Assembly: GCF_015694425.1 (NCBI RefSeq)
Contig: NZ_JADQDN010000002.1
Location: 496,001 to 560,000, forward strand
Length of the DNA: 64,000 bases
Reading direction: 5' to 3'
Source of the DNA: Microvirga terrestris
GTDB taxonomy: Bacteria > Pseudomonadota > Alphaproteobacteria > Rhizobiales > Beijerinckiaceae
Below are positions 1 through 64,000 of this stretch, piece by piece. The stretch's first letter is position 1. Each line of letters opens with the position of its first letter. Below the pieces are notes generated by a model. The model ran no database searches and was not told where the DNA came from. It saw only the letters and a program-made list of their open reading frames with translations. The position numbers and the translations under genes are program-made.

Positions 1-1227
1 CTGCCGGTAGCCCCTCGCCCTATCCTTCTTCACCACGTTCACGACGGCAGCGGCCACATCCGAGGCGCCGGCCACGGCCGTCGGTACGCTGAGGATGAGA
101 ACGGCGTCGTTTTCGGAGTCCGCCAGCAATGCCTCCAGGGCGCCCGCATAGCGCTCAGGGTTCGCATCGCCGATGATGTCGATCGGGTTTGCATGCGACC
201 ATGTGGGCGGCAGGATGGCATCGAGCGAATTGCGGGTCGTCTCCGAGATGGTGGCCAGCGTTCCGCCGAGATCCACCAGACGATCCACCGCCAACACACC
301 GATACCACCTCCATTGGTAAGAACTGCCAGTCGATTGCCAGGAAAGGGCTTCTGCCGTCCCAGTGTCTCGGCGGCCGCAAAGAGCTGGTCGAGATCGAGC
401 ACGCGCAGCAGCCCCGCCCGGCGGAAGGCCGCGTCATAGACCGCGTCAGAACCCGCCAGCGCCCCCGTATGCGTGGCGGCAGCCTTCGCTCCCTGCGCAT
501 GCCGCCCGGCCTTGATCACCACCACGGGCTTGACGCGCGCCGCAGCACGGGCCGCAGACATGAACTTCTTCGCGTTATCGATGGACTCGATGTAGAGCAG
601 GATCGCGCGCGTGCCGCTGTCGGCGGAGAAGAAGTCGAGGCAGTCGCTGAAGTCGACATCGACCTTATCGCCAAGCGACACGATGGCCGAGAAGCCCACA
701 TTCCTCTGCGCCGCCCATTCGACGAGGCCAGCCGCGATGGCGCCCGACTGGGACACGAGCGCCAGATCGCCAGGCTTGGCGCTGTGCGCCGCAAAGCTCG
801 CGTTCATCTTGGCCCGGGGTGCGAGCACGCCGATGCAGTTTGGGCCGACGACGCGCAGCCCGTGGACGCGCGCCGCCAGCCGGACCTGTTCGCTTAAGGA
901 GCCCTCGCCATAGCCCATGCCGGCCGTTGCCACGACGGCGACACTCACTCCGACACGCCCGGCCTCCTCGATGACGCCGAGCACCCTCTCCGGCGGCACC
1001 GCAACGACGATGAGATCAGGAACCTCCGGCAGCTCGGCCAGAGACGGGAAGCATGCCCTCCCCTCGATCTCCACATGGTGCGGATTGACGGACACGATGT
1101 CTCCCTCGAAACCGCCGGCAATGAGATTGCGCAGGAAGGTCAGGCCGAGGGAGCCGGGACGCGGGCTCGCGCCGACGACCGCAATCGAGCGCGGAGCAAG
1201 CAGCTTGTCGAGGCGATAGGTAGACAT
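1..1227 (-). CDS. ADP-forming acyl-CoA synthetase / CoA-binding domain protein (partial)
   Basis: 409 codons are visible and the frame stays open to the left edge, so the C-terminus is missing. The start is the ATG at 1225-1227. Residues 1-130 form a CoA-binding Rossmann fold with VVGASPRPGSLG near residue 14. Succinyl-CoA-ligase-like segments follow: GPNCIGVL, SQSGAIAAGLVEWA and the His-containing ATHTGALAGSD. This is the architecture of NDP-forming acetyl/acyl-CoA synthetases and of the Pat-type protein acetyltransferases, which add an ATP-grasp and sometimes a GNAT domain. Those parts would lie outside the window, so the two cannot be separated here. The enzyme interconverts acyl-CoA plus ADP and phosphate with acid, CoA and ATP. 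It stands alone on the minus strand, 107 bases downstream of the GNAT gene end. Confidence 0.88.
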   Translation of the reverse strand, partial: MSTYRLDKLLAPRSIAVVGASPRPGSLGLTFLRNLIAGGFEGDIVSVNPHHVEIEGRACFPSLAELPEVPDLIVVAVPPERVLGVIEEAGRVGVSVAVVATAGMGYGEGSLSEQVRLAARVHGLRVVGPNCIGVLAPRAKMNASFAAHSAKPGDLALVSQSGAIAAGLVEWAAQRNVGFSAIVSLGDKVDVDFSDCLDFFSADSGTRAILLYIESIDNAKKFMSAARAAARVKPVVVIKAGRHAQGAKAAATHTGALAGSDAVYDAAFRRAGLLRVLDLDQLFAAAETLGRQKPFPGNRLAVLTNGGGIGVLAVDRLVDLGGTLATISETTRNSLDAILPPTWSHANPIDIIGDANPERYAGALEALLADSENDAVLILSVPTAVAGASDVAAAVVNVVKKDRARGYRQ

Positions 1228-1334
1228 GAGGATCCGTCGTCTCGTGGCATTCCGGGGCGGGTGAGCCCAACACAACCTATTGCGGCTGGCTCTAAGCGCA
1301 AGTCACCCGGGCGGCTTTGATCCATCGCACAGGA

Positions 1335-1802
1335 TCACGAGCGAGTGTCAGCCTGGGTTCGTGTCCACCGATAATGCGCGTCCGGAGTGCGCTCTTCGTT
1401 CCCGGAGCCTTCCGTCATCTCGACAAGCCTGAAACCGTGGCGCTCATAGAACCGGCGCGCCTGCCCGTTCGCCTGGAATGTCCAAAGGTTCAGCTCCTCG
1501 GTCTCTTCCCGAACAGCTGTCAGAAGAGCTGTTCCCACGCCACGGCCATGCCAATCCGGATCCACATAGAGGTGATCGAGCCAATCCTGCTTCAAGACTG
1601 CAAACCCGATCAACCGGCCTTCATCCTCGGCCAGCCAGATCGTGGACGATGGGAAGACGTGTTCCTCGAAGAATGCCAGATCCTGCTGCGGCGTGTGAAG
1701 CTCGGGCAGATAAGGAAGGCAGGTTTTGCGCACGTGGCGGTGCAATCGGGCGACAGCCTCCATGTCGGCACGGGCGGCGTGTCGCAGAGCAAAGCTGCGC
1801 AC
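1335..1802 (-). CDS. GNAT family N-acetyltransferase
   Basis: 155 residues from a GTG at 1800-1802 whose G is also the last base of the kinase stop codon (TAGTG), the usual sign of translational coupling. A TTG 12 bases upstream is the alternative start. The fold is GNAT: the acetyl-CoA pyrophosphate loop is seen in VDPDWHGRGVGTALL, preceded by the beta-4 strand LDHLYV, and the end carries the common ARRFYERHGF motif. Substrate is unknown. It is the last gene of a two-gene unit with the PAS histidine kinase, so it may be co-expressed with that signalling protein, but no functional link can be read from the sequence. Confidence 0.85.
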   Translation of the reverse strand: MRSFALRHAARADMEAVARLHRHVRKTCLPYLPELHTPQQDLAFFEEHVFPSSTIWLAEDEGRLIGFAVLKQDWLDHLYVDPDWHGRGVGTALLTAVREETEELNLWTFQANGQARRFYERHGFRLVEMTEGSGNEERTPDAHYRWTRTQADTRS

Positions 1803-4501
1803 TATTCCGCCCAAACCCGCGTCGGCGGGAAGATCACCTCGACCAGGGTACCCTCATTCGGCTGGCTTGAGATCTGCAGCGCTCCCTTGTTCGCCTCGAC
1901 CAGGGCCTTCGTGAGAGGCAGTCCGAGACCCGTACCGCCGCGCTTACGCGACGTGGCGAGCTGCCGGAAGGGTTCGAGGGCAGCCTCGACCTCCTCAGGT
2001 GTCATGCCTATACCAGTGTCACGCACCCGGAAGGCTACCTCGCCCCGGTCCGTCATGGCCGTGGAGACGATCACCTGTCCACCTGCATCGGTGAACTTGA
2101 TGGCGTTCGACACGAGATTGAGCACGATCTGGCGCATGGAGCGCTCATCGGCCACCACCGGCGGCAGCTTGGGCGCGAAGCTCATGCGCATCACGATGCG
2201 GTCGCGGGCGGCCTGCGGCTGAAGCAGGGCGACACAGCTGGAGACAAGATCGTTCAGGCCTACCCCCGTAAAGGAGAGCTCGAGGCGCCCCGCCTCGATC
2301 TTGGCGAGATCCAGAAGATCGTTCACGAGGCTGATCACATGGGAGCCGGAGGCGTGGACGTCCTTGAGGTATTCCTTATAGCGGTCGTTGCCGACCGGAC
2401 CGAAGCGCTCTTCAAGCATGACTTCGGCAAACCCCAGGATGGCGTTCAGAGGCGTGCGGATCTCATGGCTGATCTTGGCCAGAAGATCGGACTTCTGTGC
2501 GCTTGCTTCTTCGGCCGCATGCTTGGCGCCGATCAGCTCGCCTTCGGTCTTCTTGAAAGCCGTGATGTCGCGCAGCACCGCGCAGAACCGGCGCTCCGGA
2601 CCATCGCCCAGGCGGCCCATAGTCATGAAGAGCGGGATCGAGCCGCCCTGGCGCTCCCGGCCGAGCACTTCGCGCCCGTCGTTGAGCAGGCTGCCGACAC
2701 CCGGCGAGCGCAGGCGCTCAAGGTAGTCGAGGGCAACGATGTGGCTCTCGGGCGCCAGCAGAACCGTGATGGCATCGCCCGCCACCGCCCGCTCGTCATA
2801 GCCGAAGAGCGCCTCGGCCGAGCGGTTGAGGGAGAGGATGCGCCCGGTCTCGTTGAGCACGATCACGCCGTCCGTGGCCGTATCGAGGATTGACTCCAAC
2901 TCATGCACACGGCTGTCCGCTATCGGGGGCCGAGCATCTGCGTTGAAAGCCCTGCGGATCACCAGAAGGTCCGCCTCGCCGCCCTCCCACTCGGCCGACG
3001 AGGCGCGTACCGTGACGGCGATGTTCCCGTTGCTGCGGGTTGTCAGAACAAGGGCCGTGTCGTCCTCGCCCGAACCTCCGAGAGCGGGTGACCCGCGGAA
3101 CAGATGCACGAGGCCGCCCTCGGCCCAGATCTGCTCGATAGTCTCATAGCCGGTGAGATCGAGCAGGAAACGGTTGGTGAAGAGGATGTGCTCTCCACGA
3201 TGGATCAGGATGCCGATGGGCAGCCGGTCAAGGATGGGATCACCGCTGGCCGGAAGGCCGACTGGCCTGGAAGGAATATCCCTCTCGGCGGTCGGTGCGC
3301 TCTCCTCAGGGGCGCCGGGCTGATCCGCGGCTTTGTCCTGAGACGACGCGTCTTCCAACCGGGCGCCGAGCGCCCGCGCAATTTCCCGGAAGGCGTTTCG
3401 CTCAGTGTCGGAAAGGGTCGAGCCTGGCAGCTGCCTTTCGACGAGTTTGCGTGGAGGCGCAGGTTCCGGCGGTGCGTTGCTGGAGAGAGCTTCTGCGACC
3501 TGCTCCCGAAGATTGGTGAACCAGTTTTCCTCGTCGGACACATCACTTTCCGCCTCCGGCTCCTGTGCAGGCAACTCCTCCGGAGGACGGAACGGAAAGG
3601 TGTCATCAGGGACGAGGCTTTGGGCGATCAGGTCGGCCTGACTGCTACCACCGTTCTCTGTCGGCTTCTCAAGGATCTCCCGCTCGCGTGCCTCGTCCAT
3701 GCGCAGCAGGCCGAAGCCCCGGAATCCGATCAGCTCCCGGTCGGTGCTGAAGACAGGCATACCGGCCCATTCTACAGGCACCTGCAACGGTGCATTGTCG
3801 ATGTTCCAGAAAACGGTTCGTCCGCTCCAAGTGTCCTGGCGAGCAAACAGTGTCGCGACGACGCCGTCCGGATCCTCGGCTACCGAACGGGCCACCTCCT
3901 GCCAAGTCCGCCCGACGATGTCCGCTGCATTGAGTCCGACCGCTTGGGCAAGCTCCCGAGAGACCTCCGTGAAGCGGGTCTGTGCATCCGCCCGCCAGAC
4001 AAAACGGATGGTGCCGCGAGGCTGATCCCCTTGAGAAGTGGAGTCGCCGGGGATCTCAGGTGCATATTTGTGAGACGATGAAACCTCGCCGCCGGCTTGA
4101 ACAGCGCGAGGACGTCCGGCCCTGTTTGCCGATCCGGTGAATGCTGTCACCAGCACGGCCTCGCCGTTGTCCAAGGCCGCCAAGCGGCAGGCACAGGCCA
4201 TCGGGAGCCAAGGGCGAGCCGGGTTGAGTCTCAGACGCTCCATACGGACACCCTCACTGGGAGCGAGGCCGCCAGCGAGAGCCTTGATGCGTTCACGGGT
4301 GCGAATATCGCGGGTTACCCGCTCGAAGCCTTCGGTGAAGGCATTCCTCAACCCTTCGGCGCCAGATGACCTCCAGAGAAGTTGCTCACCTTCTCGATCC
4401 CAGATGAGCACGACTGCGCTCGGCTCGGCGAGCAGGCGAAGGGCGGGCTCGGCGGCAAGCCGGTCGATCAGATGTTCAAAGGAATTGGGGCCACCCGTCA
4501 T
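1802..4501 (-). CDS. multi-PAS sensor histidine kinase (PleC/PdhS-like)
   Basis: 899 residues from the ATG at 4499-4501 with AAGGAC just upstream. There is no obvious transmembrane segment, so it is probably cytosolic. PAS-like regions lie around residues 155-260, 415-510 and 530-650. The dimerisation domain holds KISHEIRTPLNAILGFAEVM, with the phospho-acceptor His at residue 679. The ATPase domain has the N box (LNLVSNAIKFTDAGG, about 790), DTGIGM (about 828) and GGTGLGLPL (about 853). There is no receiver domain, so it must signal to a separate partner. The catalytic core resembles the PleC/DivJ/PdhS kinases that act on DivK in Hyphomicrobiales cell-cycle control. That role is an inference from core similarity only. 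The 370-residue middle region between PAS-like blocks is rich in acidic residues and proline and looks disordered. Confidence 0.85.
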   Translation of the reverse strand: MTGGPNSFEHLIDRLAAEPALRLLAEPSAVVLIWDREGEQLLWRSSGAEGLRNAFTEGFERVTRDIRTRERIKALAGGLAPSEGVRMERLRLNPARPWLPMACACRLAALDNGEAVLVTAFTGSANRAGRPRAVQAGGEVSSSHKYAPEIPGDSTSQGDQPRGTIRFVWRADAQTRFTEVSRELAQAVGLNAADIVGRTWQEVARSVAEDPDGVVATLFARQDTWSGRTVFWNIDNAPLQVPVEWAGMPVFSTDRELIGFRGFGLLRMDEAREREILEKPTENGGSSQADLIAQSLVPDDTFPFRPPEELPAQEPEAESDVSDEENWFTNLREQVAEALSSNAPPEPAPPRKLVERQLPGSTLSDTERNAFREIARALGARLEDASSQDKAADQPGAPEESAPTAERDIPSRPVGLPASGDPILDRLPIGILIHRGEHILFTNRFLLDLTGYETIEQIWAEGGLVHLFRGSPALGGSGEDDTALVLTTRSNGNIAVTVRASSAEWEGGEADLLVIRRAFNADARPPIADSRVHELESILDTATDGVIVLNETGRILSLNRSAEALFGYDERAVAGDAITVLLAPESHIVALDYLERLRSPGVGSLLNDGREVLGRERQGGSIPLFMTMGRLGDGPERRFCAVLRDITAFKKTEGELIGAKHAAEEASAQKSDLLAKISHEIRTPLNAILGFAEVMLEERFGPVGNDRYKEYLKDVHASGSHVISLVNDLLDLAKIEAGRLELSFTGVGLNDLVSSCVALLQPQAARDRIVMRMSFAPKLPPVVADERSMRQIVLNLVSNAIKFTDAGGQVIVSTAMTDRGEVAFRVRDTGIGMTPEEVEAALEPFRQLATSRKRGGTGLGLPLTKALVEANKGALQISSQPNEGTLVEVIFPPTRVWAE

Positions 4502-4700
4502 CAACGGTCCTTGCCACGGATGTTACAGAAATGCTTCTGGCTGAGCTTTAGACTAATATCTGTGGTCAAGCATGCAAGGCGGAACCCTTGAATCCGTTTA
4601 CTTTGAGGTAACCTTAATAACGTGAGGCACAAAGCAGTTGATTTTGCAGCGCACAATGTGATATTGCACTGCACAAATGCCTTACAACAAGGAGCATGTC

Positions 4701-5081
4701 ATGGCCACGAACCAACCCCAAGGTTACGAAATCCCCCCGGAGATGCGCGATTTCGCGGAGAAGAGCGTTGAGCAGGCCCGCAAGGCCATCGACGGCTTCA
4801 TGACCGCGGCTCAGAAGACGGCTGACACCTTCGAAGGCTCTGCCGCGACGGTCCAGACCAGCGCCCGCGACGCGGCGCGTAAGACCTTCACGTATACTGA
4901 GCAGAACCTGAACGCAGCCTTCGACCTCGCCCAGAGGATGGTTCGTGCCAAGGATATGCAGGAAGCGATGCAGATCCAAGCTGAGTTCGCGCGCAGCCAG
5001 TTCGAGGCCATGCAGACCCAGATGAAGGAATTCGGCGCCATGGCACAGTCGGCCATGAAGCAGCCGGGCTCCAAGAAGTAA
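4701..5081 (+). CDS. phasin family protein
   Basis: 126 residues from the ATG at 4701, chosen over an in-frame ATG at 4677 because AAGGAG lies seven bases before it. The protein is almost wholly helical and rich in Ala, Gln and Glu. The phasin_2 type core runs from residue 15 to 120, with the characteristic AFDLAQRMVRAKDMQE and EFARSQFEAMQTQMKE segments. Phasins coat polyhydroxyalkanoate granules and limit granule size. It is followed 33 bases later by a second phasin-like gene on the same strand, and the pair ends at a strong terminator at 5651-5678, so they form a two-gene unit. Confidence 0.9.
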   Translation: MATNQPQGYEIPPEMRDFAEKSVEQARKAIDGFMTAAQKTADTFEGSAATVQTSARDAARKTFTYTEQNLNAAFDLAQRMVRAKDMQEAMQIQAEFARSQFEAMQTQMKEFGAMAQSAMKQPGSKK

Positions 5082-5114
5082 GCCACTCTCCAACAGCCCC
5101 GCGAGGACCTCACG

Positions 5115-5618
5115 ATGGTGGAAGCGAAGAAGCCACGAGCCAAGAGACCAACGAAGGCCGCCAGCCTTGAGCTGAAGGCCGATCTCATCGAGCTGGCGGC
5201 TATTCCAGCCGTCACGGCCCTGGAGACGGTCAAGGCTACAAAGCCTGCGACGCAGCCGAAAGTGCCCGAGGTGCTGCCTGTCGCAGCTGAGGCTGTCTTC
5301 TCTTCGGCGAAGAAGCAGGGCGACGCCTTCCGCCAAGCCGTCAGCGAGGCGGTCACCGCATCCGCCGAGGGCGCCCTGGAGGTCAACGGCAAGATCATCG
5401 ATGCCCTGACCATCCAGAGCAGCACGGCTCTCGACCTCTGGCGCTCGGCAATCAGCTCGGCTCCCCTCCCCGAGGCCCTCAAGGCGCAGAGCCAAGCGAC
5501 GCGCCAAGCCTATGAGTCAGCTTCTGCCCAATGGAAGGCCATCGCGGAGTCGACGGCGCTCTGGTTCACCAAGAGCCTAGAGCCCCTGCACTCGGCCTTT
5601 CAGCGTTCGGCGCGCTAA
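5115..5618 (+). CDS. phasin-like protein, second of tandem pair
   Basis: 167 residues, start ATG 5115 with GAGGACCTCACG upstream. The first 55 residues are Lys, Ala and Pro rich and basic, like the histone-type tails of some PHA granule proteins. Residues 60-165 are helical, with AEAVFSSAKKQGDAFRQAV and the phasin-type FTKSLEPLHSAF near the end. It resembles the phasin family but is more divergent than the upstream gene, to which it is coupled by a 33-base gap. A basic tail on a granule protein could tether granules to DNA, as PhaM and PhaF do. That is an inference. Confidence 0.72.
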   Translation: MVEAKKPRAKRPTKAASLELKADLIELAAIPAVTALETVKATKPATQPKVPEVLPVAAEAVFSSAKKQGDAFRQAVSEAVTASAEGALEVNGKIIDALTIQSSTALDLWRSAISSAPLPEALKAQSQATRQAYESASAQWKAIAESTALWFTKSLEPLHSAFQRSAR

Positions 5619-5632
5619 GCGATCTATCCGAC

Positions 5633-5646
5633 CGCATGATCATGCG
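5633..5646. repeat. perfect 14-bp palindrome
   Basis: CGCATGATCATGCG is fully self-complementary and lies 14 bases after the second phasin stop, immediately before the terminator stem. It could be an operator or extend the terminator structure. Nothing in the sequence decides between these. Confidence 0.6.
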
Positions 5647-5650
5647 TTAA

Positions 5651-5678
5651 GGCTCGGCCACATTAGCCGAGCCTTTTT
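5651..5678 (+). terminator. Rho-independent terminator of the phasin pair
   Basis: An 8-bp perfect stem (GGCTCGGC 5651-5658, GCCGAGCC 5666-5673) with a 7-base loop is followed by TTTTT. It ends one base before the ATG of the NUDIX gene. Confidence 0.88.
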
Positions 5679-5679
5679 C

Positions 5680-6111
5680 ATGTCTCCATCACCCGTTCCA
5701 GCCGTTATCGCCGTCGTCATCCATGAGGATCGGGCTCTGCTGGTCCGCCGGGCCAATCCGCCCGATGCCGGCCTTTGGGGTTTCCCCGGAGGCAAGATCG
5801 AGTTCGGCGAGACGGTCCGGGCAGCAGCCACCCGGGAACTCCTGGAGGAGACAGGCGTCCATGCGGACGCCCAGGATGTCATCACCACGCTCGACATCCT
5901 GGTGCCTGATCCTTACGGAGCGGTTCGACAACATTACATCCTGATCGCCGTCTGCTGCCGCTGGATCTCCGGAGAGCCTGTCGCGGGCGACGATGCGCTT
6001 GAAGCCGGCTGGTTTCCAGTGACTGACCTCGAACATGACAAGCTTGCCATGAGCGCCGATGTCGGCGCGATTGCCCGGCGTGCTCAAGCCCTCGCGGCGA
6101 ACTCGCCCTGA
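5680..6111 (+). CDS. NUDIX hydrolase (MutT/ADP-ribose pyrophosphatase-like)
   Basis: 143 residues. The NUDIX box GGKIEFGETVRAAATRELLE continues into ETGV at residues 33-56 and matches GX5EX7REUXEEXGU. The protein begins directly with the first beta strand (PAVIAVVIHEDRALLVRR), so there is no room for a later start. The family hydrolyses nucleoside diphosphates linked to another group. Overall length and the WGFPGGKIE stretch resemble the ADP-ribose/MutT-like group, but the substrate is not readable. The ATG sits one base after the T-tract of the phasin terminator, leaving no separate leader and no Shine-Dalgarno sequence outside the hairpin. Confidence 0.88.
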   Translation: MSPSPVPAVIAVVIHEDRALLVRRANPPDAGLWGFPGGKIEFGETVRAAATRELLEETGVHADAQDVITTLDILVPDPYGAVRQHYILIAVCCRWISGEPVAGDDALEAGWFPVTDLEHDKLAMSADVGAIARRAQALAANSP

Positions 6112-6429
6112 ACGGTTTCCGCCTGTCGAACCAGCAACTGCCCGCGTCAAGAAAAAGGCCTCACCCTGTGCGGATGAGGCCAAGTCGTTGTCTCTTAACT
6201 TGAGGCTGGAAAGCCTAACGTCACGGGCTGATGTGCACATAACCGCCAGAGGATCTCAACCCGCACCCCGGCATCATGGTTGATGAAAAGTAAAAATTTA
6301 TAAAGCATCAATCATGTTTCCAGTGGTTACATCCAAGCATATTGCAACATTCTCTCACATTATTTTATGACCTCAGCGACAGGCAATTCATGCCTCGCGA
6401 TTTCTGGCTCACACGTACGGAATACAATC
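6112..6429. other. intergenic region upstream of the Omp gene
   Basis: 318 bases without a gene. It holds a hairpin (GGCCTCA/TGAGGCC, about 6156-6180) that would terminate leftward transcripts, since its A-run precedes the stem. It also holds an AT-rich stretch at 6280-6365 that is the likely promoter area of the outer membrane protein, including TTGATG (6280-6285) and CATCAA (6306-6311) as an inverted pair. No convincing -35/-10 pair was found. Confidence 0.5.
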
Positions 6430-7137
6430 ATGCGTAAATCTGCTCTTGGACTGCTCGCTGCCACAGCGGCTCTCGGCCTTGCGGTTTCGAACGCCCATGC
6501 GGCCGATCTTCCGTCCCGCTATTCCCCTGCGACTTCCTACAATGCACTTCCGGTCTTCACCTGGACCGGCTTCTATGCGGGCCTCAACGCAGGCTATGCC
6601 TGGAACATGGGTGACAGCCGCTTCTACGATCCGACTTTCGGCAGCATTCCCGGCCGGCGCCACGGCGGCTTCGTCGGCGGCGCACAGGCCGGCTACAATT
6701 ATCAGTTCGGCATGTTCGTGGCCGGTGTGGAGACGGATCTCCAGTATGCTGCCGTCGGCAACAAGGGCGCATCCTATGGCACGACCTATTACCCGGGTGA
6801 CTCCGATGGCTTCTTCGGCACCATCCGGGCCCGCGCCGGCGTGGCCCTCGACCGCGCTCTGGTCTACGGCACGGCCGGCTTCGCCTATGGCGATGTGGGC
6901 GGAAACAGGGGCATCGATCCGATCCTCGGGCATCATTCCGGCGATGAGGTCAATTGGGGTTGGACCATCGGCGGCGGCGTCGAATACGCGATCACCAACA
7001 ACTTCACCGCCAAGGTCGAAGGCCTTTATGTAGATATCGACACAAAGGACAATTTCGACCAAGGCGGCCGCGTCAGCGTCAACCGCGATGCCGAGTTCGG
7101 CGTGCTGCGTGCGGGCGTGAACTACAAGTTCAATTGA
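6430..7137 (+). CDS. Omp25/31-like outer membrane beta-barrel protein
   Basis: 235 residues from the ATG at 6430; an in-frame ATG at 6367 would place 21 polar residues before a clear signal peptide. The signal is MRKSALGLLAATAALGLAVS with cleavage after AHA at about residue 23. The mature start ADLPSRY and the following FTWTGFYAGLNAGYAW are hallmarks of the Omp25/Omp31 porin-like family of Hyphomicrobiales. Alternating beta strands with Gly-rich turns run to the end, and the last residue of FGVLRAGVNYKFN follows a barrel-terminal pattern. These are abundant 8-stranded surface proteins with structural roles. A terminator follows at 7165-7189. Confidence 0.9.
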   Translation: MRKSALGLLAATAALGLAVSNAHAADLPSRYSPATSYNALPVFTWTGFYAGLNAGYAWNMGDSRFYDPTFGSIPGRRHGGFVGGAQAGYNYQFGMFVAGVETDLQYAAVGNKGASYGTTYYPGDSDGFFGTIRARAGVALDRALVYGTAGFAYGDVGGNRGIDPILGHHSGDEVNWGWTIGGGVEYAITNNFTAKVEGLYVDIDTKDNFDQGGRVSVNRDAEFGVLRAGVNYKFN

Positions 7138-7164
7138 TCATCCGACACTTCTCGAAACACGAAG

Positions 7165-7189
7165 GCCCGGTGGCAGCACCGAGCTTTTT
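7165..7189 (+). terminator. Rho-independent terminator of the Omp gene
   Basis: GCCCGGTG (7165-7172) pairs with CACCGAGC (7177-7184) except for one mismatch, loop GCAG, followed by TTTTTC. Confidence 0.8.
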
Positions 7190-7215
7190 CGTTTCGGCAT
7201 GGGCCTGCTGCCGGA

Positions 7216-7470
7216 TCAGGGGTCGTTCACCGCCAGAGGCGTTTGAAGCCCCTGCATCTCCACGCGCTTGAGAGCGAGCAGCCGCCTGGCGGCAACCCCG
7301 CCTGGATCGGAGGCGTAGAGCCTGTCATTGAGCACTTCGATCTGCCAGCGTTGCAACTCGAGCAATGCTCTTAAAGACCTCACCCGAATTTGGAGATCGA
7401 GAGCATCCTTTAAGGGATCCGGGTCGTCGCCTGTCATGGAACCATGACTGCCAATGTCGCGATGAATCAT
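7216..7470 (-). CDS. small hypothetical protein
   Basis: Up to 84 residues; an internal ATG would give a 73-residue protein beginning MTGDDPDPLKDALDL. The middle part (LKDALDLQIRVRSLRALLELQRWQIEVLNDRLYAS) has a heptad-like leucine pattern and could form a helical hairpin or coiled coil. I do not recognise a family. There is no overlapping competitor gene and codon use looks normal, which is the main support. No clear Shine-Dalgarno sequence is seen for either start. Confidence 0.42.
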   Translation of the reverse strand: MIHRDIGSHGSMTGDDPDPLKDALDLQIRVRSLRALLELQRWQIEVLNDRLYASDPGGVAARRLLALKRVEMQGLQTPLAVNDP

Positions 7471-7782
7471 GTCTGAACGCGGAATAGAGTGAACGTCAAT
7501 CGGATGGGTCTGCCACGAACAAGCCCGGCAGGCAGGGCCATACGCAAATTAACACTTGTCACGACACCGAACGACGACTCGTGCATGGGCAATCATGGAT
7601 GCTCTGCTGTGATCGATGTAAATGTCTTACAATTCCTGGGAACTGGCAAGTCTCGAACAAGCGCATTGGGCGCGACCTAAAGGCCAAGGTAGGCGCTTTT
7701 GAGGCTGCAGCCCTCATCGGACCGGAACCGGGAGTGAAGTTCGGCAGTTCCACCGGCAGAGCTTGTAAAAGAGAGCGACCTC

Positions 7783-7956
7783 ATGCCAGACACTCACCAT
7801 GAAATGGAAGCAGACAAAATTCTCTCTGCCCTGAGCCTGAGCGCTTCAGATGAACAAGCCCTGCTGCAGGGCCGACGGCTGCTAGTCGAAGCCTTGGAAC
7901 AAGCGGAGCAGCGCGGGCGCCAGATCCTTGGAAATCAAAAGGAATCGAGCGGCTGA
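7783..7956 (+). CDS. small acidic hypothetical protein (57 aa)
   Basis: 57 residues starting MPDTHHEMEADKILSALSL. The protein is soluble, acidic and helical (LLQGRRLLVEALEQAEQRGR). Support comes from its codon pattern and from lying in otherwise empty DNA between two small genes. The upstream GAGAGCGACCTC is only a weak ribosome binding site. No family recognised. Confidence 0.4.
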   Translation: MPDTHHEMEADKILSALSLSASDEQALLQGRRLLVEALEQAEQRGRQILGNQKESSG

Positions 7957-8171
7957 CACATTCTCAAGAATGAGGCGGTTCAGCTTTATGGTCCTGGGAT
8001 TCAATCTCTGCTAACGCTGTCAACATAAGCTCCACTGCAACCGGCATACACTTCCCTGCGACATTGACAGCGAGGAACGGCCCACGCTGCGGCACGTTCC
8101 TTCCCTGTGCGGTAGAGCACAGCGGGCAAGCCTCGGATGTGGTGATCTTCTGGGCGTTGGAGAATAGGTTG

Positions 8172-8480
8172 ATGCGCTCCCTTCTGATGACAATCCTGGC
8201 TGGCACGCTCACCACGGCAGCAATCGGTGGCGCTCAGGCTCAATCCGCCGACACCCGCATCGCCTCCATGCCTTTCGGCGAGTGCCTCTCCATCATCAGC
8301 GAAGCTGCACAGGAGATGGACCAGGAGCCTGTCAAGCTCGTCAACACGAACGATGTTGTGACAGCTCGCATCCAAGCCTCGGACGGTTTCGTCACTGTCT
8401 CGTGCGATCGGAGTGCCAGCAAGATCACTCTTACCAAAAGCGCCGTTCCGGAAGCCGCCGGAATGACTGCAGCGCGCTGA
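8172..8480 (+). CDS. small exported protein of unknown function
   Basis: 102 residues from the ATG at 8172. The signal peptide is MRSLLMTILAGTLTTAAIGG with cleavage after AQA near residue 23. The mature part has two cysteines (FGECLSII and TVSCDRSAS) that could form a periplasmic disulfide. The remainder, DGFVTVSCDRSASKITLTKS, looks like beta strands. An open frame extends upstream to 8064 but has no signal-like start. No known family recognised. It stands alone, with 215 bases before it and about 420 after it. Confidence 0.6.
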   Translation: MRSLLMTILAGTLTTAAIGGAQAQSADTRIASMPFGECLSIISEAAQEMDQEPVKLVNTNDVVTARIQASDGFVTVSCDRSASKITLTKSAVPEAAGMTAAR

Positions 8481-8901
8481 TCGCAACTGTCACTAATCCC
8501 GCATTCGAAAAACGGTGAGCTTGAGACCGTTTGTTCTGCTGATAACCAGCAGCGAGTGACACATTTACAAGAGAATAAAGTTCATCTGGTCCCCATCGAC
8601 TGTGAACAGACTATGTCTCTATGATTGCTGCTAACATGCGGTGCAGCCGAACTCTCGATCAGTAGAAAACCTTTTGCATCGCTCTGAATTTCTCGGCCGC
8701 AGCCCTGCACTGATTGCAGTCTTCTAATGAGCCTGTCGTATTCAGGTCATTGTTTGCTGGTGAAGTCGATATACTTGGCAATGGAGCTGTAGACTGCACG
8801 ATAGAGTTCCAGGAACTCGGCGTGCTACCGGATGATTTAGTCTCTGCCGCATGAGCCGAACGCGTTTGAGTTGATCCATTTTCACACAATGAGGAAAGAC
8901 A
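8481..8901. other. 421-base gap before the hemerythrin-phasin gene
   Basis: AT-richer than its surroundings. A minus-strand frame of 76 codons (8659-8889) is open but is Ser/Thr rich and unlike any family I know. GAGGAAAGACA just before 8902 is the ribosome binding site of the next gene. Otherwise no structure was found. Confidence 0.4.
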
Positions 8902-9687
8902 ATGCCTTCAAAACATTTCAGCCAGACACCGCCTGATAAGGCGAATGACCTTTTCGACAAAATCCTTGCAACCTCAGACAGCGCGACCAAAACGCGTGAA
9001 CGCCTTTTTGCGGATCTGAAGGACGAACTGGAGCTTCTTGCCAGCTTGCAGGAGCAGCATCTCTTCCCCATCCTGCAAAAGCACGGGATGCAGGAGCTGC
9101 TCAGCGCCTCCATCAGCGATAACCAGGAGACAGCCTTGCTGCTGGGAGAGCTCGAGCGCATGCAAAAGAGCAGCAGCGAGTTTCTCGGCAAGGTCGCCGA
9201 ACTCAGAAAGGCTTTCCAACAACATATCCGGGATGACCGGAAACAGCTTCTCCCGGCCGTTCTCGAGGTGCTTAGCGATGAAGAGGCTCAAGCCGTTGCA
9301 GACCAGGTCGAGGACGAGTTGGCAAACCTCAATGACCTGAAGCATGTCGAGACCAGCGCTCCTGCCGATATAGGCGCGGCTGTCCAGCGCAGTCTGGATG
9401 GAGTCGATGAAGTAGTTCGCCTGGGAGCCGATAGCACGCGTACCATGACGGTCGGCGTCCAGGATCTCTCGCAAGAATGCCTGAGCATGAGCCAGAAGCG
9501 GTTGCAGACGAATCTGGATGGATGGACCAAGCTCGCTCAGTGCCGGTCGCTCCAAGATCTTACTAAGACCCAGGTCTCTCTCATGCAGGAAAACTTGGAG
9601 CTGACGCTTCACAACAGCTTCCGGTTGGCTGACTTGGCGGTAAAGCTCGCCGAAAGAGCAACGTGGCACGGCGCCATCAGGCGCTAG
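8902..9687 (+). CDS. hemerythrin-like / phasin two-domain protein
   Basis: 261 residues, start ATG 8902 with AGGAAAG upstream. Residues 10-135 resemble an HHE (hemerythrin) helical bundle, with EQHLFPILQKHG (about 50) and QQHIRDDRKQLLPAV (about 110) supplying His and acidic ligands. The His usually found early in the first helix is replaced by Glu or Leu (LKDELELLASL), so iron binding may be altered. Residues 175-255 are a phasin domain: STRTMTVGVQDLSQECLSMS followed by LQDLTKTQVSLMQENLE, the phasin_2 pattern. It probably sits on polyhydroxyalkanoate granules and could sense or buffer oxygen, nitric oxide or iron. That activity is inferred. Confidence 0.75.
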   Translation: MPSKHFSQTPPDKANDLFDKILATSDSATKTRERLFADLKDELELLASLQEQHLFPILQKHGMQELLSASISDNQETALLLGELERMQKSSSEFLGKVAELRKAFQQHIRDDRKQLLPAVLEVLSDEEAQAVADQVEDELANLNDLKHVETSAPADIGAAVQRSLDGVDEVVRLGADSTRTMTVGVQDLSQECLSMSQKRLQTNLDGWTKLAQCRSLQDLTKTQVSLMQENLELTLHNSFRLADLAVKLAERATWHGAIRR

Positions 9688-9759
9688 GCCTCCCATAACG
9701 TCTTTCCGCAGCTGCGGATGGAAATCATCCTTCTCTGGCTCAGGATGGCAATCGAAGGT

Positions 9760-9796
9760 GGAATGGCCACGGGATGACTTAGTCCTGGGCCATTCC
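9760..9796 (+). repeat. hairpin downstream of the hemerythrin-phasin gene
   Basis: A perfect 9-bp inverted repeat (GGAATGGCC 9760-9768, GGCCATTCC 9788-9796) with a 19-base loop. No T-tract follows, so it is an RNA end or stability element rather than a typical intrinsic terminator. Confidence 0.45.
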
Positions 9797-9908
9797 TACC
9801 CGCTCCTCAAGACGGCCTTGAGCGCTCTCTCTAACCTTCAGAGCTCACCATCAATGGACAGGCAGCTTGCGCGGTCTATATGTGGAGTATTCCTGACGAG
9901 GCGCATGC

Positions 9909-10160
9909 ATGCCCGAAACCGACCAGCAGACTGATAAGGATCTGGACGAGCTTGACACCGCAAGCCACGTCAATTTCCGTGATTACCCGAGTTCCGGCCT
10001 AGTCGTGATCGCCGCCATAAGCTCGGGACTAGGCTGGATGTTGTACAAATGGCTCGGTCGGAAGCGCAAGGCGCGCAGCGATGCGTCGGACGAACTTGCA
10101 CAACCTGAAGTGACCTCGCCCCCAGCGGTTCTGCCGGTCGATAAAAAACCCGAACGCTGA
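9909..10160 (+). CDS. small single-span membrane protein
   Basis: 83 residues. Residues 1-25 are acidic. Residues 29-47 (SSGLVVIAAISSGLGWMLY) form one Gly/Ser-rich membrane helix, followed by the strongly basic KWLGRKRKAR, so by the positive-inside rule the C-terminus is cytoplasmic. The tail is Pro-rich. It resembles the anchor segment of stress-associated ElaB/DUF883-type proteins but lacks their ribosome-binding helical domain, so no family is assigned. It precedes the 26-residue peptide gene by 82 bases and may share its transcript. Confidence 0.6.
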   Translation: MPETDQQTDKDLDELDTASHVNFRDYPSSGLVVIAAISSGLGWMLYKWLGRKRKARSDASDELAQPEVTSPPAVLPVDKKPER

Positions 10161-10230
10161 AAACTCACCCTCTCGGACGTGCCGCAGCGCACGGCTTCCT
10201 GATGAGCCTTGGTTTACCTTTGGGAATCAG

Positions 10231-10238
10231 CAGGAGGC
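10231..10238 (+). promoter_or_regulatory. strong Shine-Dalgarno of the 26-aa peptide
   Basis: CAGGAGGC lies with its AGGAGG core six bases before the ATG at 10243. It is among the best ribosome binding sites in the window and is the main reason to believe the tiny frame. Confidence 0.65.
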
Positions 10239-10242
10239 TCTC

Positions 10243-10323
10243 ATGGCTTACAGTGCTGTTTCATTCGTCCTTGGTATTGTTGCTCCTCTCGCACTGGTGA
10301 GTTGGCTGCTCGTACTGCATTGA
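10243..10323 (+). CDS. 26-residue membrane microprotein
   Basis: The frame ATG 10243 to TGA 10321 encodes 26 residues that are almost entirely one hydrophobic helix (SFVLGIVAPLALVSWLLVL), ending in His. A near-perfect Shine-Dalgarno sequence precedes it. Such peptides include regulatory subunits of membrane enzymes and type I toxins. No antisense RNA, paralogue or partner is visible, so no role is assigned. It is too short to be found by ordinary gene callers. Confidence 0.55.
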   Translation: MAYSAVSFVLGIVAPLALVSWLLVLH

Positions 10324-10508
10324 AGCAGCAAAGATCAGCTTACCAATCGACAGCACAAACCTGAGAGAGCATTCTGATCGGCAAGCATATCAAAGGATTT
10401 GGCGCAATACCTTCCGTTTCGTAACTAACCATTTACGTTTCAGGCGCAGCCTCAATAAGTGCCTGACTGGCACGATCCTCCCTCCCGGTCGCAAAAGCGA
10501 CCCCCCTC

Positions 10509-10538
10509 GAGCGCCATGTGAAACGGCGCTCTTTCTTT
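10509..10538 (+). terminator. putative intrinsic terminator
   Basis: GAGCGCC (10509-10515) pairs with GGCGCTC (10525-10531), then TTTCTTT. It would end transcripts of the small membrane-protein genes upstream. Confidence 0.55.
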
Positions 10539-10875
10539 GCATTCCTCTGGAGAGAATGAGCTGAATAGGGCTCATCGTTAGGCAAACAAAGGATTATCTA
10601 CGCTCCCTTTGGCCGCATATATTCTCGAACGTCACTGGGGCGCATTCCCAATATTGTTACGCTTCGAACAGCCTAGAATAAAAATACAAGCCCTGCCACG
10701 ATGTTGCCTTATTCCACGATCAGAACGACTTCAACGGACGAACAGATATCGATTCTGAAATCCGCAGTATTATGAGCACCACAAGAAGTGCTCACCTGTA
10801 TCGATAGTCGCCTAGTGTTTTATCTCTGCGTAGTCGCAGCAGGTTCTTCATAGAACTGCATAACTATTATTCAGA

Positions 10876-10904
10876 AGCCTCAAATAAGAGGCTCGCTTAT
10901 TTTT
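10876..10904 (+). promoter_or_regulatory. hairpin plus T-tract in the alginate lyase leader
   Basis: AGCCTC (10876-10881) and GAGGCT (10888-10893) with loop AAATAA, followed by CGCTTATTTTT. It ends 12 bases before the lyase ATG. It may be a weak terminator that isolates or attenuates the gene. Confidence 0.45.
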
Positions 10905-10916
10905 GGGGCAGACAAT

Positions 10917-12497
10917 ATGACTTTGAATCCTTCGGTCGCTCCCGGCGGCAACTTTGACTTGTCCAATTGGAAGATCACCCTTCCTGTGGATGCCAATGGC
11001 GGCATCAGCGGCACGGCCGTCGAGGTAAAGAACCTCTCCACCTACCAGAACTCCAAGTACTTCTACACCGCAGCCGATGGCGCCATGACTTTTATGGCTC
11101 CGGTTGAGGGTGCGACCACCAGCGGCTCGTCCTACGCCCGATCCGAATTGCGTGAGATGAACGGCACCGCCAACGCTGCATGGAACCTCCAGACGGGCGG
11201 CTTCATGAGCGCCACTCTCGAAGTCGATGCCGCTCCCAACCGCGAAGGCATGGGGGGCCGCGTCATCGTCGGCCAGATCCATGGCAAGAACGACGAGCTG
11301 GTTCGACTTTACTGGGAAAATGGCAAGCTCTATTTCGCCAACGATCAGGCCGGCTCCAGCAACAGCGAGACGAAGTTCTACTTCGTGAATGCGTCTGGTC
11401 AGCAGCCGAGCGTTTCGCTGGACGAGCGCTTCTCCTACACGATCAACGCCAAGGGTGACACCCTTGAGGTGACGGTCTTTGCTGACGGCGAGATCTATAA
11501 GTCAGTCAGCAAGATCAACAGCGTGTGGCAGTCGGACTCATTCTACTTCAAGGCTGGCGCCTATCTCGGCGCGAATGAGACCAATGGCACAGGCTACGGC
11601 CAGACCTCATTCTACGCCCTGAGCTTCAATCACAACGGCACGGTGACGACGCCGACGCAGCCAACTCAACCGGCTCCGCTTCCTACCCCGAATCCTGACT
11701 CGAAGGATAATGCGGTCATGGCATCCGACGACCGGTATGCGGCCGTTGAGGATCAGGCTCTGACCGTCAGTGCGTCACAGGGCGTTCTGGTCAACGACGC
11801 CGCCCCCGATGGAGGCAAGGTGGCCATCTCCGGCACGTTCGCCACTGCTCAGGGCGGCAGTGTGAAGATCAGCGCCGATGGCTCCTTCGTCTATACCCCG
11901 AAGGCCAACTTCTACGGCTCGGACAGCTTCAGCTACACCGCCAAGGACGCAGATGGCGACACCGATACCGGCGCCGTGACTCTCGCCGTTGCCGATGTGG
12001 CGGAGACGGGTTCACCGTCGTCCCCGATGCCGACCACCTCGCGGCCGAGCACGACGAAGACGATGTCGGGCACGAGCAGCGCTGACCGCCTGACGGGCAC
12101 GTCCGGCAACGATCTGATCGACGGCAAAGCAGGCGACGACATGATCTGGGCCAAGAATGGTAGCGACGTGCTGACCGGGGGCACGGGCAAGGACACGTTT
12201 ACCTTCGACACTAGCCCGAGCAGCAAGAACGTGGACGTGATCGTCGACTTCGATGTGGTCGATGACACAATTCGCCTCAACGACTCGGCGTTCTCCAAGC
12301 TCAAGTGGGGCAATCTGTCGGCCAGCAGCTTCATGGTTGGCACCAAGGCTTTGGATTCCGACGACCGCATCATCTACGACAACAAGACCGGCTCTCTGTC
12401 TTACGACGCCGATGGCTCGGGTTCAGGCGCGGCAGTCAAGTTCGCCGTGATCGAGAATCTCGCCAAGCTTACAGCGGCCGACTTCCTCGTCATCTGA
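10917..12497 (+). CDS. secreted alginate lyase (PL7) with Ig-like and RTX domains
   Basis: 526 residues without an N-terminal signal peptide. Residues 1-235 are polysaccharide lyase family 7: SYARSELREM (Arg75), VIVGQIHG (Gln120, His122) and YFKAGAY (210-216) are the three PL7 signature strands lining the active cleft. A Thr/Pro linker (about 242-262) leads to a tandem-95/cadherin-like beta domain (about 270-365, ending DSFSYTAKDADGDTDTGAVT). Residues 385-425 hold glycine-rich calcium repeats (GNDLIDGKAGDDMIWAKNG and GSDVLTGGTGKD), followed by a serralysin-type C-terminal domain. The RTX tail with no signal sequence means type I secretion. It beta-eliminates alginate or a related polyuronate outside the cell. 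No type I exporter lies in the window. Confidence 0.88.
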   Translation: MTLNPSVAPGGNFDLSNWKITLPVDANGGISGTAVEVKNLSTYQNSKYFYTAADGAMTFMAPVEGATTSGSSYARSELREMNGTANAAWNLQTGGFMSATLEVDAAPNREGMGGRVIVGQIHGKNDELVRLYWENGKLYFANDQAGSSNSETKFYFVNASGQQPSVSLDERFSYTINAKGDTLEVTVFADGEIYKSVSKINSVWQSDSFYFKAGAYLGANETNGTGYGQTSFYALSFNHNGTVTTPTQPTQPAPLPTPNPDSKDNAVMASDDRYAAVEDQALTVSASQGVLVNDAAPDGGKVAISGTFATAQGGSVKISADGSFVYTPKANFYGSDSFSYTAKDADGDTDTGAVTLAVADVAETGSPSSPMPTTSRPSTTKTMSGTSSADRLTGTSGNDLIDGKAGDDMIWAKNGSDVLTGGTGKDTFTFDTSPSSKNVDVIVDFDVVDDTIRLNDSAFSKLKWGNLSASSFMVGTKALDSDDRIIYDNKTGSLSYDADGSGSGAAVKFAVIENLAKLTAADFLVI

Positions 12498-12526
12498 AGT
12501 CGGTAGCCGATTGTATCAGACGTGAC

Positions 12527-12558
12527 GCGGCCCCGGGTGACCGGGGCCGCTTCCGTTT
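12527..12558 (+). terminator. Rho-independent terminator of the alginate lyase
   Basis: A perfect 10-bp GC stem (GCGGCCCCGG 12527-12536, CCGGGGCCGC 12541-12550), loop GTGA, then TTCCGTTT. Confidence 0.8.
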
Positions 12559-12623
12559 GCGTATCGTGCCTATCCCGCTCTTGTTTGATTGGATACCACA
12601 GGATCAGGAGAGCAGCCTTCGTT

Positions 12624-13535
12624 TCATCTCTTATCGGATGCAGACCTCAAGGCGCTCATCGTATAGATCGCCAAGGCTATCCAGATCAGACCAAAGGCGA
12701 TGGCGTCCACCCATCCGAAAGCTTCCCCATAAACGAGGACGCCAAGGGCCAGTTGCCCTGACGGTGCCAGATATTGCAGGAGGCCAATAGTGGACAGCTT
12801 CAGTCGATGGGCTGCCGCAGCAAACCAGATCAGTGGCGCCGCTGTGCTGAACCCCGTGAGCACGAGAAGCAGATCAAGACCGGCATGCCCTTGGAACGCC
12901 GCAGCGCTGCCATCGGCGAACGTTACAGCCAAGTAGCCCAGCGCCAGGGGCGTGAGCAAAAGGGATTCGATGCAGAAGCCGACGAGTGGAGGCACCGGTA
13001 CGATCTTCCGAACCAGACCGTAGAAGCCGAAGCTACATGCCAGGGCCAGCGCGACCCACGGCATCTCGCCGGAAGACACGCCGAGAACGAGAACACCCGC
13101 ACCGGCGAGCAGGCAGGCTGCCACCTGGGCAGGACGAAGCCGCTCTCGGAGGAAGAGCACCCCCAGCACCACATTCAGGAGTGGGTTGATGAAATACCCG
13201 AGGCTCGTCTGGACCAAATGCCCGGAATTCACGGCCCAGATGTAGATCAACCAGTTGATCGCAACCAGACCTGCCGAAACACCAAGCAGGAGCAGGTGAC
13301 GGCTAGAGGAGAGAGCCTCGACGAGCTTTTCCCTTTGCCTGAAGACGAATATCAACCCAAGGGCAAACAGGCTCGCCCACACGATGCGGTGCGCAAGAAT
13401 TTGAAGCGGCGGTATGGACGAAAGAAGCTTGAAGTGCAGCGGCACCACCAAGCCCCACATGAAGAACGCCGCGAGCGCATAGAGAACGCCAGCCCTCGTC
13501 CGCCGCGCCTCAGCGACATCGTGTTCCGGTTCCAT
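12624..13535 (-). CDS. rarD: RarD-type EamA permease
   Basis: 303 residues from the ATG at 13533-13535; a TTG 66 bases upstream would add an unusual polar leader. It has ten predicted membrane helices in two EamA repeats. The segments GVLYALAAFFMWGLVVPLHFK, NWLIYIWAVNSGHLVQTSLGYFI and LGVLFLRERLRPAQ are characteristic of RarD (chloramphenicol-sensitive protein). This drug/metabolite transporter subgroup has uncertain substrates. The gene is single and convergent with the alginate lyase. Confidence 0.88.
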   Translation of the reverse strand: MEPEHDVAEARRTRAGVLYALAAFFMWGLVVPLHFKLLSSIPPLQILAHRIVWASLFALGLIFVFRQREKLVEALSSSRHLLLLGVSAGLVAINWLIYIWAVNSGHLVQTSLGYFINPLLNVVLGVLFLRERLRPAQVAACLLAGAGVLVLGVSSGEMPWVALALACSFGFYGLVRKIVPVPPLVGFCIESLLLTPLALGYLAVTFADGSAAAFQGHAGLDLLLVLTGFSTAAPLIWFAAAAHRLKLSTIGLLQYLAPSGQLALGVLVYGEAFGWVDAIAFGLIWIALAIYTMSALRSASDKR

Positions 13536-13733
13536 CGATATGACCTGCTGGACAGTTAGAGTGCCGCCAACCTCGACGGTCCTGTCTGCGTCATAGTCCA
13601 AATCCCAGAGATGGCATAGCCGCCTGTGCTCCGCTCAGAAGCGGAACACAACGTGCCGCTACGCCTCTGGAATGCACTTCAGACTGAGGATAATGCCTCG
13701 AACCTGCGAGGTCTAAGCACACTGGCTTTAAGG

Positions 13734-13810
13734 TGGTACAGCCGCCCCGGCTCGAACGGGGGACCCCCAGATCCACAATCTGGTGCTCTAACCAACTGAG
13801 CTACGGCTGC
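13734..13810 (-). tRNA. tRNA-His: tRNA-His (GTG anticodon)
   Basis: 77 bases with encoded CCA. Anticodon GTG lies in the loop of CCAGATT-GTG-GATCTGG. The D arm (GCTCAGTTGGTTAGAGC) and T arm (CCCCG-TTCGAGC-CGGGG) are intact. The acceptor stem GCAGCCG pairs with CGGCTGT, position 1:72 being a G-U pair. The discriminator is A73 and the base before position 1 is T, so the G-1:C73 pair usual for histidine tRNA is not encoded. This is a known trait of part of the Alphaproteobacteria. Confidence 0.95.
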
Positions 13811-13871
13811 ACGTGAGGCAGGGTGTAATAGCCCGGACGAGCAATTTCAAGACCTGATTGAGGCCGGACGG

Positions 13872-13908
13872 CCCGGAAATGAATACGGCGGGCCCAAGGC
13901 CCGCCGTA
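13872..13908 (-). terminator. terminator of the tctBAC operon
   Basis: On the minus strand a perfect 10-bp stem (13899-13908 with 13884-13893; TACGGCGGGC/GCCCGCCGTA) with a 5-base loop is followed by TTCATTT. It lies just after the tctC stop at 13933. Confidence 0.75.
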
Positions 13909-13932
13909 TGACATGCTTAAGCTTGGGAACGG

Positions 13933-14907
13933 TTATTCCGCCGTTGCGCCGGCAGCCTTAAGAACCGGGGTCCAGCGGGCGACCTCGCTCTCGACGAGCT
14001 TCTGCAGGGCTTCCGGAGTCCGCTCAGTGTTGCTCGGGATCACACCGCCCAGCTCAAGCAGGCGCTTTTTGGTGTTCTCGTCGTCCAGGGACTTCATGAG
14101 GGCGTCGCTGAGCTTCTTGACCACATCCAGCGGAGTGCCCTTGGGAGCGAAGATGGCGTTCCAGGCGCTCACCTCGTAGCCTTCGAGACCGGCCTCTTTG
14201 GTGGTCGGCACGTTCGGCAGAACCGGTGAACGCTCAGGGGTCGCAATAGCGAAAGCCTTGATGTTGCCGCCTTGGATCTGGGGGGCCACGTTGACGATTT
14301 GGTCGGTCATGAAGTCGACCGTATTGGCCATCAGGTCGTTCAGAGCCGGACCGGTGCCGCGATAGGCCACCATGGTGGGCTTCGCCTTGACGACGGAGTT
14401 GAAGAAGATGCCCGTGGAGTGGGAGACGGAGCCCACACCCGCATGGGCCATGTTCACCTTGTCGGCGTTCTTCGACAGGTAATCGAGGAAGCCCTTCAGG
14501 TCGTTGGCCGGAAAATCCTTCTTGGCCACGATCACGATCGGGGTTCCGGCGGCCAGGCCGATGGGTGCGAAATCCTTGGTCGGGTCGTATTTCAGGTTCG
14601 GGTAAAGGGCCGGCGCGGCGCCGTGCGTGCCCATATGACCCATCATGATAGTATAGCCATCGGGCTGGGACTGGGCCGCCCGGGTGATGCCGGTGGTGCC
14701 TCCGGCGCCGGCCACGTTCTCGATCACGATCTGCTGGCCCAGGGTACGGCTCATGTTGTCGGTCACGATGCGGGCCACCACGTCCGTCGGGCCGCCGGCC
14801 GCAAACGGAACGATCATCGTGATCGGGCGAGTGGGATAGCCTTGGGCCTGGACGCCCGTTGCGGCCAAGCCGGCGACTGCGGCCAGAGCCAGTACAACCT
14901 TCTTCAT
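13933..14907 (-). CDS. tctC: tripartite tricarboxylate transporter substrate-binding protein (Bug family)
   Basis: 324 residues from the ATG at 14905-14907, with GGGAGGAAAATTG upstream. An open frame continues far upstream inside tctA, but only this start gives the signal peptide MKKVVLALAAVAGLAATGVQA. The mature protein begins QGYPTRPITMIVPFAAGGPTD and carries the Bug/TctC signature, including GGTTGI, GPALNDLMANTVDFM and SAWNAIFAPKGTP. It binds a carboxylate in the periplasm and feeds the TctAB permease encoded just upstream. The ligand cannot be named. It is last in the tctB-tctA-tctC operon. Confidence 0.92.
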   Translation of the reverse strand: MKKVVLALAAVAGLAATGVQAQGYPTRPITMIVPFAAGGPTDVVARIVTDNMSRTLGQQIVIENVAGAGGTTGITRAAQSQPDGYTIMMGHMGTHGAAPALYPNLKYDPTKDFAPIGLAAGTPIVIVAKKDFPANDLKGFLDYLSKNADKVNMAHAGVGSVSHSTGIFFNSVVKAKPTMVAYRGTGPALNDLMANTVDFMTDQIVNVAPQIQGGNIKAFAIATPERSPVLPNVPTTKEAGLEGYEVSAWNAIFAPKGTPLDVVKKLSDALMKSLDDENTKKRLLELGGVIPSNTERTPEALQKLVESEVARWTPVLKAAGATAE

Positions 14908-14969
14908 CAATTTTCCTCCCTTGGAAAAGTTATGGCCTACCATGTGGGCAAGACGGAGCTGAAGGCAAG

Positions 14970-16472
14970 CTACTCGGTGAAGACCTCGTCCCTCCCCTTC
15001 CGGATGGAGGGCAGGAGGGCGATCACAAGGAGGATAGCGGCCACCGCGAGCAGCCCCGCGCTGACCGGACGCTCGATGAAGGTCTCCAGAGAGCCGCGCG
15101 AGATGATGAGGGCGCGCCTGAGGTTTTCCTCCATCAGCCTGCCGAGCACGAAGCCGAGCAGCATCGGCGCTGGTTCGAAACCGAACTTGATCAGCATGTA
15201 GCCCACCAGTCCGAAGAACCCGATGAACATCACGTCGGTGGGCAGCGAGTTGATCGAGTAGATGCCGATGCAGCAGAACATCAGGATCGCCGGGAACAGC
15301 AGCCGGTAGGGCACCTTCAGCAGCCGCACCCACATGCCGACCAGCGGCAGGTTGATGACGAGCAGCATCAGGTTGCCCACCCACATCGAGGCGATCATAC
15401 CCCAGAACAGGGTCGGGTTCTTGGTCATCACCTGAGGACCGGGGATGATGCCGTGGATGGTCATGGCGCCGACCATCAGGGCCATCACGGCATTTGGCGG
15501 GATGCCCAGCGTCAGCAGCGGGATGAAGGAGGTCTGCGCACCGGCGTTGTTGGCGCTCTCGGGTCCTGCCACGCCCTCAATGGCGCCGCGGCCGAAGCGG
15601 CGCGGATCCTTGGCGATCTTCTTCTCGAGCGTATAGGAAGCGAAAGGCCCCAGCACTGCGCCGTTGCCGGGCAGAATGCCGAGGATCGCCCCGATGAAGG
15701 TGCCGCGCAGGACGGGTTTATATGCCTGCTTGAAGTCATCCAGGTTCGGCAGAAGCCGGCCGATGGCCTGCTGCACCACGTCGCGCGTCTCGGTATGATC
15801 GAGATTGCGCATGATTTCGGCGATGCCGAAGATGCCCATGGCCAGCACCGCAAAGTCGATGCCGTCGGCCAGGAACGGTAGCCCGAAGGTCATGCGCTCC
15901 TCGCCCGTCTCCAGATCGGTGCCTACAGTGGAGAGCAGCACGCCCACGAGGATCATGGCGATGGCCTTGAGGATCGAGCCACGCGCCAGCACGACCGCGA
16001 AAACCAAGCCCATGACCATGAGGGAGAAGTACTCGGTCGGGCCGAAGATCAGCGCAAGCCTGGTGAGCGGGGCCCCCAGGGCGGCGATGACCAGGGTTGC
16101 CACCGTGCCGGCGAAGAAAGAGCCGATGGCGGCGATGCCGAGCGCCACGCCGGCGCGGCCCTGGCGGGCCATCTGGTGACCATCGAGCGCCGTGACCACG
16201 GAGGTGGCCTCACCCGGGATGTTGACGAGGATCGCGGTGGTCGAGCCCCCGTATTGAGCGCCGTAATAGATGCCGGCCAGCATGATGAGCGCGCCGGTCG
16301 GGTCGAGCCCGAAGGTGATAGGCAGCAGCATGGCAATGGTGGCGATCGGGCCGACGCCCGGCAGCACGCCGATGAGGGTGCCCACAAGGCAACCAAGGAA
16401 GGCCAAGCCGAGGTTCTGCAGGGTCAGGGCGACCCCGAAGCCGAGGCTGAGATTGGAGAAAAAGTCACCCAT
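14970..16472 (-). CDS. tctA: tripartite tricarboxylate transporter large permease
   Basis: 500 residues with about twelve membrane helices. The N-terminal GCLVGTLIGVLPGVGPIATI is the conserved TctA loop, repeated in the second half as FIGAILGILPGNGAVLGPF. These two Gly/Pro-rich motifs define the family. The start overlaps the tctB stop by one base (TGATG), so the two are translationally coupled. With TctB and TctC it forms a secondary, ion-coupled importer for a di- or tricarboxylate. Confidence 0.93.
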   Translation of the reverse strand: MGDFFSNLSLGFGVALTLQNLGLAFLGCLVGTLIGVLPGVGPIATIAMLLPITFGLDPTGALIMLAGIYYGAQYGGSTTAILVNIPGEATSVVTALDGHQMARQGRAGVALGIAAIGSFFAGTVATLVIAALGAPLTRLALIFGPTEYFSLMVMGLVFAVVLARGSILKAIAMILVGVLLSTVGTDLETGEERMTFGLPFLADGIDFAVLAMGIFGIAEIMRNLDHTETRDVVQQAIGRLLPNLDDFKQAYKPVLRGTFIGAILGILPGNGAVLGPFASYTLEKKIAKDPRRFGRGAIEGVAGPESANNAGAQTSFIPLLTLGIPPNAVMALMVGAMTIHGIIPGPQVMTKNPTLFWGMIASMWVGNLMLLVINLPLVGMWVRLLKVPYRLLFPAILMFCCIGIYSINSLPTDVMFIGFFGLVGYMLIKFGFEPAPMLLGFVLGRLMEENLRRALIISRGSLETFIERPVSAGLLAVAAILLVIALLPSIRKGRDEVFTE

Positions 16473-17140
16473 CAGATCCTCCCGCTGTGGTCGGCCACGT
16501 CAATCGGACCGCGATGCCGACTACGGGTTGCAAGGAAAACGATCACGGCCGCCACGGCCAGGATGGCGGCGGTCGCCCGCAGCACCGCTTTCTGCGACCA
16601 GTCGGAGGGGAACAGGCCCGTGAGCGCCTGGGGGAAGACCGGAATCGGCAGGTTCAGGAGATCGCCGAACAGCACCATGCAGAACGGCGTGAGGCTCAAG
16701 CTGAGGATGACGAGATCGCGCAGGCGCGCCTCGGGCGTAGCATACCCGCCGATGATGATGGCGAGCGGACCTGCGAACAACATCCCCAAACCTGGGGTCG
16801 TCAGGGTTCCGAACGAGAAGGGGCGGATAGTGAGCGCGAAGGCCAGGATGCCGCCGATCACGAAGACCGGCCCGCGCAGGTTCCAGCGCTCCAGGGCATC
16901 GCCGTGCTTAATGAAGGCGAAGGCGAGTAGGGCAAGCCCCGACAGGCCGACCGCGATGGCGAGCCATCGGGGCAGCATGGCCGGCCCCATGGCATTAAGA
17001 GTGCCCTGGTCGAGATCCTGCGTGAGCCACAGCGCCAGGGCCGCCAGCGCCAGCAGGACCAATCCGCCCGCGATGTTTTGGGGCGCGCGGACCGGCCCGC
17101 CGGGCCTCGCGGGCCCTGAGCCTTCGTGAAGAGTGGACAT
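16472..17140 (-). CDS. tctB: tripartite tricarboxylate transporter small permease
   Basis: 222 residues from the ATG at 17138-17140, which has GGGAGG seven bases upstream; an in-frame ATG at 17218 lacks this. There are four to five hydrophobic helices, with NIAGGLVLLALAALALWLT early and LAIIIGGYATPEARLRDLVI late, the usual TctB pattern. It is a low-conservation partner of TctA. It is first in the operon, with a 434-base divergent gap to the TerC gene. Confidence 0.88.
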   Translation of the reverse strand: MSTLHEGSGPARPGGPVRAPQNIAGGLVLLALAALALWLTQDLDQGTLNAMGPAMLPRWLAIAVGLSGLALLAFAFIKHGDALERWNLRGPVFVIGGILAFALTIRPFSFGTLTTPGLGMLFAGPLAIIIGGYATPEARLRDLVILSLSLTPFCMVLFGDLLNLPIPVFPQALTGLFPSDWSQKAVLRATAAILAVAAVIVFLATRSRHRGPIDVADHSGRI

Positions 17141-17574
17141 GAACGACCTCCCGACAGACGCCTTGAGCGCCCCATGTTCTTTCAAATCGATATGGCCTGA
17201 GGCACCAACCCGGATCAAGCTTCTGTTTCCCTGAAGCAGGCCTTCTCAACAATACGTCTTGGGAACTAGGGGACAGAAGGGAAACCGCCTATCATCCTTA
17301 GGATAAGGCGCTGCCTTCCATGAGAGGTGACTTGATCCCTGGACCTGGGTTGTCTAGATGGACCCGGTAGCCAGGCCGGGCCCCTCTGGTCGCTCCCTAA
17401 AGGAGCGGCGATGTCGGACTGGATGAAAACCAGGACGGCCTGGGTTCGTTCAAACAGACGGTTTTGCCTGCATTTCGGCTCCTGCCTCGAAGATTTTCGG
17501 ATCAGGACGGTGCCAGATGCGTCTCTTTGAACGTTTCGCATGCGCTGCCCGCAAACCGACATATGAGGCACTGC
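17141..17574. other. divergent intergenic region, tctB / terC
   Basis: 434 bases with several small hairpins: one around 17286-17312 (CGCCTATC/GATAAGGCG with a bulge), one at about 17332-17378 (CCTGG...CCAGG) and CCAGGACGGCCTGG near 17430. It must hold both divergent promoters. Because TerC genes are often under yybP-ykoY manganese riboswitches I looked for the GGGGAGUAG and CAUAC elements and did not find them. Confidence 0.45.
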
Positions 17575-18246
17575 ATGTTTGATCTCTCGCAGTTTTTCGG
17601 ACCTGAGGTCGTCGCCTTCCTGATGGTGGTCGGAATCGATCTGGCGCTTGCCGGTGACAATGCCATCGTCATCGGTCTGGCCGCCGCCGGTCTCCCCAAG
17701 GAGCAGCGCAACAAGGCCATTCTGCTCGGCGTCCTGGCCGCCACGGTCCTGCGTATCATCTTTGCCCTGCTCACGACCCAGCTTCTTCAGATCGTGGGCC
17801 TCCTGCTCGCCGGTGGCATTCTGCTGTTGTGGGTGTGCTGGAAGATGTGGCGCGAATTGCGCGCAGGACACGAGGCAGAGCAGCACGCGGCTGAAGAGGC
17901 CCTGGAAGGCCGTGACATCAACCAGGATGGCACCATTGCCGGCGGAGTCCCGCGCAAGACCTTCGCCCAGGCAGCCTGGCAGATCGTCATCGCCGACGTG
18001 TCCATGTCCCTCGACAACGTGCTCGCCGTGGCCGGCGCGGCGCGCGAGCATCCCTACATCCTGGCCTTCGGCCTCCTGCTGTCGATCGCCCTCATGGGCG
18101 TTGCAGCCTCCTACATTGCCCGTCTGCTCCAGCGCTATCGCTGGATCGCCTATGTAGGCTTGGCGATCATCCTCTATGTGGCTCTCAAGATGATTTACGA
18201 AGGCTATGTCGAGGTGGCACCCTTCGTTAATGGCGCTGTCGGCTGA
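17575..18246 (+). CDS. TerC family integral membrane protein (YjbE type)
   Basis: 223 residues from the ATG at 17575 (GAGG upstream); longer upstream frames start with basic, non-membrane sequence. There are six to seven helices in two repeats. FLMVVGIDLALAGDNAIVIGLA and IVIADVSMSLDNVLAVAGAA each carry the DN motif of the TerC fold, where the acidic residues are thought to bind a metal. YjbE/TerC proteins are linked to manganese export and to loading secreted metalloenzymes. An EF-hand-like DINQDGTIAGG sits in the loop at about residues 117-127, which could bind calcium. The gene is single and divergent from tctBAC. Confidence 0.88.
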   Translation: MFDLSQFFGPEVVAFLMVVGIDLALAGDNAIVIGLAAAGLPKEQRNKAILLGVLAATVLRIIFALLTTQLLQIVGLLLAGGILLLWVCWKMWRELRAGHEAEQHAAEEALEGRDINQDGTIAGGVPRKTFAQAAWQIVIADVSMSLDNVLAVAGAAREHPYILAFGLLLSIALMGVAASYIARLLQRYRWIAYVGLAIILYVALKMIYEGYVEVAPFVNGAVG

Positions 18247-18311
18247 GGCGGAACAGCCATCCGGGATCCCCAATCTCCAATTGACGGCGGAGATGTGGGA
18301 GGGCACAGAGC

Positions 18312-19022
18312 ATGACGCTCATGCCCCCCGCTCTCCGCCCTCATTTTTCTTATTCAGGCTTGCGCCACGGTGCGCGCGCCGCGCTTCCGGCCTTTCCAGG
18401 CTTCATCATGTTCGCCCTGGCCTTCGGCACGGCCGCGGCGCAGAAGGGCCTGTCCCTCGGTGAAACCTTGGGCCTCTCAGGCTTCGTCTATGCCGGTGCC
18501 TCGCAGATGGTGGGGCTTGAGATCTGGCAGCAGGTCTGGACGCCTGCGACGATCCTCACGATCATGACGGTCACCGCCGTGGTGAACGCACGCATGATCA
18601 TGCTCGGGGCAACCCTCCAGCCATGGCTCAAGCACGAGCCTCTCCCACGCACGGCACTCAACCTCTTCCTCCTCACGGAGGCTGGCTGGCTCATCGGCAC
18701 CCGGTATCACACTGAGGGCGGCCGGGATGTGGGAGTGCTGCTGGGCTGCGCGCTCATCCTCTGGCTGGTCTGGCTGGTGGCGACCTTCGCCGGCTTCTTC
18801 GCGGGTGCCCTCGTGCCTGAGCCCAGGCGCTTCGGCCTCGATCTCGTGATGCCGATCTTCTTCGGCGTGATGCTCGTGCCCCTTTGGAAAGGGTTCAAGC
18901 CAGCCCTCCCCTGGTTGGTAGCAGGGCTCGTCTCGCTCATCGTCCATGCGCTGGTGCCGGGCTATCTCTTCATCATCGCCGGTGCGCTCGCGGGCGTCGT
19001 TGCCGGGATGCTGATCGAATGA
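18312..19022 (+). CDS. azlC: branched-chain amino acid exporter, large subunit AzlC
   Basis: 236 residues, start ATG 18312 with GGGAGGGCACAGAG upstream. It has about six helices. The conserved AzlC stretches are PGFIMFALAFGTAAAQKGLS, SGFVYAGASQMVGLE and TAVVNARMIMLGATLQPWL. With AzlD it forms a 4+1 type exporter (LIV-E family) for branched-chain amino acids or analogues. Its stop overlaps the azlD start (ATGA, 19019-19022). Confidence 0.92.
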   Translation: MTLMPPALRPHFSYSGLRHGARAALPAFPGFIMFALAFGTAAAQKGLSLGETLGLSGFVYAGASQMVGLEIWQQVWTPATILTIMTVTAVVNARMIMLGATLQPWLKHEPLPRTALNLFLLTEAGWLIGTRYHTEGGRDVGVLLGCALILWLVWLVATFAGFFAGALVPEPRRFGLDLVMPIFFGVMLVPLWKGFKPALPWLVAGLVSLIVHALVPGYLFIIAGALAGVVAGMLIE

Positions 19023-19342
19023 ACGGGTTCGCCAGCTTCATCGCGAGCCCGTGGGGTTCGGTTCTCGCCATTGCGGGCATGACGCTGGTGACGTTCCTGT
19101 GTCGCATCGCAGGCGTCGTGGTCATGAGCCGTGTGCGCATTACGCCGCGCATCGAACGGGGCCTGCGCGCCCTTCCCGGCTCCATCATCCTGGCGACGAT
19201 CCTGCCTGTGGTGATCGACAACGGCTGGCCCGCCATGATTGCATTAGCCGCCGCCATCATCGCCATGGCGGTGACGCGGATCGACATCGTCGGCCTTGTA
19301 GCCGGCCTAGGCACCCTCGCCGTCATTCGGGCTTTTGGATGA
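19019..19342 (+). CDS. azlD: branched-chain amino acid exporter, small subunit AzlD
   Basis: 107 residues with four hydrophobic helices. SVLAIAGMTLVTFLCRIAGV and IERGLRALPGSIILATI match the AzlD family. It is translationally coupled to azlC by a 4-base overlap. Its last 36 bases overlap, tail to tail, the 3' end of the phosphatase gene on the other strand. Confidence 0.88.
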   Translation: MNGFASFIASPWGSVLAIAGMTLVTFLCRIAGVVVMSRVRITPRIERGLRALPGSIILATILPVVIDNGWPAMIALAAAIIAMAVTRIDIVGLVAGLGTLAVIRAFG

Positions 19343-19813
19343 GGTCTGCTTGAGCCGCAGGCGGATGCGGTACATCAAGCCGTCACGGATGTTGCGATAG
19401 GCATCGAGCACTTGGTCGCGCGAGCCCTGCGTGATCGTCGGGTCCGGCGTCGGCCAATACTCTACATCCGCCGCGATGGTGCGCGTGAGTTCGAGCGCCG
19501 CGTGATGGGCTTCCGGCGAAAGCGAAATGATGAGGTCGAAGTTCAACCCTTCCCACTCCTCGAGTTCATCGAGGGTGCGCGGCTTGTGCTTGGAGGCGTC
19601 GATGCCGATCTCGGACAGGATCGACGACACAAAGCCGTCCGGCTCGCCTTTGCGCACGCCGGCGGACTGCACATAGATCGACTTGCCGAAGTAATGGCGC
19701 GCAATCGCTTCCGCCATGGGCGAGCGCACCGCATTCATTGCGCAGACGAACAGAACCGAGTGGATCCGTTTCGGGCGGGGCTCGTCCAGAGGCTCATCCA
19801 GGCGCTCCTCCAA
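19307..19813 (-). CDS. low-molecular-weight protein tyrosine phosphatase
   Basis: 168 residues. The P-loop VLFVCAMNAVRSPMAE holds the CX5R(S) active site (Cys24, Arg30), and TPDPTI near residue 131 supplies the general-acid Asp. I chose the TTG at 19811-19813 because AAGGG lies seven bases before it and no upstream or nearby in-frame ATG exists. It begins three bases after the UPF0262 stop. The family dephosphorylates phosphotyrosine proteins or, in related ArsC enzymes, reduces arsenate. The fixed linkage to hisD and UPF0262 in Hyphomicrobiales supports a housekeeping role. Confidence 0.85.
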   Translation of the reverse strand: MEERLDEPLDEPRPKRIHSVLFVCAMNAVRSPMAEAIARHYFGKSIYVQSAGVRKGEPDGFVSSILSEIGIDASKHKPRTLDELEEWEGLNFDLIISLSPEAHHAALELTRTIAADVEYWPTPDPTITQGSRDQVLDAYRNIRDGLMYRIRLRLKQTSSKSPNDGEGA

Positions 19814-19816
19814 GCG

Positions 19817-20302
19817 TCAGCCCTTCCAGTGAAGCGCGAAGATGAGCGTGAAGATGCGCCGCGCCGTGCCGAAATCCAGGATGAGCTTGCCCTCTAACCG
19901 CTTCATCAGCAGTTCGGCCGCCTCGTTGTGCAGACCGCGCCGCCCCATGTCGATGGCCTCGATCTGTGCCGGCGAGGCGGAACGGATCGCCTGGTAATAG
20001 CTGTCGCAGATCATCTCGTATTCGCGGATGGCCTTGCGGAACGGCGTCAGCGACAGGTGGTGCGAGATGAGATGCGCGCCGTCCTGCGTGGTCACTTCGA
20101 AGCAGAGCTTTTTGTCGATGAGCGAGATGCGCAAGGCATAGGGTCCGCCATCGTAGTTCGGCAGCGCGAAGGTGTTCTCTTCGAGGATATCGTAGATGGC
20201 GATGGCCCGTTCATGCTCCTGATCCGGGTTGCCACGGCCGATGGAGGCCTCGTCGAGGGTGACGGCGACCAGCCGGGTCCGCTCCTTCGCTTCACTCGCC
20301 AT
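19817..20302 (-). CDS. UPF0262 family protein
   Basis: 161 residues. The sequence matches the alphaproteobacterial UPF0262 family throughout: ERAIAIYDILEENTF, PYALRISLIDKKLCFEV, SLTPFRKAIREYEMICDSYY and GMG-like DMGRRGLHNEAA. It is a soluble protein of unknown function found beside hisD in many Hyphomicrobiales. It precedes the phosphatase by three bases, so the two are probably co-translated. A palindromic repeat separates it from hisD. Confidence 0.88.
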   Translation of the reverse strand: MASEAKERTRLVAVTLDEASIGRGNPDQEHERAIAIYDILEENTFALPNYDGGPYALRISLIDKKLCFEVTTQDGAHLISHHLSLTPFRKAIREYEMICDSYYQAIRSASPAQIEAIDMGRRGLHNEAAELLMKRLEGKLILDFGTARRIFTLIFALHWKG

Positions 20303-20322
20303 CCCGCCTCCGGTTAACCTTA

Positions 20323-20437
20323 GAGCATCGGCCCCAAAAGTGGATTTGCACTTTTGGGGCTTTTCCGATGCTCCACTCTATAAAAGAGCGCATCGTTGAG
20401 TACGAAAAACCGGAACCACCTTTTCGCACGATGCGCT
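20323..20437. repeat. compound palindromic intergenic repeat
   Basis: Two nested or adjacent palindromes. The first is GAGCATCGG (20323-20331) with CCGATGCTC (20365-20373), enclosing GCCCCAAAAGTG (20331-20342) with CACTTTTGGGGC (20349-20360). The second is AGCGCATCGT (20387-20396) with ACGATGCGCT (20428-20437). It is typical of dispersed repeats in Methylobacteriaceae and rhizobia. Its right end supplies the stop codon of hisD. Confidence 0.7.
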
Positions 20438-21728
20438 AGAGGTTCAGGCGGATCGCGACCGACCGCGCATGGCCCTCCAGACCCTCCGAACGCCCGAGCG
20501 CAATGGCCGCCGGGCCGAGCGCCCGCAGAGCGTTCGCATCGCATTTCAGGATCGAGGTTCGCTTCATGAAGTCAAGCACGCCGAGACCCGATGAGAACCG
20601 GGCCGAGCGCGCCGTGGGCAGAACGTGGTTGGGGCCGCCTACATAATCGCCGATGGCCTCCGGCGTGTGGCTGCCGAGGAAGATGGAACCCGCATTGCGG
20701 ACTTTGGCTGCAAGCTCTTCCGCGTTCTCCGTCTCGATTTCGAGGTGTTCGGGGGCCAGCCGATCCACGAGGGGAATGGCGTTTTCCAGCCGGTCGATCA
20801 GGATGATCGCCCCATAATCGCGCCAGCTCGCGCCGGCGATCTTTGCCTTGGGAAGGGTCTGGAGCTGGCGCTCGACGGCCTTTTCCACCGCATCGGCCAA
20901 TGCCGGACTGTCCGTGATCAGGATCGATTGCGCAGCCGTATCGTGCTCGGCTTGGGCCATGAGATCGGCGGCGATCCAGTCCGGATTACTATTAGCATCG
21001 GCGAGGATGAGCACTTCGGAGGGCCCTGCGATCATGTCGATGCCGACCTGGCCGAAGACCCGGCGCTTGGCGGCCGCCACATAGGCATTGCCGGGGCCGA
21101 CGATCTTGGCGACAGGTTTGACGCTTTCGGTGCCATAGGCGAGCGCAGCCACAGCCTGGGCGCCGCCGATGCGGAAGACCTCGTCGACGCCAGCAAGACG
21201 CGCCGCCGCCAGCACGAGCGGGTTCGTATCGCCGCGCGGGGTCGGCACCACCATGGCGATGCGCGGAACCCCCGCCACCTTCGCCGGTACGGCATTCATC
21301 AGAACGGAGGACGGATAGCTCGCAAGGCCGCCGGGAACGTAGAGACCCACGGATTCAATCGCCGTCCAGCGCCAGCCCAGGGTGACGCCGACGGAATCCG
21401 TGGTCCTGAAGTCCTTAGGGCGCTGCTCCCGGTGATAGGTCTCGATGCGCTCCTTGGCGAGCGCCAAGGCCTCCAGGGCTTCCTTGGAACACTGGGCCTC
21501 GGCAGCGTCGATCTCGGCATCGGACACCCGCAGGGTCTCGGGCTGAAGCGCCAATCCATCGAAACGGAGGGTGAAATCGATCAGCGCCTCGTCGCCGCGC
21601 ACAACCACATCCTCGATGATGGCACGCACCGCCTGGTCCACATCCTCCGAGACCTCGCGCTTGGCAGAGAGCAGGGCAGCAAACGCCTGCGGGAAAGAGG
21701 CGTCCCGCGCATCGAGCCTCTGCGCCAT
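20436..21728 (-). CDS. hisD: histidinol dehydrogenase
   Basis: 430 residues, the normal length. It catalyses the last two steps of histidine synthesis, L-histidinol to L-histidine with two NAD. The family signature is IDMIAGPSEVLILAD with zinc and NAD contacts; GGPNHVLPTARSARFSSGLG carries the conserved catalytic His. The start ATG follows the DUF2948 stop with no gap (TAAATG). The stop codon TAG is formed by the edge of the palindromic repeat. The gene order DUF2948-hisD-UPF0262-phosphatase is conserved in Hyphomicrobiales. Confidence 0.96.
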   Translation of the reverse strand: MAQRLDARDASFPQAFAALLSAKREVSEDVDQAVRAIIEDVVVRGDEALIDFTLRFDGLALQPETLRVSDAEIDAAEAQCSKEALEALALAKERIETYHREQRPKDFRTTDSVGVTLGWRWTAIESVGLYVPGGLASYPSSVLMNAVPAKVAGVPRIAMVVPTPRGDTNPLVLAAARLAGVDEVFRIGGAQAVAALAYGTESVKPVAKIVGPGNAYVAAAKRRVFGQVGIDMIAGPSEVLILADANSNPDWIAADLMAQAEHDTAAQSILITDSPALADAVEKAVERQLQTLPKAKIAGASWRDYGAIILIDRLENAIPLVDRLAPEHLEIETENAEELAAKVRNAGSIFLGSHTPEAIGDYVGGPNHVLPTARSARFSSGLGVLDFMKRTSILKCDANALRALGPAAIALGRSEGLEGHARSVAIRLNL

Positions 21729-22169
21729 TTATGGGCGCTCCGCCGTTTGAAACTGGTCCTCGTGGGAGGGGCGGCTTTCGGCAGCCCAGACCGGGCCGGT
21801 ATCTTTCATCTGCATTTCGATGCACTCCAGATCCACCTGGATGGCTCCGCCTTCGGCAAAGATCAAGGTGGCGGTGCCCGAAGGGGCGTCCTTCTCCTCG
21901 AACGCAATGGCGAGAAGGTTAAGAACCGCGTCCTTGTTGCTCCGGTCGATGCCGCGGACGCGCACACCCGTCACATTCTCGAAATGCATGCAGGTCAGCC
22001 GACGCTGAGGCGTGGCTGCCTCCCAATCGTAGCGGCGGACCTGGATGGCGAAGCGCCGCTCCTTGGGCAAATAGGCGATATCCCCGACCTGCAGCAGCGA
22101 ATCCTGCAAGTGAGCGGAGATGACGGAAAGGTCTTCAGGGTCGAACGCGACGAGTCTCAGGAGATCCAT
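21729..22169 (-). CDS. DUF2948 family protein
   Basis: 146 residues from the ATG at 22167-22169; the open frame upstream of it runs through the murA terminator and is not protein-like. The core is LLRLVAFDPEDLSVISAHLQD, RRFAIQVRRYDWE and IFAEGGAIQVDLECIE, which fit the DUF2948 family of small beta-rich proteins. The function is unknown. It sits between murA and hisD, as in many related genomes, and is fused translationally to hisD (TAAATG). Confidence 0.85.
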   Translation of the reverse strand: MDLLRLVAFDPEDLSVISAHLQDSLLQVGDIAYLPKERRFAIQVRRYDWEAATPQRRLTCMHFENVTGVRVRGIDRSNKDAVLNLLAIAFEEKDAPSGTATLIFAEGGAIQVDLECIEMQMKDTGPVWAAESRPSHEDQFQTAERP

Positions 22170-22260
22170 GGCCCACCAACCTGTTGTTGAACTTTGATCT
22201 TTAGGTAGAGAGCCCCCTGCCCCGGCGCAACCTTTCGCCCTGGCTTGCCGCCTGAACCTG

Positions 22261-22290
22261 AAAAGAAAAAGGCCGGCGGTAAAGCCGGCC
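22261..22290 (-). terminator. terminator of murA
   Basis: On the minus strand a 7-bp stem GGCCGGC/GCCGGCC (22284-22290 with 22271-22277) precedes TTTTTCTTTT. It lies 10 bases after the murA stop and implies that DUF2948-hisD has its own promoter in 22170-22260. Confidence 0.82.
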
Positions 22291-22299
22291 TTCCATCCT

Positions 22300-23589
22300 T
22301 CAGCCCCTGACGCGCTCGATGAGCGCGCCGCATCGGGCGAGTTTGGCCTCCAGTGCCTCGAAGCCGCGATCCAGGTGGTAGACGCGGTTGATGGTGGTCT
22401 CGCCATCCGCCACGAGGCCGGCGATCACCAGGGACACCGAAGCGCGCAGGTCGGTGGCCATGACCGGAGCCCCTTTCAGGCCCGGAACGCCATCTACATA
22501 GGCGCTGTCGCCGTCGAGGCGGATATGGGCACCGAGGCGCGCCAGCTCCTGCACGTGCATGAAGCGGTTCTCGAAGATCGTCTCGCGGATGCGCGAAGTG
22601 CCGTTCGCCCGGGTCATGAGGGCCATGAACTGAGCCTGGAGATCCGTGGGGAAGCCCGGGAACGGATCGGTGGTCACGTCGACCGGCTGAAGGCCGTTGC
22701 CGTTGCGGCGGACGCGGATGCCCCCATGGGTCGCGGTGACCTCGGCTCCAGCCTGGCCCAAAACGTCGAGGGCGGCCTGGAGATAGTCGGGACGGGTATT
22801 GTCGAGCACCAGATCACCGCCGGTCATGGCCACCGCCATGGCATAGGTGCCCGTCTCGATGCGGTCCGGCATGACGTCGTGGGAGGCGCCGTTCAGGCTG
22901 GGAACACCCTCGATCACGATCTCGGAGGTGCCGGCGCCCTGGATCTTGGCACCCATCTTGATGAGGCATTCGGCGAGATCCACCACCTCCGGCTCGCGGG
23001 CGGCGTTGCGGATCACGGTGGTGCCCTGCGCGAGGGTCGCCGCCATGAGGGCCACATGGGTGCCGCCCACCGTCACCTTCGGAAAGTCGATCTCAGCGCC
23101 GCGAAGCCCTTTTGGCGCCGTCGCCACCACGTAGCCAGCCTCGATCTCGATGGCGGCGCCCAGCTTGGCCAGGGCCATGATGAGCAGGTCCACCGGTCGG
23201 GTGCCGATGGCGCAGCCGCCGGGCATGGACACCTTGGCATGGCCGAAGCGGGCCACCAGGGGAGCGATGACCCAGAAGCTCGCCCGCATGGTCGAGACGA
23301 GTTCGTAGGGGGCCGAGGTGTCGATGACGTTTTTGGCCGACAGGCGGATGGTCTGGCCCGTCTCGGAGGACTGACCGGGACGGCGGCCGGCGATCGAGTG
23401 GTCGACGCCGAAGTTGCTCATGATCCGCAGCAGGGACGAGATATCGGCAAGCCGCGGCACGTTGCCGAGCTCGAGCGTATCGGCCGTGAGCAGGCTCGCG
23501 ATCATGAGGGGCAAGGCCGCATTCTTGGCGCCTGAGATCGGAATCAGGCCGTTGAGGGGCGCGCCGCCCCGGATGCGAATGCGATCCAT
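22300..23589 (-). CDS. murA: UDP-N-acetylglucosamine 1-carboxyvinyltransferase
   Basis: 429 residues from the ATG at 23587-23589 (AAGGGGAT upstream; a TTG precedes it directly). It carries out the first committed step of peptidoglycan synthesis, transfer of enolpyruvate from PEP to UDP-GlcNAc. The N-terminal [18 protein letters not shown] is diagnostic. The active-site loop [10 protein letters not shown] carries Cys126, the residue that fosfomycin alkylates, so the enzyme should be fosfomycin-sensitive. [13 protein letters not shown] and the terminal [19 protein letters not shown] are standard MurA features. Confidence 0.96.
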
Positions 23590-23650
23590 CAATATCCCCT
23601 TGTAAATTGTTCAGTCAGCCATGCGCTATGCGCGCCTCGAGCTCTCAAAG

Positions 23651-23818
23651 CTAGTCGGACGGCTTGTCGCGCTCTGCTGCAACGCTCAAGCTGCCGCTTT
23701 CGTTTCCGGGCCCGTTAGCGGCCTGCCGCCCGCGGGCCTGCGCCTTGCGCCGCTTGAGGTTTTCCTTCAAGGCGGCCTTGAGCCGGTCAGCCTTCTGTTG
23801 CGATTTCACGTCAGTCAT
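23651..23818 (-). CDS. 55-residue basic protein upstream of murA
   Basis: The frame runs from ATG 23816-23818 to TAG 23651 and encodes 55 residues. The first half (QQKADRLKAALKENLKRRKA, then QARGRQ) is a strongly basic amphipathic helix; the tail is Gly/Ser/Asn rich and disordered. I recall short proteins of this type (DRLKxALxxNLKRRKxQxR) annotated as hypothetical in many Hyphomicrobiales. It lies 62 bases before murA on the same strand and is too short for standard ORF cut-offs. RNA or ribosome binding is possible from its charge, but that is a guess. Confidence 0.65.
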   Translation of the reverse strand: MTDVKSQQKADRLKAALKENLKRRKAQARGRQAANGPGNESGSLSVAAERDKPSD

Positions 23819-23898
23819 GGTTCACGCGACCCATCGTCGCCTTTACCCAATAAAGGCTTCGCACGCGGCCCTCAACCGCAATATCACGTTTGCGGACT

Positions 23899-23928
23899 TT
23901 GACCCGGATCAATGTGATCTGACATAAT
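23899..23928 (+). promoter_or_regulatory. hemA promoter with overlapping FNR/FixK-like site
   Basis: TTGACC (23899-23904) and CATAAT (23923-23928), 18 bases apart, make a sigma-70-like promoter. The same -35 hexamer is the left half of TTGAC-CCGG-ATCAA (23899-23912), one mismatch from the FNR/FixK consensus TTGAT-N4-ATCAA. The site lies about 62-76 bases before the hemA start. Confidence 0.5.
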
Positions 23929-23974
23929 GGGATCAGTATCCCCGGGCAGTTTGCATTGCCCACCCGGTGAGATG

Positions 23975-25201
23975 ATGGATTATCAAAACTTCTTCACGTC
24001 AGCCCTCGATCGCCTCCAGGCGGAGCGGCGTTACCGCGTCTTTGCCGAGATCGAGCGCCTGGCCGGGCGTTACCCCCAGGCGCTTTGGCACTCCCCGGAG
24101 GGGCCGCGCCCCATCACGGTCTGGTGCTCCAACGATTATCTCGGGATGGGCCAGAACCGGGACGTGACCCGCGCCATGGTGGAGACGGCCTGGCGCCTCG
24201 GCACCGGGGCCGGCGGCACGCGCAACATCTCGGGCAACAGCCACCCCATCGTCGAGCTGGAGGCGGAGCTGGCCGACCTGCACAGCAAGGAAGCCGCCCT
24301 GGTCTTCACCTCGGGCTATGTGTCGAACCAGACGGGCATCTCCACCCTGGCCAAGCTGATCCCGAACTGCCTGATCCTGTCGGATGCGCTCAACCACAAC
24401 TCCATGATCGAGGGCGTGCGCCAGTCCGGATGCGATAAGGCGGTCTTCCGCCACAACGATCTCGAACACCTGGAGGAACTGCTCCAAGCCGCCGGCGACA
24501 GGCCCAAGCTGATCGTGTTCGAGAGCGTCTATTCCATGGACGGCGACATCTCCCCGATCCATGCCATCTGCGATCTCGCCGAGCGCTACGGCGCCATGAC
24601 CTATATCGACGAGGTTCATGCGGTGGGCATGTACGGTCCCCGCGGCGGCGGCATTGCCGAGCGCGAGGGCGCCATGCACCGGATCGACGTGATCGAGGGC
24701 ACGATGGCCAAGGCCTTCGGCGTCATGGGCGGGTATCTCACCGGCACCAAGGCGGTGATGGACGCCATTCGCAGCTTCGCCCCGGGCTTCATCTTCAGCA
24801 CGGCCCTGCCCCCGGCGGTCGCCGCCGCCGCCATGGCGTCGATCCGGCACCTCAAGGCTTCCTCCAGCGAGCGCCAGCAGCAGCAGCGCCAGGCCGCCCG
24901 CACGAAGGCGGTCTTGAGCAGCGTCGGCCTGCCGGTCATCGACACGCCCACGCATATCGTGCCGGTGATGGTGGGCGATGCAGAGGCCTGCAAGGCGGCC
25001 TCCGACCGGCTACTGGAGAAGCACGGCATCTACATCCAGCCGATCAACTACCCCACCGTGCCCCGAGGCACGGAACGGCTGCGCATCACGCCCGGTCCCT
25101 CCCACACCAACGCCCATATCGACGCCCTGGCCGCGGCCCTAGTCGAGGTCTGGACCGCGCTCGGGCTCCCCCTGGAGTCGAAAGTGCAGGCTGCGGAATA
25201 A
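23975..25201 (+). CDS. hemA: 5-aminolevulinate synthase
   Basis: 408 residues from the ATG at 23975; an ATG one codon upstream is equally possible, and the longer open frame from 23927 has no support. The enzyme condenses glycine and succinyl-CoA to 5-aminolevulinate, the first step of haem synthesis in Alphaproteobacteria. Key features are [42 protein letters not shown] and [14 protein letters not shown], in which Lys246 binds PLP. The start MDYQNFF is typical of alphaproteobacterial HemA. Confidence 0.96.
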
Positions 25202-25265
25202 AGATCATTTTCAAGCTTGCATGGAGGGCAGCCCTGTGGCAGTAAGCGGCCCTCCCCGTTGGCGC

Positions 25266-25340
<75 letters not shown>

Positions 25341-25579
25341 TCACCCGCCATGTGGCTCAAGAGTTCGAAGTCACGGCGGCGAGATATGCCTTTTCCTGCA
25401 CCTGAATGCTCGTCCGGCCGAGATCGTGCCAACACGTCCTGTCCAAAGGTGCAGTTGTCTTTCTCCGCAAAGCCTTGCAATAATCCTGCATCGGGAGAGG
25501 CTTTCGCCATTGGGACGCAGCCCTCGTGAAGAACATGACCGGAGGAGAACCTCTGGCTTGGATAAGGGGGATGAGGGTT

Positions 25580-25840
25580 ATGAAAGACTCGGCCATAGCG
25601 CCTGAGATCGCGGATCTATATGCGACTCTCGAGACGATTCTCAAAATCATCGGCAGATCGTGGCTGAGCGAAGAATGGCGGCTTGAGGACATTCGACTCC
25701 TGACCCAGGAGACGCTCACGAAACGGGGCAGCTTAGACGATGCAGAGCGCGCCAAGGCGATCATCCAGACTCGGCTTCGCATGAAGGCAAATTCAGAGGC
25801 GCCGCTTTCCCCACAGCGTAACCAGGGACTTCCGACCTAA
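25580..25840 (+). CDS. small hypothetical protein
   Basis: 86 residues from the ATG at 25580, with AAGGGGG nine bases upstream; in-frame starts at 25526 (GTG) and 25571 are alternatives. The protein is helical and begins MKDSAIAPEIADLYATLE. The central part ILKIIGRSWLSEEWRLEDIRLLTQETL is amphipathic. I recognise no family. It follows tRNA-Thr in a gene-poor stretch and could be a small regulatory protein, but nothing proves it is expressed. Confidence 0.5.
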   Translation: MKDSAIAPEIADLYATLETILKIIGRSWLSEEWRLEDIRLLTQETLTKRGSLDDAERAKAIIQTRLRMKANSEAPLSPQRNQGLPT

Positions 25841-26282
25841 GAAGATTGATGGGTCAAGCCGATGAATAGACATGCCCAGCTAAGACATCATCTCCTAAGT
25901 CACTCCTTCACCTGAACCTCTGCTTTTGAGCAGCTTTCGTTGTAGCGCGTATTAGGCTGCAAAGGTCAGCCATGCGGCACATTGTCTATTGAGATGAATT
26001 TCAAGCCAATCTGCTTTTAGTCCTGCCGCTAATCTTTTAATAACTTACCCAACGTTATCGATTGTGACGAGACAAATCAAACATAACAGTCTCGCTGTGG
26101 GGCAAAATTCAATGACATACAAAAATCTACTGTAGCGCTTCGTATTGCACATCGTAGTGCAGCAATCGCGTGATCTCTCTGAAGCTTAAGTCATTCTTCA
26201 TAGGGCATCTCGGCTTGCATTTCGCATCAGCTCAAGCGCGAGACATCGCATCTCTTATTCTATTCTTAGAGTCATCTGAAAA
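25841..26282. other. 442-base AT-rich gap before the RTX protease
   Basis: No gene on either strand. The stretch is visibly AT-richer than its surroundings and presumably carries the protease promoter. TTGAGATGAATTTCAA (about 25990-26005) is a partial palindrome with the wrong spacing for an FNR site. No good Shine-Dalgarno sequence precedes 26283. Confidence 0.45.
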
Positions 26283-27962
26283 ATGCCTGCTGTCGAGGCC
26301 TATAGCTCCACTGGTAATGCTTACATCGATCCCATCCTGGGCAACCTGAAATGGGTGCCAAGCGATCTGACATACAGCTTCCCCTCCACTGCCGGTGCCT
26401 ATGGCAATGTCTATGGAGACGGCGAGGCAGCCAAGGGCTTTGGCTCCTTCAACGGCACGCAGCAGGCCATTACGCGTTCGGCCCTGAAGCTGTTCTCATC
26501 CGTCAGCAACCTGACATTCCAGGAGGTACCTGAGGCGAGCGCATCGTCAGCCGATCTGCGCTTCGCACAATCGGATGTGCCGGGAACCGCTTGGGCGTAC
26601 TTCCCGACGACTGACGCAACCGGCGGCGATGTCTGGGTCAACAATTCCAGCCGTAACTACGCAAGCCCCGCCAAGGGCAACTACGCTTATCTCACCATCA
26701 TGCATGAGATCGGGCATGCTCTTGGGCTTGAGCATGCGCATGAGCGCAACATGCCGCTCGATCGTGACAGCATCGAGTATACTGTCATGAGCTACCGCTC
26801 GTATTCCGGTGCCTCGGCCAGCACGGGCTACATGAACGAGACCTGGGGCTATGCGCAGTCGCTGATGATGTACGACATCGCCGCTCTCCAGCATATCTAC
26901 GGCGCGAATTATCAGACGAACAGCGGCAGCACGACGTATTCATGGAGCCCGACCACCGGCGAGATGTTCGTCAACGGCGTTGGCCAGGGAGCGCCCGGCG
27001 GTAACCAGATTTTTCTCACCATTTGGGATGGCGGCGGCACAGACACGTACAACTTCGCCAATTACACGACGGCTTTGACAATCGACCTGCAGCCCGGCGC
27101 GTGGACCACCACCTCGCAGGAGCAGCGCGCCAAACTCCACTGGGATGGATCCAAGCTCGCCGCCGGCAACATCGCCAATGCGCTTCTGTATCAGGGCGAC
27201 ACCCGGCCCTTGATCGAGAATGCCTATGGCGGCTCCGCCAACGACATCATCAAGGGCAACATTGCCGGCAACGCCCTGCGCGGCAATGGTGGCAACGATA
27301 GACTTTACGGCTTGAACGGCAACGACGTGCTGATTGGCGGCAGCGGGAGTGACGCGCTGAGCGGAGGAGCCGGCGCGGATACGGTCAGCTATAGCACGGC
27401 GAAAACCGGCGTAGTGGCGGACCTCGTAACGAAGTCCAACAATCGCGGCGATGCTGCCGGCGACTCGTATTCCAGCATCGAGTGGGTCACCGGCAGTTCC
27501 TACAGCGACACTCTCCGTGGCAGTGGATCGGCCAACCAGATCAAGGGCGGCGCCGGCAGCGACACACTCTATGGCCGAAGCAGCAATGACGTTCTGGATG
27601 GCGGCACAGGCAGCGACAAGCTTTATGGAGAAAGCGGAAAGGACATGCTGACCGGCGGGAGCGGCGCGGATGTATTCGTCTTCTCCTCGTCCGCTCACTC
27701 GCGGATGTCCTCGGCCGACACGATCAAGGATTTCCGCCGTAGCTCCGACCACATCGATCTGCGCGGCATCGATGCCAATACGAAAATTGCAGGCAATCAG
27801 GCGTTCAATTTCATCGGCCATAACGCCTTTCACGGTAAAGCCGGAGAACTGCGCTTTGCCGATGGCATTGCATCGGGCGATACGAATGGTGACGCGATTG
27901 CCGACTTCGGCATTCGCGTCATCGGACTTCTATCGCTCTCCAAAGGTGACTTCTACCTCTGA
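26283..27962 (+). CDS. serralysin-type RTX metalloprotease (M10)
   Basis: 559 residues without a signal peptide. The zinc site HEIGHALGLEH starts at residue 141 (ligands His141, His145, His151; catalytic Glu142) and the Met-turn is VMSYRSY with Met169, the Tyr being a further serralysin ligand. This defines the metzincin M10B family. From about residue 325 come repeated GGxGxD calcium-binding nonapeptides (GGNDRLYGLNGNDVLIGGSG, a second block near 425-460) and a C-terminal DTIKDF domain ending in hydrophobic GDFYL. Such proteins leave the cell by type I secretion and fold in external calcium. No exporter or inhibitor gene is adjacent. Confidence 0.92.
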   Translation: MPAVEAYSSTGNAYIDPILGNLKWVPSDLTYSFPSTAGAYGNVYGDGEAAKGFGSFNGTQQAITRSALKLFSSVSNLTFQEVPEASASSADLRFAQSDVPGTAWAYFPTTDATGGDVWVNNSSRNYASPAKGNYAYLTIMHEIGHALGLEHAHERNMPLDRDSIEYTVMSYRSYSGASASTGYMNETWGYAQSLMMYDIAALQHIYGANYQTNSGSTTYSWSPTTGEMFVNGVGQGAPGGNQIFLTIWDGGGTDTYNFANYTTALTIDLQPGAWTTTSQEQRAKLHWDGSKLAAGNIANALLYQGDTRPLIENAYGGSANDIIKGNIAGNALRGNGGNDRLYGLNGNDVLIGGSGSDALSGGAGADTVSYSTAKTGVVADLVTKSNNRGDAAGDSYSSIEWVTGSSYSDTLRGSGSANQIKGGAGSDTLYGRSSNDVLDGGTGSDKLYGESGKDMLTGGSGADVFVFSSSAHSRMSSADTIKDFRRSSDHIDLRGIDANTKIAGNQAFNFIGHNAFHGKAGELRFADGIASGDTNGDAIADFGIRVIGLLSLSKGDFYL

Positions 27963-28007
27963 TCTGCTCACGATACAAAGTATCATGCCGACTGTAGGAT
28001 TGTCATA

Positions 28008-28031
28008 GGCCTCAGCCAATAGGCTGAGGCC
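28008..28031 (+). terminator. hairpin after the RTX protease gene
   Basis: A perfect 10-bp stem (GGCCTCAGCC 28008-28017, GGCTGAGGCC 28022-28031), loop AATA. The T-tract is missing, so termination may be weak or factor-assisted. Confidence 0.55.
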
Positions 28032-28124
28032 AGATGCACAAAAACTCCCTGTTAACCATCTGGACAAGCCTCAAGCTTGGGCATATTCCCCAGTGAAACA
28101 TCTTGCGGCTGTTGGGGAAGCGCG

Positions 28125-28244
28125 ATGGATCGCTTAGGAAAACGCCATCCGGCCAATGACGCATTGGCCTATCTGATGAACCTGATCGGGCTCGCCTTCA
28201 GCATTAGCTGCCTTTGGGTTGTCGCTTCTGCGGCCAAGATGTGA
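28125..28244 (+). CDS. 39-residue membrane microprotein
   Basis: The frame ATG 28125 to TGA 28242 has GGGGAAG five bases upstream. A basic head (MDRLGKRHP) is followed by one hydrophobic helix, ALAYLMNLIGLAFSISCLWV, extending to VASAA. The topology would be N-in, C-out. No family recognised. It lies convergent to the FAD oxidoreductase gene, 163 bases after the protease. Confidence 0.5.
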   Translation: MDRLGKRHPANDALAYLMNLIGLAFSISCLWVVASAAKM

Positions 28245-28265
28245 GGCTGCCTGGCTTTCGTTGCT

Positions 28266-29555
28266 TCAGCGGGAGCGGAACTCCTTGGCCACGTCAGTGG
28301 CCTGATAGCTCCAGTAGGTGAGTTGAGCCGCGGCCCGCCCCAGAATTCCCCCATTCCACACAAGACCGAAAGGCGCAAAGAGGCGATAGCGGTCACTCTC
28401 GCCTGTTATGCCTTGCGCAATCACCGTGCCGCCGATGGCGGTGGTGTTTATCCCGTGGCCACCGAACGCCGTACAGTACCAGACACCCGGCCTCAGCTGT
28501 CCGATCTGAGGCATCAGATGCCGGGCGTAGGCCATGAGCCCCGACCAGGCGATCTCGACCTTCAGGGCGGCAAGTTGCGGGTAGGTCGTTACCATTTCGC
28601 GCCGCAGCAGGGTCGCGATATCGCGTGGATCCGTCGTGCGCGTGGTAATGCGCCCGCCCCAGAGGATGCGGCTACCATCATCAACGAGGCGGTAGTAATC
28701 TCCGGCCCGGCGGTCGTCGAGGATCGCAGCGCGTGTGCGGATCGCGCTCTGCACCAGTTCAGGCGCGTCCTCCGTCAGCAGGACGTAAGTGGCAATCGGC
28801 AGGAAGGCGCGTTTTAGTGCGGGCAGCACGGCGCCCGTATATCCGCCTGTCGTGAACACCACATGCTCGGCCGCAATCTCGGCATTCTTCGTTCGAACGG
28901 TCTTTTGAGCACCGTCCAAATCGGCGGAGATGACAGGGGAGTTCTCATGAATTGAAGCGCCCAGGCGACCTGCTTCGCGGGCGAGCGCACGCCCGTAGTT
29001 CAGGGGATGGAAATGAAACGCACTCTCGTCAAGAATGGCTTCATGGTATTTAGGCGAGACGAAGAGGCTTCTCACCTCATCACGGGGCAGGTAGCGCAGG
29101 TTCAACCCGAACGCGCGCCGCTGGGCCTCGCACCCAGCCTGCAGGGCACCCCGTGAGTCGTAGCGCAACGCCTTTGCAATGCCGGGAACCGGCATGACAT
29201 CCTCAGTGTCGAGATCGTCGATATTGCGCCGGATGATTTCGACGCCTTCCATCGACAGGCGAAAGAGCTCTTTCGCTTGGTCTTTTCCCACCCGCCGCTC
29301 AATCGATGACAGCCCCGTGGCATAACCCGCCGAGACGAAGCCGCCGTTGCGCCCCGAGGCACCCCACGCCACACGCTGCCCTTCGAGCAGCACGACCTTG
29401 CGCCCGCTTCGGGCGAGCTTCAACGCTGCGGTCAACCCTGCGAGCCCGCCACCAACAACGCAGACATCCGCCTGAATCCGGCCAGTCGCGGCCGGATAGG
29501 TCTCCGACGTGGCGACGGTCCGACTGTAGTAAGTGTCGATATAGGCGGACGACAT
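28266..29555 (-). CDS. FAD-dependent amine oxidoreductase (PuuB/DadA-like)
   Basis: 429 residues from the ATG at 29553-29555. The FAD-binding ADVCVVGGGLAGLTAALKLA lies at about residues 29-48, followed by WGASGRNGGFVSAGYA, the pattern of gamma-glutamylputrescine oxidase and D-amino-acid dehydrogenase type DAO proteins. GGYTGAVLP and YCTAFGGHGINTT are further FAD contacts. It oxidises a primary or secondary amine or imino acid; the substrate is unknown. It follows the methionine sulfoxide reductase gene by 11 bases and is probably co-transcribed. No puuA or puuD lies next to it, so a role in putrescine use is only one possibility. Confidence 0.82.
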   Translation of the reverse strand: MSSAYIDTYYSRTVATSETYPAATGRIQADVCVVGGGLAGLTAALKLARSGRKVVLLEGQRVAWGASGRNGGFVSAGYATGLSSIERRVGKDQAKELFRLSMEGVEIIRRNIDDLDTEDVMPVPGIAKALRYDSRGALQAGCEAQRRAFGLNLRYLPRDEVRSLFVSPKYHEAILDESAFHFHPLNYGRALAREAGRLGASIHENSPVISADLDGAQKTVRTKNAEIAAEHVVFTTGGYTGAVLPALKRAFLPIATYVLLTEDAPELVQSAIRTRAAILDDRRAGDYYRLVDDGSRILWGGRITTRTTDPRDIATLLRREMVTTYPQLAALKVEIAWSGLMAYARHLMPQIGQLRPGVWYCTAFGGHGINTTAIGGTVIAQGITGESDRYRLFAPFGLVWNGGILGRAAAQLTYWSYQATDVAKEFRSR

Positions 29556-29566
29556 GCGGGACTCGC

Positions 29567-30064
29567 TTAGAGCGTCATATCGGTGGCCGCGATGAGGATC
29601 TGCACCATCCTCTCGCAACCCTCGCGGTCCTCATCGTCGAAACGGTTCGGGTTGGGGCTGTCGAGATCGAGCACGCCGAGAACGCGTCCATCCTTGATAA
29701 GCGGTACGACCAGTTCCGACCGGGAGGCGCTGTCGCAAGCGATATGCCCCGGAAAGGCATGAACGTCCGGCACTACGATGGATTCCTTGCGCTCCACCGC
29801 CGTGCCGCAGACCCCGCGCCCGACCGCGATGCGCACGCAGGCCGTCTTGCCCTGGAAGGGACCAAGCACGAGCTCGCCCTCACGCATGAAGTAGAACCCG
29901 GCCCAGTTGAGATCCGGCAGGAACTGATAGATCAGCGCGGACATGTTGGCCGTGTTGGCGATCATGTCCTGCTCGCCTTCCAGAAGGCCGGTGAGTTGCT
30001 GGGCAAGCGAGGCATAGAAGTCCCGCTTGCTGTCGGAGATGGGGATATCTTTGACTTCGAACAT
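29567..30064 (-). CDS. msrC: free methionine-(R)-sulfoxide reductase (GAF domain)
   Basis: 165 residues from the ATG at 30062-30064; the longer frame upstream encodes basic sequence antisense to other DNA. It is a single GAF domain with DLNWAGFYF, GPFQGKTACVRI, GRGVCGTA and HIACDSASRSELVVPL. The three cysteines (76, 86, 110) have the spacing 10 and 24 that I recall for the E. coli enzyme (84, 94, 118). It reduces free methionine-R-sulfoxide through a sulfenate/disulfide cycle. It is second in a run with the ABC exporter upstream and the FAD oxidoreductase downstream. Confidence 0.9.
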   Translation of the reverse strand: MFEVKDIPISDSKRDFYASLAQQLTGLLEGEQDMIANTANMSALIYQFLPDLNWAGFYFMREGELVLGPFQGKTACVRIAVGRGVCGTAVERKESIVVPDVHAFPGHIACDSASRSELVVPLIKDGRVLGVLDLDSPNPNRFDDEDREGCERMVQILIAATDMTL

Positions 30065-30107
30065 GCGGTTTTCCTTATGAGTCTGAGGCTTTCTTGTCCA
30101 GGCCGGC

Positions 30108-31952
30108 CTATTCGGCTGCCATGTCGGGCCGGTGAGCCTTGGCAAAGTCCAGCCCCTGGTGGTCGCAGAGGCGGCGGTAGAGACCACCCTTGCGGTAAAG
30201 GCTGTGGTGATTCCCCTCCTCCACGATCCGGCCCTTGTCGAACACAAGGATGCGGTCGAGGGCGCGCACCGTCGAGAGGCGGTGCGCGATCACGATGGAA
30301 GTGCGCCCCACCATGAGCCGTTCCATGGCTTGCTGGATCAACACCTCCGATTCCGAGTCGAGGGCGGACGTGGCCTCGTCCAGGATCAGGATCGGCGCAT
30401 CGGCCAGGAAGGCACGGGCAATGGCTACACGCTGGCGCTCGCCGCCCGAGAGCTTCACCCCACGCTCCCCCACCAGCGTGGAATAGCCCTTCGGCAGGCT
30501 CATGATGAACTCATGCGCATTGGCGAGCCGTGCCGCACGCTCTATCTCCGCCATGCGAACTCCAGGCCGCGCATAGGCGATGTTCTCGGCCAACGTGCGG
30601 TGGAACAGGATCGGCTCCTGTTGCACGATAGCGATCTGCGAACGCAGTGACGCCTGCTGTGCCTCGGCGATGCTCTGGCCGTCGATGCGGATCTCACCGC
30701 CCGTCACGTCGTAGAGCCGCTGGATCAGCTTGACGAGGGTCGTCTTGCCCGATCCGGACGGCCCCACGAGACCCACCCGCTCGCCGGCACGGACGGTGAG
30801 CGACAGATTCCTGTAGAGCGGCGTGTCATGTCCGGCATAATGGAAGGTCACGCGGTCGAACGTGACCTCACCGCGGTCGATGCGGATGAGCTTTGCGCCG
30901 GGACGATCCGGCACGCCGATGCGCTCTCGGTGGATCTCGATGAGTTCCTCCATATCGTTCACGGAGCGGCGCAGGTTGTTGATGTGCATGCCGATGTCGC
31001 GCAGATAGCCATGGATCACGAAATAGGTCGTGAGCACATAGGCGAGATCGCCCGGCGTCGCACGGTTATCCCACCACAGCCAGATCGCCGTGCCGATGAT
31101 GGCCGCACGGATGCCGAGCAGCGCGATGAACTGCACCGTGCCGCTGTTGGTTCCGCGCTGCCAGAGGCGGCTCGTGCGCTTCTGCCACTTGTACAGCACC
31201 CAGGTGAGACGCGTATCCTCGCGTGTTTCCGCGCCGAAGGCCTTCACCACGGCGTTGCAGCTCAAGGCGTCGGCCAGGGTGCCGCCGACGCGCGTGTCCC
31301 AGGCATTGGCAAGCCGCGCCGCCGGAGCGACATAGCGGGTCGAGAGCAGAGCCGTCATGACGATGTAGATCAGCGCGCTCGCACCGATGACGAGCCCCAT
31401 AACAGGCCAGCGCAGCCCCAGCACGATCATCGAGCCCGCAAGCACAGTGAGCGAGGGCAGCAGGGCCAGCAGCAGCGTGTCATGCATCAGGTCGAGCGCC
31501 CACATGCCACGGGTGATCTTGCGCACCGTCGACCCGGCGAAGGAATTGGCGTGCCAGTCCGTGGAGAAGCGCTGCACGCGCGCGAAGGCATCCTGCGCCA
31601 CGCGGCCCATGACCCGCAGCGTCAGCTCCACGATGCCGTAGAACGCGAGATGGCGCATGACGATCATGAGCAGGCCGAGCCCCGTCATGAACGCGAACGC
31701 CATGAGAGCTGAATGCAAGGCAGCCTCGCGGTTGTCACCGCCCGCAGCAATGGCATCGACGAGCTGGCCAGCAAAGACCGGCATGAACACGTCGGCGAGC
31801 GTCGAGACCATCATGGTGGCGACTATCAGCACCACATAGCGTGGCTCTTCGCGCCAATGGCGGAACGTGAATTGTAAGACGTCGCGGGTCGCATCCCCGC
31901 CCTTCTTCTGCTGGTTCATAGCAACGAACAGGTGACGCTTAAGAGCGCGCAC
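30108..31952 (-). CDS. ABC exporter, fused permease and ATPase
   Basis: 614 residues if it starts at the GTG 31950-31952 (GGGAGAG just upstream); an ATG at 31919 would remove 11 residues but has no ribosome site. There are six membrane helices in residues 35-330. The nucleotide-binding domain has GPSGSGKTTLVK (Walker A), LSGGERQRVAIARAFL (signature), ILILDEATSALD (Walker B) and the switch His in IAHRLST. The fused half-transporter acts as a homodimer. Its group (MsbA/MDR-like) includes lipid and drug exporters and the substrate is not readable. It is 43 bases upstream of msrC. Confidence 0.88.
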   Translation of the reverse strand: MRALKRHLFVAMNQQKKGGDATRDVLQFTFRHWREEPRYVVLIVATMMVSTLADVFMPVFAGQLVDAIAAGGDNREAALHSALMAFAFMTGLGLLMIVMRHLAFYGIVELTLRVMGRVAQDAFARVQRFSTDWHANSFAGSTVRKITRGMWALDLMHDTLLLALLPSLTVLAGSMIVLGLRWPVMGLVIGASALIYIVMTALLSTRYVAPAARLANAWDTRVGGTLADALSCNAVVKAFGAETREDTRLTWVLYKWQKRTSRLWQRGTNSGTVQFIALLGIRAAIIGTAIWLWWDNRATPGDLAYVLTTYFVIHGYLRDIGMHINNLRRSVNDMEELIEIHRERIGVPDRPGAKLIRIDRGEVTFDRVTFHYAGHDTPLYRNLSLTVRAGERVGLVGPSGSGKTTLVKLIQRLYDVTGGEIRIDGQSIAEAQQASLRSQIAIVQQEPILFHRTLAENIAYARPGVRMAEIERAARLANAHEFIMSLPKGYSTLVGERGVKLSGGERQRVAIARAFLADAPILILDEATSALDSESEVLIQQAMERLMVGRTSIVIAHRLSTVRALDRILVFDKGRIVEEGNHHSLYRKGGLYRRLCDHQGLDFAKAHRPDMAAE

Positions 31953-32227
31953 CTCTCCCGGAATTTTGAGGAGCGACAGCAGGAACGGCGGCTTACCGCG
32001 TTCGACGTCGCTCGAAGGTCATGGATATTGAGAATTCGATAAGGTTTGCCGGGCCTTGGAGCCCCGCCTAGTCCAGCCTAGGATTTCGGGCGGGACGCGG
32101 GAGGAACGTTCAGCAAGCACACAAAAGCCATGCAGTCCTCCCTCTCTGGAATAAAAGCCTGAATGCAAAGTAGTGCAGTTCGTTCAACTTGGCAACCGCA
32201 CTTTTGTTTCACCGTTCTATAAGGGAT

Positions 32228-32770
32228 TTACACGACCCCGAGTGGCCGGTGCGGCTGAGGCGGCAACTCTACCCGAATGGCATCGCCAGGCCGGATCTCT
32301 CCCCCCTCAAGCACTATGCCCATGATGCCGGACTTGCGGATGACCTTGCCCTGCTCGCCCTTGCCCAGCACCGCTTTCATGAGTCCTTTCTGGAACCGGT
32401 CGATCTGGACGCAAGGGTTGCGCAGGCCTGTCACCTCGATGACGGCGCTCTCGCCAAGATACAGGCGCGCTCCAGCGGGCAGGCTCAAAAGATCGATGCC
32501 GCGGGTCGTGACGTTCTCGCCCATCTCGCCAGCCGCAACGGCAAAGCCTTTGCCCGCGAGTTCGTCGAAAAGCTCCGAATGAATGAGATGAACCTGCCGC
32601 AGGTTCGGCTGATTGGGATCCTTGGCCACCCGCGAACGGTGCTTGACCGTGGTGCCGAGATGAGCGTCGCCTTCGATCCCGAGTCCGGCCAGCAGGCGAA
32701 CGGAATCCTGGGTAGGCTTGCTGAAGCTGTGACTGGAGCTGCGGCTCACGGCCGTGACGATTGCGTTCAT
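32228..32770 (-). CDS. MOSC domain protein
   Basis: 180 residues. A MOSC (molybdenum cofactor sulfurase C-terminal) fold spans nearly the whole chain: GLGIEGDAHLG near residue 30, GENVTTRGIDLLSLPAGARLYLG, and the conserved Cys in VTGLRNPCVQID, where sulfur or molybdenum ligation is proposed. It resembles the YiiM group of single-domain MOSC proteins. The physiological substrate is unknown. It is last in a co-directional run with DUF488, a membrane protein and a zinc alcohol dehydrogenase (gaps of 38, 8 and 11 bases). Confidence 0.87.
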   Translation of the reverse strand: MNAIVTAVSRSSSHSFSKPTQDSVRLLAGLGIEGDAHLGTTVKHRSRVAKDPNQPNLRQVHLIHSELFDELAGKGFAVAAGEMGENVTTRGIDLLSLPAGARLYLGESAVIEVTGLRNPCVQIDRFQKGLMKAVLGKGEQGKVIRKSGIMGIVLEGGEIRPGDAIRVELPPQPHRPLGVV

Positions 32771-32808
32771 GATTGCCCCGCTCTCCTGCGCTTTCCTGCC
32801 TTGTAGCG

Positions 32809-33258
32809 TCAGACAACCATGAGATCCACCGTCTCAAAGCCGCGTTCGGCCAATCGTTGCGCCAGCACGGTACGATGGCAGTTGGCGGGATCCCGTTCGA
32901 AGCACAGGAGACAGATGGGCCGGGCGCTGGCCAGCGCTTCCAGATCGCGGAAAGCGGCCTGAGCTGGCTCGGTCGCGAGAACCTCGTCGCAATAGATCCG
33001 GCGCATTAGATCGCCGTCGCCGGCGCGGGCTGCCTGGCGACCCTCTTTAGGGGTCCCGAGCTTGATGAAGTGCTCATAGCCGATGCCCTGGTGGGACAGG
33101 GCATCGCGCAGGGCGGATTTCGAGAAGCCGCGCTTGCGGGAGAGCGCGACGGCACGCACGTCGGCAAGCGTCGCGACGCTTGCATCCTTCAAGGTGGTGA
33201 GGAAGCGGTCTACGTCCGCTCCCTCGTACCCGATGGTGAAAACCTGTGGCCTTGCCAT
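32809..33258 (-). CDS. DUF488 family protein
   Basis: 149 residues. FTIGYEGADVDRFLTTLK and LADVRAVALSRKRGFSKSAL mark DUF488. The C-terminal ICLLCFERDPANCHRTVLAQ carries the family's paired Cys and His. Function unknown; these residues suggest metal or redox chemistry. It is eight bases downstream of the membrane protein gene and in the same operon. Confidence 0.88.
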   Translation of the reverse strand: MARPQVFTIGYEGADVDRFLTTLKDASVATLADVRAVALSRKRGFSKSALRDALSHQGIGYEHFIKLGTPKEGRQAARAGDGDLMRRIYCDEVLATEPAQAAFRDLEALASARPICLLCFERDPANCHRTVLAQRLAERGFETVDLMVV

Positions 33259-33266
33259 GCCTTAGA

Positions 33267-33842
33267 TTACATGGATGGCATTGGCCGCTGCGGCGTCTGC
33301 GGCTGGGTGTAGGGCCTCATGGCTTCGGGCGCGCGGAAATCCCGTGGCACCTCGAAATCCCGCGCTGCGCCGTGGCTCTGCTCGATCCCACCTGGATATC
33401 CCGTGCGATCGGAATAATCCTGCATCGGCGGCAGCGGGTGCGGGGTCTCGCGGCTAAGCGTCTGAGCGCAGTACACGTCGAGCGCCGTCATGCCGGCCAC
33501 GGCCGCCATGGCGATCCCGACATTGCCCTTTTTCGGGTTCCTGCCCTCGAGCGCCGTTGCGAGTGTTGCCAAATCCAGCCCGTCGCCTGCCACGCGTCCC
33601 CAGATCCATGGCGTCGGATCCTTCGAGGCCAGGATGCCGATGCCGGTCGCGATCTCGCGCACGCCGTAGCCTGCGATCAAACCTTCCTGCCCCTTCATGC
33701 CGAGCGCCCGCGCCAAGGCACGCGGGGCCGCAATCTCGGCGATGCCCAGGGCGATGGAGAAGATTCCAAGACCTCGGGCGAGTGTGTCGGTGGCGGTGTC
33801 GGCATGGCCGCGACGGCGTGTTCTTTCGGTTTCGTAGCGCAT
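33267..33842 (-). CDS. membrane protein of unknown function
   Basis: 191 residues. Residues 20-125 contain about four hydrophobic helices (LARGLGIFSIALGIAEI, LIAGYGVREIATGIGILA, NVGIAMAAVAGMTALDVYCA). The last 55 residues are Pro-rich and probably disordered. It resembles the N-terminal membrane part of proteins called cyclase/dehydrase in Methylobacteriaceae but lacks the SRPBCC domain that follows there; this comparison is from memory. It starts 11 bases after the alcohol dehydrogenase gene stops, a neighbourhood also common for such proteins. Confidence 0.65.
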   Translation of the reverse strand: MRYETERTRRRGHADTATDTLARGLGIFSIALGIAEIAAPRALARALGMKGQEGLIAGYGVREIATGIGILASKDPTPWIWGRVAGDGLDLATLATALEGRNPKKGNVGIAMAAVAGMTALDVYCAQTLSRETPHPLPPMQDYSDRTGYPGGIEQSHGAARDFEVPRDFRAPEAMRPYTQPQTPQRPMPSM

Positions 33843-33853
33843 GATCTCACCTA

Positions 33854-35026
33854 TCAGGGTTTGAGAACGACCTTGATGCAGCCGTCCTGCTTGTCGCGGA
33901 ATATCTTATACATGTCGGGACCCTCATTGAGCCCCACCGTGTGAGTAATGACGAAGGACGGGTCGATCTGCCCCTCCTCGATGCGGCGCAGGAGATCGTC
34001 GGTCCAGCGATTGACGTGCGTCTGACCGGTCCGGATAGTGAGACCCTTGTTCATGATCGCACCGAACGGGATCTTGTCGAGAAGGCCGCCATAGACACCG
34101 GGAATCGAAAGCGTTCCAGCCGGGCGGCAGACATAAGCCATCTCGCGCAAGACATGCGGACGGTCCGTCTCCATCATGGTTGCCTGCTTAACGCGATCAT
34201 ACATGGCATCGACCGTGCCGGCCGCATGAGCCTCCATGCCGACGGCGTCGATGCACTTCTCAGGCCCCTTGCCGTTGGTGAGTTCGTTGAGCCGCTCGAT
34301 CACGCTCTCTTCGTCGAAGTTGATGGTGATGGCGCCGCCGGCCCTTGCCATGTCGAGACGTTCGGGAACGCGGTCGATGGCGATCACCTGCTTCGCACCG
34401 AGCAGGATGGCACTGCGGATGGCCATCTGGCCGACAGGGCCGGCACCCCAGATTGCCACCGTGTCGGTCGGCTCGATGTCACATTGCACCGCGGCCTGCC
34501 AACCGGTCGGGAAAATGTCGCTGAGGAACAGCAGCTTTTCGTCAGGAATGCCGTTCGGCACTTTGATATGCGTGGCATCGGCAAAGGGAACGCGCAGATA
34601 TTCAGCCTGCCCGCCAGGATAGCCGCCGGTCAGATGCGTGTAGCCGAACAGCCCCGCCGTGGTGTGTCCGAAGGCCTTGGCGGCGATATGGCCGTTCCGG
34701 TTCGTCCGCTCGCAGACCGAGAAGTTGCCGCGCTTGCACTGGTCGCACTCGCCGCAGATAATGGTGAACGGAATCACCACCCGGTCGCCGACCTTCAGCT
34801 TGCCCTTCGATTCCGCCCCGACCTCGACCACCTCGCCCATGGTCTCGTGGCCCATGATGTCGCCGGACTTCATGCCGGGCATGAAATGGTCGTAGAGATG
34901 GAGATCCGAGCCGCAGATGGCGCAGCTCGTCACCTTGATGATCGCGTCGCGCGGATGCTCGATCTGGGGATCGGGAACCGAATCGCAGCGGATATCGGTG
35001 GTGCCATGCCAAACAAGCGCCTTCAT
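33854..35026 (-). CDS. zinc-dependent alcohol/formaldehyde dehydrogenase
   Basis: 390 residues from the ATG at 35024-35026, which has GGAGA upstream; two earlier in-frame starts lack one. It is an MDR-family enzyme. Catalytic zinc ligands are Cys in [11 protein letters not shown] and His-Glu in MGHETMGEV; the structural zinc site is [15 protein letters not shown]. The NAD fold is [14 protein letters not shown] with Asp in AIDRVPERL. Length and the extended structural region resemble glutathione-independent formaldehyde dehydrogenases. The aldehyde or alcohol substrate is not determined. It is first of the four-gene operon ending with MOSC. Confidence 0.88.
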
Positions 35027-35141
35027 CGAAGTCTCCATCACTAGCTGGAAAATGGCCAAGCTTCACCGCTTGACTGCTCTCGTTACTGGAAAGACTTCTT
35101 GGTGGGCTTTGCGTTCCCTAAAGGACTTCAAAAACTGCTTG

Positions 35142-35588
35142 TCACTCCGCCGCGGCGAGAAGCTGGACGTGCTCCGGCAGGGATCGGATGAGGTCGGCAA
35201 GCGCCGGCTCCAGCACTTGGTGGGCCGCCTCCTCGACGTCGAACCATTGCGCCTGACGCTGGCCCTTCTCGCGCCAGGACTTGAGCTGTTTGGACACCTC
35301 GAGCGGGTAGACATTGACCTGGCATAGGTCGAAATGCGCGGCCCGGCGCTTCCAGTAATCGTAGGAGCCAAGGGGCTTGTTCTTGATCTCGCCCTTGACG
35401 CCCGCCTCCTCCTCCGCCTCCTGCGCGGCCGCCTTGTGGGGCTTCTTGCCTTTCATGGGCCAGCCCTTGGGGATCAGCCAGCGCTTGGTCTCGCGTGACG
35501 TAACGAGAAGCACCTCGACCCTTCCATCCCTGATGCGAAAGGGCAACGCTGCAACTTGGCTGAGTTTGTCTTTGGAGATCTGAGGCAT
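35142..35588 (-). CDS. NUDIX hydrolase (DIPP-like)
   Basis: 148 residues. The NUDIX box begins GWPMKGKKPHKAAAQEAEEE and ends AGV (residues 42-64). It has Lys where the consensus has the first Glu, and Gln-Glu for Arg-Glu, but keeps the metal-binding EAEEEAG. The GWPMKGxKPH form is normal for a group of rhizobial NUDIX proteins related to diphosphoinositol polyphosphate hydrolases. Substrate unknown. It lies 115 bases upstream of the alcohol dehydrogenase gene on the same strand. Confidence 0.85.
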   Translation of the reverse strand: MPQISKDKLSQVAALPFRIRDGRVEVLLVTSRETKRWLIPKGWPMKGKKPHKAAAQEAEEEAGVKGEIKNKPLGSYDYWKRRAAHFDLCQVNVYPLEVSKQLKSWREKGQRQAQWFDVEEAAHQVLEPALADLIRSLPEHVQLLAAAE

Positions 35589-35782
35589 TCGACGAGAGTA
35601 GGATTCCTATCGGGTAAAATTGTAACGTAGATGATTTGAGCCGGCTAAGAAAGGACTAAGGCGAAAAGATATGAGGACATTGTTGCCTTCGACCTCATAC
35701 GATTCTCTATCCTCTCAAAGCTCTATGATGGGCTCATAACAATGAAGGCCCCGCTTTTGATCCAGAAGGACACCTTGCCCCG

Positions 35783-36577
35783 ATGACGACCAACGGTCTG
35801 GACGTGAGATTTGCCGCCGCCTGCGCCATTGCGCGGGAAGCGGGCGTGCTGGCGCGCAAGCGCTTTCTAGAGCGTCCGCGCTCGCAACGGCCTGACTTCA
35901 AGGGCCCTCAGGACTTTCTCACGGCAACGGATGCGGAGGTGGAAGAGCTGATCCGCACCCGTTTGAGCACCCTGTTTCCGGAGGATTCATTCTTCGGCGA
36001 GGAAGGCGGCGGCTCGTTCGAGCGCGACGTGTGGGTGGTGGATCCCATCGACGGCACGGCAAACTTCGCGCGCGGCATCCCACATTTCGCCATCTCCATC
36101 GCGTTCGTGCGCGACGGCCGCGTCGAGATCGGCGTGATCTACGACGTGATGCATGCGGAGCTCTACACCGCCCAGCGCGGGCGCGGCGCCATCCTGAACG
36201 GTGAGCCGATCCGGGTGAGTGGCCTGTCCGACATGAACCAGGCGACCGTGGAGGCAGGCTGGTCGTCCCGCCTGCCACCCGAGCCCTACATCGCCGCCGT
36301 CGATAAGCTGAAGGCCGCCGGGGCCAATGTGCGCCGCGCCGGCTCGGGCACGCTCGGCTTGGCCTATGTCGCCGATGGGCGCATCGATGCCTATTGCGAG
36401 CTCCACATCAATTCCTGGGACGTCCTTGCCGGTCTCCTGATCATCGAGGAAGCGGGTGGCTGGACCAACAACTTCCTGGCCAAGGATGGCCTGAGAAAGG
36501 GCAATTCGGTTCTCGCCTGCACGCCAGAACTGGCGCCGGCCCTGATGGCTGCCACCGGCATCTCGAAAGAGCCGTGA
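35783..36577 (+). CDS. inositol monophosphatase family phosphatase
   Basis: 264 residues. The metal-binding motifs are EEGGG (Glu about 73), VDPIDGTANFARG (about 89-101) and the second motif INSWDVLAGLLIIEEAGG (about 211-228). This is the IMPase/HisN/CysQ superfamily. Substrates include inositol phosphate, histidinol phosphate and PAP, and the sequence does not decide between them. It is 116 bases upstream of the AfuA-like transport operon and on the same strand, which may point to phosphorylated sugar or inositol metabolism. Confidence 0.88.
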   Translation: MTTNGLDVRFAAACAIAREAGVLARKRFLERPRSQRPDFKGPQDFLTATDAEVEELIRTRLSTLFPEDSFFGEEGGGSFERDVWVVDPIDGTANFARGIPHFAISIAFVRDGRVEIGVIYDVMHAELYTAQRGRGAILNGEPIRVSGLSDMNQATVEAGWSSRLPPEPYIAAVDKLKAAGANVRRAGSGTLGLAYVADGRIDAYCELHINSWDVLAGLLIIEEAGGWTNNFLAKDGLRKGNSVLACTPELAPALMAATGISKEP

Positions 36578-36693
36578 GCCAGTCATGTTATTCTAAAGAT
36601 TCACATTTGAATGATCGGCAAGGCTCTTGACCCGCCGCTGCAATGGGGGGAGCTTAGCCGGCCAATCAAAAATGACAACACGGGAGGATATAA

Positions 36694-37746
36694 ATGGAAC
36701 TTAAGAAGACCTTCGCTGCGGCGACCATGCTGGCAGGCACCATGACGGCCCTGTCCTTTATGTCTGCCGGAGCGGCCCAGGCTCAGGCCCAGGGTGAACT
36801 CGTCATGTATTGCGGCGTGCAGGAAGAATGGTGCCGCGCCATGACCACCGCGTTCGAGCGTGAGACCGGCATCAAGGTCTCCATGACCCGCAAGAGCGCA
36901 GGCGAGGTTTATGCCCAGGTGAAGGCGGAAGCCGCCAACCCCCGGGCCGACATTTGGTGGGGCGGCACAGGCGACCCCCATATGCAGGCGGCTGAAGAAG
37001 GCCTCACCGTGGAGTATAAATCTCCCAAGCTGGGCGAGTTGCAGGATTGGGCCGTACGCCAGTGGGAGCAGTCCAAGCAACGCACAGTCGGGATCTATTC
37101 CGGCGCCCTTGGCTTCGGCTACAACACCGATCTGGCTAAATCCAACAATATCGCGGAGCCAAAATGCTGGGCGGACCTGCTCAAGGCTGAGTTCAAGGAC
37201 GAAGTGCAAGTCGCCGACCCGAACTCATCCGGCACGGCCTACACGCTTCTTGCCACGATCGTTCAGATCATGGGCGAGGACAAAGGCTTCGAGTATCTCA
37301 AGGCCCTGCACAAGAACGTGAACCAGTACACCAAGTCTGGCGCGGCTCCCGCCAAGGCCATGGCGCTCGGCGAGACGACCGCCGGCATCGCCTTCATGCA
37401 CGACATCGTGACGATGGTGGTCGACAAGGCACCGGTGAAGGTCGTGGCTCCCTGCGAAGGCACGGGCTACGAGATCGGCTCCATGTCGCTCATCAAAGGC
37501 GCCAAGAACATGGACAACGCCAAGAAGTTCTACGACTGGGCGCTGACGGCAGATGCGCAGAAGCTCGGCGCAGACGCCAAGTCCTATCAGGTTCCTTCGA
37601 ACAAGAGCACGCCGATCCCGCCACAATCTCCGAAGCTCAGCGACATCAAGCTGATCAACTTCGACTTCGCGAAATACGGCTCCTCGGCAGAGCGTAAGCG
37701 CCTCCTGTCCAAGTGGGACAACGAGGTGAAGAACCTGCCGAAATAG
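36694..37746 (+). CDS. ABC transporter periplasmic binding protein, AfuA/FbpA-like
   Basis: 350 residues, ATG 36694 with GGGAGG seven bases upstream. The signal peptide ends near AQAQA (about residue 31). The mature protein begins GELVMYCGVQEEWCRAM, in the family annotated as ferric iron binding. Tyrosine pairs that bind iron in FbpA are not evident. His236-Asp237 (FMHDIV) and Glu260 (CEGTGYE) keep the 24-residue spacing of the His205/Asp206/Glu229 set I recall from Actinobacillus AfuA, which binds sugar phosphates. The ligand may therefore be a phosphorylated sugar rather than iron. A strong hairpin terminator separates it from the permease. Confidence 0.82.
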   Translation: MELKKTFAAATMLAGTMTALSFMSAGAAQAQAQGELVMYCGVQEEWCRAMTTAFERETGIKVSMTRKSAGEVYAQVKAEAANPRADIWWGGTGDPHMQAAEEGLTVEYKSPKLGELQDWAVRQWEQSKQRTVGIYSGALGFGYNTDLAKSNNIAEPKCWADLLKAEFKDEVQVADPNSSGTAYTLLATIVQIMGEDKGFEYLKALHKNVNQYTKSGAAPAKAMALGETTAGIAFMHDIVTMVVDKAPVKVVAPCEGTGYEIGSMSLIKGAKNMDNAKKFYDWALTADAQKLGADAKSYQVPSNKSTPIPPQSPKLSDIKLINFDFAKYGSSAERKRLLSKWDNEVKNLPK

Positions 37747-37758
37747 TCGGCCCGGATC

Positions 37759-37803
37759 GCCTTCGGCGGGGCGGCTCACGTCTCGCCGAAGGCTTTATTT
37801 TTT
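37759..37803 (+). terminator. intra-operon terminator after the binding-protein gene
   Basis: GCCTTCGGCG (37759-37768) pairs perfectly with CGCCGAAGGC (37784-37793), followed by TTTATTTTTTT. It should let the binding protein be made in excess over permease and ATPase. Confidence 0.85.
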
Positions 37804-37850
37804 GTATGGCAGGCCGGTTTCTTCGCCGGCCATGAGGCGGGAATACAACG

Positions 37851-40037
37851 ATGTCACGGGCAACCCTTGGCTGGATCGTTCTGAGCTGGGTCGGCTTTGC
37901 CCTCCTGCCCTGGTACGGATTCGACCGTTCGGCGGCACCGACCCTGGCCGATTACTTCATCAGCGGCTCCGGCCTCGTTCATGGGCTGAGAGGAGCTTGG
38001 TGGCTCCTGCCAATTCTCGTGCCGCTCGGCATGGCCCTCATCCCGGTCGCCCGATCCTCGGCTCGGCCCGGCACGTGGCTCGTTGCGTCGGGACTTCTCG
38101 GCCTTGCCCTAATCGTTCTGCAGGGTTTTACCATCGGCCTCAATGGCTGGACGCTCGACATCCTGAGAGCTCTCTTCGGTGAACCGGGTCCGAACCAGGC
38201 AGGCATGGGTTACGGCGCGGCGCTCACGTCCGCCTCATTCCTCATCGTTCTCTGCCATGGCCTTGCGGCCCGCGGCTGGTGCCGTGGCGATACCTTCGTC
38301 ACCTCGTCGATCGGTGTTGTGATCGCGCTGATCATCGTCTTCGTCTTCTTCCCGGTCACCACGATCCTGGCAAGCGCCTTCGCTGACAACAGCGGCAATT
38401 TCGCGCCATCCGAGTTCGTCGCCAAGTTCATGGACAAGTCGATCTGGGGCCTCGACTGCCTGTCGAGTGACCTGCGCTGCGGCGTGGCATGGAACACCCT
38501 GTTCCTCGGACTGCTCGTCGCCTTCGGCACCACGGCTCTGGGCCTCGCCTTCGCGCTCATCGCGACCCGCACCGAATTCCGCTACAAGAAGCTCCTGCGC
38601 GTGATGAGCATCCTGCCCATCATCACGCCGCCCTTCGTCATCGGCCTTGCCCTGATCCTGCTCTTTGGCCGCTCCGGCGCCCTCTCTGCGGTTCTATGGG
38701 AGTGGTTCGGCGTGCCGCGCTCGCGCTGGATCTACGGTCTTCCCGGCGTGCTGATCGCCCAGCTCCTGGCATTCACGCCCATCGCCTTTCTCGTGCTTAT
38801 CGGCGTCGTCCAGGGAATCAGCCCGACGTTGGAAGAGGCCTCTCAGACCCTGCGCGCCAAGAGCTGGACGACTTTCTGGACCGTCACACTGCCGCTTATG
38901 CGACCGGGCCTCGCCAATGCGTTCCTGCTCGGCTTCGTCGAGAGTTTGGCCGATTTCGGCAATCCGCTGGTGCTTGCCGGTAATTACGAGGTGCTCTCCA
39001 CGAAGATTTTCTTCGCGGTCGTGGGCGCGCAGCAGGATCAGGGCCGAGCCGCCGTGCTTTCCATCATCCTGCTCGCATTCACGCTCGGGGCCTTCTGGCT
39101 GCAGCATGCATGGCTCGGCAAGAAGGTCTACACCACGGTGACCGGCAAGGGTGATTCAGGCATTCCGCTGCCGCTGCCGCGGCGGGTCGCGCTGGCTTCC
39201 TACTTCACCGCCATCCCCTGGGCGCTGTTCACGGTTGCCGTCTATGCGATCATCATCGTGGGTGCGTTCGTGCGCTCCATGGGCCGTGACTACACGCCCA
39301 CCTTCGAGCATTTCATCACGGCCTTCCGCGTCGAGCGTGCCGATTGGGGCCTCTATTTCTCCGGCTCGGCCTGGAACTCGTTCTTTGCCACCGTGAAGGT
39401 AGCGGCGCTGTCGGCGCCGCTGACCGCCGCCATCGGCCTTCTCACGGCCTATCTTCTCACGCGCCAACGCTTCTCCGGCCAACGCTCCTTCGAGTTCGGC
39501 ACGCTGCTCAGCTTCGCCATTCCCGGGACCGTGGTGGGTGTGTCCTACATCCTCGCCTTCAACGTGCCGCCGATCGAGATCACCGGTACTGGCTTCATCC
39601 TCGTGATGTGCTTCGTGTTCCGCAACATGCCCGTGGGCGTGCGCTCGGGCATCGCGACCTTGAGCCAGATCGACAAGAGTCTCGACGAGGCTTCCCTAAC
39701 CCTGGGCGCCCGCTCATTTACCACGATGCGCCGCGTGGTGCTGCCGCTGCTGCGGCCGGCCATCGTCGCCTCGCTGGTCTATTCCTTCGTACGCGCCATG
39801 ACGGCCGTGAGCGCCGTGATCTTCCTCGTCACCGCCGAGTACAACATGGCGACGACCTATATCGTCGGCCGCGTCGAGGCAGGCGAGTTCGGCCTCGCCA
39901 TTGCCTATTCCACCGCTCTCATCCTGGTCATGCTGCTTGCCATCGTGGCGATCCAGCTCGTGGTCGGCGAGCGGCGCCTCGGGCGCCGCAGTGCGAGCGG
40001 CGCCCCCTCCCCCATTGCCGTGCAGGCGATCCCATGA
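37851..40037 (+). CDS. ABC transporter permease, double-length (AfuB/FbpB-like)
   Basis: 728 residues with about 14-16 membrane helices. Two BPD_transp_1 units are present: the first around residues 205-430, with the EAA loop EEASQTLRAKSWTTFWTVTL near 325; the second around 500-710, with DEASLTLGARSFTTMRRVVL near 620. An extra N-terminal membrane region of about 150 residues precedes them. One polypeptide thus supplies both halves of the channel, as in FbpB/AfuB transporters. Its stop overlaps the ATPase start (ATGA). Confidence 0.9.
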   Translation: MSRATLGWIVLSWVGFALLPWYGFDRSAAPTLADYFISGSGLVHGLRGAWWLLPILVPLGMALIPVARSSARPGTWLVASGLLGLALIVLQGFTIGLNGWTLDILRALFGEPGPNQAGMGYGAALTSASFLIVLCHGLAARGWCRGDTFVTSSIGVVIALIIVFVFFPVTTILASAFADNSGNFAPSEFVAKFMDKSIWGLDCLSSDLRCGVAWNTLFLGLLVAFGTTALGLAFALIATRTEFRYKKLLRVMSILPIITPPFVIGLALILLFGRSGALSAVLWEWFGVPRSRWIYGLPGVLIAQLLAFTPIAFLVLIGVVQGISPTLEEASQTLRAKSWTTFWTVTLPLMRPGLANAFLLGFVESLADFGNPLVLAGNYEVLSTKIFFAVVGAQQDQGRAAVLSIILLAFTLGAFWLQHAWLGKKVYTTVTGKGDSGIPLPLPRRVALASYFTAIPWALFTVAVYAIIIVGAFVRSMGRDYTPTFEHFITAFRVERADWGLYFSGSAWNSFFATVKVAALSAPLTAAIGLLTAYLLTRQRFSGQRSFEFGTLLSFAIPGTVVGVSYILAFNVPPIEITGTGFILVMCFVFRNMPVGVRSGIATLSQIDKSLDEASLTLGARSFTTMRRVVLPLLRPAIVASLVYSFVRAMTAVSAVIFLVTAEYNMATTYIVGRVEAGEFGLAIAYSTALILVMLLAIVAIQLVVGERRLGRRSASGAPSPIAVQAIP

Positions 40038-41146
40038 ACAAAATGTCCTCCGTCCACTCCCTCTCCCGCTCCCCCACGTCCAAGAAGCAGGCCGCTTCGG
40101 TGGAATTCCGCAATGTGACGAAGCGCTATGGCAGCGTCACGGCCGTGGACAACGTGTCCTTCACCATTGAGCCCGGCCAGCTCGTCACCCTGCTTGGCCC
40201 CTCCGGCTGCGGCAAAACCACGACCCTGCGCATGATTGCCGGGCTGGAGATGGCGAGCGAAGGCCAGATATTGATTGGTGACCGTGACGTGACCAACCTC
40301 TCCGCCGCCGATCGCGATGTGAGCATGGTGTTCCAGTCCTATGCGCTCTTCCCGCACATGTCCGTGCTGGAGAATGTCGCCTATGGCCCGAGTGTACAGG
40401 GCGTCCCGAAGAAGGACGCTTACGCAATGGCAATGGAGAAGCTCGAGATCATCGGCCTGAAAGGTCTCGAGAAGCGTGCGCCGTCGGAACTCTCAGGCGG
40501 GCAGCAGCAGCGTGTGGCGGTGGCCCGCGCCCTGGTGCTGGAGCCGCAGGTCCTGCTCTTCGATGAGCCCTTGTCGAACCTTGACGCCAAGCTGCGGCGG
40601 CGCGTCCGCGAGGATATCCGCGAGCTGCAGCAGAACCTCAATCTCACCGTGGCGTATGTAACGCACGACCAGGAAGAGGCGCTTGCGGTCTCTGACCACA
40701 TCATCGTCATGTCGAATGCCCGCATCGCCCAGACCGGCACACCGCACGAACTCTACGAGGAGCCGGCGAACCTGTTCGTTGCCGACTTCATCGGCGATGC
40801 CAACATCATCACCGGAGATCTCGCCAGCATTGCCGGACCGATGGCCCAGGTCAGGATCGGCGGCCTGAACCTTCAGCTGCCTCACCGTGGTGCCGGCCAA
40901 GGCCCCGTGAAGCTGGCTGCCCGGCCCGATGCCATTTTCCTTGACGAGGCCGTACAGGCAGGAGCCCTGGCCGGCACCGTGCGCAAGACATCCTATCTCG
41001 GCACGCAGGTGGAATACGACGTGGAAAGCCCGATCGGAAACCTGTTCGTCGTCCAATACGGCCGCAAGGAGGCCATTGCTCCGGGCACTCCGGTTGCGAT
41101 CTCCTTCTCAAATCAGCGTGGCGTGGCCATCATTCCCGACGCTTGA
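40034..41146 (+). CDS. ABC transporter ATP-binding protein (AfuC/FbpC-like)
   Basis: 370 residues from the ATG at 40034, overlapping the permease stop by four bases. Walker A is GPSGCGKTTTLR, signature LSGGQQQRVAVARAL, Walker B VLLFDEPLSNLD, with the switch His in YVTHDQEEAL. A C-terminal TOBE-like domain covers about residues 285-370, as in MalK/FbpC-type importers. It drives uptake by the preceding permease. The FbpC name implies iron, but the binding protein hints at sugar phosphate. Confidence 0.92.
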   Translation: MNKMSSVHSLSRSPTSKKQAASVEFRNVTKRYGSVTAVDNVSFTIEPGQLVTLLGPSGCGKTTTLRMIAGLEMASEGQILIGDRDVTNLSAADRDVSMVFQSYALFPHMSVLENVAYGPSVQGVPKKDAYAMAMEKLEIIGLKGLEKRAPSELSGGQQQRVAVARALVLEPQVLLFDEPLSNLDAKLRRRVREDIRELQQNLNLTVAYVTHDQEEALAVSDHIIVMSNARIAQTGTPHELYEEPANLFVADFIGDANIITGDLASIAGPMAQVRIGGLNLQLPHRGAGQGPVKLAARPDAIFLDEAVQAGALAGTVRKTSYLGTQVEYDVESPIGNLFVVQYGRKEAIAPGTPVAISFSNQRGVAIIPDA

Positions 41147-41151
41147 AATAG

Positions 41152-41919
41152 TCAGACGGCACCTTCGTCGGGTATGTTGAGGATGGTGCCGCAGGCCTTG
41201 CAGTGAACGGCATCCCTGTCATGCCGCTGCAGCCCGCACGCGGGACAGGCGTATTTGATCTTGTTCGGCCTCAGCAGAACCTGCACGAGGCGCAGGAACA
41301 GCGTCACGCCAAAGATCATGATGACCACAGAGATGAGATGGCCAAGGGTTCCAGTCAGCGTAATATCGCCGAACCCCGTCGTGGTCAGCGCCGCCATCGT
41401 GAAGTAGAGCGCATCGACGTAGTTGTTGATCTTGTCGTTGGCTCTGTGCTGCGTCTCATACACGAAGCCGGTCATGATGAAGACGAAGACGCCAAGGTTG
41501 ACGGACGCGATGATCAATTCCTCGTTCCGGCGGAAGAACACGCTATCGGCGCGCAAGCGTCCAAGAAGCTGATAGGTATGCAGCAGTCGCAGGGTCCGGA
41601 GAATGCGTAAGAAGCCTATGCCCTCGCCGACCACCGGCGCCAGAAACGACGCGATCGCCGCCACATCGGCCAGGGTTGTTGGATGCAGAAGATCCCGCCA
41701 AGGCGTCGGGCTGATCGCCAGACGGGCCGAGAAGTCAGCCAGGACGACAAGGCCAATGATGACATCGATGATCTGCACCAGGAGGGAGTGCGGCAGGAAA
41801 GAGGAAGCGACGATGAAGACGACCGTCGAGATATCGAAGATAAGCAGCCCATAGCGGAAGCGATGAGCTTCCAGACTGTCGCCCTCGTAGAGAAGCCTAA
41901 GCTTGTCCTTTACCCGCAT
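41152..41919 (-). CDS. voltage-gated-type potassium channel with C-terminal zinc ribbon
   Basis: 255 residues with six membrane helices. S4 is RILRTLRLLHTYQLLGRLR with regularly spaced arginines. The pore loop is FTMAALTTTGFGDITLTG, where TTTGFGD is the potassium selectivity filter (TVGYGD type). After S6 a short linker leads to CPACGLQRHDRDAVHCKACG, a CxxC...CxxC zinc ribbon at the C-terminus (about 226-245) in place of the usual RCK or CNBD gate. It converges on the ABC ATPase gene, five bases between stops. Confidence 0.87.
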   Translation of the reverse strand: MRVKDKLRLLYEGDSLEAHRFRYGLLIFDISTVVFIVASSFLPHSLLVQIIDVIIGLVVLADFSARLAISPTPWRDLLHPTTLADVAAIASFLAPVVGEGIGFLRILRTLRLLHTYQLLGRLRADSVFFRRNEELIIASVNLGVFVFIMTGFVYETQHRANDKINNYVDALYFTMAALTTTGFGDITLTGTLGHLISVVIMIFGVTLFLRLVQVLLRPNKIKYACPACGLQRHDRDAVHCKACGTILNIPDEGAV

Positions 41920-42096
41920 CGGGACATCTCGTCGTTACACAGGAAGGGATGAAGGATCATATGCGGGGGCGTGCTTTATTGGGTTTATCAGGCTCAAGAA
42001 TATCTATAGAGCAGGGTTACATTTCCAACGGGGTGCATTCCGAGCCGCAGGGCTTTAGTCCCTGCTGAAGTTCTGACCCATTCTAGAGACGACGCA

Positions 42097-42756
42097 ATGC
42101 TTAAAGCCTTGATCTTCGATATGGACGGCACCCTGGTGCATAGCGACCCGACCCACCTGGAGGCTTTTGCCCAGACTTTAGGCCCTCAGGGCGTCGTGAT
42201 CGATGAGGATCTGTATCGCACCTCGATCATCGGCCACACCAACGAGTCGATCTTCGCGGCACTCCTGCCCCACCTGCCGGTCGAGGAGCATGAAGTCTAT
42301 GCCGAGCGCAAAGAAGCCGCATTCAGGCGCCTCGCGCTCGACCTCAAGCCCCTGGAGGGCCTGCTCGAATTGTTTGACTGGGCGGATGCCCGTGGCATCA
42401 GACTTGCCCTTGTTACCAATGCGCCGCTGCTGAACGCGACCCATGTTCTCGATATTCTCGGCATCACCAACCGGTTCGAGGTCAAGGTCACCATCGATCA
42501 GGTCGAGCGCGGCAAACCCGATCCCCTGCCCTACCTCACGGCGGTCGAGCGTCTGGGTATTCGGGCCGAAGAGGCCATCGCCTTCGAGGATTCCCCCTCG
42601 GGCATGAGAGCGGCGAAAGCGGCGGGATTGTTCTCCTTCGGCGTCCTCACCGGACTCAGCGCAGCGGAACTCAGCAAAGTCGGCGCCGACGGAACGATCG
42701 CAACCTTCCGGGACAGTGCACTTTGGGAAGTCCTAGAACGCAGGATCGCGGCTTAA
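42097..42756 (+). CDS. HAD superfamily phosphatase (phosphoglycolate phosphatase/beta-PGM-like)
   Basis: 219 residues. HAD motif I is IFDMDGTLVHSD (nucleophile Asp9), motif II VTNAP, motif III Lys in GKPDPLPYL, motif IV FEDSPSGMRAA. A four-helix cap lies between motifs I and II, the subfamily IA layout shared by phosphoglycolate phosphatases and phosphoglucomutases. Substrate undetermined. It is a single gene, three bases from the convergent HxlR gene. Confidence 0.88.
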   Translation: MLKALIFDMDGTLVHSDPTHLEAFAQTLGPQGVVIDEDLYRTSIIGHTNESIFAALLPHLPVEEHEVYAERKEAAFRRLALDLKPLEGLLELFDWADARGIRLALVTNAPLLNATHVLDILGITNRFEVKVTIDQVERGKPDPLPYLTAVERLGIRAEEAIAFEDSPSGMRAAKAAGLFSFGVLTGLSAAELSKVGADGTIATFRDSALWEVLERRIAA

Positions 42757-42759
42757 CCC

Positions 42760-43158
42760 TCAAGCCGCATCGGATTGTTGCCGATCGAGCTCGTCACCTG
42801 CCGCGTCAAAGCGACGACGGGCCCTCAGAATCTCGTCCCTGTTCTGGATGGCCCAGTCGCCCAAGCCCCGCACAGTCTTGAGCAGGGAGCAACCCAGCCC
42901 TGTGAGCTGGTAATCCACCCGAGGCGGAATGGTGGGGTAGACAGTACGCGTGACGAGCCCGTCACGTTCCAATCCACGCAGTGTCAGGGTGAGCATCCGT
43001 TGGGAAATGCCGCTCACAAGACGTCGCAACTCATTGAATCTCTTGGGGCTGTCGCCGAGCTGGACCACCACTTGGACGCTCCACTTATCGCCGACCCGGG
43101 ACAGGATCTCCGTCACGGTCCGACAATCGGTGGGCACATGGATGTGACTGGGTGACAT
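42760..43158 (-). CDS. HxlR family transcriptional regulator
   Basis: 132 residues with an ideal AAGGAGG seven bases before the ATG. Winged helix of the HxlR/MarR-like type: CRTVTEILSRVGDKWSVQVV, RFNELRRLVSGISQRMLTLT and RTVYPTIPPRVDYQLTGLG. A Cys at residue 12, near the N-terminus, fits the redox- or aldehyde-sensing members (YodB, HypR). It is divergent from an FMN reductase gene, which it probably controls. Confidence 0.9.
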   Translation of the reverse strand: MSPSHIHVPTDCRTVTEILSRVGDKWSVQVVVQLGDSPKRFNELRRLVSGISQRMLTLTLRGLERDGLVTRTVYPTIPPRVDYQLTGLGCSLLKTVRGLGDWAIQNRDEILRARRRFDAAGDELDRQQSDAA

Positions 43159-43186
43159 AAAAGTGCCTCCTTGCGAAAGGCCGCAG

Positions 43187-43226
43187 AAGTTACTTAATGA
43201 GCCTCGGTAACAAAAGGGAACTTAAG
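43187..43226. promoter_or_regulatory. candidate HxlR operator
   Basis: GTTAC (43189-43193) and GTAAC (43207-43211) form an inverted pair, and ACTTAA occurs at 43192-43197 and 43219-43224. The elements lie between the divergent HxlR and FMN-reductase starts. Confidence 0.35.
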
Positions 43227-43261
43227 TGCTCCCGCCGCCGAATGCAAATGAAGGACGCCCC

Positions 43262-43858
43262 ATGAAGCCCAAGCTTCACATCATCATCGCCAGCACGCGC
43301 CCCGGCCGGGTCGGCCCAAGCGTTGCTCAATGGTTCAGCGAATACACAGCTGAGCATGGCAAGTTCGAACCTGTGCTGGTGGATCTCGCAGAGTTCAACC
43401 TGCCGCTCTTCGACGAGCCGGAGCACCCGATGAAGCAGAATTACCACCATGCCCACACCAAGGCATGGGCTGAAAGCGTGTCGGCGGCCGATGCCTTCGT
43501 GTTCGTCACGCCCGAGTACAACTACGCTCCGCCGCCGGCGCTGGTGAATGCGCTGAACTACCTGTCGCGCGAATGGAACTATGCGCCTGCCGGCTTCGTG
43601 AGCTATGGCGGCATCTCCGGCGGCCTGCGGTCGGTCCAGGTGGCGAAGCAGATCGTCACGACCTTGAAGATGATGCCGATTCCGGAAGGCGTGCCCATGC
43701 CGATGGTGTTCCAGAACCTGGACGAGAGCGGCAAGCTCAAGCCCGTCGATATCTATAGGACGTCGGCCGCCACGATGCTGGACGAACTCCTCCGCTGGAC
43801 CGAGGCCCTCAAGTCACTGCGGGCTGATCGCAAAACTCCTCTGAAGGCTGCTGCTTAA
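43262..43858 (+). CDS. NADPH-dependent FMN reductase / quinone reductase
   Basis: 198 residues from the ATG at 43262 (GAAGGACGCCCC upstream); an ATG 36 bases earlier is less likely. Flavodoxin-like fold: IIIASTRPGRVGPSVAQWF binds the FMN phosphate and TPEYNYAPPPALVNALNYL is the conserved flavin loop. The family reduces FMN, quinones or azo compounds. Divergent pairing with an HxlR regulator suggests induction by quinones or other electrophiles. Confidence 0.88.
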   Translation: MKPKLHIIIASTRPGRVGPSVAQWFSEYTAEHGKFEPVLVDLAEFNLPLFDEPEHPMKQNYHHAHTKAWAESVSAADAFVFVTPEYNYAPPPALVNALNYLSREWNYAPAGFVSYGGISGGLRSVQVAKQIVTTLKMMPIPEGVPMPMVFQNLDESGKLKPVDIYRTSAATMLDELLRWTEALKSLRADRKTPLKAAA

Positions 43859-43883
43859 GGCACCCAGTCCAATCAAAACAAAA

Positions 43884-43915
43884 GGCACCGCGGCGGATTC
43901 CAGCGGTGCCTTTTT
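43884..43915 (+). terminator. Rho-independent terminator of the FMN reductase gene
   Basis: GGCACCGC (43884-43891) pairs with GCGGTGCC (43903-43910), then TTTTT. Confidence 0.88.
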
Positions 43916-44009
43916 ATATGCTCTGAGGGATCAGAGACACCTGACCTGCGAAGCTTGAAACCGAGAGTATTGCGGTTCAGGATGCAACAGGCATCTCGAT
44001 GAGAACGAC

Positions 44010-44381
44010 ATGACACCGGACGACGTTCGACGTCTGGCCCTTGCTCTGCCGGCGGCCAGCGCGAGCACTCACATGAACCGTCCGGATTTTCGTGTGCGGA
44101 GCAGAATCTTTGCGACGCTCCATCCGGACGAGCAGCGCGCCGTCGTGAAGCTCGCCCCAGAAGATCAACAGATGCGTGTCGAGTCGGAGCCTCTCGTCTT
44201 TTCTCCCGTAGCCGGCAAATGGGGCCTTCAGGGCTGGACGAATGTCGATCTCGCACACAGCGACGAGGTGACATTGCGAAGCGCCCTGCTCGCCGCTTGG
44301 TGTGCGGTCGCGCCCAAACGCCTTGTCGCCGAAGCGGTTGGCACAGGGCCAACCGCCTCGACGAACCAGGATCTGACTTAA
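44010..44381 (+). CDS. MmcQ/YjbR family protein
   Basis: 123 residues. MTPDDVRRLALALPAAS, the central RSRIFATLHPDEQRAVVKL and GWTNVDLAHSDEVTLRSAL fit the MmcQ/YjbR (CyaY-like) fold, a small DNA-binding-like family of unknown role. It ends with a four-base tail-to-tail overlap with the iron alcohol dehydrogenase gene. Confidence 0.85.
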   Translation: MTPDDVRRLALALPAASASTHMNRPDFRVRSRIFATLHPDEQRAVVKLAPEDQQMRVESEPLVFSPVAGKWGLQGWTNVDLAHSDEVTLRSALLAAWCAVAPKRLVAEAVGTGPTASTNQDLT

Positions 44382-45541
44382 ACACGCCCAGTCAGCGCAT
44401 CCTCGAAGAGCTTGCGAGCGCTCTCCTTGGTGATCGGCACCGGGTTGCCCCCGGCGGTTGGGTCGTTGGGCGCCATCTCGGACATCTCGTCGAAGCGGGC
44501 GCTGTCGACCTTCAATCCTTCCAGCGTATGCGGCACGCCGAGATCCTTGCGCAGCTGCAGCACCCAATCGAGGAAGGCCTGGAACGAGGGCTCGAGACCG
44601 ATATAGGCAGCGAGCCGCTCGATCCGCTCTTCAATAGCCTTGCGGTTATAGACCAGCACGTAGGGCATGAAGACCGCATTGGTCAGGCCGTGATGGGTGT
44701 CGTAGAGCGCACCGGTCGGGTGCGACAGGGCATGGATCGCGCCAAGCCCTTTCTGGAAGGCGGTGGCCCCCATGGCGGCCGCCGACATCAGCTGCGCGCG
44801 GGCTTCGATATCCTTGCCGTCCTTGTACGCGCGCGGCAGGAATTCCTTCACGAGGCGGATGCCTTCCACCGCGATGCCGTCGGCCATAGGGTGATAGCCC
44901 GGCGCGCAATAGGCTTCCAGGCAATGCGCCAGCGCGTCCAAGCCCGTGCCCGCCGTGATGTGGGGCGGCATGCCCACCGTCAGCTCCGGATCGCAGATGA
45001 CGATCTTCGGCATCATCAGCGGATGGAAGATCACCTTCTTGGTGTGCGTGGCCTCCTGCGTGATCACGCCGGCGCGGCCCACTTCCGAGCCCGTGCCGGC
45101 GGTCGTTGGCACGGCGATAATCGGCTGGATGCCGTTCGGGTCGGCGCGGGTCCACCAATCGCCGATATCCTCGAAGTCCCACATGGGCCGGGTCTGGCCC
45201 GCCATGAAGGCGATGACCTTGCCGGCATCTAGCGCCGAGCCGCCGCCGAAGGCGACAACACCATCATGTTTGCCGGCTTTTAGGGCTTCAAGTCCCTTGT
45301 ACACGTTGGTCTCGACAGGGTTCGGCTTGATGTCGGAGAAGATCGCCGCTTTGAGGCCGGCGGACATCAGTTGATCGAGCGCCGCCTTCGTCATCGGTTG
45401 TGTGGCCAGAAACGGGTCCGTCACGATGAGCGGTGCCTGCATGCCGACCGACTTGCAGGCTTCCGCCAGTTCCGAGATGCGGCCTGCGCCGAAGCGGATG
45501 GCGGTGGGGTAGTTCCAGTTGGAGCGGGGTGACGGGGTCAT
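44378..45541 (-). CDS. iron-containing alcohol dehydrogenase
   Basis: 387 residues. Group III alcohol dehydrogenase: NAD-binding FGGGSALDAGKVIA, VPTTAGTGSEVGRAGVI, and metal ligands in GTGLDALAHCLEAY and AIHALSHPTGALYDTHHG. It is the last gene of the five-gene amine operon, 11 bases after the aldehyde dehydrogenase. In that context it probably oxidises the hydroxyl of a gamma-glutamylated amino alcohol to the aldehyde. That substrate is inferred from the neighbours. Confidence 0.9.
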   Translation of the reverse strand: MTPSPRSNWNYPTAIRFGAGRISELAEACKSVGMQAPLIVTDPFLATQPMTKAALDQLMSAGLKAAIFSDIKPNPVETNVYKGLEALKAGKHDGVVAFGGGSALDAGKVIAFMAGQTRPMWDFEDIGDWWTRADPNGIQPIIAVPTTAGTGSEVGRAGVITQEATHTKKVIFHPLMMPKIVICDPELTVGMPPHITAGTGLDALAHCLEAYCAPGYHPMADGIAVEGIRLVKEFLPRAYKDGKDIEARAQLMSAAAMGATAFQKGLGAIHALSHPTGALYDTHHGLTNAVFMPYVLVYNRKAIEERIERLAAYIGLEPSFQAFLDWVLQLRKDLGVPHTLEGLKVDSARFDEMSEMAPNDPTAGGNPVPITKESARKLFEDALTGRV

Positions 45542-45552
45542 GATGCTTTCAA

Positions 45553-46944
45553 TCAGATCTGACGGAGGTGATAGGATTTCGGACGGGTAAGCGACTCGTA
45601 GGCCAGCCGCGACAGGCTCGCGCCACGGCCGGTGTCCTTCACGCCGGTCCAGGCGAGCGCGGGATCGAGATAGTCGCAGCGGTTCATGAACACGGTGCCG
45701 GTCTCGAGCTTCTCGCCGATGGCTTCCGCCGCATCGACGTCAGACGTCCAGATGGCGGCCGAGAGGCCATAGGGCGAGTCGTTCATCAGGCGGATCGCCT
45801 CCTCGTCGCCGCTCACCTTCATGATGCCGACCGTGGGGCCGAAGCTCTCCTCGCGCATCACGCTCATGGAATGATCCACGTTGGTCAGCACCTGCGGCGC
45901 GAGATAGGCGGTGTTTCCGGTATCTGCCGCAAACTTCCTGGTATCGATATGCGCCTTCGCGCCCTTCGCCACCGCTTCCGCATTCTGCCCACGTACGAGG
46001 TCGGCGAAGCGCTTGTGGGCCATGGGACCAAGCGTCGTCGCCTCGTCGAGCGGATTGCCGAGCACGTACTTGTTCACGAGATCGACCGCGCCTTCGACGA
46101 AGCGATCATAATGCTTCTCGTGCACATAGATGCGCTCGATGCCGCAGCAGCACTGGCCCGAGTTGAAAAAGGCGCCGTCCACGAGATTCTCGATGGCATG
46201 GTCGAGATTGGCATCCTGCCGCACATAGGCTGGATCCTTGCCGCCGAGCTCGAGCCCAAGGGAAGTGAAGGAGCCTGCCGCCGCACGCTCGATGGAGCGC
46301 CCGCCGGAGACGGAACCGGTGAAATTGCAGTGATCGACCAGACCGCCGCCAAGGATCCCGCCCGTCTGGTCGTGGCTCAGATACAGGTTCTGGAACAGGC
46401 CCTTCGGCATGCCCGCCCGGTCCATGGCCATCTGGAAGCGCTCGCCCGCCAGCACCGTCTGCGAGGCGTGCTTCAGGAGCACTGCGTTGCCGGCCATGAG
46501 CGCCGGCACGATGGTGTTGATGGCCGTGAGATAGGGGTAGTTCCACGGCGCGATCACGAGCACAAGGCCGACCGGCTCACGCTTGATCATGCGACGGAAG
46601 CCCGGCTTCTCGTCGTCGGCCGGGATGGGCTGCAGGCTCTTCTCGGCAATGCCGATCATGTGGCGCGCCCGCTCCTCGACGCCGCGGAACTCGCCTCCAT
46701 AGCGCACCGGGCGGCCCATCTGCTGGGCGATCTCGGGAACCACCTCCTGGTTCATGGCGAGCAGCGCGTCGAGGAAGGCCGAGACCCTGCTCGCGCGCTC
46801 GGCGATGGTCGTGTTGCGCCATGCCTTTTGCGCCTCGCGGGCGGAAGCGATCGCCGCATCGATGGCGGCCTCGGACAGGATGGGGCGGCGGACGAGTTCG
46901 CGTCCGTCGATGGGGGAAATGCAGACGATGTCGGTATCGACCAT
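45553..46944 (-). CDS. NAD(P)-dependent aldehyde dehydrogenase
   Basis: 463 residues. Cofactor-site APWNYPYLTAINTIVPALMA, general base Glu in LGLELGGKDPAYV, and the nucleophile in FFNSGQCCCGIERI, where the second Cys of the triplet fits FxNxGQxC. The three adjacent cysteines are unusual. NDSPYGLSAAIWT and the C-terminal DTGRGASLSRLAYE are common to amine-linked ALDHs. Between the GS-like ligase and alcohol dehydrogenase genes, it likely oxidises the gamma-glutamyl amino aldehyde to the acid. Confidence 0.92.
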   Translation of the reverse strand: MVDTDIVCISPIDGRELVRRPILSEAAIDAAIASAREAQKAWRNTTIAERASRVSAFLDALLAMNQEVVPEIAQQMGRPVRYGGEFRGVEERARHMIGIAEKSLQPIPADDEKPGFRRMIKREPVGLVLVIAPWNYPYLTAINTIVPALMAGNAVLLKHASQTVLAGERFQMAMDRAGMPKGLFQNLYLSHDQTGGILGGGLVDHCNFTGSVSGGRSIERAAAGSFTSLGLELGGKDPAYVRQDANLDHAIENLVDGAFFNSGQCCCGIERIYVHEKHYDRFVEGAVDLVNKYVLGNPLDEATTLGPMAHKRFADLVRGQNAEAVAKGAKAHIDTRKFAADTGNTAYLAPQVLTNVDHSMSVMREESFGPTVGIMKVSGDEEAIRLMNDSPYGLSAAIWTSDVDAAEAIGEKLETGTVFMNRCDYLDPALAWTGVKDTGRGASLSRLAYESLTRPKSYHLRQI

Positions 46945-47016
46945 GGTGTGATGCCTGAAAGACCATGATCCGCGAGGACCATGGCCTTCTCCTGTGATTG
47001 AGTCCTGAAAAGGCTT

Positions 47017-48387
47017 TTAGATGATCTCGAAGTAACGGGCGAGCTGCCAATCGGTGATAGCCTTGCGCGCCTCGCGCTCCTCCCATTCTCGGGTTGCAGC
47101 GTAATGGTCGACGAAGGTGTCACCGAAGAGCTGACGGGCGGCTTGCGACCCTTTCAGCCGCTCGGCGGCCTCGCCGAGGGAGCGCGGCAGTGCCCGATCC
47201 TTCGGGTGCTCGACCGCATAGGCATTGCCCTGGATCGGCTCGCCCGGATCGATCCGGTTCTCGATGCCCCAGAGGCCAGAGCCGATGGCGGCGGCAAGGG
47301 CGATATAGGGGTTGATGTCGGCGGCCGCGACCCGGTACTCCACCCGCTGCGACTTCTCAGAACCTGGAATGACGCGCAGTGCCGTGGTGCGGTTCTCCAC
47401 ACCCCAGGCGGAATCGGTGGGGGCCCAGAAGCCGGGGATGAGCCGCGTGTAGCTGTTCACCGTGCAGGCGACCATGGCGAGAAACTCGGGCATCAGCTGC
47501 TGCTGACCGCCCACATACCAACGCATGGTCTCCGACATGTTGTGCTTGGCCTGGGCGTCGTAGAACGCACCCTTGCCGGTGCGCAGATCGCGCAAGGATG
47601 AGTGCAGGTGACCGGACTGGCCGGGCCAGTCGCGCGACCACTTGGCCATGAATGTGGCCATCCAGCCGCGGCGCTGAGCCAGGATCTTGGTATAGGTCTT
47701 GAAGAGCGCCGCCTTATCGGCGGCCTTCAACGCGTCATCAACGCGGATCGCCGCCTCCAGCACGCCGGGGCCGGTCTCCGTGTGCAGGCCCTCGATCTCG
47801 AAATCCATCGTCTTTCCGAGGTCGAGAAGCTCGTGGTAGAAATCCGCGTGCACGCCGGAGCGGAGCACCGAGTAGCCGAAGAAGCCGGGCGTGATGTTTT
47901 TCAGATCGCGATAGCTCTTCTCGCGCACGGAATGCGGCGTCTCCTCGAACAGGAAAAACTCGAACTCGGCCGCGGCCGAGACCGCGAAGCCCATGTCTTC
48001 TGCTTTTTTAAGCACCCGCCGCAGCACGCCCCGCGGACAGGCCGCCTCCGCGTAACCTTCGAACTCGGCCAGGAAGAACGGCAGGTCGTTCTCGAACGGC
48101 ACGAGCCGCATGGATTCGGGGATCACGCGCGCCGTGGCGTCGGGGTAGGCCGTATGCCAGCCGGTCAGCGTGGTGTTGTCGTAGAGCTGATCGTTGGAGT
48201 CCCAACCCAGCACCACGTCGCAGAAGCCGAAGCCTTTTTCGAGCGCGGACTCGAACTTGTCGCGGGCCATGTACTTGCCGCGCATGATGCCGTCCACATC
48301 GGTGAGGCCGATCTTCACGAAGGGCAGGTCGCGGCTGCGCACATATTCGAGCGCATCGGCGGCGTTCTTGATCTTGGGAGCGTCCAT
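47017..48387 (-). CDS. glutamine synthetase-like gamma-glutamyl amine ligase
   Basis: 456 residues. A GS catalytic fold is present: AAEFEFFLFEE holds the metal-binding glutamates, the Glu-rich ETGPGVLEAAIRVDDALKAA and GQSGHLHSSL carry further metal and substrate residues, and NPYIALAAAIGSGLWGIE is the C-terminal block. There is no Tyr adenylylation motif of GlnA. It belongs with PuuA/IpuC/GlnT-type ligases that couple glutamate to amines with ATP. The adjacent ethanolamine-type permease and alcohol and aldehyde dehydrogenases suggest gamma-glutamylethanolamide as product. Confidence 0.88.
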   Translation of the reverse strand: MDAPKIKNAADALEYVRSRDLPFVKIGLTDVDGIMRGKYMARDKFESALEKGFGFCDVVLGWDSNDQLYDNTTLTGWHTAYPDATARVIPESMRLVPFENDLPFFLAEFEGYAEAACPRGVLRRVLKKAEDMGFAVSAAAEFEFFLFEETPHSVREKSYRDLKNITPGFFGYSVLRSGVHADFYHELLDLGKTMDFEIEGLHTETGPGVLEAAIRVDDALKAADKAALFKTYTKILAQRRGWMATFMAKWSRDWPGQSGHLHSSLRDLRTGKGAFYDAQAKHNMSETMRWYVGGQQQLMPEFLAMVACTVNSYTRLIPGFWAPTDSAWGVENRTTALRVIPGSEKSQRVEYRVAAADINPYIALAAAIGSGLWGIENRIDPGEPIQGNAYAVEHPKDRALPRSLGEAAERLKGSQAARQLFGDTFVDHYAATREWEEREARKAITDWQLARYFEII

Positions 48388-48404
48388 ACGAATGACCTTG
48401 ACCG

Positions 48405-48439
48405 CAAAAGGAGAAAGGGAGCGCGGCTTACGCGCTCCC
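48405..48439 (-). terminator. terminator-like hairpin inside the amine operon
   Basis: On the minus strand GGGAGCGCG (48431-48439) pairs with CGCGCTCCC (48417-48425), loop of 5, followed by TTTCTCCTTTT. It lies between the permease stop and the ligase start and may reduce read-through or protect mRNA ends. Confidence 0.6.
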
Positions 48440-48446
48440 GAAGGGA

Positions 48447-49979
48447 TTAGTAGGACTTGTACTCGCTCTCGCCCTTGGTGAGCGCGAATTCCTCCTCCGG
48501 GGAGAGGATGAGCTTATGCCGTCCGATAAGCAGGAAGTAGGCCATCATCACGGCATAATAGACCGCGACACCGATGACAGCTGTCTTAAACACAGAGTCA
48601 GTGAACTGGAAGTAGAGCGTCACCGCCGCGATCATCATGCAGATAACCGCACCGGCGATCCCGAATGGGCTCCTATAGGGTCGATGCAGGTTCGGGTACT
48701 TCCTCTTGAGCACGATGTAGGACATGCCCTGCATGAAGTAGGCCAGCATCGCGCCAGCCACCGCCATGTTGAGCAACGTGCCGCCGATGATGCTCGCACC
48801 GGACTCGGCGCCCACCGAGAACCAGATAATCATCATCACCAGAAGGCCAAGTACCGCACCCGCGATCAGCGCCACGTGCGGCGTCTTGCGTGCGCCGTGC
48901 GTGACCGACAGGAAGCTAGGGAAATAGCCTGCCCGCGAGAGCGAGTAGATCTGCCGTCCGAACGCGAAGATGATGGTGTGGAACGAGGCAATGAGCCCAA
49001 TCACGGCAATCGCCGCCAGGATCTTCGCGATATCCGTTCCGAACAGGGTGCGGAACCCGTCGAGCAGGGGCTCGCCCGACTTGCCGAGGCCCACGGCGCC
49101 CGGCGCGATGCTCGTGTTCAGGAAAAGCACGAGGAACGCGGAGGCAATCAGGGTCAGGATCCCGGCGATGATGCCTTTGGGCATGTCCGTCTGCGGATCG
49201 TGCGACTCTTCGGCTGCAAGCGGCAACTGCTCGATGGCGAGGAACAGCCAGACCGCGAAGGGCAGCGAGGCCAGGATGCTGCCGATGCCCATAGGCAGGA
49301 AGGGACCGTTGCCGCTTGGCAGCTCTGTGCCGTCAGGCCCGATGTTCAGCGCCCAGCGCGAGAAGTCGAACTGGCCGGAGAACAGAACCGACAGGTAAAA
49401 AGCCGCGAGTACGGCAAGGGCTGCCAACGTGACGCCCACGGTGACCCTGAACGACAGTTCGACGCCGATGATGTTGAGGCCGACGAAAAGCGCGTAGCAC
49501 AGCACCCAGTACACGGGCTGGAATGCCGGCGCTGTCTCGAAGATCGCTGAGAGATACGAGCTGATGAAGAACACGATCACCGCCGGCGTGAGCACAAACT
49601 CGATGTTCTCGGCAATGCCGGTGATGTAGCCCGCCCAAGGGCCCATGGAAGTCCGGGCAAATGAGTAGGCGCCGCCCGTATGCGGCAGGGCCGGCGACAT
49701 CTCGGCGAGCGAGAAGGTCAGGCCGAGATACATGATGGCGATGATGATGGTGGCGAAGAACATCGCCCCGAAACCATTGGCGAGGCCGAGATTCCAGCCC
49801 GAGTAATGGCCTGAGATCACCGCGCCGACGCCGAGCGCCCAGAGCGACCAGACCCGTGCGTGGCGCTTGAGGCGCCTGGCTTCGAAATAGTTCTGATCCA
49901 CCGTGGTGTAGGTCACGCCGGCGTTCTGCACACCGGCTGTCGGGGCGTGAACCCCGGGATTTCCTTGTCCGACTGACAT
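48447..49979 (-). CDS. APC family amino acid/ethanolamine permease
   Basis: 510 residues from the ATG at 49977-49979 (GGAGGA eight bases upstream). There are twelve membrane helices. The first, VWSLWALGVGAVISGHYSGW followed by NLGLANGF, and LPFAVWLFLAIEQLPLAAEES, match ethanolamine permease (Eat) members of the APC superfamily. PHTGGAYSFARTSMGPWAGY is the helix-3 region. It would import ethanolamine or a related amino alcohol. It is second in the operon, 64 bases after the amidohydrolase gene. Confidence 0.87.
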   Translation of the reverse strand: MSVGQGNPGVHAPTAGVQNAGVTYTTVDQNYFEARRLKRHARVWSLWALGVGAVISGHYSGWNLGLANGFGAMFFATIIIAIMYLGLTFSLAEMSPALPHTGGAYSFARTSMGPWAGYITGIAENIEFVLTPAVIVFFISSYLSAIFETAPAFQPVYWVLCYALFVGLNIIGVELSFRVTVGVTLAALAVLAAFYLSVLFSGQFDFSRWALNIGPDGTELPSGNGPFLPMGIGSILASLPFAVWLFLAIEQLPLAAEESHDPQTDMPKGIIAGILTLIASAFLVLFLNTSIAPGAVGLGKSGEPLLDGFRTLFGTDIAKILAAIAVIGLIASFHTIIFAFGRQIYSLSRAGYFPSFLSVTHGARKTPHVALIAGAVLGLLVMMIIWFSVGAESGASIIGGTLLNMAVAGAMLAYFMQGMSYIVLKRKYPNLHRPYRSPFGIAGAVICMMIAAVTLYFQFTDSVFKTAVIGVAVYYAVMMAYFLLIGRHKLILSPEEEFALTKGESEYKSY

Positions 49980-50043
49980 TGAGTTGATCCTCCAAGAAGT
50001 TCTGCGTTTCGGGTCACGGCACATGTGTGCGCCATGCCCGTCA

Positions 50044-50832
50044 TCAGAGCGTCCGTGCCCCCTCCCTCAAAAGCGGCGCCAGACGGTTGGCCCACGACGC
50101 CTGTCCGTCTTCTGTGCGGATCAGGTCGTTGCGGATTTCGATCATCAGCGGTGGCAGACCACGCTTCTCGGCGTGGCGCTCCAGGGTGTGGAACACCCGG
50201 TCCGCTGGCGAATAGGGTTCGTTCATGCCGACGGTGAGCGCCGGACCATGTTTCAGGCCAGCCTCCACATGGCGGGCATAGCGCTCGTCTCGGTTGAAGA
50301 TCAGGCCGATCTGCCAAGGCCGCGGGACATCGCGATAGACAGGCGTGAAGGAATGGATCGACACGACAGCCCCGAGTTCGCCTGCCTCCATGCGCGAGGT
50401 CACGAAAGCATCGACCGCATCATGAAACGCATCGTAGACCTCACGTACACGATAAGCCCGCTCCTCCTCGTCGAGGTCGAGATTTCCGGTAATCGTGGTG
50501 CGCTCGCTCAGGGTCCAGATCGAATCCGACGCGGACGGGTCGCGGTTGAGGTCGAGCACAAGGCGCGAGACCGTGGCGTGAGCCAGAGGTGCATCGAGCA
50601 GCCGCGAAAGCTCCTTGGCGACCCCAAGCGCACCGGGATCCCAGGCGATGTGGCTTTCCAGTTCCAAGGGTCCGAGCCCCAAAGTACCGTAACGGGCTGG
50701 TAGGTGATTGGAGGCATGTTCGCAGATGAGAAGGATGGGCGAGCGCCCTTTCGGGTTCTCAATGGCGGCGATCGGCTGCCCTGCCGTTGCGGCAGAGGAT
50801 CCATCGGCATTCACCCGACTCGCCTGCGTCAT
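50044..50832 (-). CDS. N-formylglutamate amidohydrolase family protein
   Basis: 262 residues from the ATG at 50830-50832 with CGGAG seven bases upstream; an earlier in-frame start lacks this. The FGase fold is marked by LLICEHASNHLP, HIAWDPGALGVA, RLVLDLNRDP, VSIHSFTP and NEPYSPADRV with its metal ligands. No hut histidine-degradation genes are near. As the first gene of the amine operon it may instead cleave a gamma-glutamyl amide (glutamate plus amino acid) at the end of the pathway. The link is inferred from position. Confidence 0.87.
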   Translation of the reverse strand: MTQASRVNADGSSAATAGQPIAAIENPKGRSPILLICEHASNHLPARYGTLGLGPLELESHIAWDPGALGVAKELSRLLDAPLAHATVSRLVLDLNRDPSASDSIWTLSERTTITGNLDLDEEERAYRVREVYDAFHDAVDAFVTSRMEAGELGAVVSIHSFTPVYRDVPRPWQIGLIFNRDERYARHVEAGLKHGPALTVGMNEPYSPADRVFHTLERHAEKRGLPPLMIEIRNDLIRTEDGQASWANRLAPLLREGARTL

Positions 50833-50884
50833 GCGGTTCTCCGTCAACCTGCCCAAAAGCAGGGATTGTCCCCGGTTGAACGCT

Positions 50885-50929
50885 TGATACGTTTCTTATG
50901 GAATTCTCAGGTTCTGAAATTTCTGATAC
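50885..50929. promoter_or_regulatory. candidate RpiR operator
   Basis: The divergent gap holds the palindrome GAAATTTC (50916-50923), extended outward with one mismatch on each side, and a direct repeat TGATAC at 50885-50890 and 50924-50929. Confidence 0.38.
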
Positions 50930-50957
50930 AGCTTTTGAGAAGCGTCAAGGAGGGGCT

Positions 50958-51845
50958 GTGGATCAATCCGGCATGCATGGCGACCGTCGCCTCCCTTCAA
51001 CAGACGCACCGAGCCTCGCCGAGCGCATCCGGAGCGAGATGGAATCCTTCACGCCCAGCGAGAAGCGCGCCGCCCACCTGCTCCTGAGCCATTACCCCTT
51101 TGCCGGTCTCGATACGGTGGCTGAATTCGCCTCCCGGGCCGGCATCTCGGCGCCATCGGTGCTGCGCTTCGTCACCCGGCTCGGGTTCAGCGGATTTCCG
51201 GATTTCCAAAAGCACCTGCGGGAGGAGTTGGAGGCCCAGCTGCTCTCGCCGCTCGCGAAGGCTAGCCCGTCCGACAAGGGCCAAGGTGCCCCGGCCCTTG
51301 CCTCCTTCGCAGAGGCGGTGATCGGGAATTTGAGGGCGACGGTGGAGAACATCGCGCCGGCCGAATTCGAGGCGGTTGTGACGCTCCTGTCCGATCCGCG
51401 CCGTCACATCCACTTTACCGGCGGGCGCTTCACCGGCGCGCTCGCGCGCTACGCGGAGAGCCACTTCCGCATCGTGCGCAGCCATGTGGATTTCATCGAG
51501 GGGCAGCCGGCCCTGTGGCGCGACCGGATGGTCGAGATCGGGCGCAGGGACGTGATCGTCGCCTTCGACATCCGTCGTTATCAGGAGGATGTCACGGCGC
51601 TCTGTGAAACGGCATCGAGACAGGGGGCAACGGTGGTCCTGCTCACCGACCCCTGGCTGTCTCCCATCGCGCGCGTCGCGCGGCACGTGCTGCCCGCCCA
51701 CATCGTCGCTCCGTCCAACTGGGATTCCTCGGCAGGCCTTCTGCTGTTGACCGAGGCTCTCGTCGCTTCGGTCACCAAGCGTCTGTGGGACACGGCCAAA
51801 CCGCGCATGGAAGCGGTGGAGCGCCTGCGAAACGAAAGATCCTGA
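50958..51845 (+). CDS. RpiR family transcriptional regulator
   Basis: 295 residues from a GTG at 50958 that follows AAGGAGGGG by two bases; ATGs at 50898 and 50973 lack good ribosome sites. N-terminal HTH: ERIRSEMESFTPSEKRAAHL, DTVAEFASRAGISAPSVLRF and LGFSGFPDFQKHL. C-terminal SIS domain (about 125-270) with HFTGGRFTGALARY and DVIVAFDIRRYQEDV for ligand sensing. Divergent from the five-gene amine operon, it is its likely regulator. Confidence 0.88.
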   Translation: MDQSGMHGDRRLPSTDAPSLAERIRSEMESFTPSEKRAAHLLLSHYPFAGLDTVAEFASRAGISAPSVLRFVTRLGFSGFPDFQKHLREELEAQLLSPLAKASPSDKGQGAPALASFAEAVIGNLRATVENIAPAEFEAVVTLLSDPRRHIHFTGGRFTGALARYAESHFRIVRSHVDFIEGQPALWRDRMVEIGRRDVIVAFDIRRYQEDVTALCETASRQGATVVLLTDPWLSPIARVARHVLPAHIVAPSNWDSSAGLLLLTEALVASVTKRLWDTAKPRMEAVERLRNERS

Positions 51846-51848
51846 GCC

Positions 51849-52898
51849 TTATTCCGCAGCTGAGATTTTGTCCCGCTGCAGCCAGCCGATCAGGAACGGC
51901 AGTACGAGGCCGATGCCGAGAAATCGCACGAGATGGTGAATGCCGACATAGAGCGGATCGAGTCCCAGGATGAGGGCGAGCACCGTCATCGCCTCGAGCC
52001 CACCCGGCGCGAAGGCGACGAGTCCATTGGCGAAGCTCACGCCGGCGAGCCACGCAGCAACACACGCAAAGAGCGCAGCCACGATCATGCCGATCGTGAA
52101 GGATCCAAGCGCCGACATGAGAGCCCGCTTCAGGGTGGAGCGCTGAACATTGCGGAAGCGCTCAGCGATGAAGAGGCCGATCAGCACCAAGCCTCCTGTT
52201 GCAATCAGCGGAGGAATGACGCCGGTGACGAACTCGGTACCATGGCTGATGGAGCTCACCATCGTTGCGCCGAGCAGGATCGGAGCGGCCACCTTCAGCG
52301 TCTTGAAGACGGCTCCCAAGACCAGCCCACCGAGGAGGATGAAGGCCATGCCGCCGGGGCTCTCGACCGGGAGGCCTTCCCCGATGAGCGCGCCGGTATT
52401 GCCTCCATCCCCGGTCAGAACAACCACGCTCGGCAGCAGCGCGATCAGCACGAACAGCCGAAAGTTCTGCACGATGGCGATGGAGGCAACCTCCGCCTTC
52501 CGGTCAGCGGCAACGGCGAGAACGGTGGAGAGCGCGCCGGGCACGGAAGCCAGCACCGCATCGGCGATGCGCCAGCCTGACATCCGCATGAGCCAGATTG
52601 TGGATGCCGCGGAAATCGCGAACACGCCAATGACCAGCAGGATCAGGCTGCCCGGATAGCGGCCTATGGCAGCAATAGCAGCCGGCGTGACCGCTGCGCC
52701 CATGGCCGCTCCCGAGATGAGCATCGCGGCATCGGCCAAAGCGCGAGGCATCGGCAAGGCGCGACCCGAGAGGCCCCACAAGGTGGCCGCAATGGCAGCG
52801 CCGGACAACCATGCGGCCGGCACGCCGAGCCAGTGGAATACAAGACCGCCGAGAGCGGCGATCAGGATCTGGACGAGATGGGCGAGGACGAGACGCAT
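51849..52898 (-). CDS. AbrB-type membrane protein (DUF/AbrB duplication family)
   Basis: 349 residues from the ATG at 52896-52898. About ten membrane helices in two repeats; LGVPAAWLSGAAIAATLWG and GVSFANGLVAFAPGGLEAMT are the paired Gly/Pro motifs of the family often labelled AbrB or ammonia monooxygenase regulator. It is an integral membrane protein, not the AbrB transcription factor. Function unknown, possibly transport. It is convergent with rpiR, three bases between stops. Confidence 0.85.
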   Translation of the reverse strand: MRLVLAHLVQILIAALGGLVFHWLGVPAAWLSGAAIAATLWGLSGRALPMPRALADAAMLISGAAMGAAVTPAAIAAIGRYPGSLILLVIGVFAISAASTIWLMRMSGWRIADAVLASVPGALSTVLAVAADRKAEVASIAIVQNFRLFVLIALLPSVVVLTGDGGNTGALIGEGLPVESPGGMAFILLGGLVLGAVFKTLKVAAPILLGATMVSSISHGTEFVTGVIPPLIATGGLVLIGLFIAERFRNVQRSTLKRALMSALGSFTIGMIVAALFACVAAWLAGVSFANGLVAFAPGGLEAMTVLALILGLDPLYVGIHHLVRFLGIGLVLPFLIGWLQRDKISAAE

Positions 52899-53025
52899 CA
52901 CGGCTCTGGTCAATGAACGCCCGATCCTCTCCCGTCAAATGCCGATGACGCGCACAGGCCATGCGATCAGTGCCTGTCGATGCAAGCCGCACATCCTCGG
53001 CGATGTCGGCAGCAAGCGTGGCCGC

Positions 53026-54228
53026 TTAAGCCACGAGCCGCGGCAGAGCCTCGCTGATGCGACGGACAGCCTCTTCCACATCCTCGGGCTTGCGAAGATA
53101 ACAGAGGCGCAGATACCCCTCGCCCGCCTCGCCGAAGGCCGAGCCCGGCGCCAGGCCCACATTCGCCTCATCGATCAAGCGGAAGGCAATGTCCTTGGAG
53201 CTCTTGGCACCCTTGATCTTCAGGAAGGCGTAGAAGGCGCCGCTCGGCGGCGGCAGTTCGACGAGACCGGTTTCGGCAAGCCGGGCAACAATCTCCCGGC
53301 CCTGACGGGCGCGGACGATCTGGTCCGCGAGGAAGCTCTCGCCCTGCTCGATGGCGGCGACGCCGGCGCGCTGGATGAAGGTCGGGGTGCCCGAGGTTTG
53401 ATACTGAATCAGGTTTTCGATGACCTGTCCCAAAGCATGCGGGGCTTCCAGCCAGCCGAGGCGCCAGCCGGTCATCGCCCAATTCTTCGAGAAGGTCTGG
53501 ACGAAGATGATCTTGTCCTCCGGCTCCATCACGTCGCGGAAGGACGGCGTGCGCCCGTCGACGGTGAGCGCCGGCTCGTGGATGAAGCGGCTGTAGATCT
53601 CGTCCGCCACGATCCAGAGGCCATGACGGCGGGCAAGATCGAGCGCAGCGCGAAGATCGGCGTGGCTCGCCACCCAACCTGTCGGGTTCGACGGCGAGTT
53701 GATGACGAGCACCCGGGTGCGCGGCGTGATCGCTCTTTCGAGACGCTCGAAATCGAGATGCCAGCCTTGTGCGTCGATGGCCATCGACACGGGGACAGGA
53801 CGCGCGCCCGCGACGGTGATAGCGCCGGCGAAGTTCGGCCATGCAGGCGTGGGGATCAGCACCTCGTCGCCGTTGCCCGCGAGCATGCGGAAGGCAAGCT
53901 GCATGGCTGGCATGCCGCCGGAGGTGACGAAGAAGCGCTCGGGATCGAAGGCCTTGCGGTAAACCTGCTCATGATACCGGGCAATGGCTTGGCGCAACTC
54001 GGGGATGCCGCGCTGATAGGTGTAGAACGTCTCGCCCTTCGCGAGGGATTGCGCCGCCGACTCGCAAATGAAGGGCGGCGTCGCCAGATCCCCCTCGCCC
54101 ACCCAGAGCGGGATGATGCCGGGCTTCAGCCGGCCATAGCTGAACACATCGACAATGCCGCTGGTCGGTGCCTGCTCCGCTTCAGGGCGCAGATTGAGAA
54201 CGGACGGGATCGACACGGACGCATTCAT
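53026..54228 (-). CDS. class I/II pyridoxal-phosphate aminotransferase
   Basis: 400 residues from the ATG at 54226-54228 (AAGGAA upstream). Fold-type I: NSPSNPTGWVAS binds PLP, VADEIYSRFIHE carries the Asp, and FVQTFSKNWAMTGWRLGWL holds the Schiff-base Lys. GEGDLATPPFI near the N-terminus resembles aspartate and LL-diaminopimelate type aminotransferases. Amino-donor specificity cannot be told. It stands alone between the membrane protein and mscL. Confidence 0.88.
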   Translation of the reverse strand: MNASVSIPSVLNLRPEAEQAPTSGIVDVFSYGRLKPGIIPLWVGEGDLATPPFICESAAQSLAKGETFYTYQRGIPELRQAIARYHEQVYRKAFDPERFFVTSGGMPAMQLAFRMLAGNGDEVLIPTPAWPNFAGAITVAGARPVPVSMAIDAQGWHLDFERLERAITPRTRVLVINSPSNPTGWVASHADLRAALDLARRHGLWIVADEIYSRFIHEPALTVDGRTPSFRDVMEPEDKIIFVQTFSKNWAMTGWRLGWLEAPHALGQVIENLIQYQTSGTPTFIQRAGVAAIEQGESFLADQIVRARQGREIVARLAETGLVELPPPSGAFYAFLKIKGAKSSKDIAFRLIDEANVGLAPGSAFGEAGEGYLRLCYLRKPEDVEEAVRRISEALPRLVA

Positions 54229-54342
54229 GGGAGAGTTCCTTGGAAATTCGGCGAACAGGGATGACCCGTTCACCGGTGCAAGGCAAGCGTTGAATGCGTC
54301 GCATGACAAAAGGCGAAGGATCCGATCGAAACCGGTGATGAA

Positions 54343-54777
54343 TCAGAGCGTCCTGCCCGTCTTCATGAGATCGCGGATTTCCGTCAGCAGCTTGACGTCG
54401 GCCGGGAGTTCCGCAGGCTTGTCGGCTGTGCCGGTCTTGGCATCCTCCTTGCGACGCAGGCGGTTCATGCCCTTGACCAGCAGGAACAAGATCCAGGCGA
54501 TGATGGTGAAGTTGATGGCAGCCGTGATGAAGCTGCCCCAGGCGAGCACGGCCCCCTGGTTCTTAGCCTCCGCCAGCCCCGTTGCCGTAACGGATTCAGC
54601 CAGCGGCGTGAAGTAGTTCGAGAAATCGAGGCCGCCGGTGATGGCTCCGACAATGGGCATGAAGATGTCGCCCACGAGCGAATCCACGATCTTGCTGAAA
54701 GCGGCTCCGATGATGATGCCGATCGCCAGATCGACCACATTGCCTCGAAGGGCAAACTGCTTGAACTCGTTCCACAT
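54343..54777 (-). CDS. mscL: large-conductance mechanosensitive channel
   Basis: 144 residues with AGGAGG seven bases before the [23 protein letters not shown] and [18 protein letters not shown] form the N-terminal amphipathic helix and pore-lining TM1; [19 protein letters not shown] is TM2. The C-terminal helix ends [10 protein letters not shown]. The pentamer opens on hypo-osmotic shock to release solutes. Confidence 0.95.
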
Positions 54778-54834
54778 GACCGGACCTCCTGTAGCCTGCC
54801 CCCAAGCTTCAAGCTGCCCGATCTGGGAATTTCG

Positions 54835-55359
54835 TCAAGGGTTGCGGCTCGCGAGCAGGTCCTGCAGGTCGAGACGGCGGGTGACCATTTGGAGTTCTCC
54901 GTCCGGCGTTCTCGGCCATTGGTCCTCAGGGCGATCCACATAGAGCTCGATACCGTTGCCATCTGGATCGCTCAGGTACAGAGCCTCGCTGACCCCATGA
55001 TCGCTTGCGCCCTGCAGCGGTATGCCAGCCTCGGCGAGCCGATAAAGCGCATCGGCCAGGGCTGCCCGCGTGGGGTAGAGGATCGCCACATGGTAAAGCC
55101 CCGTGGTGCCGGGAGGCGGAGGCGAACCGCCCTGGCTTTCCCAAGTGTTCAGGCCGATGTGGTGGTGATAGCCCCCGGCCGAGACGAAGGCGGCTTGGGC
55201 GCCGTAGCGCTGCATCAACTCGAAGCCGAGCACGCCGCAATAGAAGGCGAGCGCGCGGTCGAGATCGGCCACCTTCAGGTGAACGTGGCCGATCCTGACC
55301 CCGGGATCGATGGGCCGCGCCACCGGTGTCCCGGCGTCATGGGACATGGGTTTCAACAT
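54835..55359 (-). CDS. VOC family dioxygenase/glyoxalase-like protein
   Basis: 174 residues from the ATG at 55357-55359 (AAGGG upstream). Vicinal oxygen chelate fold: RIGHVHLKVADLDRALAFYCG supplies the first metal His and the second repeat includes YHVAILYPTR and DPDGNGIELYVDRPE with the metal Glu. It resembles catechol 2,3-dioxygenase-like VOC proteins. It is 11 bases after a doxX gene and divergently governed by a LysR gene, a layout seen for aromatic or electrophile response genes. Confidence 0.87.
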   Translation of the reverse strand: MLKPMSHDAGTPVARPIDPGVRIGHVHLKVADLDRALAFYCGVLGFELMQRYGAQAAFVSAGGYHHHIGLNTWESQGGSPPPPGTTGLYHVAILYPTRAALADALYRLAEAGIPLQGASDHGVSEALYLSDPDGNGIELYVDRPEDQWPRTPDGELQMVTRRLDLQDLLASRNP

Positions 55360-55370
55360 CTCTATACCCT

Positions 55371-55805
55371 TCAAGCCGACCGTGTGGACAACGTGGGAGC
55401 CGCCTTCACCGATCCGGCCCGCACCGCAAGAGCGCCGTCCCCCAGCAGAGCCTGAGCCACGAGAGCCACGATCCAGAACGCGAGATATTCCCAGCCGCCG
55501 TTCGGATTGTTGAAGAAGAAGCCGGCAGGGCCGTGGACGAACACGATGGCGCCGAGCAGGATCGGGATCAGGGCCAGCGACACCCAGCGGGTGAAGAGGC
55601 CGAGGATCAGGGCGACACCGCCGGCCGCTTCGACCGCGATCGTGAGATAGGCCAGAGCCGGCGGCAGCCCGAGGCTGCCGAAGAACTGGGCGGCACCTGC
55701 GGGGGTGAACACAAAGAACTTCAGGCCGGCATGGGCCAGGAACAGGACGCCGAGAGCGATGCGCAGGATCAGCGCGGCGTAGGGAGCAGTGCGGGTGTCA
55801 ATCAT
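55371..55805 (-). CDS. DoxX family membrane protein
   Basis: 144 residues with AGGAGATCC upstream. Four membrane helices: ALILRIALGVLFLAHAGLKF, LAYLTIAVEAAGGVALILGL, WVSLALIPILLGAIVFV and LAFWIVALVAQALLG. This is the DoxX fold, implicated in redox or thiol stress complexes. First gene of the doxX-VOC pair. Confidence 0.9.
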   Translation of the reverse strand: MIDTRTAPYAALILRIALGVLFLAHAGLKFFVFTPAGAAQFFGSLGLPPALAYLTIAVEAAGGVALILGLFTRWVSLALIPILLGAIVFVHGPAGFFFNNPNGGWEYLAFWIVALVAQALLGDGALAVRAGSVKAAPTLSTRSA

Positions 55806-55814
55806 CGAGGATCT

Positions 55815-55871
55815 CCTGAATGGTCTCTCGATATGAGCTCAAACTGTTGATATGATAATGCCTAATTCAGG
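55815..55871. promoter_or_regulatory. inverted repeats between doxX and lysR
   Basis: CCTGAAT (55815-55821) and ATTCAGG (55865-55871) face each other, flanked by GAT and ATC, in the 100-base divergent gap. They could be LysR contact sites, although the left arm overlaps the doxX ribosome site. Confidence 0.3.
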
Positions 55872-55905
55872 ATATCTATTCACACCAGGAGAGTGAGACT
55901 GCCTC

Positions 55906-56820
55906 ATGCTCGACCGGGTTACCAGCATGCAGGTTTTCGTCCGTGTGGCTGCCCTGGGCAGCTTCTCGGCAGCAGGGCGAGCGCTCAATCTGTCCCAGAC
56001 CATGGTGACGAAGCATGTAGCCGCGCTGGAAGAGAGGCTCGGGGTCAAGCTTCTGCACCGGTCCACCCGCAAGCTTGTGCTGACCGAAGGCGGGCGGACC
56101 TATCTCGCAGCCTGCGAGCGAATCCTGACCGAGATCGAGGAGGCGGAGGCGTCCGCCAGCCTCGACCGGATCGAGCCGAGGGGAACGCTGCGGCTCAACG
56201 TCCCCCTCACCTTCGGCTTCCGGCACATTGCTCCTGCGCTGCCTGCATTCAACCGCCTGCATCCGGCCGTTTCCTTCGATCTCGGCCTCGCCGACCGTTA
56301 CGTGGACCTGATCGAGGAAGGCTGGGATCTGGCGATCCGGATCGGGCGGCTGAAGGATTCGAGCCTCGTGGCCCGGCGCCTTGCTCCCTGCCGCACCGCC
56401 GTCTGCGCCGCCCCCTCCTACCTGAAGGAGCACGGCACCCCTGAGACGCTGGACGATCTCGCCCAGCACAATTGCCTCGGCTACACCCTGCCCAGCGCCA
56501 TCGGGGCAAACCGCTGGACCTTCGGCACGGACGGCGAGATCGTCGTGCCGGTGCAGGGCAATCTGCGGGCCAATAACGGCGATGCCCTGCTGGCCGCGGC
56601 CGTCGCCGGGCAGGGCCTGATCTACCAGCCCACCTTCATCGTAGGCGATTGCCTGCGCGACGGCAGCCTCGTGGCGGTGCTCGGCAGCTACCCGACCTAT
56701 CAGCCCGGCATCCATGCCATCCTGCCCTCCGGACGACAGGCTCCGGCGAAGGTGCGCGCCTTCATCGCGTTTCTGGCACAGCGCTTCGCACCAGAGCCCG
56801 AATGGGACCAGGGCCTGTGA
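55906..56820 (+). CDS. LysR family transcriptional regulator
   Basis: 304 residues. The N-terminal winged HTH is MQVFVRVAALGSFSAAGRAL followed by LSQTMVTKHVAALEERLGV. A periplasmic-binding-like effector domain covers about 90-300 (GTLRLNVPLTFGFRHIAP; DLAIRIGRLKDSSLVARRL). It belongs to the large AaeR/DsdC-like group. Divergent from doxX-VOC, its likely target. Confidence 0.9.
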   Translation: MLDRVTSMQVFVRVAALGSFSAAGRALNLSQTMVTKHVAALEERLGVKLLHRSTRKLVLTEGGRTYLAACERILTEIEEAEASASLDRIEPRGTLRLNVPLTFGFRHIAPALPAFNRLHPAVSFDLGLADRYVDLIEEGWDLAIRIGRLKDSSLVARRLAPCRTAVCAAPSYLKEHGTPETLDDLAQHNCLGYTLPSAIGANRWTFGTDGEIVVPVQGNLRANNGDALLAAAVAGQGLIYQPTFIVGDCLRDGSLVAVLGSYPTYQPGIHAILPSGRQAPAKVRAFIAFLAQRFAPEPEWDQGL

Positions 56821-56892
56821 TGCGCCGGCAGTGGCCTTCGCATCCCTAACCGGCTAAAGCTACTCCACGCTTGTTTTCGAGGGTTCACGCCT

Positions 56893-59800
56893 ATGGTCGC
56901 CACCTGGGCCGTCGTGTTGTCGGCACTGGTCTATCTCTGCTTCCTGTTCACGGTGGCCTATTGGGGCGACAACTGGGGGCGGCGCTTCGTTCAGGGGCCG
57001 GCTCGCTCCACGATTGCGGCCCTGGCGCTCGCCGTCTATTGCACCTCCTGGACCTTCTTCGGATCGGTCGGGCTCGCCAGCCGCTCGGGCTTCGACTTCC
57101 TGGCCATCTACATCGGTCCGATCCTGGTGATCGGACTGGGCTACCCGCTGGTCGCCCGGATCGTGCGGATCGCAAAGACCCAGAACATTTCATCGATCGC
57201 CGACTTCGTGGCAGCCCGCTACGGCAAGAGCGAGCCGGTGGCAGCCCTCGTGAGCTTGATCGCCCTCGTTGGCTCGGTTCCCTACATCGCCCTGCAGTTG
57301 AAGGCCGTATCGTCATCCCTCGACGTGTTCCTGTCCGATGCGGACGGAGCATCCCTGTCGCAACTGCCGTTCATCGGAGATCTGGCCCTCGTGGCCGCTC
57401 TCGTGCTGGCGGGCTTTGCCGTCGCTTTCGGCACGCGACACACCGATGCCACAGCGCACCAGAACGGACTTCTGCTCGCCATTTCCATCGAGTCCCTGGT
57501 GAAGCTCATCGCCTTCCTGATCATCGGCGGCTACATCACCTTCGTGATGTTCAACGGCTATGATGGGATCCTGGAGCGCCTCAACGCCCAGGGCACAAGC
57601 TCCGACCTGATGGGGCTGACCTCCGGCTTCGGCAGCTACATCACCCTCATTCTGCTTTCAGCCTGCGCCACCATTCTCCTGCCGCGCCAGTTTCACGTGA
57701 CGGTGGTCGAGAACCACGACATCTCGGATCTGAAGCGTGCCGCCTGGCTGTTTCCGGTCTATCTCATCCTCATCAATCTTTTCGTCATCCCGGTCGCGCT
57801 GGCAGGCCTCGCGTCCTTTCCCGAAGGAGCCGTCGACCGGGACATGACCGTGCTCGCCCTGCCTTTGATGGACAAGGCCGGCACCCTCGCGGTGATCGCA
57901 TTCCTCGGCGGCTTCTCGGCGGCCACCGCCATGGTGATCGTCGATTCCGTCGCCGTAGCTGTGATGATCTCGAACCATCTGGTCATGCCCATCGTGCTGC
58001 GACGGCGCGCCTTCGCGGGCATCGATCCAGGCAGCTTCGTGATCGGCGTGCGGCGGATCTCCATCGTCGTGGTCATCCTGCTCGGCTATGTCTACTATCG
58101 CGCCTCCGGCGAGGCGGCGCTCGCGGCCATCGGGCTTCTGTCATTCGCCGCCATCGCCCAGGTTGCCCCGGCCTTTCTCGGCGGCCTCATCTGGTCGCGC
58201 GGCACGGCGCTCGGCGCCAGCGTCGGCCTGGTCGTCGGCTTCATCACCTGGGCCTACACGCTCCTTCTGCCGAGCCTTGTCTGGGACGGCGTGTTCTGGT
58301 CGGATGTCGTCGTCACCGGCCCCTTTGGCATCACGGTGCTGAAGCCCACGTCCCTGTTCGGAGTGGACCTGCCCCAGCTGACCCATGGCGTCATCTGGAG
58401 CCTCACGCTCAACATCCTGTGCTACATCGCCTTCTCCCTGTGGCGACCGGTCACGGCTATGGAGCAGATCCAGGCCAATGTCTTCCTTGGGGAGGCCGCG
58501 ACATCGGCAACACCGAGCTTTCGCCTGTTCCGCGCCAGCGTGAGCGTAGGCGAGTTGCGCGCCACCGTCGCCCGCTATCTGGGCGAGGAACGAACAGTCC
58601 GGTCCTTCGAAGGGTTCGCTCACAGCCGCGGACAAAATCTGGAAACGCGTGCTGAGGCTGACATCCATCTCCTGCGCTATGCGGAGCACCTTCTGGCATC
58701 GGCCATCGGGACTGCGTCCTCACGATTGGCCCTGTCGCTGCTGCTGCGCCGCCGCACCGTCTCCACGGAAGCGGCCCTCAAGCTGCTCGATGATGCATCG
58801 GCGGCGATCCAGCACAGCCGCGATCTTCTCCAGCATGCGCTGAACTACGCCAAGCAGGGCATCACGGTGATCGACGGAGATCTGCGGCTGCTCGCCTGGA
58901 ATCAGGCCTTTCTCGACCTCTACGATATGCCGCCCAATTTCGTGCAGGTCGGGATCGGCATGGAGCAGATCGTGCGCTACAACGCCTCGCGCGGCTCCTA
59001 TGGACCCGGCAAGATCGAGGATCTCGTGGAGGCCCGCCTCCACTCCTTCCGGCACGATGTGGAGCCGGTGCGCCTCAGGCTTTATCCGTCGGGCAAGGTG
59101 ATCGAGATCCGCTCGAACCTTCTGCCCGATGGCGGCCATGTGACCACCTATACGGACGTCACCGAAACCGTTCTGGCTGAGGAAGCGAGCCGTCGCGCCA
59201 ACGAGACCCTGGAGCAGCGGGTGCGAGAGAGAACCGAAGAACTCACGCGCCTCAACGAAGCGCTCAGGAGCGCCAAGGCGGAGGCCGATGAGGCCAACAT
59301 CTCCAAGACGCGCTTTCTCGCTGCGGCCTCGCACGACATCCTGCAGCCGCTGAACGCGGCCCGCCTTTATGCCACGTCGCTCGTGGAGCGCGATCGCGAG
59401 GCAGGCGATGGAACGCTCGCCGAGAATATCGACGCATCGCTCGACGCGGTCGAGGAGATCCTCACCGCCATTCTCGACATCTCGCGCCTCGATACGGGCG
59501 CCATGAAGCCGCAATGGTCGAGCTTCCGCATCGACGAGATGTTCCGCCAGTTGCAGAGGGAGTTTGAGCCGGTCGCCCGGGCCAAGAACCTGAAGCTCAC
59601 CTTCGTCCCCTCCTCCCTGACGGTGCGTTCGGACCGGCGTCTCATGCGCCGTCTTCTGCAGAATTTGATCTCCAACGCGATCAAGTACACGCCGTCCGGG
59701 CGCGTGCTCGTCGGCGGGCGCAGACGCGCCGGGCATCTCGTTCTCGAAGTTTTGGATACCGGCCTCGGCATCCCGGCGTCCAAGCAGCGTGTCGTCTTCC

Positions 59801-60402
59801 GCGAGTTCCAGCGCCTTGATCAAGGCATGAAGGTGGCGCGGGGCTTAGGCCTCGGCCTCTCCATCGTCGAGCGCATCGGCCGCGTGCTCAAGCACCCGAT
59901 CACGCTAAGCTCCGAAGTCGGGCGCGGCTCCGTGTTCCGGTTGGAGGTGCCTGTGGTCGCGGCTCTTCCGGCAACGGCCGCAGCGCCCGAGCCGCCGAAA
60001 GCGCCCGCGACCGTGCTCTCAGGCCTACGCGTGCTCGTCATCGACAACGAGCCGGCAATCCTCGAGGGCATGCGTCTCCTCCTCACGGGATGGGGTTGTG
60101 ACGTCTGGACCGCTTCCGACCTGGAAAGCGCCCATCAGGCGCTGCGCACGAACAAGGGCCTGCCTGAGGTGATCATTGCCGATTACCACCTGGACGAGAC
60201 CGACGGGCTTGAGGTCATCAAGGCCCTGCGCTGGAAGACCCAGGTCGATATGCCGGCCCTGCTCGTCACCGCCGACCGTACGCCTGTCGTGCGGGATGCT
60301 GCGGCCGCAATGAACATCCACGTCCTCAACAAGCCGCTGAAGCCCGCAGCCCTGCGCGCGTTGCTGACGCAGTGGCGCGCGACGAAGGTGGCGGCGGAGT
60401 AG
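56893..60402 (+). CDS. SSS-type membrane hybrid sensor kinase with receiver domain
   Basis: 1169 residues. Residues 1-520 form about 13 membrane helices of the sodium:solute symporter fold (VAYWGDNWGRRF, YCTSWTFFGSVGLASRSGFD, GFSAATAMVIVDSVAVAVMI). A PAS domain spans about 645-760 (GITVIDGDLRLLAWNQAF). The kinase core has His814 in AASHDILQPLNAARL, the N box LLQNLISNAIKYTPSG and DTGLGIP. A C-terminal receiver (about 1044-1165) has Asp1097 in IIADYHLDETDG and the Lys in LNKPLKP. This matches CbrA/CrbS-like or NahK-like hybrids that link solute sensing to phosphorelay. The input solute is unknown. Confidence 0.92.
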   Translation: MVATWAVVLSALVYLCFLFTVAYWGDNWGRRFVQGPARSTIAALALAVYCTSWTFFGSVGLASRSGFDFLAIYIGPILVIGLGYPLVARIVRIAKTQNISSIADFVAARYGKSEPVAALVSLIALVGSVPYIALQLKAVSSSLDVFLSDADGASLSQLPFIGDLALVAALVLAGFAVAFGTRHTDATAHQNGLLLAISIESLVKLIAFLIIGGYITFVMFNGYDGILERLNAQGTSSDLMGLTSGFGSYITLILLSACATILLPRQFHVTVVENHDISDLKRAAWLFPVYLILINLFVIPVALAGLASFPEGAVDRDMTVLALPLMDKAGTLAVIAFLGGFSAATAMVIVDSVAVAVMISNHLVMPIVLRRRAFAGIDPGSFVIGVRRISIVVVILLGYVYYRASGEAALAAIGLLSFAAIAQVAPAFLGGLIWSRGTALGASVGLVVGFITWAYTLLLPSLVWDGVFWSDVVVTGPFGITVLKPTSLFGVDLPQLTHGVIWSLTLNILCYIAFSLWRPVTAMEQIQANVFLGEAATSATPSFRLFRASVSVGELRATVARYLGEERTVRSFEGFAHSRGQNLETRAEADIHLLRYAEHLLASAIGTASSRLALSLLLRRRTVSTEAALKLLDDASAAIQHSRDLLQHALNYAKQGITVIDGDLRLLAWNQAFLDLYDMPPNFVQVGIGMEQIVRYNASRGSYGPGKIEDLVEARLHSFRHDVEPVRLRLYPSGKVIEIRSNLLPDGGHVTTYTDVTETVLAEEASRRANETLEQRVRERTEELTRLNEALRSAKAEADEANISKTRFLAAASHDILQPLNAARLYATSLVERDREAGDGTLAENIDASLDAVEEILTAILDISRLDTGAMKPQWSSFRIDEMFRQLQREFEPVARAKNLKLTFVPSSLTVRSDRRLMRRLLQNLISNAIKYTPSGRVLVGGRRRAGHLVLEVLDTGLGIPASKQRVVFREFQRLDQGMKVARGLGLGLSIVERIGRVLKHPITLSSEVGRGSVFRLEVPVVAALPATAAAPEPPKAPATVLSGLRVLVIDNEPAILEGMRLLLTGWGCDVWTASDLESAHQALRTNKGLPEVIIADYHLDETDGLEVIKALRWKTQVDMPALLVTADRTPVVRDAAAAMNIHVLNKPLKPAALRALLTQWRATKVAAE

Positions 60403-60412
60403 CAACTCTCAT

Positions 60413-60501
60413 GTCATCACCGGCCTTGTGCCGGTGATCTCGATCATATGAAGCGCAGCGCTTTTCCGCATTGAGATGGCCGGGACAGGCCCGGCCATGA
60501 C
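60413..60501. repeat. palindromic intergenic repeat
   Basis: Outer arms GTCAT (60413-60417) and ATGAC (60497-60501). Inner stems are ATCACCGG/CCGGTGAT (60416-60423, 60431-60438) and TGGCCGGG/CCCGGCCA (60477-60484, 60490-60497). It fills the gap between convergent genes and resembles dispersed alphaproteobacterial repeats, possibly also acting as a two-way terminator. Confidence 0.65.
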
Positions 60502-60508
60502 GAGCGTG

Positions 60509-61207
60509 TTAGACAGGTTTCAGTGCCTCATCGACTGCCGCCACAGCATGGATTGTCGTCGTATCGAACAGCGGCACGGCGCTGTCTTCTTGCCTAACCA
60601 GCAGCATGATCTCCGTGCAGCCGAGGATGATGCATTGAGCGCCGCGTTCGATCAGGCGGGCGATGATTTCGCGATAGGCCTGACGGGACTCCGGCCTGAC
60701 CTGCCCGAGCACGAGCTCCTTGTAGATGATCTCGTGCACGACCCGGCGGTCGTCCTCGTCCGGCACGATGATATCGAGCCCATGACGCTGCTGCAGGCGG
60801 CCTTTGTAGAAATCCTGTTCCATGGTGAAGGCGGTGCCGAGCAGGCCGACCCGTTCGAAGCCCGAAGCCTTGATCTTCTCGGCCGTAGGATCGCTGATGT
60901 GAATCAACGGAATGCCGACAGCCGACGAGACCGCGTCAGCCAGGCGATGCATGGTGTTGGTGCAGATGACGAGGAAGTCGGCGCCGCCGCGCTCCAGTCG
61001 GAGGGCTGCCTCCTTCATCACCTCTGCGAGCTTGTCCCATTCGCCCTCATGCTGGAGGTGCTTGATCGCGTCGAAGTCGAACGACCACATCAGGCATTGA
61101 GCCGAGTGCACGCCGCCGAGCCGCCGGTTCGTCTCCTGATTGACAATGCGGTAGTATTCGGCCGAGCTTTCCCAGCTCATTCCGCCGATGAGCCCGATGG
61201 TCTTCAT
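60509..61207 (-). CDS. aspartate/glutamate racemase family protein
   Basis: 232 residues. IGLIGGMSWESSAEYYRIVN is typical of YgeA-like aspartate racemases. The two catalytic cysteines lie in LVICTNTMH (about 84) and IILGCTEIML (about 197). PLP-independent racemisation of Asp, Glu or a related amino acid is expected. It lies nine bases downstream of the HCCA isomerase gene. Confidence 0.9.
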   Translation of the reverse strand: MKTIGLIGGMSWESSAEYYRIVNQETNRRLGGVHSAQCLMWSFDFDAIKHLQHEGEWDKLAEVMKEAALRLERGGADFLVICTNTMHRLADAVSSAVGIPLIHISDPTAEKIKASGFERVGLLGTAFTMEQDFYKGRLQQRHGLDIIVPDEDDRRVVHEIIYKELVLGQVRPESRQAYREIIARLIERGAQCIILGCTEIMLLVRQEDSAVPLFDTTTIHAVAAVDEALKPV

Positions 61208-61216
61208 GATGAGCCT

Positions 61217-61840
61217 TTATGGATTCGGCGTGTAGGGAGCGCGGCCGCTTGCCAGCGCGTCGGCAAGCAGGTCGAGCCTGTCCTGCCCCCAGAACACCTC
61301 GCCGTCGAGCACATAGGCCGGGGAACCGAAGACATCGCCCGCTACCGCATTCTCGAGGTTGAGGGCATAGATGGCCTCGGTGGTGCTGCCGGTCGCCACA
61401 TCCATGAGTGCGGATGAATCGAGACCAGCCAGCTCCGCCAGCTCCGCGAGCACAAGCGGATCGGCAAGGTTGCGCTCCTCCTCCCATACGGCCGCGTAGG
61501 CCCGGCGCAGGAAGGCATCCGGGCTCTTACCGGAAGCGTTGATGGCGATCACGAACCGATCGGCGAGATTCACGTCGAAGGGCCAGTGCTTCGGGGTGAT
61601 GTTGAAGGCAAGGCCCCGCTTGTCGCGCCAGCGCTGGAGTTCAAGGATCCGGTAGCGCTGCCGGGCCGGGTGGCGCTGGGCGAGCGGCAGGCCGCCGGTC
61701 TCCGCAAAGACCCGGCCCAGGAACACCGGCTTGTAATTGACCTCGGCCCCGTGTCTCTGGACGATATCCATGAAGGGTGCGTGGCCGATATAGGCCCAAG
61801 GGCTCACGAGGGAGAAGTAGTAGTCGATGATGCGAGGCAT
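61217..61840 (-). CDS. 2-hydroxychromene-2-carboxylate isomerase family protein
   Basis: 207 residues, DsbA-like thioredoxin fold without the CxxC: YYFSLVSPWAYIGH has Ser where DsbA has Cys, the mark of kappa-class/HCCA isomerases, which use glutathione. NITPKHWPFD and the late GDVFGSPAYVLDGEVFWGQD are further family motifs. In naphthalene degraders it isomerises 2-hydroxychromene-2-carboxylate; here no such pathway is nearby. Confidence 0.88.
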   Translation of the reverse strand: MPRIIDYYFSLVSPWAYIGHAPFMDIVQRHGAEVNYKPVFLGRVFAETGGLPLAQRHPARQRYRILELQRWRDKRGLAFNITPKHWPFDVNLADRFVIAINASGKSPDAFLRRAYAAVWEEERNLADPLVLAELAELAGLDSSALMDVATGSTTEAIYALNLENAVAGDVFGSPAYVLDGEVFWGQDRLDLLADALASGRAPYTPNP

Positions 61841-61894
61841 GGGTCCGATTCGAAGTTGGCGGGCTTTAAGCGGCGATGCCCCCAGCTTGGACCA

Positions 61895-62443
61895 TCAGGC
61901 CGCGCTCTTCAACGTCTCTTCTGCCCTCAGGAAAGCCTCGACCTCCGGGGCGACCTCAGGGACTTCCGCCCGCAGGCCGATCTCGCTCAGCAGGCGATCC
62001 ATAGGGATGAAGCGCCGCTCCCTGCGGTCGTAGAGCCCTGCCCTCACGAGAGCGATGGCATTGAGGATCAAGCTGCCGTCCTTGGACTGGGAAACTAGCC
62101 GATGCTCCATCACCACATGACTGTCGGACCAGGTGAGGATGCGCGTCTCCAAGGTGAAGGCGCGAAACGGTTTGAGCTCCCGACGGAACCGGATCTGTCC
62201 CGCGCCTACCACAGGCACCCAGCCATGCCTGAGGATGGGCCGCCAGAGCCCGGAGCGGATCATCATGTCGGTGCGCCCGAGATCCATGAGCGTCCAGTAG
62301 CGCCCATTGTTCAAGTGCAGCGACGTATCGAGATCGTGCGGCCACACGCGGAACGTCAGACGCGAGACGTCCCGCACCGGATCGAGCTTCGGCCGCACAA
62401 ACGAGGCGATGATCAGGTGCAGCAGGCGCAGCCAGAGATTCAT
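61895..62443 (-). CDS. acyl-CoA thioesterase-like (hot-dog fold) protein
   Basis: 182 residues. WPHDLDTSLHLNNGRYWTLM is the 4HBT-type catalytic segment, with Asp and Asn in the positions seen in THEM6-like proteins. VVGAGQIRFRRELKPFRAF is the following strand pair. Substrate unknown. The start overlaps the DinB stop (ATGA). Confidence 0.85.
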   Translation of the reverse strand: MNLWLRLLHLIIASFVRPKLDPVRDVSRLTFRVWPHDLDTSLHLNNGRYWTLMDLGRTDMMIRSGLWRPILRHGWVPVVGAGQIRFRRELKPFRAFTLETRILTWSDSHVVMEHRLVSQSKDGSLILNAIALVRAGLYDRRERRFIPMDRLLSEIGLRAEVPEVAPEVEAFLRAEETLKSAA

Positions 62444-62949
62444 GTGAGGCCGATCCCGGTCTGGCGCTGGAACAGCATAAGATCGAGAGAGGGCGCTTCA
62501 CGGCCGAAGCCCGTCAGTAGGCAGTGAACCTGGCCGCGGTGGTGGGTCTGGTGATTGAAGAAATGCAGCAGCGCCGGCGCCAAAGACTGCTCGACATCGA
62601 TGGGATTCGTGATGGTCCGAAAGCGGAAACGCCCCGCGAGATCGGCTTCGGACAGACTGTCGAAATAGGCGACGATCCGCTCGTCTTCCTTCTGGCGCGC
62701 AGCTCGAAGTTGATCGAAGCCCTCGAAGAGAATAGCATCCAGCCGGTTCGGCGCCTCCCCTTCTCCCGTGAACCGCCTCATCCAGATGCGGTCGGCCACG
62801 AGAATGTGGTTGAGCGTACCGTGCACCGACTTGAAGAACGCACCGCGATCGGCGCGGTAATCCGGATCGGACAATTGCGCGGCCGCATCATAAAGGCGCT
62901 CGTTGCACCAGGCGTTGTAGCCCGCCATCATGGCGAAGTGCTGTTTCAT
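62440..62949 (-). CDS. DinB family protein
   Basis: 169 residues from the ATG at 62947-62949 (AAGGGA upstream). Four-helix DinB/YfiT-like bundle: MAGYNAWCNERLYDAAAQL, VHGTLNHILVADRIWMRRF with the first metal His, and LHFFNHQTHHRGQVHCLLTG with the other two. Members are thiol-dependent transferases or of unknown function. Translationally coupled to the thioesterase gene. Confidence 0.9.
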   Translation of the reverse strand: MKQHFAMMAGYNAWCNERLYDAAAQLSDPDYRADRGAFFKSVHGTLNHILVADRIWMRRFTGEGEAPNRLDAILFEGFDQLRAARQKEDERIVAYFDSLSEADLAGRFRFRTITNPIDVEQSLAPALLHFFNHQTHHRGQVHCLLTGFGREAPSLDLMLFQRQTGIGLT

Positions 62950-62995
62950 GGAGTTCCCTTCAGGTCGGCGCGATTCGTAACACCGGCACACTAGC

Positions 62996-63097
62996 GTCAT
63001 CCCGGACGAAGCGCAGCGGAGATCCGAGATCGTTCCAAGAATATGGCACTCTTCTCGTCAGACGATCCCGGGTTCTGCTCCGCAGCCCCGGGATGAC
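62996..63097. repeat. palindromic intergenic repeat
   Basis: Outer arms GTCATCCCGG (62996-63005) and CCGGGATGAC (63088-63097) are exact inverse complements. The interior has further short matches such as CGCAGCGGAG/CTGCTCCGCAG. It is of a type common in Hyphomicrobiales and lies between the two minus-strand genes. Confidence 0.68.
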
Positions 63098-63105
63098 TGC
63101 TGATC

Positions 63106-64000
63106 CTAAGCCGCTTTCTTCGCCGCAGCGCGTCCATAGAACGTCTCGCCGCTTGACGCCATGTCGAGAAGAAGGTTCGGCGGTGCGAAGCGGTCGCCGT
63201 GTTTGGCCTGAAGCTTCCGGCACAATTCCACGAAGGCTTTCGCGCCCATGAAGTCGATGTAGGAAAGCGCACCGCCCGTATAGGGCGCGAAACCGAAGCC
63301 GAGGATCGAGCCCACATCCGCCTCGCGCGGATCGGTGACCACGCCCTCCTCGACGGTGCGCGCAGCCTCCAGAGCCTGCGTGACGAGCAGACGCTGCTTC
63401 AACTCGTCCATGTCGATGAGCTCGGCCGCAGCCGGATTCACCTGCAGGTCCTTCAGGCCCGGCCAGAGACGCTTCGGAGCACCTTCCGGATAATCATAGA
63501 ACCCTTTCCGGTTCTTGCGGCCGAAGCGGCCCTCCTTCTCCACCAGCGTGGTGAGCAGTTGCTCCTGCTCCGGAATGATCACGGCATCGCCCAGCTGCGC
63601 CTTGGTGGCGCGCAAGATCTTGAGGCCGAGATCGACGCCGACCTCGTCGTTGAGCGAAAGCGGACCGACCGGCATGCCGACCTGCTTGCCCGCCTGCTCG
63701 ATCATCGGTGCCGGCACGCCAGCCGTCAGCATGAGATGACCTTCGAGGATATAGGCCAGCACGCAGCGATTGGCGAAGAAGCCGCGGGAATCATTGACGA
63801 CAATCGGTGTCTTCTTAATCAGGCGCACATAGTCGAGCGCGGTGGCGAGCGCCTTGTCGCCCGTCTCCTTGCCCATGATGATCTCGACCAGCATCATCTT
63901 CTCGACCGGCGAGAAGAAGTGGATGCCGATGAATTGTGCGGCGTTCTTCGATTGCTGGGCCAATCCTGAAATCGGCAGGGTCGAGGTGTTGGAAGCGAAG
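63106..64000 (-). CDS. 3-hydroxyacyl-CoA dehydrogenase, FadB/FadJ-type (C-terminal part)
   Basis: About 298 codons are visible; the frame is open at the right edge, so the N-terminus, probably with an enoyl-CoA hydratase domain, lies outside. The first residues are FASNTSTLPISGLA, the end of the NAD-binding domain, followed by FIGIHFFSPVEKMMLVEII with the catalytic His and NDSRGFFANRCVLAYILEGH. The remainder (MPVGPLSLNDEVGVDLGLKI, GFGFAPYTGGALSYIDFMG) is the C-terminal helical domain, duplicated as in FadB/FadJ. It oxidises 3-hydroxyacyl-CoA in beta-oxidation. Confidence 0.93.
   Translation of the reverse strand, partial: FASNTSTLPISGLAQQSKNAAQFIGIHFFSPVEKMMLVEIIMGKETGDKALATALDYVRLIKKTPIVVNDSRGFFANRCVLAYILEGHLMLTAGVPAPMIEQAGKQVGMPVGPLSLNDEVGVDLGLKILRATKAQLGDAVIIPEQEQLLTTLVEKEGRFGRKNRKGFYDYPEGAPKRLWPGLKDLQVNPAAAELIDMDELKQRLLVTQALEAARTVEEGVVTDPREADVGSILGFGFAPYTGGALSYIDFMGAKAFVELCRKLQAKHGDRFAPPNLLLDMASSGETFYGRAAAKKAA

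Follow-up and report, generated by a model that had tools for sequence, protein, structure and literature searches.

A probable gamma-glutamyl-type ethanolamine utilisation operon on the chromosome of Microvirga terrestris

Microvirga terrestris, from a genus of soil and nodule bacteria, carries five minus-strand genes and a divergent plus-strand RpiR-family gene at positions 44378-51845 of the window analysed here (a stretch of 64,000 nucleotides from a 4.2 Mb genome assembled into 21 contigs), and it is probable, at about 0.85 in our estimate, that they form a chromosomal operon for ethanolamine utilisation of the gamma-glutamyl type. In the route that we infer, substrate, each reaction and regulation included, an APC permease would import ethanolamine and a glutamine-synthetase-like ligase would use glutamate and ATP to turn it into gamma-glutamyl-ethanolamide. 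An iron-containing alcohol dehydrogenase (Fe-ADH) and then an aldehyde dehydrogenase (ALDH) would convert the alcohol to gamma-glutamylglycine, the gamma-glutamyl tag keeping the later aldehyde protected. Finally, an N-formylglutamate-amidohydrolase-like (FGase-family) hydrolase would release glutamate, to be recycled, and glycine, to feed nitrogen and carbon metabolism, while the RpiR protein would control transcription from the intergenic region. This succession of import, gamma-glutamylation, two oxidations and hydrolysis had been put forward in the original prediction, and it is still the best-supported reading, its enzyme set agreeing with those given for the pathway in the portions of the literature cited below.

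All six genes of the predicted set, the minus-strand run as well as the divergent regulator, were found where they had been placed, and their families were confirmed by Pfam and NCBIfam profile matches. On the minus strand lie the genes for the Fe-ADH (44378-45541; PF00465 at 4.7e-49, and PF25137), the ALDH (45553-46944; PF00171, 6e-115), the ligase (47017-48387; PF00120, 2.1e-96), an APC permease of the ethanolamine-permease type (48447-50024; PF13520, 7.8e-35; best NCBIfam model TIGR00908) and the FGase-family hydrolase (50044-50832, with the 3' end at 50044; PF05013, 1.9e-37); the RpiR gene, whose product combines HTH_6 (PF01418) and SIS (PF01380) domains, occupies 50958-51845 on the plus strand. 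The hydrolase probably starts at the ATG at 50832 and not at the TTG at 50856 of the listed open reading frame. Likewise, the regulator probably starts at the GTG at 50958, with the Shine-Dalgarno-like motif AAGGAGGGG ahead of it at 50947, and not at the listed ATG at 50898; with these two starts, the intergenic region measures about 125 bases. The Fe-ADH would oxidise gamma-glutamyl-ethanolamide to gamma-glutamyl-aminoacetaldehyde, which the ALDH would carry on to gamma-glutamylglycine. It counts against the pathway reading that the Fe-ADH fell short of the cut-off in each of the 17 listed NCBIfam models (343.8 versus 500 for the best) and the ALDH of the curated cut-off in the 25 listed of 44 NCBIfam models.

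The ligase is predicted to be an ethanolamine gamma-glutamylase. An assignment as GlnA was rejected, since the protein reached 228.1 bits against model TIGR00653, whose cut-off is 429.15, and carries a tryptophan at the flap position E327. An alignment with the genome's own GlnA (28% identity), mapped by eye onto the GSI numbering of PMC6529630, showed that the ligase keeps E129, E131, E212, E220, H269 and E357, metal ligands among them, together with H271, R321, R344 and R359, and that it has N264 replaced by P, Y179 by F and the flap residue E327 by W. According to the part of PMC6529630 dealing with these residues, the E327 position is W296 in PauA7 and F331 in GlnA4 of Streptomyces coelicolor, and the flap residue of the ligase, being like that of PauA7, therefore fits an amine ligase. 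The ammonium-site residue D50 of GSI aligns with a D in the ligase, so that this hallmark of amine ligases is ambiguous here, which we counted against the reading. In the same part of PMC6529630, the D50 position of GlnA4 is given as D81 or D69 depending on the model, and this position tells us little.

The pathway, including its FGase-family last step, has already been described, and the Microvirga operon is a further member; the gamma-glutamyl ethanolamine reading is supported by its sharing enzyme families with the sets of S. coelicolor, Chromohalobacter salexigens and Phaeobacter sp. MED193. GlnA4 of S. coelicolor is presented in PMC6529630 as a gamma-glutamylethanolamide synthetase, and the discussion of that paper proposes a dehydrogenase, an aldehyde dehydrogenase and a step of the formylglutamate amidohydrolase family (SCO1615) leading to glycine and glutamate. 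A figure legend of the same paper names instead a short-chain dehydrogenase and a glutamine amidotransferase, and its disagreement with the paper's own discussion and with the later review PMC9397018 on the final enzyme was counted against the reading. The SCO1610-SCO1615 region resembles the window's operon in its ligase, its aldehyde dehydrogenase and the proposed last step, and several Streptomyces species share a putative ethanolamine permease, but the region belongs to another phylum and has another regulator gene, sco1614. For C. salexigens, Table 2 of PMC9397018 gives PF00120, PF00465, PF00171 and PF05013, the same four families as in the window (a likeness at the level of families), whereas part of its importer is the TRAP binding protein Csal_0678. 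The original prediction had held the FGase-family final amidase to be the least described step; this does not stand, as the step had been proposed for S. coelicolor in the discussion of PMC6529630 and tabulated as PF05013 for C. salexigens in PMC9397018.

In Phaeobacter sp. MED193, the operon MED193_10021-10056 is described in the relevant sections of PMC10132767 as containing RpiR, GGAH, ETAGA, GAADDH and GETADH. Five proteins of this operon, the gamma-glutamylglycine amidohydrolase among them, were raised on phosphatidylethanolamine, and the binding protein binds ethanolamine with a Kd of 7.9 uM (PMC10132767). As in the set proposed for Microvirga, an RpiR regulator, an amidohydrolase for gamma-glutamylglycine, a gamma-glutamylase and aldehyde and alcohol dehydrogenases are gathered in one cluster, but import is by a TRAP system (EtoVWX) in place of the APC permease. 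The likeness of the MED193 amidohydrolase to that of the window's operon is one of description and not of sequence, its family being unnamed in the main text of PMC10132767. On the pathway in C. salexigens and A. tumefaciens C58, the same text refers the reader to Vetting 2015. A literature search combining Microvirga and ethanolamine returned, as judged by title, no paper on the operon.

Searching the whole genome as assembled for EutB (PF06751) gave 0 matches, with a positive E. coli control. The absence of ethanolamine ammonia-lyase that had been claimed for the locus thus holds genome-wide, and the EutBC route was rejected for this genome. In a sample of 149 genomes of the family, the ligase was present in 23 and EutB in 56, and both occurred in 1 versus 8.6 expected (p 1.4e-4, uncorrected for ancestry). 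Across the class (289 genomes), with the ligase in 48 and EutB in 23, both were again found in 1, versus 3.8 expected (p 0.14, likewise uncorrected), so that the class-wide anti-association is weak, a point against the reading. The absence of EutB here and the rarity with which ligase and EutB share a genome in the family argue for ethanolamine as the substrate.

A survey of the gene set across genomes, which the original prediction had suggested as a check, was based on 80 ligase loci kept from 154 relatives (32 from Microvirga and 48 from others). To these was added a class survey, an even draw of 289 genomes with a ligase threshold of 1e-100, at which the ligase was present in 48 genomes, the window's own included; the neighbourhoods of the other 47 were fetched. 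All neighbourhood counts derive from stop-to-stop open reading frames and profile searches, not from gene-finder calls, and are uncorrected for shared ancestry. The ligase, ALDH, Fe-ADH, FGase, APC permease and RpiR genes were all present, in the same order, in 32 of 32 Microvirga loci, an arrangement more constant than chance would give. The ligases of these 32 loci are the closest named relatives (88-97% identity), and five further genomes of the genus have the ligase at 88-95% identity. Outside Microvirga, ligase, ALDH and Fe-ADH stood together in 40 of the 48 loci of the first set, and 6 of the 8 loci lacking one of them are on short contigs. The importer differs from locus to locus among these 48: some have the window's APC type, some a second APC type and some a TRAP system, and in others none was found.

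With regard to the substrate, the permease, the sole AA_permease_2 match in its genome, scored 329.5 bits against the ethanolamine permease model TIGR00908 (next model, 102.5), below the cut-off of 381.75, which speaks against the reading. Both APC types that adjoin the ligase have homologues beside or close to EutB, which points to ethanolamine: among 20 EutB loci hand-picked from 78 genomes with EutB, a homologue of the window's permease (36-37% identity) was so placed in 4 and one of the second type (49%) in 1. The EutBC pathway would share with the operon the probable substrate and a related permease, and differs in its lyase chemistry and in the absence of its EutB from M. terrestris. Counted against the reading, neither APC type had a homologue at 1e-10 in 15 of the 20 EutB loci, and the TRAP binding protein discussed next was found in 0 of 20.

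A TRAP binding-protein gene lies within 3 kb in 11 of the 32 non-Microvirga loci that have ligase, ALDH, Fe-ADH and enough flank. One such protein, from Thalassospira (locus L052), gave a single PDB match at 1e-20, 4uab/4xf5, with 560 bits; 4uab is the ethanolamine-bound protein of C. salexigens, Csal_0678. Ethanolamine binding by the EtoX homologue of C. salexigens is stated in PMC10132767, where Csal_0678 is named. An AlphaFold2 model of the Thalassospira protein had low confidence (pLDDT 43.5); seven further TRAP binding proteins of the same group are 66-97% identical to this protein. Its gene adjoins a ligase that is 72% identical to the window's, and this pairing of a close ligase relative with a 4uab-like binding protein favours ethanolamine as the substrate. 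It also stands against an unlikely variant of the proposal, in which the chemistry is the same and the main substrate is another short amino alcohol (3-amino-1-propanol, 1-amino-2-propanol or serinol), with another amino acid as the end product. The permease score below the ethanolamine-permease cut-off would agree with such a substrate, and so would distant ligase relatives (53-57% identity, three plasmid loci) accompanied by an aminotransferase and a polyamine-type ABC importer, or by a GMC oxidoreductase. The rare co-occurrence of ligase and EutB in the family argues in the other direction, as does the response to phosphatidylethanolamine of the Phaeobacter operon, which has the same enzyme set according to the sections of PMC10132767 devoted to it.

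The hydrolase, which in the ethanolamine pathway would act as gamma-glutamylglycine amidohydrolase, is one of four PF05013 proteins in the genome. It was rejected as HutG, because it had no NCBIfam match at 1e-3, the HutG model TIGR02017 included, and the genome has a separate HutG in a hut operon. This HutG (406.2 bits against TIGR02017, cut-off 278.75) is encoded between hutH and hutU, inside hutI-hutH-hutG-hutU on contig G000:C17, so that this operon has no need of the window's hydrolase. An AlphaFold2 model of the hydrolase (pLDDT 89.7) had as its best PDB match 2odf, which is Agrobacterium Atu2144 (46% identity; the best-ranked chain has TM 0.88/0.92), and was distant from 2q7s, the N-formylglutamate amidohydrolase of Ralstonia (20% identity). 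A tree of 48 FGase sequences was built with the window's copy and 5 of the 32 Microvirga copies, leaving out the genomic HutG and the paralogue C1:37153, whose scores were too weak. On one side of a branch with support 98/95 it placed 19 of the 23 ligase-adjacent copies along with three unlinked ones (L171, L182 and L187); the ligase-adjacent copies L071, L073 and L076 and the plasmid copy L116 fell on the other side.

We regard it as very unlikely that the hydrolase is an N-formylglutamate amidohydrolase that merely neighbours the other genes and has no part in their function. That activity gives PF05013 its name, and 17 of the 19 other genomes searched encode proteins 36-44% identical to the hydrolase, 0 of them within 8.5 kb of the ligase. 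Against it stand the HutG of the hut operon together with the missing HutG match of the window's protein, the linkage of FGase to the ligase within 3.5 kb (30 of 30 Microvirga loci and 11 of 32 others of the first set, with enough flank), and the grouping of most ligase-adjacent copies in the tree, for which HutG was too distant. Least probable of all is a PuuA/PauA-like operon for detoxifying polyamines or monoamines, for although gamma-glutamylpolyamine synthetases have the fold and chemistry of the ligase, which reached 194.5 bits against the PuuA model NF045547, its cut-off of 650 is far above this score, an alcohol dehydrogenase suits an alcohol and not a diamine, and, as predicted, Pfam found neither a PuuB-like oxidase nor a PuuD-like hydrolase in the operon, so that PuuA was rejected as an identity for the ligase.

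Many relatives have a class-I amidotransferase gene (PF00117) downstream of Fe-ADH. Linkage of the two amidases was scored within 3.5 kb for FGase and 4.5 kb for the amidotransferase, in those loci that have sufficient flank and all three of ligase, ALDH and Fe-ADH. Counted in the order both, FGase only, amidotransferase only and neither, the Microvirga loci (n=30) gave 0/30/0/0, the remaining loci of the first set (n=32) 0/11/17/4 (p 1e-5, uncorrected for ancestry) and the class survey (n=19) 0/0/6/13, with p 0.0005 for the last two combined. At these limits, 0 of 81 loci had both amidases; at 7 kb there were 2, namely L056 and L069, whose FGases group with unlinked copies in the tree. The 3.5 kb limit, which excludes these two loci, was picked after they had been seen; with an FGase limit of 7 kb, the other loci of the first set gave 2/11/15/4 (p 0.0008), and p was 0.02 in combination with the class survey. 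The mutual exclusion fits two different enzymes for one last step.

The class of loci with neither amidase is large (17 of 51 non-Microvirga loci at 3.5/4.5 kb), which means that amidase linkage is often absent. Two results of the class survey were counted against the reading: neither an FGase nor an amidotransferase is linked in 13 of the 19 loci whose flank was long enough, and 0 of 25 loci with ligase, ALDH and Fe-ADH have an FGase within 7 kb. A regular-expression scan of 33 loci lacking a linked FGase or amidotransferase found no amidotransferase motif and two loose FGase-motif matches inside long open reading frames (L072 and L131), and ten neighbours picked by hand from L065, L132, L153, L154 and L161 yielded no amidase when scanned with Pfam. 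There is in our view an even chance that the last step is a swap point, at which gamma-glutamylglycine is cut either by an FGase encoded before the importer, in a group that includes Microvirga, or by a PF00117-type enzyme encoded after the alcohol dehydrogenase, with many genomes using an unlinked amidase.

A candidate operator for the RpiR regulator, TGAAATTTCTGATACA, was located by pattern match at 50915-50930 on the plus strand, between the corrected starts. It is the single match to TGWAAN6DTACA in the window, for which shuffled sequences gave a mean of 0.05. With a somewhat wider pattern of the TGWAA-N6-DTACA kind, which was derived from the same sequences on which it was counted, a site turned up close to the RpiR gene in 28 of 32 Microvirga loci and in 9 of 20 other RpiR-bearing loci, and was missing from 4 and 11, respectively. 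Thalassospira accounts for eight of these nine with all of its eight loci, and in every one of them a pair of TGTAA-N6-TTACA sites is spaced by 50 bases.

For annotation, the operon would allow a gene labelled 'N-formylglutamate amidohydrolase' to be given its right name where it stands beside a ligase of this kind. It also separates two different final amidases along a line that can be tested. For the organism and its family, it makes a known but lightly studied, EutBC-free route of ethanolamine use a probable conserved trait of Microvirga, present in part of the family and seldom together with EutB.

The candidate operator of the divergent RpiR regulator lies at 50915-50930 of the window and is, as a rule, present as a single copy in Microvirga, while Thalassospira loci (e.g. 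L045 and L052) carry two copies, 50 bases apart. The genome that contains the window has two additional genes of the FGase family (PF05013), separated by about 6 kb (contig C1 of G000, locus L120), at 30687-31304 and 37153-37848, the latter with a sub-threshold match to the deformylase HutG (123 bits).

Among the gene neighbourhoods of ligase relatives, clusters without a linked FGase contain a class-I amidotransferase gene (PF00117) downstream of the Fe-ADH gene (L117, 12929-13645; L055, 14036-14914; L128, 5450-6379). L153 (9289-15032) and L161 (9263-13897) combine the ligase and ALDH genes with an importer of the TRAP or APC type and a gene for a LysR-type regulator, in divergent orientation to an HpaB-type hydroxylase; neither Fe-ADH nor an amidase was found linked to them.

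The ligases of L116 (8143-10356, on a Rhodobacteraceae M382 plasmid) and L119 are 55-57% identical to that of the window, and are partnered by an aminotransferase, a polyamine-type ABC importer, a P1 peptidase and a dimethylformamidase-like gene. In L116, an FGase gene lies immediately upstream, and Fe-ADH is not among the listed genes of the cluster. The substrate of these clusters is probably a different gamma-glutamylated amine. On a Rhizobium leguminosarum plasmid (L118, 4585-11765), the ligase (53% identity) is accompanied by a gamma-glutamyl-GABA-hydrolase-family gene, a GMC oxidoreductase and an aldehyde dehydrogenase, and this cluster is a further variant on the same logic.
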